Shown piece by piece: positions 1-64,000 of a DNA stretch of 64,000 bases. Location: contig LLEY01000058.1 in assembly GCA_001414485.1 (NCBI GenBank), positions 62,001-126,000 of the forward strand. The letters run 5' to 3'. Each line of letters starts with the position of its first letter. The stretch's first letter is position 1. The notes under the pieces were generated by a model that saw only the letters and a list, made by a program, of their open reading frames with translations, ran no database searches and was not told the DNA's origin. Origin of the DNA: Calycina herbarum. Taxonomy: Eukaryota > Ascomycota > Leotiomycetes > Helotiales > Pezizellaceae. A program made the translations under genes and the position numbers.

Positions 1-459
1 CTTCCCCGGAGATTCAATGCAGCCTGCGAAGAACTCGCGAGAGTTGTATCTTTGACCAAATTTGCAGAATGCGTTGATCGGCCGGCCATTCTAGTAAGTC
101 TGCTAGATCCGGCAGTTGTTCACTTATACTCTTCAATTATTGTATTGTTATTCTATAAGTGTTTTCTGCTCCAATTAAGGTACCCACGCCGGTTCCGGCC
201 ATAGTTTCTTTGATCAACTGTTTTCATAACCTTCTGAGAGATCTACTAGTCCAATAACTCAGCTTCTTTGTCTAACAATTCCATTTCCGGTCATAATTTA
301 TTTTTTCAATTTAGAATAAGGTTCTTTCAATACCTCTTTGTCTATTTAAATAGTCCCGATAGTCAGCTCGATCTTCTTCAACTTTCAACTACTTGACATT
401 TACGAGCACCAAGATCTAATTATTCCGATCAATCGAAGACTTCCAACCCTGTAGGCAAT
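1..459. other. Upstream region of the phosphotransferase gene
   Basis: No supportable coding region. The last 150 bases are pyrimidine-rich and include a TATTTAAATA-like stretch near 340, which could belong to the promoter and 5' leader of the gene starting at 460. Nothing else was recognised. Confidence 0.4.
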
Positions 460-2341
460 ATGTCAAACGAGATTGACAAGGCAAATGATAGCGCCTCAGA
501 CAGTACGCCAGGCCCAAATTCCGAGGGCAAGAAAGAATATAGCGCAGCCAATAACTCTTGCATCGCAATTGCCGAAGTTGAAGCTGGGTTAAGTAATAAA
601 GAACCTGAAAATGAAGAAGGAGCAGATTCTATATCTGACATCTCTGACACGCCATCTGAGAAGGAACAAAAAGCCAAAGAACAGGCTAGAAGACAGAAAT
701 TAGATCACGCACAGGCACTTCAGGAGAAAATGCAATGGGATGGCACATGTTAGTATGGCATGTTAATATTACCCTACGCCCGCCTAGTTCTAACCAGTCC
801 CTTAGATCATCCTGGAGTCGACGAGAATGATCTTGTTCAATTCACAAATGGTGAAAAGGTTGTTCCAAAAGACGTACGTATATTTCGCCAGTTTTTTGTT
901 TTGTGGAGTATTCTAGTATGTCGAGAGATATCAAACGACATAATACTCTCAACTTCTCCCAAAGCACAAAATATTTGTTGATTATGTAATACTAACTCCC
1001 CGAAATTGTAGTGGTTCAAGGGCGATAAAACTCAATTCACGAACAGGAACTGCAGGGTTGAGAGGAAAGAGCTTTGCCACAACTGCGGTTGGACTACTCT
1101 TGATCAGCTTTCACCAGAGGGATACTCCTCACGGCTCAAACTCCATTACTTAAGGAGAGACGCTGGCTTATGGGAAGCTGGCCCGAAGTGGTTTATTAGA
1201 GACGAAGTTAATAACGATTGGAATGGTCCTGCAAACGACTATATAGCGCAGGAGTTTATCCGTAAGAATGTTCCAGAGGTGCCTCTAGTAGAAATGCAAA
1301 GATTTGGCGACAAAGAGGATAAGTATGCGCTTACCGTCATGTCTCGTGCCAAAGGGATAGAACTTGCGAAGATCGAGAAACAACTCACCCCAAAACAGAC
1401 CTACATCCTGGCGGAGGATTTAGCAGATTATGTACTAAAATGGCGCAAGCTTACTGCCCCACGGGTCCAGAGAGTGGATGGAAAGCCACTTCGTGATTTT
1501 ATTTTCAGATGCGACCATGGTCCCTGCCAGGATGTCCCATTTGATACAACAGAGTGGCTAGAGAAGCTTGCTCCGGCATGGCGGAAAGTGCTATTTCATC
1601 GTAAATACCGTCCGGCAGACCCTGCACCAGAGGGTCAATTTCCGGAGAGTTGGATTAAAGAAGTTGATGAGAAAGTTGCCAAAATAAAGACTGTTCTCCT
1701 AAATGAAGGCGGATTATCAAAGGAAGAATTCGTCTTCACCCATGGCGATTTAAATGATGGCAACGTCTTCGTTTTCGAAGAAAAACCTGGAGTTTTCAAA
1801 ATATCTGGTATTATTGACTGGGAATTCGCTGGCTATTGCCCATGGTGTACGTAAGAACATAATTTTGATAATCTTACTAACAGTTCTAGGGGTTGAATGG
1901 TTTTATAATATGACTGGGCTTTTCGGCCCGGAGAGAATTGGACTTTTGATGCCAAGCAAAGATATTGAAGCGTACCGCACGATTGTGGATGAAATATGGG
2001 AAGTTATGGAGGAAACTCGTACTTTCGGGGAGGATCTTTTCAAACATTCCCCGAACGACAGAAACAACTGGTATGGACGACCATTTTGCAAGTGTGAGCC
2101 ATTCTGCCGTTGGTTTCGATCAGACGATGCTTTTGGGCTAAAGGTTTCGCGAGAAATAACCTATAGCGTGATTGAAAGTTATCCCAATGTATGGCTCGAA
2201 TTTGACAAGATGTGGAATAGTCTTATTGAAAGTGAAAAGGATCGAAATTCAAGTCAGGCTAATGCTCTACCGAAGCAATACATAGACAGGAAATCGAAGG
2301 GGAGGAGTGATGTATTAGGCGACGGTTATGAACAGGAGTGA
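460..2341 (+). CDS. Aminoglycoside phosphotransferase (APH)-fold kinase-like protein
   Basis: Predicted exons 460-748, 806-873, 1012-1846 and 1890-2341 join in frame to 547 aa. The introns have GTTAGT, GTACGT and GTACGT donors and TAG acceptors; the last is only 43 nt but contains TTACTAAC. The first ~95 residues are acidic and charged and look disordered. The kinase-like domain follows: the catalytic loop HGDLNDGN starts near residue 363 and the metal-binding IIDWE near 386, with W and F residues around CPWWVEWFY as in fungal members of PF01636. Such proteins phosphorylate small molecules, but the substrates of the large fungal expansions are mostly unknown. A CHNCGW stretch near residue 140 may be structural. 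Family assignment is firm from the two motifs; function is not inferable, and nothing suggests drug resistance specifically. Confidence 0.85.
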
Positions 2342-3711
2342 ATCAGGAATCAAGCGAGATATACAGAATCACTGAGATAGGATTGAGGAGGAGAGTTATT
2401 TTTATTACGTTTGACTTAGATACTAAAGCGTTTTATTACTCTAACTACTCTTGAGTTCCAAATTACAACAGACCTTTCTTAGTGTCTTGGGAGAGAAAGA
2501 TTCCATTGCTGTTTTACATCTATATCAAGCCCCGACTTGTGAATTCAGTAATAGTCTCCACACCACGCCAACGCCAAAAAAAAAGAATCAATGGAAATAA
2601 CCCCGCTGCTAGAACGCCGCCAGCTCCCTTTCGCATCCCTTGTTCATCAGATAACTAAACTTTCAAGCATGGCGGCATACCAAACGTCCAACAATACCAA
2701 TGTATCCACCAGGGAAAAGGCAATTCGAAAACTTATTTCGGATACCATCCAGGCACTGTTTGTTCCCTTAGTAAGTCTTCAATCGACGAAATCATTGGGA
2801 CTAGAACTCACACTTTCCATTGGCATTGACAACCAGGAGTTCCAATGTCTTCTGGAAGTCCGCGCTAAGATTCTTCAGTTTGGGCCAATCCTTAATCGCT
2901 TTCCCCTCTAAATTTCCGTCCATTCCGTCCGCTGTCTTGATAGAAAACATTCGTTGGCCATGTAACTGTCGTAAAATAATTTTAATAAATAATAAATATT
3001 TTATTATAATAATTAAAATTTTGTAAGTAGTAGCTCTATTCGCTTATGTCTGTTCCGTATAAGTCTTCTCCAAGACTATTCAACATTATATGCCAGCTTC
3101 GGAGCGTCGTATTATTTATACGCCGCACCTCCCTCCCTCTTTTTCAACTACATTTGAACTAAAATATAGTGTATTTCAATCCTATTTACTGTTAGACCTT
3201 TTTTTTTCACTTTCATCTCGTTCTCCTGTTTTATTCTCCACTTTCGGGGACCTTTATATAGTTCTTTCTCTTTCTTGTCCTTTTTTTAACCTTATCTTGA
3301 GTTTGCTTACTTTCTTCTGTTGCTTGGCTCGCGGTAGCAATTTGACATGCTCGATTTTCTGGTCAATTAGTGAAATTTCGTGCATTTTTACGATTCTTCT
3401 ACGTAGAGTTATTCCAGTCGCGGGTGTTAGTAAGGTGGCTATTACTGCCACTTATCTGGTCCACCGGGAGATTTTGTCTTCTGATTTTGTTCTTTTCGTT
3501 ATGCTTGCCGGCGGCGCCTCAACCTTGCCATCCAATCGTGTGTGTCTGGTCTTGTCAGCTGCAGTCTCCCTCAAAATCGTCCTGATTAAGCTTCCGTCAA
3601 TTCTCATCAACGAGTGCTTGTTTATTGGCACACAATCCTTGCTTCGCGTTCCTCAATTCCGCTGATCTCGCGGGTCGCAACGTCGCTCGCCCACTCACTC
3701 TGACTCTGGAG
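2342..3711. other. Intergenic, one weak ORF
   Basis: The first 250 bases are the 3' flank of the phosphotransferase gene. An ATG at 2669 opens a short frame that reaches a GTAAGTC donor-like site at 2771; it could be the first exon of a lost gene, but no continuation with a recognisable domain was found. 2970-3020 is very AT-rich. 3090-3660 is pyrimidine-rich and gives only low-complexity translations. Confidence 0.3.
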
Positions 3712-6232
3712 ATGACCACAAGCGGGGCAAAGCCAGCTCAGGCTTCTCGGTTGAAGAAGCACCCCAATTTGAAGACTAGGGTAGGAAGTGAGTTTTCAGA
3801 GTGCCTTCAGCCGAGTGTTGTGCAGATAAACTTACAAATGTCCAGAGAAAAGCCGTCGTGGTACAAAGTCCTTGTCGGGAGGGAAGCCGGTTTCAGCAAG
3901 CGCGTATGCCTACACGCCAATGCACCATGCGGACTCCCTGAGACTGCTCACCTTATACCCAGGAGTATTTGGCTCCCCAATAGAAATATCGCTCTTCGAA
4001 GTCAGATCCAAAGAAAGGCATGCGTATGAAGCTTTATCCTATACCTGGGCTTCTGAAGATGGTGATTGCCGTCGATCCAGCCAGGTCAGATGTGAAGATA
4101 CCAGGATCTGGGTCACTAAAAATTGTAAGATTGCGCTGCAGTACCTTCGCACGGAGGATTCGAACCAGGTTTTAGGGGTTGATGCTATTTGTATCAATCA
4201 GAAAGATGACAAAGAGCGGGGCCATCAGGTGGGAATGATGCGGAATGTGTATTCCAACGCCTCTGAGGTCTTAGTTTGGCTTGGGGAATCCTCCCAGATG
4301 GTTGGATCTCTAAATACCATCAATCACTCCCCCATGTCCGCCAGATTTGACTCAACTCCTTCCTCCCTGCTTTCTTCTGAGGTTGTGGAGGAACATGTAC
4401 GGGAGAAGGGCATCCCTAGCTATGAGGCAAATCGGCCATCTGTAAACGGGGACCTTTCTCCATTGTCGGATATTTTCTTCGAGTATTTAAATCAAATGAG
4501 CACAGAGATCAGTCGAATAAAAAGCTCAGGGCAAGATCCCAAGTCGTCGCCTCTCTATCGAGAGCTGTTATCGCAGATTTACGAGATGACTTGGACTGAC
4601 GTGTGTCGTGGCTTGAAAGACATCGTACAACGCCGTTGGTGGTCTCGTGTTTGGGTTGTTCAGGAGGTCGCCTTAGCCAAATCAGCAACTTTGATCTGTT
4701 CAAATCAGGCTTTGAAGTACGACGACTTTTTAGAATGGCACGAAACCCTTGCTGGGGATTCTACTCCAAAAGCGCTCGTGGCTTGGAACTTTCTCGGCGA
4801 GGCCTTGGGTCATTTTGGGGCCGTATCTGGTGCCAAAAACGGAAATCCAAAAAGAGCAGAACTTTTGGTTATTCTTCATTGGGCTCAATGTCTCAGTGCT
4901 TCAGATCCACGCGATAAGCTGTTCGGAATTCATGGCTTGTCTGAATATTTCAGGTCCCTGTTACCAATTCCGGATTACTGCAAGTCCATTACACAAGTTT
5001 TCATAGACGTAGTCAAACGTCATTTGAACTTGACGAAGTCGTTGCGCATTCTAGAGCATACAGCTGGCACCACACATAGCTTTGATCGGCCTTCCTGGGT
5101 TCCAGATTGGTCTAGTGGCCCACTGCTGACTATTGCCATACATAAATCCCATTCAATGAAAGCGAGCAGAAACTCTAAAGCAATATTTTCAATCTCCGCG
5201 GACGACCAGGGCTTGCGAGTCAAAGGGCAGATATTCGACATAGTCAAAAGCAGCGTATTAAATGAGTAGAGTAGAGTAGAGTAGTGACCGCTACTCTACT
5301 CTACTCAAGGGATTTTAAGTACTACTCTACTCTACTCAACACTACTCGAGTAGTACGGGCCGATTCGGACCGACGGTCGGGTAACTCGGGCCTAATATCG
5401 GGGTATAGTTATAGGGTCAGAAATTATAGAAACTTTCTAAGGTTATATCTATTTAAAAGAGAAAGAGAGAGAAGAAGTAAGAGTTATTAGTTTCTTATCT
5501 AATTTTCAAGTATATCTCATTTTTTACTACCAGAAGTAGAACCTTTTAGCTTATATTTATATATTACTACTATATATAGACTACTCGAGTACTACTCGAG
5601 TACTACTCATCAAACTCGCTACTTATACTCTACTCTACTCTACTCACGCCTACTCGAGTAGTACTCGAGTAGTTGAGTAGTCTGTTAATACGCTGGTCAA
5701 AAGATTGCCATTTGCTGATTCGCGAGCATACACAGAAGGAACACTCAATAAACACACAATTGAAAGCTGGCGCATGTCGTGTAGTCTCGGCTTCTCGTTA
5801 AATGAATATTCCACCCGAGAGTCAATAGAACAAGTTGTTTGGAGAACACTCTGCTGGAATACGAATAAAGAGGCCAGCTGGTCCATTCTCAAAGGAAACA
5901 GGCAACAGTTTTAGGGAATGGCGACATATTCTAACAACTGCAGAAACGGCCGAAGACTACTGCGAACAGACCCGCATTAATAGGATTGCATTCCACCTAG
6001 ACATTAATTGGACCACGCTTTTGTGCATAACTGCCAAATGCCACCTAGCATCAGTGCCATATACCACCAAGGCGATTACATTGCAGTCTTAGCAGGAGGA
6101 CGGTTCCCTTTCGTTCTTCGGTCAACTGGAGACCACTACCGCCTCATTGGACCATGTTACGTCCATGGAATCATGGATGGAGAGGCATTTCTAGACGATC
6201 TAGACGATCTCACGTGGTTTTCGCTTATCTGA
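3712..6232 (+). pseudogene. HET-domain incompatibility protein gene, split by a transposon
   Basis: Heterokaryon-incompatibility family (PF06985), whose members trigger cell death on non-self recognition between fungal strains. Exon 1 (3712-3787) has a GTGAGT donor and joins at 3846 in phase. The HET core is clear: YEALSYTWAS, then VDAICINQKDDKERGHQV, then VYSNASEVLVWLGE, and later RRWWSRVWVVQEVALA. The reading frame runs to 5250, where a 445-bp element (5251-5695) with an 8-bp target duplication is inserted and brings a stop shortly after. Downstream of the element the frame resumes through a typical HET C-terminal region, then shows a +1 shift near 5868 and at least one more before the closing motif GDYIAVLAGGRFPFVLR (about 6070-6120) and YVHGIMDGEA. 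The insertion alone truncates the protein; the shifts indicate it is no longer maintained. Start and first intron are inferred. Confidence 0.85.
5251..5695. mobile_element. hAT-type MITE inserted in the HET gene
   Basis: 445 bp bounded by perfect 11-bp terminal inverted repeats (CAGCGTATTAA at the left, its complement at the right) and flanked by an exact 8-bp target duplication GTCAAAAG (5243-5250 and 5696-5703). Eight-base duplications and CAG-type ends are characteristic of hAT transposons. The interior has no ORF; it carries many subterminal GAGTA/TACTC copies in both orientations (GAGTAGAGTAGAG, CTACTCTACTC, CTACTCGAGTAGTAC), likely transposase-binding repeats. A related element lies at 44628-47329. 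Confidence 0.9.
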
Positions 6233-7604
6233 ACATACCAAAGACTCGGATACTGAGATGGATTTGGCTTGGATTCTGAAAGACATCTCTCTTGTTGGGT
6301 TTTTAGATGAGCAGAACCTTCCCATCACCACACCAGGGTCTCGATATCAAATCGCTAATTCTCATCTCTAAAGAAGACACTTCTCTTCGAGCTCGCTAGC
6401 GGCTTAATGAGTTCATTTTGTGTAAGAAATATCTTTTTCCTCGGCTTGGGTTGAAGCAACCGTTTCCCACGTTCCTAAATTATGATGGAACTAGCGGAAG
6501 GGTAAATTAGTCCGGAGTTTTGGGGTATGTTATTGAGTTCTGAGTTTTTTGTTTCTAATTAAAGACGTTTGGAGTGAAATTATGTTTTTGAATTCGTCTC
6601 CTTGGGTCTTTTTTGGAGCCTTGGGAGCGGGGTGAATCTCTTTGGAGAATTTTATCTAGAGACTTGGGTGGTGGTGAGCGTTGATCGGTCATTTTGGTAC
6701 TTGTTCAATTATACGAGAATTTTGAGCCATGATAAGTTTTGCCAGTTCAAAGCATGAGATTACAGTGAGTTGCGAGTTAAGCTTGAATTTGCCTACTTTT
6801 TTTGTAATCCGAGCTTTTTTTTTATTAAGGCTTTCTCCCTCTTTTCTTTAGAAGACAGAAAATAAAAGTACTCTAAAAGAGACGAGGCCTAGCTAGAAAG
6901 AAGCGCTATATCTAATTATCTCTCTTCTATATAATTTATTAATTTAAAGTAAGTGTAATATAAACTAAAAGATAAATAATTCTTAAAATAACCCCTTTTC
7001 TTGAAAAAAATTTCACTACCCCTGTAAGGTCGACAGGCTATGCCAAGACCCTATAAAAATCAAGACAGATATAAAATTGTCTGTTTTTGTCCTATAAAGT
7101 TTATAGAGTATAAGGGGACGTATAAGCCTCTTCTTTCCTGTTCTTATAAATAGTATATCATATGTTATTGTTTTAATAGGTAAAAGAGTACCTAAAAAGG
7201 GGGAAATTCTCAAAAAGCTCGGTTTACAAAAAAAGTGGGCAAATTCAAGCTTAACTCGCAACTCACTTTTGCATGCTGGGAGGAGACATGTCAGTAAGTA
7301 CTTTAACTATAGTTCGAATGAAAATCCGGGCATGGATCGGTACTTAAGGCTGACCACATTCTAGCCTACTAGCCATATCGATTTTTCTCGCTCGACTTTA
7401 ACGTCGTGCGCTGCCGGAGATAGGACCCAAGGTTGTATCTTCCCTTGCCATGACAGTGGTGTTGCAATCGGAAAGGAGGGTGGGGCATGACCCCTACCCA
7501 GTACTGGGTATCTCTCCCTCGCTATATATGATTTCTTAAGTTCAAAAATAAACCACGGGTTGGGAATGGGTGAACTCAGGCGACGTACACCTTTCTATTT
7601 TCAT
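6233..7604. other. Intergenic with one inverted-repeat element
   Basis: No supportable gene. Apart from the element at 6764-7267 the tract holds T-rich low-complexity DNA and short frames without recognisable similarity. The end (7570-7604) is the 3' flank of the convergent minus-strand gene. Confidence 0.4.
6764..7267. mobile_element. TIR element of about 504 bp, class unclear
   Basis: The left end AGTGAGTTGCGAGTTAAGCT is found inverted at the right end, and the inverted repeat extends about 60 bp (through GAATTTGCC, a T-tract and CCGAGCTTTTT) with few mismatches. The interior is AT-rich with no transposase motif. I could not define a convincing target-site duplication, so superfamily is open; a non-autonomous DNA transposon is the simplest reading. 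Confidence 0.75.
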
Positions 7605-8786
7605 TTACAACCTTTCAATTAAAATCCAATGCAATTTTAACGCCTGCTTACCCTCCTTACCCATCTTTTCCTCTTTCCTTTTATGCATGACCTTTCTACC
7701 TACCTTTTCCTTCTCCTCCTGGATTTCAGCCAGTTCTTCCTCCAATTTTCGCGCAGCCTTTGCAGCATCTCGTCCACCTTTCCTCGATTCCTTCTCGCTC
7801 TTCTTCATCGCTTTTCGCGTTTCATCTTCAAGCTTTCTCATCTCCTTCTCGTATTTTTTCTGTTCCTTTGCTTCCTCCTCCTCTGCTTTTTCTTTATTTT
7901 CTTCGGCTCGCTCGATTCTCCTATGTTGACGCTTCGAATCTTTCTTCTCAGCCCTGGCTGTCTGGTTTTGGGCCTGTGCAGCACTCAACTTGGCCAAGAT
8001 GGTTGTCTGTTCTGTAAGAGGTGGAACATCGAATCTCAGCTCCGCTAGATAAGGTCTCAGAGGTTCTATTCGTCTTTCGAGAATACTGCCTCCTGGAATT
8101 TCGCCCGCCAACCCAGTCAATCTTGCAATACCATCGGGAATATTCAAGGACATCACCATTGCTTCTCCATCGGTGATCGTCACTTTGAGGCCTCGAGGAG
8201 CAAAGAAATTCGCATTTACTGCCTTCATGAACGTGTACGTGCGGCTTTGGCTGATCGCAACAGTTCCCAGACCTGCAGCAGCCTGAACACCAACTCCTAC
8301 TAACTGGAAGATAGGAGTTGGGACCATTCCCACTACTCCGCCGACCAACCCGACAACTTTCAACGGCGGACTAGCTCCTGAGACAATGTTCAGGTTGTCG
8401 ATGAACTCTACGAATTCGTTCTGGTTGATTTGGTAATCGCCAAGTGCTGGGGCCCAACATCGACCGAATGGTTGGCCCCCCCCTCGTAGTAGAGAAGCTG
8501 ATATGACTTGTGGGATTGCTACTGGTTTAAACGGTGCTTGAAATTGTGGTGCTGGTGTATAGAGTGGTGGCGGGACCCGTCGAGTAAATTCTGTTGCTGA
8601 GAACAGTATTTCATCTTGGTTTGGTCCAGATTCGGGACCTTCCTCGGACGATGATCCTTTATTGTATTGATTTGATGGGTTTTCATTCAGTGTTGGTTGG
8701 AAAGATGTTGATGGGACGTTTCCAAAGTGATGATTTGGGTTGGGGAGTTGATGAGACCCCGAGGCTGGAAAGGTTTGGTACGCCAT
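7605..8786 (-). CDS. Uncharacterised fungal protein with C-terminal coiled coil
   Basis: A single uninterrupted exon of 393 aa. Residues 1-100 are Pro/Ser/Asn-rich and probably disordered. Residues ~105-260 form the conserved-looking part: FGRCWAPALGDY, a short acidic NEFVEFIDNLN helix, then hydrophobic Gly/Val-rich stretches (VVGLVGGVVGMVPTPIF, LVGVGVQAAAGLGTVAI) that could insert in or lie on a membrane, and FFAPRGLKVTI. Residues ~265-375 are Lys/Glu-rich and predicted coiled coil. I recall similar architectures in unnamed filamentous-ascomycete proteins but know no function. The gene is divergent from a Zn2Cys6 factor across about 400 bp, which may mean co-regulation. Confidence 0.75.
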   Translation of the reverse strand: MAYQTFPASGSHQLPNPNHHFGNVPSTSFQPTLNENPSNQYNKGSSSEEGPESGPNQDEILFSATEFTRRVPPPLYTPAPQFQAPFKPVAIPQVISASLLRGGGQPFGRCWAPALGDYQINQNEFVEFIDNLNIVSGASPPLKVVGLVGGVVGMVPTPIFQLVGVGVQAAAGLGTVAISQSRTYTFMKAVNANFFAPRGLKVTITDGEAMVMSLNIPDGIARLTGLAGEIPGGSILERRIEPLRPYLAELRFDVPPLTEQTTILAKLSAAQAQNQTARAEKKDSKRQHRRIERAEENKEKAEEEEAKEQKKYEKEMRKLEDETRKAMKKSEKESRKGGRDAAKAARKLEEELAEIQEEKEKVGRKVMHKRKEEKMGKEGKQALKLHWILIERL

Positions 8787-9191
8787 TATTTATTTCTAGA
8801 TTTTTGGTTTCTAATCGATTATGAGCTCTCCAACAGCTGGGTTTCCTTTGGAAATCCATCTTTATATGTATGTTATGAGAGGATGTTTGCTTCCAGTCGA
8901 CCAAAGCCACTGATGCTGGGATTCTCAGCAAGTTACGCTATTGGTTGGCTCAAAATCAGCGAGTATCCACTGCTCGGAAAATTTACCCCAGAAAAGGTAT
9001 AGCTGCACAACTAAGCCCCCCAACTAAGATCGTCAGCATCGCTTATTCAAACGTCATGGTATGAACGCTTACCTTTTCCAGTATAAGAAACGCGAGACTT
9101 GAAGTTTAATCCAACCACCCATCTTTGGTTGAAGATCCGTATCCCTCTTCGGGATTATTTTGCTGGCTCAATAATACCAGACTCCTGAGCC
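8787..9191. promoter_or_regulatory. Shared divergent promoter region
   Basis: A 405-bp gap between two divergent start codons. It contains the AT-rich leader of the minus-strand gene (8790-8830) and a GCTCAATAATACCAG stretch before the plus-strand ATG. No discrete operator was identified; calling it a shared promoter is inference from geometry. Confidence 0.4.
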
Positions 9192-10749
9192 ATGGGGGGC
9201 ATTGCTTGGTCAAAGGGTATATGTTGAATTTCTAGTGCTAGGGTTTTGAAGCTGAAACCATCTCTTTGCAGGCTGCCGCACATGCCGAAGAAGACATGTC
9301 AAGTGTGATGGCCAACAACCATCATGTCGTCGTTGCCAAACTGGTGGTTTGGCCTGCGAAGGATATTCCAAGGAACTGAACTTCGTTGATGAAAACAAGC
9401 GTGCCAAACGGCGAAGTCACAAACAAGAGACGGCACGAGCAGACTTCGTTCGAGAAGAGAGATGTTCTTTTCTTGGAGCTGCAAATCACAATTCTTCCCA
9501 TTCTGAACAACAACTTATTTCTACGCGACACAATGAGGGTACATTATCTCGGACAACTCTCTGTCCCGAATTGAATTACACCCCAGATGCGAAAAATGAA
9601 ATCCAGATATCCTTTACCCTCACAAAGCTCTTCGCAAACGACTCGAAATCAGCGGAATGGCTAGTATGGGGCTATAACTCTCCCTCCCACTCCCTCAACA
9701 CTTCCGCTCTCCTTGCTCTCTCGGCCCTTTATTTTGGGAAACACCATCATAGCCCTGTATCCTCGATCCAAGCTCATAAACATTACTCTCGTACCCTCTT
9801 TGGGTTACGACAAGCCCTCAAGACACCAGAAGCTAGCTCACTCTCTGTTTTGTTGGCTAGCATTACGGCTCTTTGTTGCGAGATGGTGGTCTCTCCGTCT
9901 TACGAAACTACCCTTCTCCACGCTTCTGGAATTGGAAAACTCATTGAACTTCGTGGTCCGTGGAGATGTAGGGAGGGACTTGATTTTAGGGCTTTTGAGA
10001 TGATGAGGATGGTTGTTTGTATCAAAACGATCGTAGACCGGAAACACTGTTTTCTGGAGGGAGAGGAATGGAAAACAATTCCTTGGAGTGGTAATATTCA
10101 GGCGAAAACTTTGGGGATGATAATTATGGATTTTCTTGCGGGTGTGGGTGGTTTGTTGCAAGATTTCGATACTTTACTTCTCTATCAACATTCGTCCGAA
10201 ACTGAGGAGTACTCGCTTAGATTTTGGGAGCTTGACGGCAAGATTGAGGGGTTTATGGAGAGGTTAGCGGATTGGAAACTCTCCTGGGATGAAACTTACC
10301 CAGCAATATCCTACGAAAAAACACCCGCGTTTCCAAATTCACCATTTAAGGAGGCGATACAGTATCAAGACCTCGAGGTTGCCAATGGGATTATGATATA
10401 CTACGCACTTTTTATACTGGTTTCTGATCTCCTCGCCTCTCTCTTTTCTCTCGCCCCACCACCACCTATCACTATCTCTGTCATCTCCAATCCAGCAATT
10501 TCCGAAACCTTTGGGGGTAGTGAGGAGAATGAAGCAGTACAAAATGCAGCGAGAATGATATGTAAATGTATTGAGTATTACCTCTCGCCTCCACATGAGA
10601 CGGCGGGTGGGTTCTTTCTTTCTTTTCCAGTTAGGATGGCGTGGCAGGTTTTACCGGAGAGTGGTGTGGAGAGGAAATGGTTGGAGGGGGTTATGAGAAG
10701 TTTAAGTGTAGGAGGGGGATTCGGATTTGCGGGTGGGGTTTTGGTGTAG
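9192..10749 (+). CDS. Zn(II)2Cys6 transcription factor
   Basis: Exon 1 (9192-9216) encodes MGGIAWSKG and is joined after a 55-nt intron (GTATAT...TTGCAG) to 9272-10749, giving 500 aa. The binuclear zinc cluster lies at residues ~10-37: CRTCRRRHVKCD, then CRRC and a final Cys in LACEGY, matching the fungal GAL4-type spacing. A basic linker with no clear dimerisation helix follows, then a mostly helical fungal-specific middle region (for example LNTSALLALSALYFGKHHH, LIELRGPWRCREGL) like the Fungal_trans_2 type. It should bind CGG-type half sites in the nucleus; target genes are unknown. The divergent neighbour is a candidate. The tiny first exon is inferred from phase and from the usual KGCRTCRRR start. 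Confidence 0.88.
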
Positions 10750-12579
10750 GTGTGGGTAGGATGGGGTGATGTGGCTCCCAGGGGAGGTGTGGTGGGGAGA
10801 CGTACGGGTTGTTGGCTGTAAAGATTATGGAAGTATGGAATATCGATGATGAATCTGGGGCTGCATGAGCTTTTTTTTAACGGGGTATAATAAAGTGTAT
10901 TGAAAAGAAGAAATTAGAATGGAGACAACGTGTCAAACAAAATGGCGAAAGGTTGTACGAGGAAGCTGGGTCAATGCTTCCGCAAGAATTAGACCAGGGA
11001 TTTATACAGTTCTGAACTGTCATGATATATTTGAGGAGAACACCTGGGTACACTTCTCAAATCGAAGATACCGAGTAGACGTAACAGTCTCGTTCGACAG
11101 CAACAAAGTGTTCGAGAGTAAGTTATTTCGGAGGGAAGCTTTGATAAACAACCCAACTCATTGAGGTCTCTCGGCCATTATCCTCTTTTCAAAGTCCGTT
11201 CTTGTAGCATTTAAGTGACCGCAATCTACATACTCCTGGGACATTGACAGAAACTCCGAGAAATAAAACGTTCGCGGCGTAAAAACTTTACTATAGCTGT
11301 GTGTGATAGAGCTACCTTGTGAGCCTATTTATACACAAGTAATATTCCTTGATACATCGTCGTATATGTAAGTAGCAGAAAATCCATCTACCCTAGCACC
11401 TAAGTTTCTTCTCGGAAAGTTCAAGTCCAACTGGAATAGAGGACTCACTGGGGAAAAGCCTGTCTTTCCAAACCACATTATCCTCGCCAGCCAATCTGCC
11501 CTGGAAGAGACATACTGTGCCTCCAGTTCCGAAACATCAAAGAACCACGAGCAGCGATAAGGCAAGTCATTTGCTGTCCCTACAGTTGCCAGACAAAAAC
11601 TCTCACTCCAACCTCAAGCTACAAACCCCACTAACACCCCAAAACCGCACAAGTAGTCGGCATCCCCTTTCTTCCTTGAGCCAAATGAACTTCATAAAAT
11701 TTTCAACAACAGCTTCTTAATCGACGGCAATCCCCGTCTCTTTTCTGTATCTTACGCTTTCGAAGTAAATGGAAATAGCATGTGCTTGAACCTCTAGTAA
11801 ACGGGGATAATGTGCAGAAAGCTGAAAGCTCTCCTACACATATTTTCCCAACTCTGCTTACGCATTCGTAAAGCTGTCGCATTTTCCCACGATTCTTTGC
11901 ATGTACATGCAGTGAGAGCGACGAAGATTTTGAGCTTAAGTACAACTATTCCGAGAAAGTGGTTCACTAGCTTGGACTCATCTGATGTTTCAACTACAAG
12001 CGAGAAATAAAAAGCTCTCTTCTTGGTTTAATGGTAGTAACGAGAAATATTTGTATGCAAGTACAAACCGAAAAGACTTTAAGGGAGTAAGGTCACTATT
12101 TGTATTAGCATATCTGACAGTTGTAGAATTTTCTTAGAGTAAGGAATTGTTTGTTCTTAGATATGAATCTATGAAAGAGATTGCCAGTATTAAGGAGAAA
12201 ATCAAAAATATAGACCTCGTGTATTATCTCGAGGACTCTCTTTAAAGTAAAACACTTCTCTTAAAATCCCAAGTATATAAAAGTCTTACTATTACTACTT
12301 TCTCCTGATAACGTTAGGACGCAAAAAAATGGAAACACACTAAGCAGCCTACCTACATTGTTGCAAGGCTGGAAAACTTATTCTAACTCACAACCTCTTA
12401 TCTATATACCATATTTGAGCATTATCTAAACTTCTTAAGAACTTCCTATCAGTTCATGTAGCTAGAAGGTGTGAATGATAAATCTCGACAGTATAGATAT
12501 AAATCGATAGCAAATCCTCTTCTTGCCTAATTTATTAACTTGAGACTCTTGAACGGTAAGTAGAACGACGAAGCAAAAC
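10750..12579. other. Gene-poor intergenic
   Basis: No supportable gene. Short frames at 10919-11164 and 11329-11565 have no recognisable domain. The sequence TTCGACAGCAACAAAGTGTTCGAG at 11093-11116 belongs to a degenerate motif family seen at several gene-free sites of the window (see findings). 12000-12560 is AT-rich. Confidence 0.35.
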
Positions 12580-13640
12580 ATGCTATCGAGGCTCTGTAAC
12601 CACAATGACCTCAGTTTCGCGAGTTACTGGGACTTTGGAAGTCCATACCCTTTAGTGAAAGGTATGCCACAGCAGTTTCAAGCAAATAACAGTTCAGTGT
12701 TACTTGCTTAAGCGAGGCTATTTTGAATGGCTGCAAACCAGACACCATACCCTTAATTTACCACCAAGATGAGAAGCTGACCAATCAGCCCAGTCACATA
12801 CCATTGAGCGTTGCGCACCAAGTCCCTATATACGACGACTTTGTACACCACTTCGAAGATCCCGCCGACATCCTATCAGCTTTTGGAACCGATTCCCATA
12901 GAGAAAAGAAGATTATCGAGCTGCGCAAAAATCAAGAAGCCGGACTTCCACAGTTGAGACGTGACAATTCCTTCGTCTTCCAAATATCCGATATACAAGG
13001 TGAGTATTTCAAGGGGGTCGGCATCCCCCAGGCGAGGATCATGCCCTTCCCGCCTCCCATGCATGCGATGCTGACAGCCCATGACTCCGTCGTCAAGACG
13101 CCTGCGGATGGGGAACTAAAATTATTAGGTGTAGACAGGAAATTCTTCCTTTTTACCGCCGTTGCGCGTCTCGCATTTTTTTAAAAACGCTAAACTGCTT
13201 GTAGATGCGGTAGTCCTCCTTTTTCTGCGGGATAACGACCTCTCGCTCTTCATTGCCGGCGGTGATGCAAGTCAAATCCACGCTGACATTCGTGCTAATT
13301 TGCTCGCACGAGTCCCACAGGAATTTCAGGAGCGTGTACATATTACTGAGCGTATTCACCAGGAAGAGCTCTATGCCTATTTCGTCGCTCCTGCAGTGCA
13401 AGAAAAGGGAATCTTTGCTTGTACATTGCGCTACGAGACCCTGGGAATTACATCGCTTGAAGCAGCCATACTCTGCTCTGCATAAGCCTTGAGTTCCTGC
13501 CCTTTGTTGACAAGATCAACATCATACAAACTCTCCAAAATATTAGCAAGCGCCTTGGGACTATCTTCGAAACTCGCCCAATCAGGAAAATAGCGAGATG
13601 CTTTGAGCTACTTGGTATCCGTGATAACTGTCGTGGTCCC
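12580..13640 (+). pseudogene. GT4-like glycosyltransferase remnant
   Basis: Three reading frames in succession carry pieces of one protein. 12600-12710 reads SFASYWDFGSPYPLV and GMPQQFQANN; a frame change near 12712 leads into a long frame (12723-13184) with IPLSVAHQVPIYDDFVHHF and IPQARIMPFPPP; a seventh T in a T-run near 13175-13181 shifts the frame again, after which FFKNAKLLVDAV, LFIAGGD and ETLGITSLEAA follow. The last has the E-x7-E spacing of retaining GT-B (GT4) transferases, and the order of pieces fits that fold. After 13470 the similarity stops; 13480-13640 instead reads on the minus strand (ASRYFPDWASFEDSPKALAN and ILESLYDVD), suggesting inverted material joined to the gene. Clearly non-functional; donor and acceptor sugars unknown. 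Confidence 0.7.
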
Positions 13641-15368
13641 ACTGATCACTGCTAGAGGTAATTTTGAGGAAGAGTTCCTGAGGGCAGTTGCCGAAGTGTC
13701 AAGGGAGACGGTGGGTAAAAAAGAGGAAAAGGGATGTGGAACTTTATGGGGACGAGGATGAGGATGAGGACGAGGAGAGGCCCGCTAAAGTGCAGAAAAT
13801 AGTACACAGCAGAGATGGACCCATAAGCAATCGAACCCAGAGTTGGTATAATAAGAAATCATGATTGAATGTTATTATCCTAACAATACCACTCACTCAG
13901 GATTAAGCTCCAAACATTTCGCTTAGCTCTTTCCGCAGCTCGCTCCAATATCACAGATACTATCTATGCAGCATGAGAAATATCTCTCAACTAGTATCAT
14001 GGCAGGTTCTAAATCATATAGTATGTAGTTGATATATTTTATTAATAGACATTTATAAAACGTATATCCTGTCTCAATTCTTTCACTAAACATTAAAAGG
14101 TATTCTGACGAGCCTGGGTAAATAAGACTGGGCTTCTGCGAGATCTAGATGAGTTGCATTAAAGTTAAAGCGACAGATTTGCATTTGCATAACAGTGTTG
14201 TATTGACGAGTATTTCTTAAGAGCAAAAGCCCTGAACATAAGAATGTTATTCGACAGCAACACATCTTTCGAAAGCAAGTCCCCCGAAAGAAAGAAACCA
14301 CAACCGACAGCTAACCAGAATCTCTTCAATTATTTATCAAACTATCTCTTAAACACCGAGTTCAGCTAGCTACAAGCTCTAGCTCATGCTGAAAGCCTCC
14401 ACTTTCTCAGAGGTCTAACAAGAAATTGAACATAACTGCCATTGAATTGTGTTCTTGCAGACGTGTATTAAGAATCAAAGTATCTACTGTCATCTACTCT
14501 TAAAGCTAATCACTATTTCTAGGGACCATGAAGTATTATAAGAGGTTGAGGAGTTTTTGTTTCGAGAAGAGATATATAGGGTGGGTGCATTTGGATAAGA
14601 AAGGTTGCTCAAAATTATCTTCTAGATCTTGACGAACTTTACAATAGTAAATTACCGCAAAATATATTTCTAAAAACCTGATCAGAAATACAAACCTATT
14701 AAGCCAGCCCTTTCAATGTCCCTTAGGAAATTATTACCGGCGTACACATTATCTTGTGAACCCAGTCAGATTCCTCTCCAATCAAAGCCAAAAAGCTCCG
14801 TATCTTTTCATTTTATCAGTCCAAATATATAAATCGTCACTTTCAATTATGTTTTTTTTCCCCCAGAAACCACGAGTGCCATACTACATCCAAACCTCTC
14901 TATTTCATAGGCCCGACGGCCCGGAAACCCCAAACATACCCCAACACCACTTATGAACCCCACCCAAAAAGGGTATTTCCAACTCCCTTCGACGATAGAA
15001 CCATCTTCGAGACTAAATATATCCTCTATTTCTCTCATCTCTGCTGTTTCCTATGGAATCAATTGCGAAACAAAGAGAAATGAATTTGAGCTTTAAGAAG
15101 AAACTAACGGAGGACTAGATAAAATCAAACTTGCCTTCAAACTGGACAATAAAATGAGTTTCACCAACTCTGTTTCTATAGGGTTCTCGCCCTTGTAAGG
15201 GTGCAGCCATGATAATCAGCGGATGAGCACAACCGAGGACATTGGCCGGCGGTAATTTGCACCGAGAGCAGCACCCCTACCCCGAAAAGCTGGACTAGCC
15301 TCAGAAGCCAGAAGAAAGTGGAAAACAGTCAACTTGTGTGGACTTCTTATAGCACACTGTGCTAGATA
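13641..15368. other. Gene-poor intergenic
   Basis: No supportable gene. A GA-rich acidic-coding stretch at 13730-13790 and scattered short frames have no recognisable similarity. 14250-14274 carries another copy of the TTCGACAGCAA...TTTCGAAAG motif. The rest is AT-rich without detected repeats. Confidence 0.35.
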
Positions 15369-15752
15369 TTGTTATCGAATAATCAAGGCTTCGAACAATT
15401 ACTACGTACATTGCATAAAACCCCATCTTCAAGTCTAGAGAAAATTCAAATGGAAAATAGATATAAATACAACCGAGACAGCAATAATATATACTCAGAA
15501 TTAACACCTGCACTCCAAACCAGCTTGATTTCTTTGATGCTAGAAATACAACTTAAAGCAAAAGTGGTTGCTAAGATTATCGATGACAAGGTCCCGGACG
15601 AAAAGTATCCCATCAGAGACTCTAAGTTGATTCGCACAAGTCAAGACAAAATGGCCATTGGCCAAGGTGAGAAATTTCAAAGTAAACATTACCAGCTTCC
15701 CACACATATTCAACCTTCTAAAGATTATCCTGGTGGTTTTAAAAGTAATCGC
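15369..15752 (+). pseudogene. Short ORF of unknown nature, 3' part displaced by a MITE
   Basis: A frame of about 128 codons with no domain I recognise. It runs to the 8-bp target duplication of the hAT-type MITE at 15753; beyond the element the host frame would continue for only a few codons (to about 16280). It may be a real but orphan gene, or chance. Composition is ordinary and no intron is evident, so confidence is low. Confidence 0.2.
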
Positions 15753-16247
15753 CAGTGATCGGCATCTGGAAAGGGTTCTAGTGGAACTTTCCATGGAACA
15801 CCCCCTCCTGGAACGTTCTACAAGTAGAGGTTCTTTAAAATGGAATGGATTTTTCTAGAAAAACATTAACTGAATTTAGGCTTCTAGTAGGTGAAAGTGG
15901 GTAGTAAATAGGAGTCGATTTAGGGTGAATTCCAAAGCAAATTTAGAGTGAATCGGGGTAGTAGTAGAGAGGAAGCTGCAGGTGATAGTAGCAAGGTCAA
16001 TAGTGAGAGTAGTGGTGGAGTGAGTAGAGTAGTAAAAGTAGTGGGAGTGAGAGATATATAGCGTTAGCGCCGGATTATAGTTTTTACAGTCCATGCACAG
16101 GCCTTTTCACGTGATTTTAGATATCCATGGAATCTATCCATAGAAGGGCGATCCAACCTGGATAATTCCATGTACTCTTTAAAAAGGAATGGATTTATCC
16201 ACTATATAGCTCTGGATGTGCCATGGAATTCCAGATGCCGATCACTG
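15753..16247. mobile_element. hAT-type MITE, 495 bp
   Basis: Terminal inverted repeats CAGTGATCGGCATCTGGAA and complement (19-20 bp) delimit the element. The flanks are GTAATCGC (15745-15752) and GTAACCGC (16248-16255), an 8-bp duplication with a single C/T difference. The interior contains GA/TC-rich stretches and a second imperfect inverted pair (TCCATGGAA motifs near both ends), no ORF. The 8-bp duplication and CAG end place it with hAT-derived elements; it is a different family from the one in the HET gene. Confidence 0.88.
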
Positions 16248-16255
16248 GTAACCGC

Positions 16256-16963
16256 AACTGTCTTCGAGGTAGAGTTGTCTAAAAATCTAGAAGTGTTTGT
16301 ATGATATTTTCCTCAAAATTAGCGACGTCGCTTAAATTCTTCTAGTCTAGACAACTCTTAAGCAACGATTTTAGTATACTCAAAGGTAAACTAAGCAAAA
16401 GCAAGCAAAATTCGAAAATATGGAAGTCTTCGCATACGTGGAATCCTACTTGTAGACTTCATCACACGTTTACTAACAGATCTAACTGTTCCGATACTCT
16501 TTAATAGAGTGGCAGTAGGACTTACTACTAGATTCCAAATCGGCATGTTAGCCTATCAGAAACTTCTTAACGGTGGTAACTGAAACTCCTCTCTTTTCAG
16601 GATTGAAAAGTAGCTAATAATTGCATAGTAATTGAGAAAAGACGAGGAGAGAATTTTTTCCAAAAGGTCGTTATAGTACAGCCTAGACGGGACTAATACC
16701 AAACACGCCTATTTTTTAATCCCAACGACGTTAGTAAATGAGGATTTCCACGTCATTACAGCACCTTATTTAGTCTGCTAACAAACCCACACTACGCCCT
16801 CTTCTTTAAAAATCCAATAAACTCAAAAACTCACCATCCGTATCCGCATCCACCACTCTCGCCCAAAAGATCCTCACCTAATCTCTTTTCGAAAAGAAAA
16901 AAAGCCCAATCCACCAATCCAGCAAACAAACCACCAACCAAAAGCAAGAAGAAAGAAGAAAAA
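16256..16963. other. Upstream region of the first 67-aa membrane-protein gene
   Basis: 16272-16372 holds a short repeat unit, itself an imperfect inverted repeat (GAGTTGTCTA...TAGACAACTC), that recurs inverted near 41930-42010. From ~16600 to 16963 the sequence resembles 40890-41249, the upstream region of the paralogous gene, including the shared AACGACGTTAGT element (about 16726-16737 and 41042-41053) and a similar A-rich leader before the ATG. Confidence 0.6.
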
Positions 16964-18558
16964 ATGGTTATAGAAATAGTGGGCCTCGCAATCACCTCCC
17001 CAGAATTCCGCGAATTCCTCTTCGTTCTCTTATCAGCAATATTCCTCGGCATTATGATCGGCCTCCACCTCCACGAATTCCTCCCTGACGATAAATGTAT
17101 ATGCTACCAATCAGCCCAACTTCCGACTTGCGAAGATTGTGTAAGTAAAATAAATACTACGTACAAGGGGTATTGATTGTAACTGCAGGGATATCGCCAC
17201 AGTAGCTCAACCAATAGTCTGACAGCAAAATCACCTGTTCTAGTTAGATGTTTAGGCTACTTTAAAGAGTCAGCTTTTCCCACTCTTATTTTAATAGTAT
17301 CAATGAATATTCCTACTCTAAAAACACCATACAATGCTTCTAGAGATGATAGACTACGTATATAGACTTTATACTATAACGTAGGCTAGTCTATAGATAA
17401 TATCCTCCTTTCCAATGTAGGAATTACATGCCGGCAAGTCTATTATGCTCTTAGTAATAGACCTACTCCTTAACACTCTACTAGCAGACACGTCCTCCTT
17501 GATACACCTTACCATAAGCACCTTGTCAAATGAGTCACTCAATCCTCTTTTATACGTGAAATCCCTTAGACAAAGCTTCTACAATGGCTAGAATGGCAGA
17601 CATAGTGTAGAAGCATAGCTATTCAGAAAGCATTTTAGAAGGAAGGATATACAAAAGTAGTAAAAAGACAGAAAGCACTACTTTCTGAAGTTAATAGAAT
17701 TAAGAGGCTTAGCTAGGCTATAGAGCATTTGAAATAGACTAATAAGCAATAGGATGAGATCCTTTAAAGTAATAAGAGCTAGGTGTAGCCAGGGTATTAT
17801 AAGAGGCGTTAGTATATAAGGCTAATTAGATTATTAGAAGTCAATCATCCTGATTACGTTTCTTACAAATAGTAGAGGAAGATAGGATAGATGTTTTAGG
17901 GGTGTATAAGTGGTAAATATAGTAAAGGTATAGGATTGTTCTAGGAAAAGACGTGGAAAACAATTACTAAGGAATCCTATTATAAACACGTCTTCCCAGT
18001 TATCTAGAATTACCTTTATAACTCTATAGATCTATATCTAGGGCTGTTCTTTTAGTAAGATGGAGGACCAGGGTATAATATAGCATATACTCTGGCATAT
18101 ATAGCTGACAGAGGGGTTGTACCTATCTTTAATTACCTATTTTCTCTAGATCTAAACCCTATTAAGGCTCTTTGGAATAGGATAAAAGATATTTTGTAAG
18201 TATTATATCCTAAAGTCTATAAAAACTCAAAAAAGCTAAGAGTAGCTGTTTTAGAAGCCTAGGAATCTATTACAGACGCAGAAGTCAGGGACTTAGTTCA
18301 CATAATACACTAGCAATGTTAAGATGTCAAAGATGCTAATGGAATGTATATAAAGTAGTAGAATAGTCTGAATAACCTCATTTCTTGATATTTTGCCTGT
18401 GGTGCCACTTTTAAAGCAGCACCACAGTGGCGATGTTACAATCTTTTACCCCTGTACATAGTATACCCCTCTATCTTGTCTTGATGTTTTATTTGTCGCA
18501 AACGAAACTAATTTACTTGCTCTCACGACAGGGGATGAAGGATTATCCCGATATTTGA
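16964..18558 (+). CDS. 67-aa membrane protein, copy A (intron holds a transposon)
   Basis: Exon 1 (16964-17140, 59 codons) starts MVIEIVGLAITSPEFREFLF and contains one strongly hydrophobic segment at residues ~17-36 (FLFVLLSAIFLGIMIGLHL), then a Cys-containing tail (CICYQ, CEDC). The donor GTAAGT at 17141 pairs with a CAG acceptor ending at 18531, and exon 2 (18532-18558) adds eight residues ending in a stop. The paralogue at 41250 has the same structure with a 68-nt intron, which supports the model. Here the intron is about 1.39 kb because a Tc1/mariner element (17164-18454) lies inside it. Function unknown; no similarity recognised outside the pair. Whether the enlarged intron is still spliced is untested. 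Confidence 0.6.
17164..18454 (+). mobile_element. Degenerate Tc1/mariner element
   Basis: 1291 bp flanked by TA dinucleotides (17162-17163, 18455-18456). The inverted ends begin CAAGGGGTATTGATTGTAAC and CAGGGGTAAAAGATTGTAAC and both continue into ATCGCCAC. The target TA lies in the intron of the 67-aa gene. The size is near that of a complete fungal Tc1-like element, but the transposase is dead (see next entry). Confidence 0.9.
17590..18360 (+). pseudogene. Tc1-type DDE transposase remnant
   Basis: The plus-strand frame around 17949-18355 reads KTWKTITKESYYKHVFPVI, then DGGPGYNIA (usual DGAPGHxA around the second catalytic Asp), FSLDLNPIKALWNRIKDIL (usual SPDLNPIExxW around the third acidic residue; here Lys replaces Glu after the conserved DLNPI) and ITDAEVRDLVH. 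Multiple TAG and TAA codons stand where Gln and Trp are expected, the signature of C-to-T mutation. Upstream parts are recognisable only in patches. Non-functional; the family call is firm. Confidence 0.85.
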
Positions 18559-18837
18559 CGGAGAGGAATAGAAGAAGCTATTAATTGTTTTGGGATGTTT
18601 AAAGTATTTAATGGATGGGAGGAATGATTTCAGCTCAGAAATTAGTTTTATCTTTCTATATGCCCACCCTTCCATCATTTCCTCCGTGCCGAGCTTGCTC
18701 ATTTGAAAAGTCAGGATTCTTCATCTCAATTTCTAGTCATATTCAATAATCGCCCTCCATACAATCACCTCACAACCTCTCTCCGTTCTAATGCCGTATC
18801 TCTTCCATCGATACAGCCATACATTCACAAAAACCCA
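18559..18837. other. 3' flank of copy A
   Basis: The first ~90 bases resemble 41522-41610 downstream of copy B (AATTGTTTTGGGATGTTTAA), marking the end of the duplicated segment. The remainder is the 3' flank of the convergent gene at 18838. Confidence 0.5.
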
Positions 18838-19542
18838 TTACCCATACCTTCCAGCCAGCTCCCCCGATCTCATAGCAGCCCTCAACTGACTCATCAACCC
18901 GGCCATCCTACTCCCCTGCTCCATCACGCTTCCACTCATCGCCTCTGATAATGTCATTTTCTCTTTTCGGGAACTCCATACTGAGGTTGTTACATCCCTG
19001 CCTGTACCTCTTGCTTGCACCTCTGTTGCTCTTCCGGTTGCGGTTTGGACTTGCGCACGCTCGCTGATTCGGACTTCTCCGCATGGTCTTGGAGTCCACG
19101 CGATATCATAGGTGTAAAGAGGAGGTATTGAGGGATGGGATATTGGGACGAATGGCGGCTGCCAGTCTGTGGGTGTGAGGGCGTCGAGGGGGAGGGATTT
19201 GAGGGGGTACCAGTACCAGTATTGCACCTGATATAGTTCCGGACTTGCTTGATATTGGTAGGGGAGTAAGACGCAGAGCAGTCCAGAACCAGGAGGTGTC
19301 GTCGCCAGTGAGTTCAGGCTGGTCTTGTTGGCTTGGGCGTTCTGCTGGGTGCGTGGATCGATTTGCTGAAGTATATCAGAACAAAATGGACACGGGATAG
19401 GGAGTTGGAGGGAGGCTTGGTAGTGCGTTGTTGTGTGCTGGCTGTGAGTTGAGGAGGCTTCTTGGATTTGGTGCGTGTGCAGGGTTAGGGCGCCTATTGC
19501 TGTGTGGCCGCAGATGTTTTGGTAGGTTTTTTGGAGATACAT
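18838..19542 (-). CDS. Hypothetical protein with CGH and CPFC motifs
   Basis: A single 234-aa frame starting MYLQKTYQNICGHTAIGAL. A CGH near residue 12 and CPFC near residue 52 could together bind a zinc ion, a pattern I have seen in small unnamed ascomycete proteins. The middle is Trp/Tyr/Pro-rich (YWYWYPLKSLPLD, TYDIAWTPRPC); the end is helical and Met/Ser-rich (MTLSEAMSGSVMEQGSRMAG). No signal peptide or membrane segment. Codon use and the absence of stops over 700 bases favour a real gene. Function unknown. Confidence 0.6.
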   Translation of the reverse strand: MYLQKTYQNICGHTAIGALTLHTHQIQEASSTHSQHTTTHYQASLQLPIPCPFCSDILQQIDPRTQQNAQANKTSLNSLATTPPGSGLLCVLLPYQYQASPELYQVQYWYWYPLKSLPLDALTPTDWQPPFVPISHPSIPPLYTYDIAWTPRPCGEVRISERAQVQTATGRATEVQARGTGRDVTTSVWSSRKEKMTLSEAMSGSVMEQGSRMAGLMSQLRAAMRSGELAGRYG

Positions 19543-20374
19543 GTTGGATGGTTGTTGGGGATTTCTTTTTGGGTTTCTTGGTTTTGAGTTTTGGATGGTG
19601 GTTTGAGTATTGGGTTGTTGATGTTGAAAGGTTGGTGAAATGAACTCTTGAGAAGTTGGAAAGACAGAGTCTCCCTCCTTGTTATTGGTTCCTTCTTTCT
19701 GTTTGTTGTGGTGGAGGTTCCATGATTCACATCCCCTTTCCTTCTGCGAATGTATCGGGGACGGGACGACGACTTGGTTTAGTGACTAGGAAGTTGAGAG
19801 GCATGATTTGCGAATCGTGTTTGCCTGGGCCAGCGTGAGTCAAGCAAGAGGTTTGGCCATTGCTATATTTACTCCCTCCTTCATTTTCCTCCTTCCAGGT
19901 GTTCTTGAAGATTATTGCTGTTTTTGGAGATAGTTTAGGAGAATCGAGGATCGCGTTTCCTCACTTTCAATTGTTTGTTGGGTAAATTGTTCTGTGGTTG
20001 AGGTGCCTGTCTCGGAAGACTGCATTTCTGATATCAACTTCTTATTTTCTCGATGAGGAAGGGGGTGGGGGGAGAGTGTTGTTGTAAGTTTGCAGGGGAT
20101 GCGGGATGGAAATTCCAGAGGGAAACATTGGAAAGAGCAGAACTGTAGGAACATTGGAACTCTAAATATACTGTCATGGAGAGTACCTTCCCATAGATAC
20201 CTGTAAAATGTAATCACATGGAAATTCTTGTTTTCAATACTGGCTTCAAGTTCACATTCACTCTCGACAGAGTCACTCTCGACGATTTCAAGAGTCTCTA
20301 TACTTCACTTACTCGTACCCCGGTCAATCGATTGTCCGAAAAATGCCCGAAAAACGCTCCGAAAAAGCCGACAA
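19543..20374. other. Intergenic
   Basis: The promoter side of the minus-strand gene occupies the first part. An ORF of 37 codons on the minus strand (19912-20025) has no recognisable similarity. 20230-20374 resembles 29930-30050 and is the start of the duplicated membrane-protein locus. Confidence 0.4.
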
Positions 20375-21449
20375 ATGGCGAAAGAGATTCAATTACTTCG
20401 TCCGGGGAGTAGTGTTTTCACTATGTTATATTAGCTAGGGACTAGATACGTACTCCAGCAGATCGCAGGGCAGCTTGAATACACCAAGCTATAAATGGAG
20501 CTCTACGAGCGTAAGTGAAATTCCCAAAACAAAATATATATATATAAATCAAATATAAAATTTACAAAAAAGTGTTTGAAAAAAGGTGAGAATTGTAATT
20601 AACAAGGTCTTTTTTATAGGTTTGGGTCGCTACTTTTGTACTCGTCGTTCGTCACCTAGGCTTTCGAATCGCTGGTTACAACTATAAAAAAGTAGTTAAA
20701 TACCTTAGGAAAAGCGAGCTCCTATTGGATTTTTTACTCGCTGCATTGCTGGCGCTCCCTGCTAGCGCGCTTTCACAAGTCTCGACCGATGACACGGCTA
20801 AAGCTCGGCAAAACAATCAAATCTCTCAAAAATTCTGGGTTATCACGGATTGGGCTATGAAGTTGAACTGGATTGCGGTTGCTGTGGATACTTTTTTCCT
20901 GGTTGTTGAAATTGCCCTATTTATATGGGCTTATTTGGTGGCTCGTAACCGAGTTCCGGATCGGGTAGTGGCTAGTGTCAAAGCTACCGAAAAGTTTTTG
21001 GACAAGGACATAAAAATGGCTGGTGTATCTCTTGGCTGGAATTTGATGATAGAGGGTGCTGGTGTTGCGGCGAGGGCACAAGCTGCTCAAGCCTTTGCTG
21101 AAGCCCAAGCTCGAGACCCGCCAGATGCCGAGATGCAACCTGTAAGTGAAATCCCAAGAAGAAGAGAAGGATGAAAGAATGAAAGAATGAGTAACTAACA
21201 ACATGAAAATAGCTCGTAATTCGTAACCAAGTTGTCCTGCCTGGAGGTGCCGAGTTTGATGATACTTCATCATCTGAAGAAACGTAAGTAACCTTTTCAA
21301 CATTGCAACTTTAATGTAGAAAAGAGATGGAAAAATAAAAAAGGAAAAAATGAACAAAATGAACAAAATACTAATAATCAAACAGACAATCGGTTATTTC
21401 GCACTCGACAACCACTGGAACTAGAAACGAGCACTTGCCCGCCACTTAA
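20375..21449 (+). CDS. Small multi-pass membrane protein, copy A of a duplicated locus
   Basis: Predicted exons 20375-20408, 20446-20510, 20620-21141, 21213-21283 and 21386-21449 join to 251 aa. The decayed copy at 29.9-32.9 kb supports the exon limits. The first gap (37 nt, GTAGTG...CTAG) is absent from that copy and may be a mini-intron or an insertion. Hydrophobic segments: VWVATFVLVVRHLGF, LLLDFLLAALLALPASAL and, most clearly, IAVAVDTFFLVVEIALFIWAY. Then come a basic loop and an Ala/Gln-rich stretch (ARAQAAQAFAEAQARD). A TAA at 21447 ends the frame. A Glu/Lys-rich stretch at 21540-21726, preceded by a plausible intron, looks like a lost C-terminal exon. No family recognised. Confidence 0.5.
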
Positions 21450-21886
21450 ATAGAACTTGGTGACGAAGTTCTATTCCTGGAGTAAGTACTGGTGAAATAA
21501 GATCAGAAACTATTATAGGTATCTGCTACTATTATAGGACAAACGAGGTTAAAGCAACTGCGGAGAAGGAGATGGAGGAGAAGGAGATGGAGGAGAAGGA
21601 GATGGAGGAGAAGGAGGAGAAGGAGGAGACGGAGGAGGTGGTTGAGGAAGGAATACTCGGTGCTGATGGCGCAGAGTATATAAAGATGGCCCTAGAATGG
21701 ATCGATTGGGGCATGGGCCGGGTTTATTGATAGCTGAATTGTTCTAGGAGAAACGAGATTGAATTTTTTGGAGGAAAAGCATGGGGTTTCGGGTTTCAAA
21801 ATGGTACATAAAAAGGGAATTTTGGTTCGACTTGATCGGGTATGACCAGGAACACTCTTTGACTAGACTACATATTCACAAACACC
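21450..21886. other. Possible orphaned last exon with short tandem repeat
   Basis: 21539-21727 reads in one frame as a Glu/Lys/Met-rich tail ending EWIDWGMGRVY, after a TATTATAG acceptor. It contains three copies of a 15-bp unit (GAGATGGAGGAGAAG) at about 21570-21615. It is probably the former C-terminus of the gene ending at 21449. The rest is the 3' flank of ATP3. Confidence 0.45.
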
Positions 21887-22997
21887 CTACTCTTCCGAGG
21901 CAGCAGCACCAGTAATAATCTCAACCAACTCTCCAGTAATGACGGCTTGACGGGTTCTGTTGAAGAGAATTTGGTATTTGGTGATCATGTCACCAGCGTT
22001 CTTGGAAGCGTTCTGTTTGTGGTTAGTATGATATTTTCTGTTGTACACGAAGAATACTTACATCCATAGCATTACGACGAGCAGATTGCTCACAAGCGTG
22101 TCCCTCAGCAAGAGCCCAGTACAAAGAGTTGGAAAGAGCGTATTCGCGGAGGTTTCCAAGAGTTTCATCCTCAATCTCGAAAGCGGAGAAGTTGGCTGTT
22201 TTTGTGGTTAGCTTGGAGCTTGTACGTCCATTTTCGGGCACCTACGGGAGTTGGCGATGGCCTCCTCTGAGAATGCCTCAATTGGGGTGGCCTCGTAACT
22301 GGTGGCATTGATGAACTTGTTGTAGACGATTTGAATGGAAGCGTACTCCGTTGGCAAAAGAGAGATTTGATCTGCAATTGCTTGAGCATCGGCGAACGAT
22401 GGGATGTCCTTTCCAACACCGGCAAAGTTCAACACAAGGTTCTTGCTGTTCGACCTGCTCAATTGAGCCTTGCACTTCTCGCCGATAATCGCAATATCTG
22501 CGTCTGGCTTCTCGAGAAGCATGCGCCGAACCCGCTTGGTCATTCCAGAGTGAATACCACCACAGAGACCCTTGTCGGAGCTTGCTACCACGATCAAGGT
22601 CTTCTTGTCCCCTTCCAAAGCCTTGGTCTCGGCGTTCTCGAAGACGGTGTTGGAGGTTTGTCCGTAGACTCGAGAGTTGGTCATGGCACGTTGGGCGCGA
22701 GTGAGCTTGGTGGAAGCGACAATCTTCATGGTGTTGGTGATCTTCTCGATATTTCGAATCGACTTTAATCTGTCTTCGATTTCTCGGAGGGTCGCGAAGT
22801 GGGCGGCATTTGGGGCCATGGGTCTGCCATTGAAAGGGATTAGCTATCCGTCATGAATTTTCTCTGGCGGCGTCGAGCTTCCAGGAAGCTTCGCATATGC
22901 TCCGTCAACACCCGTGTGATGGTTTCTTCAGAAGTCCTTACCGGGCAGACGCCGCAGCGCCAGCTCTCCAAGCCGGTCGGGCAGCTCTTGAAAGCAT
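21887..22997 (-). CDS. ATP3: ATP synthase F1 gamma subunit, mitochondrial
   Basis: Four exons in minus-strand order: 22997-22942, 22823-22246, 22195-22062, 22012-21887, joining to 297 aa. The start [18 protein letters not shown] is an Arg/Ala-rich matrix-targeting presequence, followed by the conserved N-terminal helix of the rotor stalk ([39 protein letters not shown]). The globular part has [11 protein letters not shown]. The C-terminal helix ends [19 protein letters not shown], the family signature. The gamma subunit turns within the alpha3beta3 hexamer and couples proton flow to ATP synthesis. Length and splice sites fit fungal ATP3. Divergent from TOP1. Confidence 0.97.
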
Positions 22998-23650
22998 TGT
23001 GGGCAACAAAGGGAAGATGATCGCGGGTGTGTATGGGGATCCTCAATTGACCGCGGGTTGAGGTGGTTGATCAATTGATGCTGGTAGTGAACGGAGACAA
23101 GATCTCAAGATCTCGGAAGTTGAGGTGCTCACCTCACAGTAGTGAATGCCTGAGGTTTAACTTTATCAGTGGAGCCGTTGAAAAAGTGCGTGGAGCCAAC
23201 AGGAGCCAACCACAGGCGACGGCAGAAAATAGAGGTCTTGGCATATTACCATATTACCATATTACCATATTACCCAGGGCAGCAAGGCAGGAGCCGTCGC
23301 CGCTGCCAGTCACTGAAGCGCAACCTTTAAACCGTCTTTACCTCTCTGGGCCTTCCTTCCCTTCTTCCTCTTACTTTCCTTCAAACTCCTCCCCTCCTGC
23401 ATGGTCGCCTCACGACTACGGAACTGGCTCGACCATTAAGTCAACCCCTTCGTTTTCCAATCCAAAACCTATTCTTTTTATCATCAACTCCACGCGCTCA
23501 GAGGCAGGTCAAAGGCCTTGGGGCGATAGAATTCGCGTCGGTCCTACTCACTTATTGACAACTTTTCCCATCAGCTCCTGGCACCGTTTCACCCCCGAGA
23601 GAGCCACGACTCCACGACTCCAACCACCACCCTTTCCCCTAAAGATCAAG
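22998..23650. promoter_or_regulatory. Divergent promoter between ATP3 and TOP1
   Basis: About 650 bp between two head-to-head housekeeping genes. It includes an 8-bp tandem repeat (ATATTACC, four units, about 23243-23274) and pyrimidine-rich tracts (23340-23400, 23620-23645) typical of fungal promoters and leaders. No coding sequence is convincing. Confidence 0.5.
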
Positions 23651-26600
23651 ATGTCTTCAGATTCCGAGGACGATATGCCTCTTGCGAGGACGAATGGACG
23701 AGGTAAGCCTTCCCGACTAACCTTTTCGCAAAGGTGAGGCTCGCCAGCCTAAAATACCTAACTCCCGTTATGGCGGGTCCTCTTCACCATTGCAAAGAAT
23801 ACTCGACTTTTTCTTGTCACCTTTGGATCACACTAGCCCATCAACATGTTTGCTTGAAATTCTGACCTTTCTCCCCAGTTTCCAACGCTCACATCTCCAA
23901 GTCCCTCGACAAAGCTATGGACAACTCAACCGATTCCAAAGCAGAGCCCGCTGGCATCTCGATTCGAAATGGCCCAGTCGTGGACAAAATGGATGTAGAC
24001 GAGCCTGCGACAAATGGCACCGCGAAGCGCAAGTCGAGAGGTAGCACGTCCAAGGCGGTAAATTACAATCTGCAGGGCTCCGAGAGCGAGGACGATGATG
24101 TGCCATTGGTATGCACCACAACTACACCATGTCCATCCCCCGAAGCTGGAGGATATTATGAACATAGTACTGACGAACTGTAGGCCAAACGGCAGAGAAC
24201 TTCTACGAAGGTCGAGGAATCGGACTCGGACGATGAGCCATTAGCAGCCAAGAAAAAGCCAGGCAAATTGCCGCCTAAAAACACCGCTGCTGCTATTGGC
24301 GAATCGAGTGACGACGAGGAACCTCTGAACGCTAAGCTTGCGAAGAAGAAGGCTGCGATCGAAAAGAAGGCCGCGAAAGAAGCCAAGACAATCCGGGCCA
24401 AGGAGAAGAAGCCAGCAAAGAAGGCCAAGGATGAATCAGAGGAAGATGTGAAGCCAAAACCCAAACGGAAGTCGAATGGTACTGCTGCAGCAAAGAAGAC
24501 GAATGGAGTCAAGAAGGAAGAATCGGACTCCGACGCCCCACTCGCCAAAAAGGGAGCAGCAGCAAAAGGCAAGGGAAAGGCTGCGGTCAATGGCAAGGTC
24601 AAGGTTGAAGCTACTCCCAAGAAGGGTGCCAAAAAAGGAGAAAGTGAGGAGGTTGAGGAAGTCTACCGTTGGTGGGATGCGCCAAAGAAGGAGGATGACA
24701 GTATCAAGTGGGAGACTCTACAGCATAACGGAGTTGTATTCCCACCTGAGTACGAGCCACTTCCGAAAAACGTCAAGCTACTTTACGATGGTACCCCTCT
24801 TACTCTCTCCATCGAAGCTGAGGAAGTCGCTGGATTTTTCGGAGCCATGTTGAACTCAACACACAATGTTGAAAATCCAACCTTCCAAAAGAACTTTTTC
24901 GCAGATTTCACGGAAATCGTCAAAAAAAGTGGTGGCGCCAAGGACAAGGACGGTAACAAGGTCGCGCTCAAGGAGTTTTCGAAGCTCGATTTCAAGCCCA
25001 TTTTCAATTACTATGATGCAAAGAACCAGGAGAAAAAGGCCAGGTCTAGTGCAGAAAAGAAAGCCGACAAAGCCGCCAAAGACGAGATGGAAGCACCATA
25101 TGTTCATTGCATGTGGGATGGTCGCAAAGAGCAGGTCGGTAACTTCAGAGTTGAACCTCCAGGACTTTTCCGAGGTCGCGGAGAGCACCCTAAGACCGGC
25201 AAAGTCAAGCAGAGAGTTCTACCTGAGCAGATCACGATCAATATTGGCAAAGAAGCTACCCCTCCTGCTCCACCTGAGGGCCACAAGTGGAAGGCAATCC
25301 AACATGACAACAAGGCGACCTGGCTTGCCATGTGGCAAGAAAACATCAACGGCGCATACAAATATGTCATGCTTGCGGCGAAGAGCAGTATCAAAGGCCA
25401 GAGCGACTTCAAGAAGTTTGAAAAGGCCAGGGAGCTCAAGAAACATATCGACCGTATCAGAGTTGACTATGAGCGAGACCTGAAGGCGGAACTGATGGTA
25501 AGTCTTTTCCCTCACCTTCCTCAGAACCCTTCTAATCTTTAAATAGGCTGATCGTCAACGGGCGACTGCTGTCTACCTGATTGATAAATTCGCGCTTCGT
25601 GCTGGCAATGAAAAAGATTCCGAGAATGAGGCCGAAACCGTTGGTTGTTGTTCTTTGAAGTTTGAGCATGTCACTCTCAAACCTCCGAATACTGTCGTCT
25701 TCGATTTCCTTGGTAAAGATAGTATTCGTTTCTACGACGAAGTTCTTGTTCATGAGCAAGTCTTCAAGAATTTGAAACTCTTCAAGAAAGCCCCAAAGAA
25801 AGAAGGTGATGATATTTTTGACCGTCTGAATGTAAGTGTTGCCTATCTAGCTCCGAAAATTCAAACTAACGTGCTTCCGCAGACGGGTCAACTCAATAAG
25901 CATCTTACAAACTACATGCCAGGTCTCAGTGCTAAGGTTTTCCGTACCTACAATGCTTCATTTACCATGTCCAACCTCTTGAAGGATCTCAAAAAGACCA
26001 ATCTCAGCATGCAGGAGAAAATCAAGCTTTACAATGATTGCAATCGACAGGTTGCTATTCTTTGTAATCACAAACGTACTGTTGGTGCTGGCCATGAGGC
26101 GCAAATGGAGAAGATGACGGATCGGATCAAGGGACTTCGTTATCAAAAGTGGCGTATCAAGCACATGATTCTTGACTTGGACCCCAAGCAAAAGAAGAAG
26201 AAGGGTGCCGAATGGTTCAGCCATGAAGAGGGCATCGATGACGAGTGGATTACTGAACACATCGCGTTCCTCGTTCAAGAACAACGCACCAAGATCGAAA
26301 AGAAGTTTGCCAAAGAAAACGAGAAATTGGTCGCCGATGGACAAAAGGAGATGAAGGCCAAGGAACTCAACGAAAGACTCAAGGAGGCCGATGATCTCGA
26401 GAAGAAGCTGAAAAAGGAGCACAAGACCAAAAAGGTTGAGGCTGAGGGTAAAGGCCCATCTGTCGAGAAGTTCGAGGCCAATCTTGAGAAGCTTGACGGC
26501 CGAATTGTGACGATGAACCTTCAAGCTGAAGACCGAGAGGGCAACAAGGAGGTTGCGCTCGGTACGAGTAAGATCGTAAGTGGAATGCTTCGTCGCTATT

Positions 26601-26769
26601 CTGACCCAAGTTCGCTAACACTATCTAGAACTATATCGATCCTCGTCTCACGGTTGTCTTCTCCAAGAAGTTCGATGTTCCAATTGAAAAGTTCTTCTCC
26701 AAAACCCTTCGTGAGAAATTCAACTGGGCCATTGAATCGATCGAGGACGAAGATGATTGGGAGTTTTAA
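23651..26769 (+). CDS. TOP1: DNA topoisomerase I (type IB)
   Basis: Exons 23651-23702, 23879-24108, 24184-25497, 25547-25831, 25883-26575 and 26629-26769 join to 904 aa. Residues 1-250 are a Ser/Asp/Lys-rich nuclear-targeting tail with repeated [12 protein letters not shown] patches. The core begins near [20 protein letters not shown], with the DNA-clamp region ([35 protein letters not shown]) and catalytic region ([15 protein letters not shown], with the conserved catalytic Arg). A Lys/Glu linker coiled coil follows, and the C-terminal domain holds the nucleophile in [12 protein letters not shown] (Tyr about 860). The enzyme nicks one strand through a 3'-phosphotyrosyl link and relaxes supercoils during replication and transcription. 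All junctions keep frame. Nothing unusual apart from the long acidic N-terminus. Confidence 0.97.
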
Positions 26770-27545
26770 ATCAATAGGATTTACCTCTTCGACTCTTCAA
26801 CATCCACACCTCAACCTGACTAAAGACCAATCACCTCCACCAATCATTCTTGTAAAAAATACACGCACACATCGATCGTTTCTCTTTTTCCTTTCAACTT
26901 CAGATTGATCGCATTTACACGGGGAAGCGAGGGTGGGAAGGCAATCATTGAAATTAGCATTTCTGTGGAGCTGGCGGCTGCTACGGCTTTCCGAATTGAG
27001 CATTCTCGGAATTGACAGAGTGGGATTGATTCTTCCATCTCGCAGATTTCAAAGTTTTCGATTTTCACGAATCTTGGACTTTTGAGGTCCTGCTGTTTCT
27101 GGCGATGCTTTGGGAGGGACCTTGTTTTCCGCTCTTTTTACACACATACAGCGAGATTAACGGATCATCCGAGATAGAGGAAGCGCTTTGATCAATACCA
27201 AATTTTTAAAAAGCATTAGCTAGTAATAAAAATTGAATCACCATCTTTAGATTTCTTAACTTATAACTTAAAGTGAAGGCCGTTTTGAGGGATGGTATTT
27301 TTGTTGCATGTCGCACTTTGGGAGCCGTCAGGGTACTTGAGTGAAGTGTGTCGAGAATTTAGGGGGTTTAAGCAGTCCTCAGGGTGCTTAAGTGAGGATT
27401 GTAAAGAAAGTGAAAGCTCGACTTGAGTGAGGGAGAACTCCGGTTGAAATATATCTTACAGGGGTAGCTTTCACTTCTAGCCTCGTCCCTCATCCACCTC
27501 ATCCTCTTCAACATCAGCACGTAAAATCACCCCACGCCTCACAAA
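26770..27545. other. Intergenic between TOP1 and COQ6
   Basis: TOP1 3' flank and COQ6 promoter. No coding sequence or repeat recognised. A pyrimidine-rich leader (27470-27545) precedes the COQ6 ATG. Confidence 0.4.
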
Positions 27546-29146
27546 ATGAATCCCCTCTTATCCTCACTTCGAGCAAGACAATTAAGTGGATTGAGATGTA
27601 GGATTTGTACACGACAATTGCGACGACAGAAACGGGGTTATGCGACAACAGGAGGAGGGGGTGGTGGAGGAAAATCGGGCGATGCGGAGATATATGATGT
27701 TGTTTGTGTTGGTGGTGGACCGGCGGGATTGAGTCTTTTGGCTGGGTTGCGTGAGTATCTCCTTCCTATTTCCCATCCTATACCTTCGGGTGTGAATACA
27801 TAGTACATAGCTAACCAAAAACAAAAGGTTCCAACCCCTCAACCTCCCGTCTCAAAGTCGCACTCATCGAATCACAATCCCTCACTCCCTCACGGAATTT
27901 CTCCCCCGCCCCAGGGGAGTTTTCAAATCGCTGCTCGAGCTTGACACCTGGTTCGGTTCGTTTCCTTGAGCGGATTGGGGGGTGGAAGCATGTTAGGAGG
28001 GAGAGGGTTTGTGGGTATAGTGGTATGAGGGTTTGGGATGGTGTTAGTGGGCAGGCTATTGGTTTTGAATATCCAGAGGACTCTGGGGCTGGCAGATCGG
28101 ATGGGGAGGGAGTGGAGAAAGGGGTAGTGGCATATATGAATGAGAATCTCAACCTCACATCCGCCCTCCTCTCTCGAATCGAAGAACTAGGAGGAGTTGA
28201 TATACTGGAGGGACAAAAAGTCGATAACATCTCCTTCGGCACTGACACACCTACTGCGGACCTCACATCCTGGCCCCTCATAAAAACATCGAGTGGAAAA
28301 ACACTAGCTGCTCGACTTCTTGTTGGCGCGGATGGTGTGAACTCGCCTGTTCGTTCCTTCGCTGGTATCGAAAGTCGGGGATGGGATTACAACCGCGTAG
28401 GTCTCGTTGCTACGCTCCAACTTTCCGGTCCAGGATGGGAAGGGGAAGAAAAAAAGATTGCGTATCAGAGGTTCTTACCTACTGGTCCTGCGGCTATGCT
28501 TCCTTTACCGGGGAATATGGCGACGCTTGTTTGGAGTACGACTCCGGAACTAGCTGCGAGATTGAAGGGACTTGAGAGTAGGGATTTCGTTGCGATGGTA
28601 AATGCTGCTTTCAGATTAGGAATCCCGGATCTGAAATTCTTGCATACACTTGAAGCAGGACAAGAAGAAGAAGTTTCATGGCGTTCCTCCCACACTCCCT
28701 TTGATAGAGACCAAATTCCTATGGATGTCATCGCCCTCCAAGCTGGTTCACGAGCATCTTTCCCTCTGAAACTCCGCCATGCAGATTCTTACATTTCCCA
28801 ACGAATCGCGCTTGTAGGAGACGCAGCACACTCCGTCCACCCCCTCGCAGGTCAAGGTCTCAACCAAGGACAAGGCGATGTTGAGGCCCTTCTTAATAAC
28901 ATTACTTATTCTGTGGACCATGGGATGGATATTGGGATCAGGATGAATCTTGAGGGGTATGAAAAAGAGAGGTATTTGGCAAATCATGTGCTTATGGGGG
29001 CGGTTGATAAATTGCATAAGCTTTATGGGACGGAGAATTTGGGGGTTGTTGGGTTACGGAGTCTGGGATTGGGAGCAGTGGATAAGCTTGAGGGGGTGAA
29101 GAAGTGGGTTATGAGGAGGGCTGCTGGGGAGGGGGGGTTGTTGTGA
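27546..29146 (+). CDS. COQ6: Ubiquinone biosynthesis FAD monooxygenase COQ6
   Basis: Exons 27546-27750 and 27828-29146 give 507 aa. A basic Arg-rich presequence (residues 1-34) and a Gly run precede the FAD dinucleotide fold YDVVCVGGGPAGLSLLAGLR (residues ~50-69). Downstream are LLVGADGVNSPVRSFAGI (the DG motif of flavoprotein hydroxylases) and IALVGDAAHSVHPLAGQGLN, the second FAD-binding GD motif of the UbiH/COQ6 family. COQ6 hydroxylates the C5 position of the benzoquinone ring in coenzyme Q synthesis, in the CoQ synthome at the inner mitochondrial membrane. A conserved NQGQGDVEALLNNI stretch follows the GD motif as expected. The single 77-nt intron is phase 1. Confidence 0.93.
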
Positions 29147-29929
29147 GATATGGAGAGGTGTGTATGATCTCGTGGACTTTGAGTGCTTGTCGAGGGCGAG
29201 AGGTATGATATATAGGAGGTGTATAAAGGTTGGTGAAAGCAAAGGGCAGACCAAAACCCCAAGTACTATGTTAAGATAGATAGATGTATATATAAATAAT
29301 CAAAAAACTCTTAAGCAGTCCCTGGGGCAATACATATCAATGACCAAATCCTGGGACCATCGTTCCTTCCCTCTCAGTCTCAGGCCCCCAGATCTCTGGG
29401 ATAATCAAAACCCAAAATTCTCAATTTGTTTGCAAACGTTTGGGTTAATTGTTAGAGAGGAAGGTACGTCCAAAGGGAGCAATGACTGGTTCTCTTTCTT
29501 CATTTTCTTGCTCTCTAGAAGGAAGGTACGAGTGTACATCTACCTCGTGATGGCTGAAGCGCTCAGTGAGTGGGCTGGGGGAAAACCCAACGGAGCAAAA
29601 ACTTAGGTCCATCCTTCCTTCCAATTCATCTCATTAACCCTGGTTCCCGGGTAATGATGGAAATATTAATCGAAACACCGAGGACAATGGAAATTTGGGT
29701 TTGCGATTGTTTAAAATGTCTAATTTCTTATCAGGGAGAGCTGAGGGACATGTAACGATGGAGGTTAGGGTTTTTTCTATTTCATCTCATTATCCAAAAC
29801 GGTTAGACAGGTTAATATTTGCAATTCTCCGATATGTGTAGGGTAACCCTGTACATGGCAGGAACGATGAAGAGCTGACAGATAGAGGTTAGGTTCGCGC
29901 TTATTCTTTCCTCTCTTCCATCCTCACTT
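29147..29929. other. Intergenic
   Basis: COQ6 3' flank with a short TA-rich stretch (29275-29300). No supportable coding sequence. Confidence 0.35.
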
Positions 29930-32900
29930 TTGACAGAGTTACTTTCGACGAATTCACTATTGTAAGAGTTACTGTACTTCACTTACACCTCCGTCACTTC
30001 ACTCGTGCCCCGAGCAATCCTATGGTCCGAACGGGCCGGGAAATGGCGCAAGGTATTCAATTACTTCTTCGTCCTGGTTTTACCTACTCCAACAAGAAGC
30101 AGGACAGCTTGGATACTCCAAGCTATAAATAGAGTTTGACGAGCGTAAGTGACTTGCAAAATATAAAAAAAGTGAAGAATCATAACTAACAAGGTTTTTT
30201 TTATCGGTAATTGACACTTTTACCCTTTAAATAATTAGAAATACCTAGAATATCCCCTAAAATCCTAATGTTTTGACAGAACTACCCTCTAAATCATACC
30301 CTCTAAATATAAGGGTATTCTAGTTAGAAAAGAGGGATATTTAAGTTAGTTTATACTTTTTCTTAGTTTATATATTTTCTTTCTTTATCAGTTTCCTTAT
30401 ACTAATATACTAAGAAATCAATGAATATAGTAAATTAACTAACTTATGCATAACCTACTTATGACTACGTAAACCAACTCTCGAGGATTTTAGTAGTGGT
30501 TAAGCCTAATATTCTTGACCCTTTCGCTTACGGCTTTTAATTCCTTCTTCTGTAATTCCCTCCTAAGCCTTAATTCCTCCTTCCGTAATTCCTCCTTGAG
30601 CCTTAATTCCTTCTTAAACCTCAAATTCAACCTCCTTATCCCTCTTCTTTCTTACTCTAATTACCTCTATTTGTTAACCAAAAGTAGGCTTCTTTGTACA
30701 AGCCTTTTACCTCTTCTTATGCTAATTATCTCGTCGCTCCTAATTAGTATTACCTAGCATATAAATAAGATCTTGAAGAGTAGGACTAATTCTCTTTCCA
30801 CGCTGATCGACAGTAGCCTTTTTACTTCTATTGTAATAATATCCTCCATCCTTATACTAATTTGTAGTAGATTGATTGAACATCTTTTGGCCTTGTTTAT
30901 TTAAAACTTCGGGGTAGACTCCTGGTATAATAAACCGCTTGTTTATCGCTCTTCTACTAGTAGCATTTAATCGGCTTTATACTCGATCTATAATTCTCTC
31001 CTCCTCACTATCAGTGTTAATTTCAATTGAGGGTGACGGTGGTGGTTGTTCAGGTTCAGGAGTAGAAGTAATAGAAAGTGGCGATAATGGCGTAGGAGAT
31101 CCTAGAATAAGGATTAACTTTTATACCTAATATTGCTTTAAAGACGAACCTTGTTCTTGAGCCTCAACTTCTGGAGCCTCAACTTCTCTCATTGTTTATT
31201 AACGTTGTAGCTTTAAAGGAGTGATCTCGATCGATGGCTTCGCCGTGGTTATAGAGGATATATCGAACGCTATTCTTGGCTCGGTGGTCGGTATGTGTAT
31301 ACGAGGGGTATTCGTGTGGAATATATGCTGAAAGGATAGCGCGGTCGATCTTTTTAGAGAAGGATACTTGAATATGGAAAGGGCAAGTTTTATCTTTATA
31401 ATCTAAAACCAAACGCCGTACGTCTGACTTTATAATATGCTAGGATAAATCGCGGTCGGTTAGCGAAAAGTAAATCCTCTCTCTTGCCTCCTTAACACTC
31501 CTTAACAGTATTCCACTATCGACCAACCTTTAATTCCTCTTCCTCCGTTAGGGCATAATTGGCAATAGCCTTATCTTGTTTCTCTCGTTGTCTCTTGATT
31601 GTACGGCGTGGCCCAGAAGCCTTTGTACGGCGGCCTTTTGATATACTTGTGGGCGAGGATATTGGTGGTGATGGTGATGGTGATAGTAGTAGAATAACTG
31701 GAATAGTTGAAAGAATAGAAGGAAATTAGAAGTTATATATTAAAGTTTAAATTCGGTCCGTTTTAAAGTACTAGCTTAGCGTCAATTCACTTACATTTAG
31801 TATTCACTACTTAAATTAATGACTCAAATATCCCTCTTTTCTGACTGGAATACCCTTATATTTAGGGGTATGATTTAGGGGGTAGTTCTGTCAAAACATC
31901 AGGATTTTAGGGGATATTCTAGGTATTTCTAATTATTTAGGGGGCAAAAGTGTCAATTGCCGTTTTTTATAGGTTCTGGGTCTCTTGTCTCTAGACGAGT
32001 ACGTTACCTAGGCTCTCGAATGGCTCGTCACTACCGTGCTGAATACCTGCGCAAAAGCAAACGACTTATATTCGCTACAGTGCAGGCCCTTTCCTGCTAG
32101 CTCCCTTTCTCAAATCTCAAACCTCAATAAAACGATAAAATCTCCCAAAGATTCTAGGACATTACCAATTGAGCTATGAAGTTGAACTAGGCTGCGGCTG
32201 CTGTGTTGTGAACGGTCCCTTTCTTCCTCGGTGTCGCTATTACCCCTTTCATATGGACCTATTTGGTCATAACCGAGTTCGCCTTTATTTGAATTACTGA
32301 AAAGTTTTTGGAACAAGGGCGTAGAAATGGCTGCTATATCTCTTGGTTGGAATATGGTTATCTGCTCAAGCTGCTCAAACCTTTCCTGAATCTCAGTTTG
32401 AGATCCAGAGATGTAAACTGTAAGTAAAAATCCCAAAAAAGAAAGAAAGAAAGAAAGAAAGAAGAAACAAGGTGAACTGACAAAATGGAAATAGACTTGT
32501 AATTCGAAACTAAGTCGTACTATACTTACTACCTAGAAGTGCTAAGTTTGATAAGAAAGAAAGATAAGTAATTTCTCTAAGATTGAAAATTCAATGTGGA
32601 CTAGGGAAGAATAAAAAGATGGAAGAAATACTAATACTTAAACCAAATCAAACAGACCATTATTTAATTTGGACTCGACAACTGCTGGAACCGGAAGCGA
32701 GCCCTAGAAGTTGGAAATGGAAGTTGCTATTCTCGGAGCAAGTGCCGGTGTCATGATAATAGAAATTAGAATGTTTTATAGGTAATTAATACTTAGTATG
32801 GGACAGATGAGCTTGAAGCAATTACGAAAATGGAGATGGAGAAGGTGGTTGAGGAAGGAATTGTTTGCAGCTGGTAGTGCATTGGTGTAGAGTTAAAGTG
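29930..32900 (+). pseudogene. Decayed copy B of the small membrane-protein gene
   Basis: 29930-30204 and 31963-32900 align piecewise with 20270-21730. Shared landmarks are the exon ending in TATAAAT.GAG.TT.ACGAGC followed by GTAAGTG, a TTTTTTATAGG acceptor, the segment around TGAGCTATGAAGTTGAACTAG, the GTAATTCG(T/A)AAC exon, and the final GAAGGTGGTTGAGGAAGGAAT. Many in-frame stops occur, mostly TAG or TAA in place of Trp or Gln codons, plus indels, so no protein is made. The first intron is occupied by the element at 30205-31962. An AAAG tandem tract lies at 32437-32465. This copy is what defines the exon limits of copy A. Confidence 0.8.
30205..31962. mobile_element. MULE-like element with about 140-bp terminal inverted repeats
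   Basis: 1758 bp flanked by an exact 8-bp direct repeat TTTTTTAT (30197-30204 and 31963-31970). The ends start CGGTAATTGACACTTTT and CGGCAATTGACACTTTT, and the inverted repeat runs about 140 bp with roughly 90% identity by eye. Long terminal repeats with an 8-9 bp duplication suggest Mutator-like elements. The minus strand around 31180-31700 retains patches of protein (CPFHIQVSFSKK, SARNS-like AKNSVRYILYNHGEAIDRDH, RRTIKRQREKQDKAI) that may derive from a transposase N-terminus; no catalytic triad was found, so it is probably truncated and RIP-damaged. Confidence 0.82.
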
Positions 32901-33477
32901 ATTAAAGCAGGTTGATTAGGGATTGAACTAGGTATATTTAATAGCTGAATTTGCTTCTGGGCGGAGGGAGATTAAGAATCTTTCAGTAGGAAAAAGCATG
33001 TGTATTGTCTATAATCTCATTTTTCGAAATGGCTACCTATGTTAATAATTTTCAATTCTCTCAAATGGTTAGAATAATTATCAACCAGGAAAATACAACT
33101 AATATTCGCTCTGGGTCGACAGTTCAAAAGGTCAAGAAATCCTGCGCTGGAGAATGTATTTTTGATTTTTGGGTATGTTACTCCTATAACAAAAAGCCTT
33201 GCAAGAAACCCTGAATGAACGCCTTGCTGGTATGCCTGCCTGCCTACTGAAGAGGGTTATGTATGCATCCTCTCATCCAAATCAATGTGTACACCTCAAC
33301 TCCTGATGATGGTTGTAGAAATGCATGCTGCCTCATGACTCCCATTCCATTTCGCCATTCCATTTCTTCCCTATGCTATGCCAGCCCTCCCATTTCCCAT
33401 CAACTCAATCCCCATAAACCCCCCACATCCCGATCAGCCTCCAGTTCGAAATTACCATCCGATCGGCCAGTTTGAGC
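32901..33477. other. Intergenic
   Basis: No supportable gene; short frames only. The end forms the 3' flank of the minus-strand E2 gene. Confidence 0.35.
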
Positions 33478-34121
33478 TCAAACCGTATTATCATGATAAT
33501 AAAAATCAATATCCCTCGGTCTCCGCCTATTACTCGCCACAAAAGCCGCATCCCCCTCCGGTCGTTCATCCTTGGTGTTGCCGGTTAACATGCTTTGTAA
33601 AGACATGCATATGCTCTCGACATTCTGGACGGGCGACCAGCCTTGTTGGCCGAGGAGGTCGAGACAGATTATGCCGTTGGAGTAGATGTGGGGGTGCATG
33701 GGGATTGGACGGTCGGTTGTGTTTACGAAGGTTACTTCCGGTGGCTCTATACGATCGCGAGATTGTTAGTTAGATTTTGGGTTGGTTTTTTGGTGGGTGG
33801 ATGCGGGGTGAGACAGATGGGAAGACAGGGAATTGAAAGGGAGGAGGGACTTACCGATGGGATAGGAAGAACTGAATTTAAATTTTAGGCGGAAGGTTTT
33901 GTTCATGTAGATTGGGTTTGCGTCGAGGACTTGGATGTCGAGGAGCCATTCTTGGAAGCCCTCGGCGGTTACGAGGGTGATTCCTGGGGGGAGGTTGCCG
34001 TGGATCTGCGAAAGGTTGTTAGGAATTGTTCTAAAATAGAAACCAAATCGGACAGAAGATATAGAAAGGGTTGGCGAACCTTGGCCAACTCCTTTCCTAG
34101 TCTCTTTGTTGCGAATGCCAT
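33478..34121 (-). CDS. Ubiquitin-conjugating enzyme E2, UBE2W-like
   Basis: Exons in minus order 34121-34080, 34005-33855 and 33746-33478 join to 153 aa. The UBC fold is complete: N-terminal helix MAFATKRLGKELAK, IHGNLPPGITL, WLLDIQVLDANPIYMNKTF, YPIEPPEVTFV, then HPHIYSNGIICLDLL with the active-site Cys at about residue 92, and GWSPVQNVESICMSLQSML. The usual HPN tripeptide is HPH here, as in the UBE2W branch, whose animal members attach ubiquitin to N-terminal amino groups; that activity is inferred by family only. The first donor is GTTCGC, weaker than the others. The C-terminus is basic and short. Confidence 0.92.
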
Positions 34122-35466
34122 GGTGGTCGGTCGGCTTGTAGTTGTAGTTGTAGTTGTAGGCGATGCGATGCGATGCGATGGGGAGGAAAGCTGCCTTGGA
34201 GGGGCTGAGATGAAGTAGATGGGATGGGTCTGTACTGTGGATTGTTGTCTGGAGGCCTGGAGGCCTGGAGGTCTGGAGGTCTGGAGGTCTGGAGGGAAAG
34301 TTGGTTGTGGGTGTGTACGGAGTATGGTCGGTGGTGGTGAGCAGTTGTGGTATAGAGTAATAGTGAGCTCACTATTAGGTAGACTGAGTAGATTGAGAGT
34401 CCAGGTTGTGTTTCCTTATCCAGCTAGTTATCAAGCAGTAGCAGTAGCGAGTCAGAATGCGGGGAAACGTCGGTTAAACAGTCATCCCCCCTCTCCTACT
34501 CCTAATGGACAATAAACATTCTCGTTCCAACCGTACAGTACACCTAAAATATTGTCCCAGGAAGTTAAGAGAATAGGACTTTATCATTCTAAGTCTTTAG
34601 AATAATGACCTTGAATTATCCTAGAGAATTGGAACAACGAGAAAGGTAAGCAAGCAGGCGAGCCCTAGTGGTCAGAAACAAAAACAGTAGATTCACACGC
34701 TTCTTGTATTTGGATTCTTTCTCCTTAACTATATTCAATTGGTCCAATACATATAAATGCAGCCAAGAAGTGATAGCAACCTGTGGGTGAACCCCTCCTG
34801 CAACTTGCCGTGAGTGACGCGTATGCTAGCTGACATTTTGCACTAGATGCGGCGCTTAAGATACAAAAACACATTCAATTCTCCTATAATTTCCAAGCTT
34901 TCTCTCTTCAAATTCACTTAATTACCTTTACTACAATCTGGGATTCCAACCTTCTTCACTCGCTCTTTCGTACCTGTTTGGATTCGTTGTACGTACTTCT
35001 ACTTCGGATAACTTGACCTTGCCACAGTGGCTGAAGCGGCGTATTTGTATAGATAGGACTAGCGCGAACCAGCAGTAGGACAACAGGACAACCTAACCTC
35101 TGGGCCAAGTCAAGGTGAAGCAATCAACCTGGTCAAACATTAACCTGTTGCCTACAATACTACTGCGCTTCTTCCTCTTCCGACCTCCTCCTATTTATCT
35201 ACAACCCATCTCCTCATCATTGATCTACTAAACTTCTTCATCTACATGAAATACACACCACAATTGCACCTACGAACCCCCGCCCCGCCCCGCCATTCAC
35301 AGCTTGGCAGATCACCCTGGATGACCTCATGCCCCAACGAGCTACGAGAACAACAATAGCTTTGAAAACAACCAAAACACCACAGCACAATTCCTGATTC
35401 TACAGCCGAAACAAAAAGGCCTTGAGCTTCTGTCTCAAACCAAAACAATCCTCGATTAATCTCAAA
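34122..35466. other. Intergenic with minisatellites
   Basis: Promoter side of both the E2 gene and the MINDY gene. Tandem tracts: GTAGTT/CGATG repeats at about 34137-34180 and a 10-bp GGAGGTCTGG-type repeat (about five units) at 34249-34293. No coding sequence was recognised; the pyrimidine-rich 35150-35230 is likely promoter or leader of the MINDY gene. Confidence 0.45.
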
Positions 35467-38394
35467 ATGGTCACCCGAAAGCCCCTCCCAGAAGGTCATA
35501 ATCCCGCCTCTTTACCATATCCTGTAACACCGATCTCGACCGGAAACCCGCAGTCTTTTAGGCCACAGCAGACACAAGAGGAAATTCGAGCTTCAAGAGC
35601 ACATTTGCAGGATGAGGACCCGAATGTTTGGGGGGAAGGTCTAGAAAACCAAAGCAATTCTGGGAATGGAGGCTCGAAATCAAAGGATATTCCGGATGCT
35701 CTACGAGTTGGGCCAACAGGTCGCTCGAATACAAGCTCGCAATCTTCTTTGCGACCAGATACTGCCTCTACGAATCCTTTCCTGAGAAAACAGGTCCAGA
35801 ATGTGGAAGGGAAAGAGAGTAGTGCAGATGTATGGGGTGAAGCTCCTCAAAGGTCCGGCGCACCTTCTACGGCACCTCCACCGATTCCTTCTGGTCAATA
35901 TCAAGGCAAGTTTTACCAGTATACGGCATCTTATGTTCATCTGCTAACCTCTAATACAGCCCCTACACAAGAGTTATCCGAGTTATCCGTGTCAGATTCG
36001 AGTACAAATCCATGGCAACCTGCGATAGGAGATAAATCGAAAATGCAGCCCCCTCCAATTCCAACAATTCAAAGGGAAGATTCTGGGAATGAAGCATGGT
36101 CTACTGCTCCTCCAGCCAAACAAACATCTGGGATTTCTTCTTCCAATTCTTCACAGCAGCCAGTTTTGGTAGATATAGAAGAACCCGATTCACCTGCTTG
36201 GGATGAAGATGAACCGTCTCCGATTATCCATGAAATGCCCGCAAACAATGGGAAAGAGTCGAAACAAATTTCTGACGATCGACATGCATGGGATGACGAT
36301 GAGGGGCATAGTCCAAAACGAAGAGAAGCTATCTCAAGTCGACTGGAAGTTCAGGATGATCCTTCTCAACCAGGGGAAGGCTGGAATATCATAGATCATG
36401 AAACTGTGGCAAGCGGTGCCCAGCAAAGTGGAATAGTAACAGTAGATGGACATCCACCACTACCACCATATGAGGAACGAGAAGAACAGGCTCCAGCACT
36501 TCCTCCGAGAAGATCACAGGAGATTCCAGATCGTCCACCTCAACCGGAAGAGCAGCCGCCTGAACAATCACACAGACCACCTCAGCAACCTCAGAGGCCA
36601 ACAATAATTACCGAAGCACCAAGTACAACTTCGGTCGTCTCAAATGCGGCCCCTTCATCTGCTGTGCAGAGACAGAAGAAAGAAACATATGAGATCAAAA
36701 AGATCTCTTGGCATGATGTTAACGCAGAACAAAACCCTCGAATTTCTCCCATATTGGTACAAAATGCAAATGGGCCATGTCCTCTGCTAGCACTTGTCAA
36801 TGCTCTGACTCTGTCAACCCCAGCGAATGTAGAAACAGCACTTGTTGAAACACTGCGATCTCGTGAACAAGTGAGCCTAGGGCTGTTATTGGATGCTGTT
36901 TTTGACGAATTAATGTCTGGACGACGTGGTGATGCTGCTCAGGAATTACCAGATGTCAGTGATTTATACTCGTTCCTCATCACACTTCACACTGGAATGA
37001 ACGTAAATCCTCGATTCTTCCCGCCAGCAGCTTCGAAATCCCCTAATGATCCTCGGAATTCCATGTCACATGTCCATCCTAGCGCACGAGAAGGCGCCAT
37101 ACCTGGGACATTTGAAGAGACCCGAGAGATGAGACTCTACAGCACGTTTTCCATTCCATTAATACATGGATGGATTCCGGAAAGAGACTCACCGGCTTAT
37201 ACTGCACTTTCTCGCTCCGCGAAATCTTATGAAGACTCTCAGAATTTAATGTTTAATGAGGAGGGTCTGGAGGATAAATTAAACCGTGAAGGTTTGAGTT
37301 TTGTGGAGCAGGCAACTCTTGAAGATATTGCTACCATCAAAGCCTTCTTCAGTAGTAATCCGACACAGCTCACCAAGTTTGGATTAGAAACCATCACTAC
37401 CTCGGTGGCACCTGGAGCTGTTGCCATCCTCTTCCGTAACGATCACTTCTCAACTCTATATCGACATCCACAAACTCTACAACTCCTACAGCTCGTAACC
37501 GATATGGGCTACGCAGGTCATGAAGAAGTAGTCTGGGAATCCCTGATCGATGTCAACGGAGAGAATGCGGAATTCTTCTCAGGGGATTTCAGACTAGTTG
37601 GAGGCGCACCCGCAACTCCCTCTCACTCTACAGCTCACGAATCTGGTGATGGTTGGAATACCGTACCTGACCGTCGATCCTCAGCAATCCAAACTTCCTC
37701 GGGTCATCTACGCACACCAAGTTCAATCTCCAACCATCACAATCCCATCTCAGAACCTCCCCACAGTCCAAACATCGAACAAGAAGACCACGACCTAGCA
37801 CTCGCTCTCCAACTCCAAGAGGAAGAAGAACAACGGCATGAACAAGAAGTAGCTCGACGAAGAAGGGAGACGGAATTATCACAACAATACATCGAGCAAT
37901 CGAACCAAGGAAACGTGTCTGTAACTCGAGGCAGGGGAGGATCAATCCGCAGCCGGGGATCAGGTAGAGGCGCGCCCACTCGAGGTCGAGCAACAAGTAC
38001 CAGTACCACGACCAGCGCAGGTAGAGGAACAGCACCCGAAATCAGACCTCTCATTCCACCACGGAGAAATAATCAAGCTCAAGCTCCTTCGCCAGCAACC
38101 GATCCAGAAGCTGGCATCGATGCGCCGCCTCCGAGCTACGAACACGCTGCTAATCAGCCGCCTTATACTCCTACTGCCGATCATCCGGCGCATCCTCAGT
38201 CGAGTCCAAATCAGTCGAGACCCAACCCACCTCCGAATACGGGGAGACGGACGAGTACTGGGCCGGTATATCAACAGCCTGCGGGGAGAGGACAGGGTAT
38301 GGGGAGGGGAAGAGGGAGGGTTGGGGGTCCGCAGATGCAGCCTCAGCAGCAACAGCAACCACCGGAGAGGGAGAAGGATTGTGTTGTTATGTGA
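35467..38394 (+). CDS. MINDY-family deubiquitinase with C-terminal CaaX box
   Basis: I start at the ATG in AAAATGG (MVTRKPLPEGH); another in-frame ATG lies at 35422. A 54-nt GC-AG intron (35906-35959, GCAAGT...CTAACCTCTAATACAG) is inferred; without it the frame also stays open. Protein about 957 aa. Residues 1-385 are Pro/Gln/Ser-rich with several WDDD-like or AWDE acidic patches. The catalytic domain begins near YEIKKISWHDVNAEQNPRIS; the nucleophile is the Cys in NANGPCPLLALVNAL (about 420) and the His lies in FRNDHFSTLYRHP (about 642). MINDY enzymes trim K48-linked ubiquitin chains. An ALALQLQEEEEQ helix after the domain resembles a ubiquitin-interacting motif. The tail is RG-rich, then PPPSYE, ending in CVVM, a CaaX prenylation motif that would anchor the enzyme to membranes. 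Confidence 0.93.
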   Translation: MVTRKPLPEGHNPASLPYPVTPISTGNPQSFRPQQTQEEIRASRAHLQDEDPNVWGEGLENQSNSGNGGSKSKDIPDALRVGPTGRSNTSSQSSLRPDTASTNPFLRKQVQNVEGKESSADVWGEAPQRSGAPSTAPPPIPSGQYQGKFYQYTASYVHLLTSNTAPTQELSELSVSDSSTNPWQPAIGDKSKMQPPPIPTIQREDSGNEAWSTAPPAKQTSGISSSNSSQQPVLVDIEEPDSPAWDEDEPSPIIHEMPANNGKESKQISDDRHAWDDDEGHSPKRREAISSRLEVQDDPSQPGEGWNIIDHETVASGAQQSGIVTVDGHPPLPPYEEREEQAPALPPRRSQEIPDRPPQPEEQPPEQSHRPPQQPQRPTIITEAPSTTSVVSNAAPSSAVQRQKKETYEIKKISWHDVNAEQNPRISPILVQNANGPCPLLALVNALTLSTPANVETALVETLRSREQVSLGLLLDAVFDELMSGRRGDAAQELPDVSDLYSFLITLHTGMNVNPRFFPPAASKSPNDPRNSMSHVHPSAREGAIPGTFEETREMRLYSTFSIPLIHGWIPERDSPAYTALSRSAKSYEDSQNLMFNEEGLEDKLNREGLSFVEQATLEDIATIKAFFSSNPTQLTKFGLETITTSVAPGAVAILFRNDHFSTLYRHPQTLQLLQLVTDMGYAGHEEVVWESLIDVNGENAEFFSGDFRLVGGAPATPSHSTAHESGDGWNTVPDRRSSAIQTSSGHLRTPSSISNHHNPISEPPHSPNIEQEDHDLALALQLQEEEEQRHEQEVARRRRETELSQQYIEQSNQGNVSVTRGRGGSIRSRGSGRGAPTRGRATSTSTTTSAGRGTAPEIRPLIPPRRNNQAQAPSPATDPEAGIDAPPPSYEHAANQPPYTPTADHPAHPQSSPNQSRPNPPPNTGRRTSTGPVYQQPAGRGQGMGRGRGRVGGPQMQPQQQQQPPEREKDCVVM

Positions 38395-41249
38395 GGATGA
38401 GATTTTGGGAAATCTTCCCTAAGAGGGGAGTTGTGGCTGTTGGCTTTTTTCACATATTGAGTGAGCGAGGGATTTTTCGGATTTGCGGGGAGTAATGATG
38501 GGAATTATCTATTATGTAGCTTTTTTGTGATGGATCTTTGAATGAGCGATGACGTGAACGTGTTTCTTTTTCTTTTCTTGTATTCTTAGCGGGGGTTTTT
38601 CTCTTTTTCTATCTTGGGAAAGGGGTCGCGGGAGCAAAGTTTGTTTTTAAGAGTGGCAGTTGAGGGATGTGGGTGGATAAGTTGATAGTCGGGAGATCGA
38701 TCAATGGGTGGATAGAGAAATATAAGATGTTATTTCTTCTTGGATGTTATTTCTTAGTTTCCGATCTCTTTTTTTTTCGTGATTCAATCTAGATCTTTTA
38801 ACTGTGAGTGATTCAAGTGAGGTGAGAGAGGGCTTTATATGGAAACCTTTGGTTTTGGTTCTCTGCATGTACAACAACATACTGCCCATTGTTCCAAACA
38901 CGGACGTTTGAGGGGATGAAATATTTCTAATTTAACGTGTTGTCTTTCGAGCGAAGATGAAGGGAAGTTTAGAGGAGAGCAAGGGCGGGTGGGACGGGGA
39001 GGTTGTTGTTGGCTTTGGGTTTGCTATCGAAGTTTAGGTTGCATTCATTTATTCTATAGCCTTTAGGAAGGCCCAACGGGAGTTGTGGTGGGATGAGGAT
39101 ATTTTCGGGAAGCTTGGATAATGGGGTGGGGACGTTTGGGGGTTTCGAGGGTAGCGGTTGGTGGGGGACAGCACAGTGGAGCAACTCGCTGAGGTCTGCA
39201 TTGATGGTGGGAGGTTGATTGCTTTGCGGGGGTTTTTATGGAGGGGTTGAGAGGATTTGGGAGAAGAGAGGGCTAAGGCTTGATGGGAGAAGTTGGGACT
39301 GTGTTTTCTTGGTAAGAGGTTGGTTTACGGGGGTGATTTGATTTAGTAGTGGGGAGCTACTTTGCTCTCTCGTTAATGTCTTTGTGTTGAGAATCAGGAA
39401 TACTACTTGGATTTTTGTGAGATTAGAGTCTCTCTTGGCTATGCTGTTGGTATAAATACTAGCTAATGTTTTGATGAACTGATTAACAAGGAACACTCAG
39501 AACTTGAAATCATTGACATCCTGTCGGTATTTAGGTGATAAACCTTGTAGTACGAAAAGCTGTTTACTTTCCTTTCTGATGTCGGAGATTAAGAAAACAA
39601 TGTTGGATCCGAGACGTTCTTATTTCTTCTGGCTTTTCTTTCCTTGTTGTGGATGTTTTACTATCGATTATCTCCTTACTATCGAATAAGACTTTATCTT
39701 CCGCTTCGTGTATTAAAAACTCCAAACCCCCTTTGTAGCGAGTTTGTAGATACAAAAGTACCATCTTCTCTTTCTCAATCTTTCCGACCGCAATGTTACT
39801 TCCTGCCTCCAGACCCTTCCCAATGTTTTGTAGTCGAAAGATTGACAGGTCCTTTCTGGATATATCTTCAGTTCTCTCCGCTTTTACTATATAACCGCCA
39901 GTTGGCAGTCTCGCTTAGCCTCTATCCACCTCTCATATCACTTTCAAATTCAATGTACGGGAAGTAGGCAGTGGTTTGTTTTCATTTATCAATTTTCTGG
40001 GATAATTAGGAATCTTGTTTGAGAAGGTTTGGAAGAAGTAAGGGGGGGTTTCTTGATTCTCTTGAAATCTTTGGAACAATATTTGGAGTTGTTTGAGATT
40101 TACTTGGGAAATAAGAAAGGTAAGGATAACACAGTTTCTTATGTTAGTATATACTTCACTAGAAAAGTTCAATCTATTATTTTACGTATAGTCTTCCTCT
40201 GTCTATTGCTCTTGGGGGTTTAACGTAGATACCATGATAAACCTAATGTGTTTACTTACAAGAAGAAACCGCAAAACTCGGTAGGAAAATCATGGGAGTG
40301 CAAGCATAAAGCCACAGAGAAGCCAACAAACGAAGGCATTATCTCACAGCAAAAGCAGATCACATTAACGAAACATTAGGAGCTCTTCTTTTCACGGTAA
40401 GAAGAAGAATACAAAGCCAATCATATAATTTTGAGAGTAGCTAGTGTTAAAGTTTTCTGACTGTATTGGTATATCTACGTCGAGTACTGGATTGAACCAA
40501 ATTGCAGCTACAGTTTCAAGAGTGACACCCTTTTGGCAGGAAGAGAAGAATCGACGATAAACTTGGAGACCTCGCTTGGGTCGTTGGGTGGGGGGAACCT
40601 TATAACTTCTAGAAGTGGGTAGTCTTAGTTTCCTTCTTTAGTTCCAAAGAGTGATTTCTTACGCAGTTTCCCTGTAAATTTAGTAGTCGCGCAAAGTAGT
40701 AATTGCTCGCCAGTAGAATTAGTCCTGGTATGAGAAAGAATTGCTTTCTACAAAGGGAGGAGGGCTTCCTGCTGGATTATGAGTCGGCATATTGGCCTAT
40801 GATATGTTTCCTGATGTTTGTCGAAAAATGCGTAAGTGAAATTCCTCCCATTTTAAGAGGTAAGAAAGAAGGACCAAGAAGCGAGAAGTGACAACCAAGA
40901 AACGAGCCAATAATTAAATAGGAATTGAGAAAAGCTGAGGAAGAGAGAAAGTTAGAATAAAATAGTCTTTGAATGTTTGTGAAAGTGGTTTAAGCACTGA
41001 CTAGACTGAACTGATATCAAACCCACCTATCCGCTAATCTCAACGACGTTAGTCAACGAAGATTCTCACGTCGTTGTTACACCACCTCAATTAGTCTCCT
41101 CACACCCTCCCCTTCAAAACTCCAACCCACTCAAAAATCATCACATCCGCATCCCCACCCAATCTCTTTCCAAAACAGAGCCCAATCCACCAACCCAGCA
41201 AACAAACCATACAAATCAAACACAAAAAGCAAGAAAAAAGAAGGAAAAA
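38395..41249. other. Long gene-poor region
   Basis: MINDY 3' flank, then 2.8 kb without a supportable gene. Frames of 60-107 codons between 39236 and 40223 have no domain, biased T-rich or K-rich composition, and overlap each other on both strands. From about 40890 the sequence parallels 16600-16963 and becomes the promoter of the second 67-aa gene. Confidence 0.4.
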
Positions 41250-41521
41250 ATGGTTATAGAAATAGTGGGCCTCGCAATCACTTCCTCAAAATTCCGCGAG
41301 TTCCTCTGCGTCCTCCTAGCAGCAATACTTCTCGGCTTCCTCCTCGGCTTCCGCCTCCACGAAGTTTTTCCTAACAGGAAATGCGTGTGCTATCAAGACG
41401 CCCGATTACCGATTGGCGCAGAGTGTGTAAATAACCGCTACCTGGTCATGATGTTTTAGCACAAACAAAACTAACTTACTTGCTCTCGAGACAGGGGATG
41501 AAGAAAGATTCTGATATCTGA
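41250..41521 (+). CDS. 67-aa membrane protein, copy B
   Basis: Exon 1 (41250-41426) starts MVIEIVGLAITSSKFREFLC, exon 2 (41495-41521) adds GMKKDSDI; the 68-nt intron has GTAAAT and ACAG ends with a CTAAC branch site. Compared with copy A about 65-70% of residues are identical, the hydrophobic segment (residues ~17-36) and the CVCYQ motif are kept, and the second Cys pair is partly lost (GAEC versus CEDC). Both intron phases and lengths of the coding parts are identical, so the two are paralogues from a direct segmental duplication 24.3 kb apart. Retained coding potential in both suggests some constraint; function unknown. Confidence 0.65.
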
Positions 41522-44500
41522 TGGGGAGGGGGTTGAGACAAAAGACGCTTTTAATTGTTTTGGAATGTTTGAAGTAGTTAAAGGGTGAGGGAAATGACGG
41601 ATCGACAATACTCCTGGGGCTCCACAAAGCAAAGCATCCTAGTCTAAGAAAGGAGTTAGGGATATATATATATATATATTCTGCCACCTTAATAAATAAT
41701 ATCCAAACAATTGGGTCCGCTGGCAGACGGGCGATGAGGTCTTCGAGTTGGGTCTTTACGTATTCGGAGGTTTCCATATTCTTAGGTTTTGCTTGAGAGT
41801 AGTGGTAGATGTGAGAGTGAAAAAGCAAGATTGAAGAGGATAATAGGTGGATGAATAGCGTAAGCAATATTGTTGGTTATAGAGAATAGGCATGTTTAGC
41901 CTTAGTTTAGCTTAAACTGTACTAAAATCGTTACTTGAGAGTTGTCTAGAGTAGAGAAATTTAAGCGAGGTCTCTATTCTTTGTGGAAAATATCACCTAG
42001 GCACTTCTAGATTTCTTAATAACCCCAAGTTGAAAGAAGTTTCGGTTACTTTTAAAGCTATTAAATTAATCTTAAAAGAGTTTTATATATATTGGAAACT
42101 CGTAATGTTTATTTTGAAATTTCTTCATCGTGCGTAGGATGAACTCTTGTAGTCTGGCAGGTAGGAGGTGACTTGGTGAGAGCATCGGCTCTCTTGTTTT
42201 CTGTTATTAGACTTCGCCTAGTATAATTAAAATAATTGCATGGGAAGGTTTATGAGAAAAAAGACCCCCAAAATCTTCGTTGTCCCCAACACGCTGGGAC
42301 TACCAGAGCAATGACCCAATCTCAAGTAACATCCGAGTTAGTATTCATTTTCATGGCCTTTCTATCCCTTGAAGCATCAAATTCAATCCCAAGATCTCTC
42401 TTACGCACGTAGATAAATATCAGCTTTGAACACCACCTGTCAGGTACGACATTTGAACTCTCACAGAGAGCAAAGAAAACCGGAGCATGAGGTGGGAGGA
42501 AACTATATTCTCCAATTTCTAAACTTCTTATGGAAGTTTCGGCTTTGATCTACTAACAAGTAACCGGGGACATATTTCACATGGCCAAGGTTTATTATGG
42601 TCGAGCGCAGTTCTGCAACGTCTACTGGCAAAATTGTATTACTGTCGAAACCCAAGTTGCTCCCGAAACCCGACCAAGACTCGCTGAACTCGCATTGTCG
42701 TTGGGGTTTCTTTTTCCAAATCTTTCTTGCTGGCTCAGTTAGTCAATCTAACTTATCCACCAGTTGAATGTTCATCCTCTTGAGCTGCTAAAACGCCATT
42801 TCGTGAGAATCTCGAAACCTTCTGTTCTCTCACGGGGGTTTCGGGTTCAATTTGTGCCTAGGGACTTTATAAATAATATTCTGCAGTCATATCAACTTGC
42901 TATGCTTTTTCGTCGAATTATAATGCGGTACTTTCCCCGTAAAGAGGACTGAGCTGGCTGGGGTTTGTGCCTCAAACCCTGCTATGGAGGTCAGCTAGAA
43001 ATTAAATCCGTTCTGAAGTCAGAAAAATCTTCGAAACAAGCTTTAAATTATTCACCCTGCTACATCGAATTATAATTCTGGCAGAGAAAAGGGAATGTTT
43101 CCTGGACATGACAGAAACGATTCGCTCTAGTCTTTGGCAGATTCGATTTCTCGCTCCTCTCAAAAAGAGAATTGTTTGGCAAAACAGTACGGCCAAGTAT
43201 AAATATTCCGAGAATGCCTCGCCAAGATGGTTCACTGCACAAAGCCGTTTCAACGCACGTACGATGATGCTCCGTTCGCAAGGAATCTTGCGAGCTGAAT
43301 GAAGGAGAAACAATACAGCTTTCCAAGAATCCTTCCTACTCCACCCCACAGAGACTTGCACTTCAACCTTTTCAACCAACTTTAGAAAACCGAGACTGAA
43401 CTTATCTACTATTGAATATTTGCTATTGTCGAAACCAAAACTGCTTCCGAAACGGAGTTAACTTTCACATTGATTAAATGTTGACTTACTTACAACTTTC
43501 GAACTTCATAATTTTCCAACCAATTGATTGAAGTGCTGTCTACAGGTCTGCTCAATATCCATCCGAGACTGATAGTGGGGGTCCTAGTGTTTCGAAGGTG
43601 AAGCCACTTAGTGATATTCAAGTATCTAGTTTGTTGCTTTGAGTGCTTTGGGTGCTTTTGAAGACTCGAGCTTGTAGCCAAGAATTGTTTTTGAAATACC
43701 AAGGGCTAAACTGAGATACTACATACTTGGAGAAGAAAACTGACAATTGAAAGTTCCCTCGCTTGATTTACTTTGTATTTCCAATCTCAAAACTGGAGTC
43801 GACTTTCCTCGGAAGACTTTGGACAAGCCTCATATAAACAAGACTTTTAGGTTCTACTCAATGCACCACTTCTCTTGGTACTTGATTGCAATTGACTGGT
43901 TGAGATGGGCGAAGTATATAAAATCTGCCTTGAGACAGCCAGACGCTTTCTCTACGTAATAATAGCAAACGGGATCGAAAACATGTCATACCTTAGGAGA
44001 AGCACTATCTCTCTAGCTTGTGTAACGTCTCAAGGGAGGTGGTTTTGCTTCATCAGAGGAGGTCTACCGCGAATCACCTTTCCACCCAGCCTCGACAGTA
44101 AAATTCTTCAGCTCCAATGGTTGGTACTGTCGATATCTTGCTGCCTTCGAATTTTCTGTCACCCTCGAAAATAATAGCTAATCAAAGTAATAAAATTTCT
44201 CCAGCCCCAAGGTTACAAAAAGTGACCCCCACCCAAGATAAATTCTTGAATCGCAATCGTTGTCGGGGAAGATTTGAAACGCAACAGACGACCACACTGG
44301 CACAGTATTTCTTGACTTATTCCCTTCTAACTTTTAGTAAAGATACAAGACAATCAAAGTCCAATGTTTTTTATACCAAGGTTTCCTCTCCCAAGTTCCG
44401 ACCTTACAAGGCCAAAAGCTCAAATCAAACGTACCAGGACTAAAAGACTGCTTGGCTATCTCAATAAGCCTCAACTTAAATATTACTATATAGCAAACTG

Positions 44501-44627
44501 GAAACCAGGCAATAAAGGCTAAATTTCTGAACTTTATACTGCGAATATCCCTTGTCTCAGACTAGAAATAAAAAGTAAGAGGTTCAAAATAACAATCAAG
44601 GAATCCACATTTTTATTCTTCTAAGAT
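41522..44627. other. Gene-poor region with short repeats
   Basis: 41522-41610 parallels the flank of copy A. A (TA)n tract lies at 41661-41680. 41930-42010 is the inverted relative of 16272-16372. Copies of a CTGTCGAAA...GC(T)TCCCGAAA motif occur at 42651 and 43427. No reading frame in the tract carries a recognisable domain. Confidence 0.45.
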
Positions 44628-44904
44628 CAGTGTAAGAAATAAGTAGAGTAGAGTAGAGTAGTAACTACTACTCTACTCTACTCATAGTACTCTAAGTAAT
44701 TCTAAGTAGTACTCTGAGTATTCGGGCCGTATCGGGCCGGGCGGGGCCGAGGCTCGGAGTGGCGTCGGAGTGGCGTTCCAGGGCTGTCAGAAGGTTAAAC
44801 AAGATCTCCTTTCTACTCTATTTACTATGTAACTTCTTTAATAATAGCCTTATTAAATTAGCTATTAATTATATAATAATAAATATAAGCTCTTAATATA
44901 TATA

Positions 44905-46781
44905 ACGTGGTTTATCAGGACCTGGCGCATATCAGGACCTGGCGCATATCAGGACCTGGCGCACTTTTCCTTAGCATTCAACTTTAAATATTAATAAATT
45001 AACTACAACATATTAAATTAACTATAACTACTTAGAATCCGAAGAATCAGACATATCTACATCTATTTGACAAGTTCGTATATTATAACCAGCTTTTCTA
45101 CAAGTGCCACAACGCCGTCTAGACGATTGCCCCTCCTTCTTATTACCCCCCTCCACACGTAAGTCGCGTCGTACTTGCTCGTTAACGTCCTTTTGAGTTA
45201 AAAGATCTTGGACATCCTCTACTATAAGTGCCCCCCCTTGACATACACGAGTCTTTTTAGCTCTACAGCGTTTGCTTAAGGCTTCATTCGCTACTCGAAG
45301 GGTACGTACTTCAGTAGACAACAAGGTCATCTCATAAGCTATTCGCTCTATACCTTTTGCTAATGCAGCAACTGTCTTAAATAGTAGAGTCGGCGAGCTC
45401 CCCTGGTGACAGGCAATCCGTTTCTAAACAAGAGTCGATTATAAGAGCGCTTTAGTAGGGTTTAAGGGAGTCTAGGAGATCTAAGTATTAGAATTAGCAG
45501 TAGAGGGTCTTAGGAGAGTTAGAGTCCGTAACCTTACGTCAAGCTTTAAAAGTACTACTTACAGGTCAAAAGGCACTAGGCCAGCTCTACAGAATCCAGC
45601 TTAAGCGTTCTAAACCGTTATTAATTCTTTATATACTACTATAAAAGCTAAAAAGAACTCTACCTTTGTAATATAGTTGATATAAGCTTTAATAAACGTC
45701 TCAATCTACCGACTATACGCCCGCTTTAATATACTAAAGCACCTAACATCAAGTGGTTAGGTTATATAGGATAAGTGAGGAGGTAGTCTAAGAGTTATAA
45801 TGTTGTATGCTTTATAATACTCTTGAAATTCAGCCGATTCATAACTCTTATACCTATCTAACACTAGCATTCGATATAGACCCTTTATACGACTAGTAGT
45901 ATATTTATCGAAGTGTTTTAGCTATTCTAGACCTATCTCGTTATTTGTCTATCTATTACTTATCAGTTTAATAACCCAGTTATATAGGAGGCCGCTGTCT
46001 ATATACTAATTTATAAGATGATTCTTCCCTTAGACGACCAAAAATAGAGGGATATCCTAACCCTTGCTATTAATATAAGCAATTGCTATAGCCTATTCCC
46101 GATTGCCTAGCTAAACTGCCTTACCTCTGCCACATCGATCTACATATATAACAACTATTGTAAGGCAAATTATACCTATTATAAAGCCTATTTCGTCGAA
46201 GTTATAGAAATCGTAATCTAAAACGCTGTATTTCGCTCTTATATTTTATATAAGTCGGAACCACGTACTAATTAGGTTAGGATCTTCGCATAAGGCTCTT
46301 TAGAAGTCGTAAACGCAATTAAAACGCGTCTTTAACCCTGGTTATCGTTATATAAATCGATATGCCTAAAGCTTACTAACGTGTTTCCCTCCCCGCGATT
46401 CGAGGATATAATTTGCTATATCTTCTATACTAGCTAGCTAGGGTATAAACCCTCTAGAATCCAAGTTAAGTATATTCTAAAGAATCACTTCCTCCTCGAG
46501 TTAAGTTAATTTAATATTTGCTAGTCGTTGTTCTAGGAGGGGAAGTTAGCCGTTTATTCTACGGCGAAGGCTAGTTTCGAGGACTTTGTAGATTTTTACA
46601 GTAGCCCGACAACTAAGCTTTTTAGATGATCGGATAGCCTCGATAGCTAAGATGATTCGAGCTTCTTAAGTTTGAATTTCCATTAGTAGTTGTTAAGATA
46701 ACGCGTATTAAAATAATAAAGTAGAGAAGATGGGAAAAGTACGCCAGGTCCTGATATACGCCAGGTCCTGATAAACCACGT
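44905..46781 (-). mobile_element. pogo/Fot-type Tc1-mariner element
   Basis: 1877 bp flanked by TA (44903-44904 and 46782-46783). The ends read ACGTGGTTTATCAGGACCTG and its complement; the TATCAGGACCTGGCGCA unit is repeated three times at the left end and twice at the right. Length and target are those of fungal Fot1/pogo elements. The transposase lies on the minus strand and is broken (next entry). Confidence 0.9.
45028..46690 (-). pseudogene. pogo-type transposase remnant
   Basis: The minus strand near 46650-46400 reads LAIEAIRSSKKLSCRATVKI, YKVLETSLRRRING and LEEEVIL...ILNLDSRGFIP, the N-terminal psq/CENP-B-type helix-turn-helix of pogo transposases, with TAA/TAG codons where Gln and Trp are usual. 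The middle with the DDE triad is heavily decayed. The C-terminal 100 codons (45330-45028) are open and end in RRRCGTCRKAGYNIRTC, the Cys-rich tail found on many fungal pogo transposases. C-to-T type damage suggests RIP. Confidence 0.85.
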
Positions 46782-47337
46782 TAATTAGTAATATTACTAA
46801 TAATAAGCTTTATAAGCCTTATAAATACTACTTCGAAGAAAAGAGAGTTAAAAGAGAAGTAAGTAGCTCTCTATATATTAAGTTTCTATACTAATTAATA
46901 TATTAAGTTCTCTCTTTTAAGTTAGTAGAAAGTTAATAAGCTTAGCTATCTGGTTTTGTCTATATTAGCTTAGAAGTATCTATAAGTTCTAGCTACTTTA
47001 GCTTCTAGTAAAAGAGTCTTTAGTTAGAGAGCTAATATAGTTATAAAACAACGAAATAGGCTCTCTAAAGAGACTATAGAGGCTATAATTAGTCTAAAAA
47101 GCTAGGGTCTTTATCTAGAATAATAGACTAAAGAAGAAAGAAAGAAAGAAGAGAGAGAAGAAGGATAAAGATATAGACTTTGAGAATAACTATTTTATAC
47201 TTTAGTTATTTGTTTCTATTTATAGTATACTACGTAGAGTACTACTTAAGTAGTCATAAGTAACTACTCTACTCTACTCACACTACTCAGAGTACTACTT
47301 GAGTACCTGAGTATTCCTTGCTTACACTGCCTAAGAT

Positions 47338-47782
47338 TAAGTGTAATTGTGATAAGAAGAGAGAGAAGGGAAAAGGAGCAGTGTCTGTGGGGGTTTGTTA
47401 TATCTTACTACGAGGTGACCTAGAAGAGAAGCGTGAGTCTCTCATCATTCAATGCTCATCAGTTTGTCCATATTGTTTTTCATTCTCCGACTCATAAGAC
47501 CGACCTCCACTCTTGAAAACGCTGTTGAAATTTCATAACAAAGATATTTGATCTATATGGGTATTGTTACCTTACCCTCACTCACTCAACACCCCCATGT
47601 ACCTAGTCAAAATCCCGAAATTCCATAAACCGTTATCTGAGCAAACCCCTTACCTTACCTCCCAAAGTCCATAACACCATACATCAACGGAAAAGCAAAA
47701 AAAAGCAAACACCAAGCTATAGCGCCTTCCATCACTTATCCACCAAGCCCAGTCGACATAGACACCACCAACTCACAAACTC
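47338..47782. other. Intergenic
   Basis: Between the hAT-type element and the 3' end of the minus-strand caspase-fold gene. No features recognised. Confidence 0.35.
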
Positions 47783-50340
47783 TCACCCCCTCCCAACCCT
47801 CCTAACTTTCATACCTCCCTGCCCCTCAAACCCCCTCCCAAAAACCAAGCAAGTCCCCTCAACAAGCGGACTAACATTAAACCCAACCTCAACCCACGCC
47901 TTCCTGCCCCCAGCCTCAACCCCAACCTGCACAACCACAACCCCCCTCGGTGTCAGCACCCCACTCTCCCTATCAAAACTGCTTCTACTTCCCCTCCCAA
48001 TCTTCCTACTCTCAAACCCAAACTCCTTCACAAACTCCGGGGACGTCCAACAATGAATCATACTCGGATCATAAAAAGCCTGGATCGTAAGACGAAAATT
48101 TGTCGGAGATTTGATTAAAGATTTAAAAATTTCTCTAGGCGAAGGAGGGATTGGGAGGGGGTATGTGGAGCCTGGGGGAAACTGGACGCGTTCGGGGATG
48201 AGTTCGAAGGTGGTTTGTAATTTATGGTTTTGGTTCTGGGTAAAGGTTGTGAGGGTTGGCGTTTGGAGGTTACTTTCATCCGTGGTGAATTTCTGGATTC
48301 TTTCTTGGGGTGTGTAGGTTTGATTTATCGTCTCGAGATCAAGATTTGTATCTGCGTCTTCCGGGGGTGGTTTGGAGAGGTGAGATGAAAGCCAACTTGT
48401 TAGTTCCGCTGGGTCGTAGTAATCATCTGGATTATTGATTTTGGATTCAGATGTCTTGGTGCGACGGAGAGAGTGGGTGTGTTGTAGTTTCAGAGAATTT
48501 CTTGCTCGAGTTCGTCGTTTGTGTTCGACTTTGGGGATTGGTGGCATAGGAGTATTTGGGGCGGAAAATTGAAGACCAAGACCGATGGTGCTTTGTTCTG
48601 TGTTTATATCATCGTGTGTATATGTTGAAGAGGGCAGATATGATTCTGCTGGACTCGCTTTCTCTCCTCGAGGTGACGCTTTTCGAGGTGAGGGAATGGA
48701 TAAAGTTGGGGTTTGTTCTTGATCTGCCTCTAAGAATTCATCGGATTCGAAACCTGGAAAGGGATTGAAGAGATCGGAGGGAATAGAACTGAAAGAGGAA
48801 GAGCAAATTGATTCGCGATTTTCCAGTGGTGTTTGAGGGGGAGATACTTCGTAAAGGGAAGAATCGTACGCTGGTGGAGAGGTGGTTATGGTCGGTATAG
48901 GAGTATCGACGTTAGTGGGTTTGTCATTTGGCTGCTCGACAGAGAGAGGGGGTATGAGCAGATTTGAAGATCTTATTGGACCTAGTGGTATGACCGCCGG
49001 GCTTGTGGGAATATATGCTGATATCGATATTGGTACGGATATGATCAAAAGCGAAGTGTCGCTATTGAAGGCAGCTTCCACCTTCAACTTTTCGGCCTTT
49101 GCTGGAACAAGCTTGAACCATTCCTCAAATAAATCCTGGGGCAATTCGCCGTCTTGAAATGTATCTTCCAGCCGAACCGCAAAAGCAAGCCTAGGAACCT
49201 CGCCGTTGTCAAATTTTGCCTCTCGAGATGGAGAATTTCCTGATTGCACGGGCTTTCGGGGTATGGTAGAGATACGTGAACTCCGCATGCTCTCTCGCGA
49301 GCTCATATAGCTAAGACGACCGGTAACCCCCAAGGTATCATCAAGTGGCTGCAGAGTCTTCCGGGAAGGAATTGAAATCTGTATACTTCTTGGAGGATTC
49401 TCTTGTGTCAAAACATGATGTGTTGGACACGGAGCGCGTTTGTTTCCATCATCTGGCACACTATTTTGGATTCTTTTGTATATGTTACTGTACAGCTCTC
49501 CGATCGAAAATGAAGGTTTCCGCCTCGCCCGACTCATGGTTTCCAGTTCTGTTGCCATCGCATTTGTGAAAGAGCATGGACGCATCGTATGGGCCACTGA
49601 ATCATATGCCGAGACGAGTTCGGTCACACCATTTCCTTGAGTTCCTTCACTGATGATACTTCCAGATGTATGGCAGTCCAGGAATATCAACACGTCGTTT
49701 TGAGCTCGTTCTAGAAAGGGTTGTATCTCGCTCCAGAGTAAACTTGGAGTTTCCTCTTGCTCTCTATTTCGCCAACTTATTTTGGTTAGCAATGATATAT
49801 ACGGAAATTTGAAGAAGAATAAAGTAACAAGAGACTTTCTACCTGGGTAGCCGGAAAAGACAATACCAACCTTGTCCATACAACCGAGCGACTGGTCGTC
49901 ACTCGACTGTACCCAGCATAGTATACAATCTTCAAATGCGTATTATTTTCCCCTTGCCGCGCAAAACTCCGGACTTTCTGATTTACTTCAAAATGTGGAT
50001 TCTGCTTGGGTATCTCGAACCTCTCAACATCGAAATTGTACACATCATTGAACACACGAGATAGCCTGTCCACGTCCTCCAAAGCGGGCAAGTCTGGATG
50101 GTCATCCGCCCATAGAAATATTAAAACCGTAACCTTCAGGTATCGTGATGCTGTTTCACTCGGGAAGACTGCTTTCACAGCTTCTTGGATACCTTCTCCG
50201 AATTGTCGCAAACCAATTTGCTGATTTTCCAAATCAGTGCCGGTAGAGGCGGGGGGTGGGGTTGAGGTAGTACGGTTCCTCGACGGTTCGCGACTCTTCC
50301 CATTCGAAATCGATTGCGATATGGCCATCGGGCCAGACAT
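47783..50340 (-). CDS. Caspase-fold (peptidase C14-like) protein, dyad apparently lost
   Basis: Exons in minus order 50340-49871 and 49775-47783, separated by a 95-nt intron with GCTAACC branch site, give about 820 aa from MSGPMAISQ. Residues ~65-190 resemble fungal caspase-like proteins: VTVLIFLWADDHPDLPALED, VDRLSRVFNDVYNFDVERF, then LKIVYYAGYSR, where family members usually have YYxGHG, and after the splice SLLWSEIQPFLERAQNDVLI followed by FLDCHTSGS where DCC or DSCHSG is usual. The catalytic His is thus Tyr and the Cys position appears to be His. Residues ~210-700 are low-complexity Ser/Pro/Thr-rich; the last ~130 form an uncharacterised domain (LTIQAFYDPSMIHCWTSPEF). The start is uncertain: a possible upstream exon lies at 50390-50477. 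Confidence 0.7.
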
Positions 50341-50812
50341 GATTTTGGGGATCAATCATGAAGAGAGAAAAAGAGATCAACACACCTACCACGGAGAGGT
50401 CCGTTTCGTGGCTCATCCTTCAGCGCACCTTCAGCGAGCTGTTCCACGCGCATGCGTTCAGCCTTGCATATACCCATGTTGTAGTGGTGAGCAGAGTCAA
50501 CGAAAACCATAGAGATGGTATATAGGCTAAATTGTCTCCAATCAAATGCTGAAGAATAAAAGCCTGAGCCTACTATTTTGGTTTCTTTGCGGCTTCGGAT
50601 TCCTTCTGAGAGGCTCAGATTGCTCCGCCTATCATGTAAGAACTCTATTTGTAGAATGCTGCACGAAATCCATACGAGGAGATATGCCGATTCCCGCTTT
50701 TGGGGGGAATTATTCCATAAATAAAACAAGATCCCCCCCATTCCTCGTTAATGTAACGCTCAAGCTCAAACCGGAGAGATACCAACGATAGTTAGCGATC
50801 TCGCTTCTGTAC
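50341..50812. other. Intergenic between caspase-fold and GH16 genes
   Basis: Holds the promoter of the caspase-fold gene and the 3' flank of the GH16 gene, both on the minus strand. A possible upstream exon of the caspase-fold gene (MGICKAERMRVEQLAEGALK, 50390-50477) has a GTAGGT donor but no clear matching acceptor. Confidence 0.35.
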
Positions 50813-51913
50813 TCACATAGTCTTGCCTTTGGTGGTGCTATCAAAATCTCTCGCAAACTGATCCCAGCCACCGGCAGGTGTATCCCACATCCCCAGATCT
50901 CTCAACACGAAATCATATGTTCCATCAGCAGGTAGTTTGCCCTGGCAAACATTACCTCCCATAGCAACATTGATGATAATCCGATAATCGCTCAACCTCC
51001 TTGTACCTTCAGGAATGTTGGCTTTCATGATCGGTCTACCATCAATATACCAAACCATCTTCCCACCCGCTCCATTGTGATCTCCATTTTGCTGCCAAGC
51101 AAATCCCATCGTAACCTCCCTCTGCGCCATATTGTGAATCGGTGTTTCCCAAACTCGATGTTTGTTCCAGTCCTCCCCGTTGAAATGACCCCAGTGTAGA
51201 CATGAATGGTTCACGCAATCCCCATTCCAACTCTCGAAAATATCCACCTCTCCATCGTTCGGCCATGTGAATGGTTGTGCTGGAAGGAGCCAAAAGGCAG
51301 GCCAAATTCCGGCAGCACAAGGAGCTCGCACCGTCGCAGATAGAAATCCACATGTGCGAGCTAACCTCTGCTCGGAAATCAGGCGCGCAGAAGTGTATTT
51401 ATCGTTTGGGGCTGACGTATTGACGATTCCACGCACGATCAACTGGGAGGGTCCGAAGAAGGCATTTTGGGGAGAGTTGGTGTAGTTTTGGGATTCGTTG
51501 TTACCCCATCCATGGGCTCCGGTTTCGTGCATGAAGTATGTTGAGATAGGGAGAGATGGGTCGAAATGTGGTTGCCAGTAGGGCTGCATTTGAGATTGAG
51601 GTCTGGTTGAGGAGGGAATCGGAGGTTGCGGGGATTGTGGTTTGCTCCAGGATGGGACTGGAGGAGGAGCTCCATGATATGATTGTTGCTGCTGAGGAGG
51701 AGGAGGGTTGTAGTATTGCTGCTGCTGTTGTTGAGGAGGATAGTAGGGCTGTTGAGCACCTGGGTACTGCTGCTGCTGCGGGGGTTGATTGTTGTAATAC
51801 TGCTGGTTCTGTTGTTGTTGCTGCGGTTGTTGGACAGTACGGCCATCTGTAAACTCCTTTAACTTGGCCTTGCCTTTGTTAAGGGCGCCTTCAAGATTAT
51901 GGAGGAATGACAT
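50813..51913 (-). CDS. GH16-family glucanase-like protein
   Basis: A single exon of 366 aa. Residues 1-115 are Gln/Pro/Tyr-rich (runs of five or six Gln). Residues ~120-355 are a GH16 beta-jelly-roll: SQLIVRGIVNTSAPNDKYTS, CAAGIWPAFWLLP, then the catalytic GEVDIFESWNG with the ExDxxE arrangement (Glu nucleophile and acid/base two turns apart), GFAWQQNG, MVWYIDGRPIMKA and IIINVAMGGNVCQG. Members hydrolyse or transglycosylate beta-1,3/1,4-glucans. No signal peptide is visible (start MSFLHNLEGALNKGKAKLK), which is odd for a wall-active enzyme. A GTGAGT overlapping the stop could be a donor to a further exon. Confidence 0.9.
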   Translation of the reverse strand: MSFLHNLEGALNKGKAKLKEFTDGRTVQQPQQQQQNQQYYNNQPPQQQQYPGAQQPYYPPQQQQQQYYNPPPPQQQQSYHGAPPPVPSWSKPQSPQPPIPSSTRPQSQMQPYWQPHFDPSLPISTYFMHETGAHGWGNNESQNYTNSPQNAFFGPSQLIVRGIVNTSAPNDKYTSARLISEQRLARTCGFLSATVRAPCAAGIWPAFWLLPAQPFTWPNDGEVDIFESWNGDCVNHSCLHWGHFNGEDWNKHRVWETPIHNMAQREVTMGFAWQQNGDHNGAGGKMVWYIDGRPIMKANIPEGTRRLSDYRIIINVAMGGNVCQGKLPADGTYDFVLRDLGMWDTPAGGWDQFARDFDSTTKGKTM

Positions 51914-52683
51914 GGCTCAATTGGTAATGAGTCTGGAAAGTTGTGGTGTCGTTGAACTTTTGTCTCAGACGATGATGACGCACTTGCGGGTACGAGGGTA
52001 CGAGTACACAGCCGGTGTTCCAACTTTATAGGGCAATTCAAGTAAATCACCCTAAGCGCTTTGAGACTATTAACCCAGATAGTTGAAAAAATCAGCTTCA
52101 ATAGTCCCAAACGATCTAGGTTAGCATTTTGGATTCTCCCAGAAAGTTGGTTATTTATTTACAATCGCCTTTGTCCACCGTGGGCCGGAATAATGTTCTT
52201 TCGGTTCCGAAAGTTCCCCGCTCTTGAAGCATTCCCGAGATCTTACAACACCATCTCCAACACAACACAAAACCGTATCCACATACTTCCGGCTACAGAA
52301 GTTTTAGATTCTCAAGAACACAATGGAGATTTTGCCCTCCAAACCTATCTGTCGTCAAGTCTGTTGATCTTAACCCCTTCTTTTGGACCACCCTTTTCCC
52401 CAACCAGAGTACTTCATGTTGCTGGGAAAATGCCTCTGTTCTCTGGGGAAATCTAGTAGAAATCCAAGAAACAGAGACATATGACTATCATATCTTTGCT
52501 TTGCAAAGAAAACAATGGCCACAAGGGGATTTCACTTTCAATATTTTGCGCAGTAGATGGTTTATTGATTTTATTGATTCTTCGCACTCTCACTCTCCCC
52601 CTCTACGCATCTATCCTCTCCGTCCTCTATACGTTTGATACTGTGCTAACCGCATACTCTATAGACTGCATTGATCTTCTAAA
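51914..52683. other. Intergenic
   Basis: Promoter of the GH16 gene and 3' flank of the RiPP precursor gene. Short plus-strand frames have no recognisable similarity. Confidence 0.35.
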
Positions 52684-53358
52684 TCAAATGTAACTAGCCT
52701 TCCAGGCCAAGTCAACGTTCTCAGCATCCTCGGCAGGGGCAGCCTCACGCTTGATGTACGAAGCCTTCCAGGCGTTGTCAATATCCTCGCTACGTTTGAT
52801 ATAACTGGCTTTCCAGGCATTGTCAATGTCCTCGTTGCGCTTGATATCTACAAAATCTCGAAGTTAGTATAGATTTCTAGGGACCTGAGTGGGAACTCAC
52901 AGCTGGCCTTCCATGCGTTGTCAATATCCTCGCTACGCTTAATATATGATGCCTTCCATGCCAAATCGATATCCTCGCTACGCTTAATATCTACAAAATA
53001 CCGCAATCAGTATACTTTTCTAGAAATAGAATGAGAGGGGACTAACAGCTGGCCTTCCAAGCGTTGTCGATATCCTCGCTACGCTTGATATATGAGGCTT
53101 TCCATGCCAAATCGACACTCTCAGCATCCTCGGCCGGGGCACGAGCTTCAATTTCTGTTTGCGTCTGTCAGTCTGTACTTCTTTTGACAATTGCCAGATT
53201 GCAAGATGGATTTCTTACCAGCTGCAGCTGGGAATGCTGGCCCGGCTAACTAAATGTTAGAAACATGCTTACCAAGGCGAATTTTCGAGCTTACCTGTTG
53301 GGAAGGCAAGAACTGCCATCACCTGGGCGACCGTAAGAAGAAGAATGCTGGCTCTCAT
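52684..53358 (-). CDS. Secreted RiPP precursor with seven WKASYI cores (dikaritin-like)
   Basis: Five exons in minus order: 53358-53295, 53245-53219, 53154-53047, 52990-52901, 52847-52684, joining in frame to 150 aa. Residues 1-18 form a signal peptide (MRASILLLTVAQVMAVLA). After a short Ala/Pro spacer come seven repeats with consensus SEDIDNAWKASYIKR; the first and last have longer acidic leaders (AEDAESVDLA, AEDAENVDLA) and the last core ends at the stop codon. Each internal copy ends in Lys-Arg, the Kex2 site. This is the build of fungal dikaritin precursors (UstA type): secretory entry, multiple identical cores, KR cleavage, then oxidative cyclisation by UstYa proteins, two of which are encoded nearby. 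Core WKASYI holds the Tyr and Ile typical of Tyr-aliphatic ether links. A mating-pheromone precursor is the main alternative, but the core does not look like a fungal alpha-pheromone. Confidence 0.88.
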
Positions 53359-54516
53359 CTTGAATTTGGATTGGGATTGTTGGAAGTGGGTTTGGAAAGT
53401 CGGAGAAGAAGTGAATGGAATGCTGATGATATTTCCAGGTTGCGCCAGACGCTGGTTTATATACAACAATTTCTCGTGGACGAAACTTCAGGGTAGAGAT
53501 TTCATGGTTTCTACCTTCGACTGTCAGTCCTGTGAAGCCTAGAGCGGTCAGCACGATCATCGTCTTCCACATTGTTTTTTCTCTACCTCGTTTGAATGCG
53601 CCATGCAATCACCTCAAGGCACAAGGTGTCGTTCAGGGGATGTGTGAGAATGGAACATGGGGTCCCACAACACATTTGCTTGGCTCGTATTTCAATGATC
53701 TGGGTCATTTTAGACAAACTTGTACTTTTTCAGTTAGTTTGTACAGCATTTTGATGCGTTTATTTCCTTTATTGCGTGCTATGTTTTTGATGCTTGCATC
53801 TACTGTCTTCCTATTCGTCAAACACCGAGCTGGTGCCAAGCAGTAATGCTCACTGTGTCACTTAGCCAAAAACGGAAAGCTACGAGAAGTCCCAGAACTC
53901 CGATGGATTGTGGAGAATTCAAAGGCACCTTCCAAAAGCCGGAGAGTCCGAGAATTGTAGCTATCAGTTTCATCCTACACATTACTTTGCTTGGGATGAA
54001 GTTAGCTTGTTCTTTAGCTCACGGCGAGGTTATTTTTGTGGGACACGTCGCTTATGACCACTTTGAGCTTCGTAGTAAAGTCTCTGCTGGGGTGGGCGTA
54101 ATTTTTACGTAGCTCTGTAAATTGGTTCATGCTTAAACTATACTTTCAATTTTAATGCCGCTCTAGTGTTTTGCTTTGGTCACGAGGATTTTTGAATGAA
54201 GTTTAGAAAGAAAGTTTTGATTTCGTTTTGAAATAATAAGATACCCTGCAATTACTCTCCGGTACCCTTTTATCTTATTGTGTGACTATTCTCGTACAAT
54301 GCTAAACATTATTCTAGAAGATTTCGGAGAATAAAGAAACCAACTTTCTAATTCTTCTAAACCTCTTCGGACAATAAGTATGATTGTTCTAGACTGTTTT
54401 AAACAATTTAAAATACATTAGGTCGTGGAGAGTAATGCCCACTTCTCTTACAAGTTTATGAAGAAGAGTCAAACTGATGTTAAAAAACAAGCCTATCAAA
54501 GTCCCCCAATACATCC
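53359..54516. other. Promoter region of the precursor gene
   Basis: No supportable gene. It separates the precursor from the UstYa-type gene, both on the minus strand, so it contains the precursor promoter and the 3' flank of the oxidase gene. 54120-54420 is AT-rich. Confidence 0.4.
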
Positions 54517-55242
54517 TCAACAATTCCCAAATCCCACATTCCCAGAGGTTGTGATCTTGTCATCATTTTTGCCCCTCGCCAACTTTACCAAATACATCAA
54601 ACAATGTTTCGAATGAGCATATTTGCGAACCAACATATCTCCCCTTCCATCTCCCCGTTCCATCGCACGATGTACGCGTAGCATCATAAACGCACAATGC
54701 GTAATGTGCTCCCGCTGGGTCGTCCAATACGTTCCATTTTTCCCAATGTGAGCCATTTCATGAGGTGTCTTGATTTCCTTTGTTCCTTCTTTGTCTAGCC
54801 AGTATTTCCATTTTGTGTCATTCCCTTGGAAACCGACGAATTCATCGGTGCCGTCGCGTGGGCATCCTGGGGGGAGCCAGGCTACACTCAGAGGGTCGAA
54901 TTCGCAGCCCAAGGCTTTTGCTTCCTCGAGTGAGTTTCCACAGTTTGGTCTTTCCGAATCTGGAATTGAGCTGGGTGTTATCGGTACTGGTGATGGTATT
55001 AAATTGGTGTTGGCTACTGGGTGTGGTGGCGAATAAGATGATTCAATTCGTGTTGAAAAATATCCATGCGGAGACAAAGTTGTCATGACTGCAATTGTGA
55101 AGGAACTCGAGAGTACGGCTGCTGCAATGGCGGTTGCTAGGAGGGCTTTCCATGGTCGTTTGATCTCTTTATCTACTAAGCCTGTTCGTGATGAAGATCT
55201 TGACTCTTCCTCGACTTTGGCGTAATTGTGTTTTGGTGCCAT
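54517..55242 (-). CDS. UstYa-type (DUF3328) oxidase, divergent form
   Basis: One exon, 241 aa from MAPKHNYAKVEEE; an upstream in-frame ATG at 55359 would add 39 residues that look like leader sequence. A single membrane segment lies at residues ~31-54 (WKALLATAIAAAVLSSSFTI). The lumenal domain has a Cys-containing region (CGNSLEEAKALGCEFDPLS, WLPPGCPRD) and two copies of the H-x-x-H-C signature: HITHC at ~179-183 and HSKHC at ~210-214, the spacing of paired metal-binding motifs in UstYa proteins. UstYa enzymes oxidatively cyclise RiPP cores in fungi. The CGxS...EAxxLGCxFD region is the variant form found in many fungal DUF3328-like proteins. Its location next to the precursor on the same strand supports a tailoring role. 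Confidence 0.82.
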   Translation of the reverse strand: MAPKHNYAKVEEESRSSSRTGLVDKEIKRPWKALLATAIAAAVLSSSFTIAVMTTLSPHGYFSTRIESSYSPPHPVANTNLIPSPVPITPSSIPDSERPNCGNSLEEAKALGCEFDPLSVAWLPPGCPRDGTDEFVGFQGNDTKWKYWLDKEGTKEIKTPHEMAHIGKNGTYWTTQREHITHCAFMMLRVHRAMERGDGRGDMLVRKYAHSKHCLMYLVKLARGKNDDKITTSGNVGFGNC

Positions 55243-56794
55243 TTCTATGATCGTCAATATTTTTCTGGTTGAAATATGTGCAGGGCTCGTACTGAGAGTT
55301 TTGAAGTGGGGATTAAAGTGAAACTTGAACTTGCTCAATAACTGAACAGGAGTTTGCAATGTCGTGAAAGTTTACAATGAATGTTTGGTTACCTTTCCTG
55401 GAGGCCCTCTAGAGCTGATTGTGAGAATAAGCGGGTCTCTGGTAGCTGGTCACTATTTACAGTCCGTTTACGATTTGTAACTAGTTTTACGAACTGTTCG
55501 ATTAGGGATTGTCTTTTCCATGGCATCCTTGTTGACTTCATGGCGCTTTTCCAAGAAGAAAGGGCACGGTGGAATCCTCGTGCTTATTCCTTCGTCCGTT
55601 TCCTAGTTCGTGCGAACGGTTCATGCACGGTTCATGCGAAGCTTTCCGGTGGCCATTCCCAGAGGGCCAAGACCCCAGGTTCTTACTTTCCGGTGGTTGC
55701 GGCGGCGCAAAACTACGCCGCAACCCTTAGTTCAGCGGCACATTTGATGGTTTAGCGCTTACATTTCATGCTCTGTTGTTCTTTGGATTGTGATCGAGTG
55801 GCTAGAATTGTTTGCATTCTTTTTACGGACGTTCCGAAATTTCTACGGCGTCGCTGAAATTTGGAAGTCGTCCTAGGAAATTCATCAGGCAGCCACTTAT
55901 GATCTTGGATGAATCATTATGAGGCCAAGTGATTGAAAGGATTGTAAGCGCGAAGATTTGCTTTGATACAGCTTGTATCTCACCGCTGTGTGGTCGTCAT
56001 CTTCTCATGCAGTGTCATTGCAAGGTTACTTTTCGAGTGGCAAAGCTTATTATTCGATTTAGATCTCATTTTGTTCATACAGCTTAGGAATTTGCTTGTT
56101 AGAATCAATAAATTTCAGTGGAAAAGCAATGTAATGTAGTGTCATTGCTAGCAAGCCTTTCCACAAGTTTGCCGGTGATGAATCTCCCGCAATCGAGGAG
56201 ATGGAGGCTGAGATACGAGATCCATTTAAGCTTGTTTTGACTGCGCGTCTACCCATTTCACGTATTACAGGGTCCCCGCGTTTCCACGTTCGGTTCCTGT
56301 TTTGCTCCAAGGCGCTGGAACCAAAATTATATGCAATGTCTTGATTGGATGGGATAATTGGTTTTACTTCTAAGCGCAAGAGCACAATGACAACGAAGTT
56401 TGGAATGCACATTATATGCTTGTCTCCCAAGGTACTTGGCGTACCCTGTGTAGTTAACAGACTAGTTCTTTACAAGTAATCAGCTCGTAACGCACCTACC
56501 ACGTTTTCCGGAGATTTTCAAATTCCCCAGATCCTCCGTCCACACTCCACCCTGGATCCCGCACTAGATTCAGTTGAGGTTATCTTTGTACCCCATCTAC
56601 CGGCCGTGGATCTCACCCATTCGTAGATGGCTAACTCGATGTGGCACCCATGGGGTCAGATTCAGCCTCATGCATACTCGTAGCTCGTATAACATGTAAC
56701 CTTTGTGATCCTTCGCCTCGTTGTTTAGCTGCAGCAGTACATTTAGTGGATCACGACAGTTCATAAGCTCGCTTCTTATCTAATTTCTTACTCC
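55243..56794. other. Intergenic between the two UstYa-type genes
   Basis: No supportable gene. Contains the UstYa-type promoter (55243-55400) and mixed sequence with short frames on both strands without similarity. A gene for a further tailoring enzyme (tyrosinase, methyltransferase or transporter) is not present here. Confidence 0.4.
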
Positions 56795-57011
56795 CCCTCC
56801 CCCACCTAATTACATTGTAATGACCCACTTTGCAGATCTGGGGGTGCCTGTGTAAAGTCCTGGTAATGTCAGGGTGTTTGGCCATCTTTATCATTCTATT
56901 TTTTAATTTCAAATTTCAACTCTTCTTAATGGCTCGGCGCTTTGACATTACACAAGACCCACAAAGTGGGTCATTACAATGTAATTAGGGGGGGGGGGGG
57001 GGGGGGGGGGG
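56795..57011. mobile_element. Small MITE-like inverted repeat with a 24-base G run
   Basis: A perfect 28-bp inverted repeat starts at 56806 (CCTAATTACATTGTAATGAC...) and its complement ends at 56989. The right end runs into 24 consecutive G (56988-57011), while the left outer side is C-rich (CTCCCCCTCCCCCAC). The interior has no ORF. The target duplication could not be defined because of the homopolymer. Confidence 0.65.
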
Positions 57012-57560
57012 AGAGTACCAAGACTCTCTCAATCCCACCGGGAGGAAGCTTGGTATTTTCGTGGTGCCACCTTTCGGTCTACTAATACGCTGGGTTATTA
57101 CCGTGCTCTCGCTTAATTTTGTATCCCTTCACTTTCAGTTAACGACTTCACCGCTTGCTCGTATGCTTATGGTGGAGGTTGGGAGGGCGTCGTTCTTGGG
57201 GGAATGAGGTTTAGTTCACCTTCCTCTTGAGATCGACGTTTGGTGGCGCCGAATTTTACCCAGAGGTTGGTTTTTGAAGATGTGAAGGATTATATTTCGC
57301 CGTCACCGAGAAGTTTTGGTTTCTTGTTTCTCCGGGGTATGCGTTTTTGAATGCCCTCTTGGAGATAATGCTTGGATTGAGAATTGGCATCATGCGAGGA
57401 AGCTTAGTTTCAATATTTCGAAGTGGAGTTGTCAGACGGACTCGAATTAGAGTATTTTTTAGTACTCTTTCCTCTTTCCCAACTTTTTCTTCATTCTTGA
57501 ATCACTTTCTTCATTTTTCTCCTCATTCCCTCACTTCAGCACGTAAATCAATCATTCAAA
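57012..57560. promoter_or_regulatory. Promoter region of the second UstYa-type gene
   Basis: Between the MITE-like repeat and the start codon. The last 90 bases are pyrimidine-rich and end in CATTCAAAATGAG, a good fungal leader. No coding sequence recognised. Confidence 0.45.
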
Positions 57561-58695
57561 ATGAGTAAATCATATGAAGACGATTACGAAAGTTCGAGTT
57601 CCTCTCGCAACAGCGATTCAGCGGGTCTTCTGAACTCAGAAGATGTGAATAAAGAATTCCCACTAGTGGTGCCACGTAAGAGTTGGGTCACGCTTTCAAG
57701 AGTTCATCTTGCTGCCCTTTATGCTGTTCTGTTGGTGTTTACTCTTCAAGCTTTGAGAACTTGGGTTTCGAAACCGGTAGATATCTCTCTGGGTAATCTT
57801 TACAGTAAGTTTACATCCTTGCTTGATTGTTTAATCTTGAGTAAGGAGACTAATTATTTGGTAGCACCTGCGAAAGAAGTTATTGAATATGAAGAGAAAG
57901 AATTCACATGGAATTTTTGGGATAAAGGACAATATATGGGGTTCCCAACTGATGAGAAGGATAAGATGTGGTCTGATTTATACAATTGTATTTCCCCCTT
58001 CTCAGCACAAAGATATGCTCTTTCGCTAACTTTGGGCCAGTCGGGACATCCGGAATCTCAAACGAAGAAGCAGAGCACCTCCCATATCCAACAGTCCCAG
58101 TCCCAGATTCCGAAGATAAATCCCTGATTATGCTTGACGTGTGGCATCAATTGCATTGTCTGAATACTCTCAGGAGAATGATGTACCCAGAACGTTGGCC
58201 AAAGATTTGGACCAAACATGAAGATGGGAGAATCAATTATGATACAGTTGAAATGCTTCATATTGGTAAATCTTCCCTCCCTCCCTCCTTCATTCCTCAA
58301 CCCCTCTTGTTCATGTCTCTTCTCTTCTGAATGCCAAACTAACCTCTTCCAAAGACCACTGCATAGACCACATCCGCCAATCCCTCCAATGTTTCGGCGA
58401 TACCGCACCAACATCCTTCTTCTACCACCCAAAGAAGGGAAACAATCCTTCACCATGGGGAACACACATGTGCAAGAACTTCAATAACTTGAAAACCTGG
58501 TCTGTGGAGAGACAGATTGAGAAGTTCAGTATGCATGATAAATTAGGTACGGGGAAGAAACATGATGATTATGAGATTAAACCTAAGGGAAGTGGATATG
58601 GTGGGAGTTCGAAGGATGTCTTGGGGTTGAAGTTAGAGGATGTTACGGCTCCACCGCCCGCGGGAGGGGAGGGTGAGGTGAAGATACATATGTAG
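57561..58695 (+). CDS. UstYa-type (DUF3328) oxidase, canonical form
   Basis: Exons 57561-57804, 57865-57987, 58041-58265 and 58355-58695 join to 310 aa. All three introns have GTAAGT/GTATTT/GTAAAT donors and keep phase 1. A single membrane segment lies at residues ~44-67 (TLSRVHLAALYAVLLVFTLQ). Landmarks: FTWNFWDKGQYMGFPTDEKD, LYNFGTSGISNEEAEHLP, the first motif VWHQLHCLN (158-164) and the second DHCIDHIRQSLQCFGD (198-213), then WGTHMCKNFNNLKTW. These two motifs define UstYa proteins, which act on dikaritin precursors, probably with copper, in the secretory pathway. The last ~60 residues are a Gly/Lys-rich tail. Its position near the precursor suggests it cyclises the WKASYI cores. Confidence 0.92.
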
Positions 58696-61037
58696 ATTGA
58701 GAGAATAGAGATAGAGGGAGAAATTGTAATTTGAGATTGAATGAATAGTTTGACCGTGTAAATATTTCAAAACAGTTCTCCTGTTAGAGTACAAAACCCA
58801 CCCCACCCTCTCAGCCTAAATAATTCAACAAGAACGACTCATGGAACAAACTGACGATAGCCGGGAAAGTAACAGTGTCCAAAGAGGTACTCTAGCTGCA
58901 AGCCAATTCGCAGCATAGGAAAGATTTAGATATCTCAGCTCAACCGAAAAGCTAAAGCTGAATGTGATGCGAAACTTTTACACGAGAGAAAGTTGTTATC
59001 GACAACAACAAAATGTTCGACAGTAAAGGCCTCGTTCTCTGTCGGGCGCTTGAATGTGGCATCAGTCTTACAGAAAGAAGCAAAACAGATTCTTAATCTT
59101 CGAGTCTTCGACCCAGAGAGGTTAGAGAAACCAGAGAGTAGTCAGAGTAGTCACTCCTTCCTGACTCTAATTATCCGGAAAAGGAAAAGCCTTATCTGTG
59201 GGTAGTAAGCCTTTGGTGACCGTTCAGAGAATTTATATATATACTTCAATCCTTGGTTATTCCTCAAACTATTCTTTCAAACACACTTGCATCCCCCCTC
59301 TATTCATTCTACCTTCTCCCTCTCGTTCCTCGCCAAAAGCAGAATGCACCCAAAACATCTCAAACACGTGATTGCGGAAATAAAAGGTACTGGAGAAATT
59401 AAGAGGTAGATATTTATCTACCACGAAGGGCAACAAAAGGCCCAATTAGGTCAAAAACACGTGCATGCCAGGGACGGGTGGACTTCTTTGAAAGAAGGGT
59501 TATGGAAGAAAAGAGGAACATGAGGGGGTTGCAAGAGAGTGATTCACGAGTTGGAGTTTATATGACTAGAAGTTTGTTGGTTGATTTACGTGGGGGAATC
59601 TGGAGTGAATTTCTACCACTTATTGCATATCAGAAATCTTTCTATATCAATCTCGAAGCAATTTTCGTAGATAGAAAAACAACCAAACTAATTCTCCTAC
59701 AAATTTAGAACAGCAAGAAACTATAAATTTTAATTGTCCCAATTTTCTCGTAAAATCTGGTTCATTTTCTCAAACTTCTCAACCAATTTTTTTTCCGGCA
59801 ATTGTTCTCCTGGTATATATCTGGCTTATCTCCTAGAGATTTAAAACAACCACACTGTGGCGCAGGTAGAATTCACTGTGATACCTCGAGTCTTCCCAGT
59901 TTCCTCAACTTGCCTACCTGCTCTAACCCACAGGCATGAAGTACCTCGGATCTCCAGTAATATCAAAATTTTAGCCTGTATCTTCCTAGAATACATCAAT
60001 AACTGAACTCTCGAAGTCAATTCGACAGTAAACCATTTTTCGAAAGCAATTCTTCCACCTAGAAACCCCTTTCTCTAAAACTCAAACTACGTAAGAAAAA
60101 CATCTACATTCAAATCACACAAGAGAAACATTTGCTTTACGAACAAATAGATAGAACTTATCATCCTTCAGGCAGCAAGACGCAATAAAGGAGAAGAATA
60201 TGGGGCGAGTCAGTGGGGTCAAACACTTGGGAGTGAATCTAGAAGAGATTATTATCTCTTCAAAACATCTACCACAAGTCTTCCCTAGTAACTGTTCTCC
60301 ATTTATGTAAAATTTCAGCAAAACATAAAGGATAAAACGATGTTCTAGAAGAATATAAAATCAACAAACGTTTTTAAACTCCCTATCATCCTATTTCCTT
60401 CTATTACCTTTTCTTACCCGCCTTCTCCAAATTTCAAAGTGCAGACATGGAATACTATACTCTGCGTCTCTGCATGTATTAAAAAATCTTCATACAGCTT
60501 CGACCACGATCAAATTTGAAGCAGTAGTATACATATTTTCTGTACACCTGCAATCCAGCTCGTAAGCGAGAACATGTAGGAATATCTCTCGAGACACGGT
60601 CCCTTTTTTGAAGATACACATGTTAGAGGAAGTTAACAATCTCACAGTACGGGTCCAAAGGAAAAGTACTCTCGACTTTACAAATAGAGCTGTTTACAAA
60701 CAAATAAAGACAATCAGAAAGAAATGGAGACGCTCGGGAGGCGTGAATAGTCGAGGACAAGAATGAATTCTCTAAAAAAAAAAAAGAGAAGTAAGCGGAA
60801 ACTAAAGATTCGACAGTGTAATTATTTTCGACAGTAGTACTTCCCTTCGGCAAAATTTCCCTTTATATTAAAGCATATCAGGCAGTGGAACCCCCGCGTA
60901 AAGTCTTCATAACGCCTTGTCACTTCTTGGCCTCCGTCTCTCAGTATACCGCTATACATCATCTGAACTCCCCCTCACAAAAACCATGACCGACGATCTT
61001 CGCTTTCGAACTTCTGTGACGAATTGAAAACCCCAGA
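58696..61037. other. Gene-poor region
   Basis: 3' flank of the oxidase gene followed by 2.3 kb without a supportable gene. Copies of the (T)TCGACAG...TTCGA motif lie at 58999-59023, 60021-60047 and 60810-60850. Short frames with no similarity. Confidence 0.35.
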
Positions 61038-61509
61038 TTACAAGACATTTATATACTTTGAGAAAGGGCGGGGACCCGGGTGATGATTAGCGCTTCGGAA
61101 AAAAGCAAATAGAAAATAAAGATCTGAATAGTAAAGGGAAGAAAAAGAATAAGACAAATAGTTTTCATCAGCTATCTCCGATACACCATAAGAACAAGTA
61201 GAAAAGAACTACCATTTTCCCGCCTTTACCTTTTCATCGTCTCTTTACACAATGAACTTCTATATCTCTCAAACTTACCAATCAATCTCTCCACCTTCCT
61301 ACCCATCTGAAAAAAGAAATTACCCCTCGTAAATTCGTAAACTCGTAAATTCTCACCTCCTCGTGAACAAGTACCGCCACGTCGGTCACCGAGTCCATTT
61401 CATTCCCTACGCGGCAATGTATTAATGCGCTGTACGAGTGACCTGCGGGGTACATTTCCCGGTACACGACTGCAGGTACCAAGCCGGGTTTTCGGGGATT
61501 TGCAAACAT
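61038..61509 (-). CDS. Possible small spliced gene, unknown product
   Basis: A frame opening MFANPRKPGLVPAVVYREMY at 61509 reaches a GTGAGA donor near 61357. A TTTTTTCAG acceptor leads into MGRKVERLI, a GTAAGT donor follows, and a third piece after TATTCAG could end at 61038. Signals are good but the product (about 100 aa) shows no recognised domain, so this is a tentative model. Confidence 0.25.
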
Positions 61510-62900
61510 ATTTGCTGGAGTTGGTGATGATTCTCTCGAGGGAATCAGAGAGAGTCGAGGAGTAGGAATTCCCAGTTCAAGACTCGGGATTTATGATATG
61601 TGATACTTGCGCTCTTCTCGATGAATGGATAGATCAAGCCTGTGGTGTTGCAAGAGATATCATTTGAGAAAGAAAGAGCCTGATTTCAAGATCCAAGCTC
61701 TTGACTCAAATGTAGCCAAAAAAAGAAAACATATTATGCACTTCCCAATTTATATGTATCTTTGTCGTCATCTCCCAGCATGTAGAAATGCAACTTCGAA
61801 GATTCAACCCAATCCAGTCCAACTTCCCAAAACAAACGACTCGCCACGATCATCAAAATTCCCCGCGGACAGCAAGACAAACCCAAACAACTCCCACTTG
61901 GCACGCAACACCAACTTCCTCCAACATACACAGGACTGCAATAAAAATCCCGCGAGGAAGCATGGTGGGTCGAACAAACACCCAGTGGATTTTTTTGTTT
62001 GAACGACCGCCCAGCTGTCTCCGGGCTCACCTGCCGGGAAGCACGGCCAATTCCCACCGCCAACCTCGATTTTCTCACAAGGCTACAAAAAGGTGAAACG
62101 ACACGAGCCTTCTGAAATTCTGCGTACGGGGTTTTTACTCCCTCTCCGTCTCCATCTAGGCTTTTCATGATCCTATCATGTTTCAACGTCTTATCTCTCA
62201 GCTAGCTAGCTGCTATCAAGAGAAAAAATAGCCTCACATCTCCAAACAGGGTGCCAAGGGGTGACCAGATAACAGCAGAAAACAGCTCAAACGACACGCC
62301 TCAAATCAACCTATCAAAACACCCCGAAGAGCCACGCCTTTGCATACTGCCACGGCTAAGGTGCTTTCCTCACAAGTAGATACTCGAGCAGAAATTCCCG
62401 GCTTCAGGCCTTCTACATCCAGGCAGCCGAGAGACACTCACTGCCACTTCTGCACGACTTCATGCAAGATTGCGTCTTGGGCTTGGGCTTACATCTCGCA
62501 GACAGGCCAAGAATAAAACCGTAGGACAAAAAAAGGAAATGATATAAACAAGCATCGGCAATAACAAAAAAACTCTACGGATTTTAGATCATCTCAACTC
62601 CAAGACCAAACGCTCTTCTTGGCGGTGTTCTGTGACCGCTTGGCCGAAGCACCGAAGCACTGAAGTGGGAATTGGCATCGGCAGCTGGGTTTGGGAGTTC
62701 TTGGGGGTGGATGGATTCCTGCGACGTGTAGGTTGAGGTACAGGCCAAGGGAGTATGGCGAGGCTGTAATTATGTGCGAGAGGTACACCGGGAGACTAGA
62801 GTTGGATTCATTAGCGTTGGACCTAAACGAAGCCCCTGTCTCGAAGGATTCTAGTAGCTGTAGTAGGCTGGAAAGTCCGACGGCAACCTCGCAGTAGATA
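61510..62900. other. Intergenic
   Basis: No supportable gene. Frames of 60-150 codons exist on both strands but overlap, lack recognisable domains and have Cys/Ser-rich biased composition. Confidence 0.35.
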
Positions 62901-64000
62901 ATAAAAGCAGGTGCTAGTCTCTACTAGTTTAAAATATAGTCTACTATAAAACTTAGATTTTTAAAAGATTATAGCTTCTATATTTTATATAAGAATAAAA
63001 GCTTTCTTAATATAAAAATATTATAAAAGTAAAAAGATATAAATACTAGAAAAGAAGAGAATAAAATATAAACTATAATTATAACAGTTTACACCCGAAG
63101 AGTACTCGGTCTATCGACCTTCGTATAAAACGTGACTTTATATAACCTCGACGTAAGAGATTCTAATAACGTTCTAATAACCGGTAATTATATATAGCTT
63201 ATATATATAAAACCTCTTTCCTCGTACGTAGAATATACTTTCTTTCTTAGTTAATTCTCTTTATAATAAGACTATCTTATCTATTAACCTTATAATAAAA
63301 TACTATATTATTTCTTAATTTAATATTAAAAAAATCAAGTTAATAGAAATAACTAAAGTACTTTTCTAAAAGTTTTTTTTCTTTCTTATAAGATTATAAA
63401 ACTAAAGAAATATAATTAAATACGTTTCTATAAAAAGATAATAGATAAATATAACTAGTACTATTAGTAACTTCTTATAAATAGCTATTATATTTAGAAT
63501 ACTTATTAAAGAAAAATATAGATAATAAAAGCAGCGGTGCTTCTCTCTCTTTATATTTCCCGTGTATAACCAGGCTCGTAGTAGATTAGTAGAAGCGATA
63601 GTAAAATATAGATAATTATTTGAAAAACACTCGAGTAAATAGTCTTAAAAAAAAAGAACCAGGTATAGAAGATAATTATTAAGAGTTATACTCGTAGAAT
63701 AAGTCTCGGAGTACTCCAGCGACGCATTCACGTGACCTCGCTTAGCAACGCATAGACGTGATAGAACCTTCGAGAGTACTCTTAGTAGAACCCTCTAGAA
63801 TAAGCTAACTAAGTATATAAGTTAGTAAGAACTCTAGCTTAGAAAGGATAATCGAATCTTCTTATATATAAACACCTCTATAGTTTAATTTATTAGTATT
63901 TACTATAAGTTCTAATATTAGATTCGATTTAAAAACAACGAGCTTTTATAGTAATACTAGAATATATTAGACTATTTTAGTAATACTAGAATATAATAGG
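62901..64000. repeat. AT-rich, probably RIP-mutated repeat tract
   Basis: More than a kilobase of strongly AT-rich DNA with TATA, TTATAA and AATA-type words and frequent TAG/TAA in all frames. Two short segments containing AGATAATAAAAGCAG recur at about 62896 and 63524, and TAGTAATACTAGAATAT recurs at the very end, so this is repeated DNA. No protein similarity survives. Typical of RIP-degraded transposon islands of ascomycetes; the source element cannot be named. Confidence 0.6.

Follow-up and report, generated by a model that had tools for sequence, protein, structure and literature searches.

Three genes at 52684-58695 of the window, the 64,000-nucleotide stretch of a Calycina herbarum contig analysed here (LLEY01000058.1, positions 62,001 to 126,000, assembly GCA_001414485.1), probably constitute a minimal dikaritin-type RiPP cluster, in which predicted HxxHC oxidases would cross-link the core WKASYI into a small cyclic peptide (Table 1). 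The assignment is supported by features read from the sequence: the layout of the precursor, the paired motifs of the predicted oxidases, core codons that vary only synonymously, and trios of the same make-up with other cores elsewhere in the genome. The product is likely a cyclic peptide not yet described, belonging to the same class as some known fungal toxins. A sequence-only reading of this DNA had proposed a dikaritin-type RiPP locus; our gene models agree with it on the boundaries, and a repeat precursor beside a UstYa gene fits the published description of such loci as a signal-peptide repeat precursor next to DUF3328/UstYa genes (PMC9632046, PMC10512285).

As outlined in PMC12048977, the original five-gene definition of dikaritin clusters included a tyrosinase, a methyltransferase and a transporter or peptidase and was later relaxed, the later definition requiring a DUF3328 gene only. 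We found a signal-like repeat precursor with Kex2 sites and, 4 kb from it, a canonical UstYa (DUF3328) gene. The original five-gene set is incomplete here: none of 45 tyrosinase matches falls on this contig, and no methyltransferase, transporter or peptidase domain was found in the stretches scanned for domains (the scan at 48.2-53.4 kb covered three long ORFs), in line with the earlier remark that no tyrosinase, methyltransferase or transporter is visible.

Table 1 Features of the WKASYI locus, in window coordinates
Feature	Position	Strand	Exons	Description	Basis
Precursor gene	52684..53358	minus	53358-53295, 53245-53219, 53154-53047, 52990-52901, 52847-52684	150 aa, seven WKASYI cores	spliced translation
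Seven WKASYI cores	53104-53087, 53059-52986 (intron inside), 52958-52941, 52913-52843 (intron inside), 52815-52798, 52770-52753, 52704-52687	minus			spliced translation
Divergent HxxHC protein gene	54517..55242	minus	one exon	241 aa	open frame and motifs
HITHC and HSKHC	54708-54694 and 54615-54601	minus		divergent protein; 26 residues between
Canonical UstYa (DUF3328) gene	57561..58695	plus	57561-57804, 57865-57987, 58041-58265, 58355-58695	310 aa	splicing and Pfam
HQLHC and HIDHC	58145-58159 and 58259-58265 joined to 58355-58362	plus		canonical protein; 33 residues between

Precursor and core peptide

The introns of the precursor gene model are of the GT...AG type, and the N-terminus of the spliced product resembles a signal peptide, as judged from hydropathy only. 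All seven WKASYI cores are identical; KR follows six of them and the stop codon follows the seventh, while a single Arg, rather than KR, stands before the first. The earlier description of a signal-peptide protein with seven KR-delimited cores is thus borne out by the spliced model, with six KR sites. A tandem array with a period of 143 occupies 52763-53115 of the gene. When the window was scanned on one strand for at least three near-identical words preceding KR or RR, the place of the precursor was found, and the same scan gave no match in any of 20 base-shuffled windows. Pairwise comparison of the copies gave 79 synonymous and 0 nonsynonymous differences in the AWKASYI codons, and 24 synonymous versus 33 nonsynonymous differences in the spacer. 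Because the AWKASYI codons differ only synonymously, the core peptide itself appears to be under selection. The computed [M+H]+ values of WKASYI are 767.4086 for the linear form, 765.3930 after loss of 2 H and 763.3773 after loss of 4 H; those of AWKASYI are 838.4458, 836.4301 and 834.4145 in the same order. A second copy of the precursor was also sought; the sole match outside the gene (12.8 bits, E 3.2) was rejected.

Two HxxHC proteins of different families

The two remaining genes had been read as UstYa-type oxidases, and each product does carry paired HxxHC motifs and a hydrophobic stretch, the most hydrophobic 19 residues starting near residue 34 of the 241-aa protein and near residue 43 of the 310-aa protein. 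The family name stands for the plus-strand gene, two exon frames of which score 45.2 and 44.3 bits with the Pfam UstYa model (DUF3328, PF11807; curated cut-off, 25 bits), and does not stand for the minus-strand gene, which scores 12.1 bits (E 0.18). Seven further relatives of the minus-strand protein likewise fall under the cut-off. The minus-strand protein is a member of a divergent HxxHC family, with the motif HxxHC(x)nHxxHC placed after a predicted membrane anchor (hydrophobic residues ~34-52). Both motifs are invariant in eight aligned members of this family, with a gap of 22-31 residues. An hhalign comparison of the divergent and canonical alignments gave a probability of 75 and a pairwise E of 2.5e-5 over 63 columns, with both HxxHC motifs in register. 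Compared with solved structures, the divergent alignment matched two of them weakly, in its N-terminal part (E 0.054 and 0.62), and the canonical UstYa alignment matched none; a search of four proteins against NCBIfam gave one match, at 14.4 bits versus a cut-off of 50.

Both HxxHC proteins are predicted to be membrane-bound copper oxidases. A characterised relative is CctR, the DUF3328 hydroxylase of cyclochlorotine, which has the same HxxHC(x)nHxxHC arrangement after one membrane anchor and for which PMC12435403 describes a binuclear copper centre and O2-dependent oxidation. CctR differs in that it hydroxylates a non-ribosomal peptide and in that its copper binding was shown, whereas copper binding is predicted here (PMC12435403).

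Recurrence of the trio in the same genome

Many dikaritin-type clusters have unknown cores, and this locus would be one more of a known class; more surprising is that a divergent and a canonical predicted oxidase repeatedly occur as a pair next to a precursor. In this genome, the divergent family has 14 matches at seven contig loci, and at five of the seven a canonical UstYa gene lies within 10 kb. The share of the genome within this distance of a UstYa gene is 1.16%, and the binomial value for five of seven is 4e-9. Each of the five paired loci also has a Kex2-repeat precursor, with a different repeat at each, and one of them (C146) has a tyrosinase as well, as in textbook clusters. At another (C212), the repeat is DIESIR, which lacks Tyr, so a ring through Tyr is not general to the trio. 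A match in a further stretch (L028) in the repeat scans was dropped as a Lys/Arg-rich stretch.

The recurrence bears on an alternative in which Kex2 processing of the repeat precursor would yield a linear peptide for secretion (a signal, a pheromone-like peptide or an effector) and the oxidases would act on something else. According to PMC7329392, a DUF3328 gene lies near 1758 of 7878 Kex2-repeat precursors and 6120 have none, which would suit such a peptide, as would the absence of a tyrosinase from the contig. The promoters point the same way: in their upstream 800 bases, the three genes share two 8-mers, a number reached in 39 of 200 shuffles, and no word of nine or more bases, and since the shared words do not exceed chance, they give no support for co-regulation. 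However, a repeat precursor is present at 5/5 loci with both oxidase types versus 0/9 of the other 10-kb stretches of this contig, and precursors annotated as pheromones are described as almost never neighbouring DUF3328 genes (PMC7329392). We therefore regard a linear product as unlikely and the dikaritin-type cluster as the better explanation.

More tentatively, fungi may pair canonical UstYa with a second, putative family of HxxHC copper oxidases that the Pfam UstYa model misses. The two would form a two-protein cyclase, perhaps a heterodimer with shared copper sites, and a precursor would be found wherever the pair stands; the WKASYI locus could then be the simplest form of this system, giving a cyclic peptide bridged through Trp/Lys/Tyr with no tyrosinase involved. 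With three genes, no tyrosinase, a clearly delimited core and computed masses, the candidate locus offers a tractable test of how DUF3328-type enzymes act on a peptide. The divergent family also provides a search handle, being missed by the Pfam model and near a precursor at all five paired loci of this genome. If this is true in other fungi, surveys based on DUF3328 alone undercount oxidases and draw clusters incompletely.

Proposed maturation and comparison with known clusters

We infer cyclisation, enzyme activity and expression of the locus as follows. The precursor would enter the secretory pathway and be cut at the KR sites by a Kex2 protease (the genome has one proprotein-convertase P-domain match), after which the KR tail would be removed from the core. 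Copper, by analogy with the relative CctR (PMC12435403), would be bound at the HxxHC motifs of both proteins, and the canonical UstYa and the divergent HxxHC protein would form oxidative cross-links in the core, giving a small cyclic peptide. At least one ring would be closed through the core Tyr; since Ile directly adjoins Tyr, the most likely partner is Trp or Lys.

Modification of the core by both HxxHC proteins without ring formation, such as hydroxylation or desaturation, has precedents in the hydroxylation catalysed by CctR (PMC12435403) and in three UstYa homologues of phomopsin biosynthesis that are described as serving desaturation as well as cyclisation (PMC10512285). Nevertheless, we consider it improbable: the dikaritins of known product described in PMC9233826 and PMC10512285 are cyclic, and the Tyr and Trp side chains of the core appear fit for cross-linking.

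Known clusters resemble the proposed cross-linking locus in different respects. The ustiloxin cluster, compared by description for UstYa and UstYb, shares the signal-peptide precursor, the Kex2-separated repeats and the two UstYa-type genes (PMC10512285), but has a YAIG/YVIG core and 15 genes (among them ustA, ustYa, ustYb and a tyrosinase) and needs the tyrosinase, whereas the WKASYI locus has three genes and no tyrosinase on the contig. In the phomopsin cluster, too, several DUF3328 genes accompany a Kex2-repeat precursor (PMC7329392); it differs in its YVIP core, its five DUF3328 genes and its tyrosinase. That ustiloxin and phomopsin need a tyrosinase, and that no tyrosinase match falls on this contig, counts against the cluster assignment, as do the score of the divergent protein under the Pfam cut-off, promoter words shared no more than by chance and the Tyr-free repeat at C212. 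The asperipin-2a cluster of Aspergillus flavus is similarly small, with one UstY-type gene and, in the passages of PMC12048977 that describe it, no reported role for a tyrosinase; four genes are described as sufficient for heterologous production (PMC10512285). Asperipin-2a has two Tyr-linked rings and is made with one UstY-type gene plus accessory genes, whereas the present locus has two HxxHC genes, each from a different family, and a core with Trp, Lys and Tyr. Victorin (Cochliobolus victoriae) and the epichloecyclins likewise derive from precursors with repeats, for which Kex2 processing is likely, and have side-chain-linked rings, but their links (Phe-Leu and Ile-Tyr, respectively) and core sequences differ from WKASYI (PMC9233826). 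Venturia inaequalis, likened by description, has nine dikaritin clusters and so also has several clusters of precursor and DUF3328 genes per genome (PMC9632046).

Surroundings of the locus

The locus adjoins an AT-rich, repeat-laden block roughly 21 kb long; remnants of transposons are present at 45.7-47.1 kb, and a MITE-like element stands between the two oxidase genes. These features would fit a decaying remnant whose product is no longer made, a reading to which we give very little weight: with plausible splicing, none of the three reading frames is interrupted by a stop, the seven cores have accumulated 0 nonsynonymous changes, and a tyrosinase may be absent from published dikaritin clusters according to PMC12048977. 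Tailoring genes were also sought past the AT-rich block: the ORFs of the first 10 kb there (L032) resemble housekeeping genes, and two more stretches (L033 and L034) were checked for composition and repeats.

Precursor gene and WKASYI cores

The locus comprises a repeat precursor, a canonical UstYa gene that exceeds the Pfam UstYa (DUF3328, PF11807) cut-off, and a gene of a divergent HxxHC protein family that scores below it (Table). The dikaritin-type assignment made in the sequence-only reading is well supported, by the precursor with a canonical UstYa gene and by the recurrence of this trio at all five loci in the genome where the two oxidase types are paired. The WKASYI core is unusual and the gene set is small, which, together with the recurring canonical and divergent HxxHC pair beside a repeat precursor, sets the locus above the routine. 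The precursor was said to carry seven KR-delimited cores; there are indeed seven copies of WKASYI behind a hydrophobic, signal-peptide-like N terminus, but KR follows six of them while the last is followed by the stop codon.

The Tyr codons of cores 2 and 4 are interrupted by introns after the first base (52843-53059), and the tandem array repeats every 143 bases, an intron included. Together, these two features suggest that the gene expanded through duplication of a two-core-plus-intron unit. Pairwise comparison of the seven copies, which is descriptive and carries no test since they are interdependent, gives 79 synonymous and 0 nonsynonymous differences over the AWKASYI codons (147 codon pairs), and 24 synonymous and 33 nonsynonymous differences over five spacer codons (105 codon pairs). 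The peptide itself is what is kept among the copies. A scan for at least three near-identical words before KR or RR on one strand hit the precursor locus in the 64-kb window, compared with nothing in 20 base-shuffled windows. Since two introns split Tyr codons, scans of unspliced frames see part of the repeats, and ours counted four of the seven cores. No second precursor copy was found elsewhere in the genome.

Table. Features of the locus and precursor repeats at the paired loci (C, contig; L, DNA stretch read from a contig)
Feature	Position	Strand	Details
GH16-scoring ORF	50816-51916		24 bits, just over cut-off 22
Precursor gene	53358-52684	minus	5 exons, GT/AG introns, 150 aa
Divergent HxxHC gene	55242-54517	minus	one exon, 241 aa
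Canonical UstYa gene	57561-58695	plus	four exons, 310 aa; Pfam UstYa
Paired-locus repeat	window (C334:62001-126000)		WKASYI
Paired-locus repeat	C329 (L038)		AYPVIEEDIVA
Paired-locus repeat	C146 (L039)		AYAYAP-type
Paired-locus repeat	C212 (L040)		DIESIR
Paired-locus repeat	C180:26001-34000 (L045)		ETAYPKEKVL

Proposed processing of the precursor

By analogy with known families, the precursor would enter the secretory pathway and the membrane-anchored HxxHC enzymes would act in the lumen, with Kex2 predicted to cleave after KR; the genome has one P-domain gene match. The DUF3328 protein CctR has been shown to be dimeric and O2-dependent, with two coppers bound per monomer and a required HxxHC motif (PMC12435403). 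In ustiloxins and phomopsin (YAIG, YVIG, YVIP), Tyr is joined to Ile at the +2 position (PMC7329392), epichloecyclins are given with Ile first and Tyr internal, and victorin with a terminal Phe joined to Leu (both PMC9233826). Unlike the two-residue spacing of ustiloxins and phomopsin, Tyr and Ile are neighbours in WKASYI, and for this reason Tyr is predicted to close a ring most likely with Trp or Lys. Five dikaritins are counted as reported by 2022 (PMC10512285), and nine dikaritin clusters are listed for Venturia inaequalis (PMC9632046). WKASYI, KASYIKR, AWKASY and NAWKASYI were absent from the main text of the open-licence papers searched.

A divergent HxxHC family

Two UstYa-type oxidases had been proposed; the plus-strand gene stands as such, two of its exon frames scoring 45.2 and 44.3 bits (Pfam UstYa cut-off 25), whereas the minus-strand gene reaches 12.1 bits. 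The canonical protein has HQLHC and HIDHC with 33 residues between. In the divergent protein 26 residues separate HITHC from HSKHC, and a hydrophobic segment lies around residue 34. In the whole genome (68.8 Mb, 379 contigs), the divergent family has 14 matches at seven contig loci, and two further members used as queries led to these seven contigs alone. The 71 Pfam UstYa matches of the genome include none of the 14 places. An alignment of the eight members that read as one long open frame has 15 invariant columns, which include four His, six Cys and one Trp; none of the eight passes the UstYa cut-off (best 19.2 bits). In a profile comparison with six canonical proteins, both HxxHC motifs align with their counterparts (probability 75, pairwise E 2.5e-5), suggesting that a common origin of the two groups is likely but not certain. 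No paper on a second HxxHC family was recognised in the literature searched; the family may already sit under the UstYa name in annotated clusters, for instance as UstYb.

Pairing across the genome

Neighbouring UstYa matches were joined, which turns the 71 into 38 loci, with 10 kb around them covering 1.16% of the genome, and five of the seven divergent-family loci lie within 10 kb of one (binomial 4e-9 for random placement). All five have a Kex2-repeat precursor, with a different repeat at each; Tyr is present in four, and DIESIR lacks it. On C180, the first 16 kb (L037, L044) held no precursor and it was found in an extra 8 kb, read on the expectation raised by the other loci, which makes the stretch searched there longer than elsewhere. 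No repeat precursor was found at the two divergent loci that lack a canonical neighbour (10 kb on C51, 8 kb on C42). The C51 stretch (C51:88001-98000, L042) has three divergent-family matches close together, and contig C51 has no Pfam UstYa match.

Among canonical-only stretches, one of six of 10 kb gave a repeat-scan match (L028), dropped as a Lys/Arg-rich stretch, and one of eight of about 3.4 kb, two of which adjoin each other on C250, held a precursor (C338, L001, repeat ADEDLG); these tallies are counts and not rates, given unequal stretch lengths and only 14 canonical stretches. Nine other 10-kb stretches of the window's contig yielded no repeat precursor in the scan. At C46:152001-162000 (L026), a canonical UstYa match lies 4 kb from a tyrosinase match, and no repeat precursor was found in the 10 kb.

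Neighbourhood and tailoring genes

The gene content is that of a filamentous fungus: the window includes HET and Zn2Cys6 genes, and an AA9 gene lies close beyond its edge. The earlier remark that no tyrosinase is visible at the locus holds for the whole contig, which has none of the genome's 45 matches. The C146 pair has a tyrosinase match 2-3 kb away, and the four genes together resemble a textbook cluster. Six-frame domain scans of 38.4-48.2, 53.36-57.56 and 58.7-63.3 kb gave two transposon domains over cut-off (hAT, DDE_1) and three matches below theirs; within 48.2-53.4 kb the scan covered three ORFs, one of them the GH16-scoring ORF of the Table. Because the divergent gene's weak UstYa score is under the six-frame reporting limit, other divergent genes could be missed alike. 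Given the contig's lack of a tyrosinase and the outcome of these scans, either the cluster is minimal within the stretches covered, or other loci supply additional enzymes.

An AT-rich block of ~21 kb (G+C 0.21-0.35), perhaps of mutated repeats, adjoins the cluster from about 63 kb (63000-64000 to about C334:146000; L024, L025). Transposon remnants occupy 44913-47102. One is a DDE_1 match at about 45691-46053 (minus), flanked by 17-base repeats that lie at 44913-44963 on one side and in inverted orientation at 46740-46773 on the other; the second is a hAT dimerisation match (about 46908-47102, plus). Between the two oxidase genes lies a MITE-like element (56793-57001) with 47-base inverted arms (89%), and 14 further contigs carry sequence matching it.
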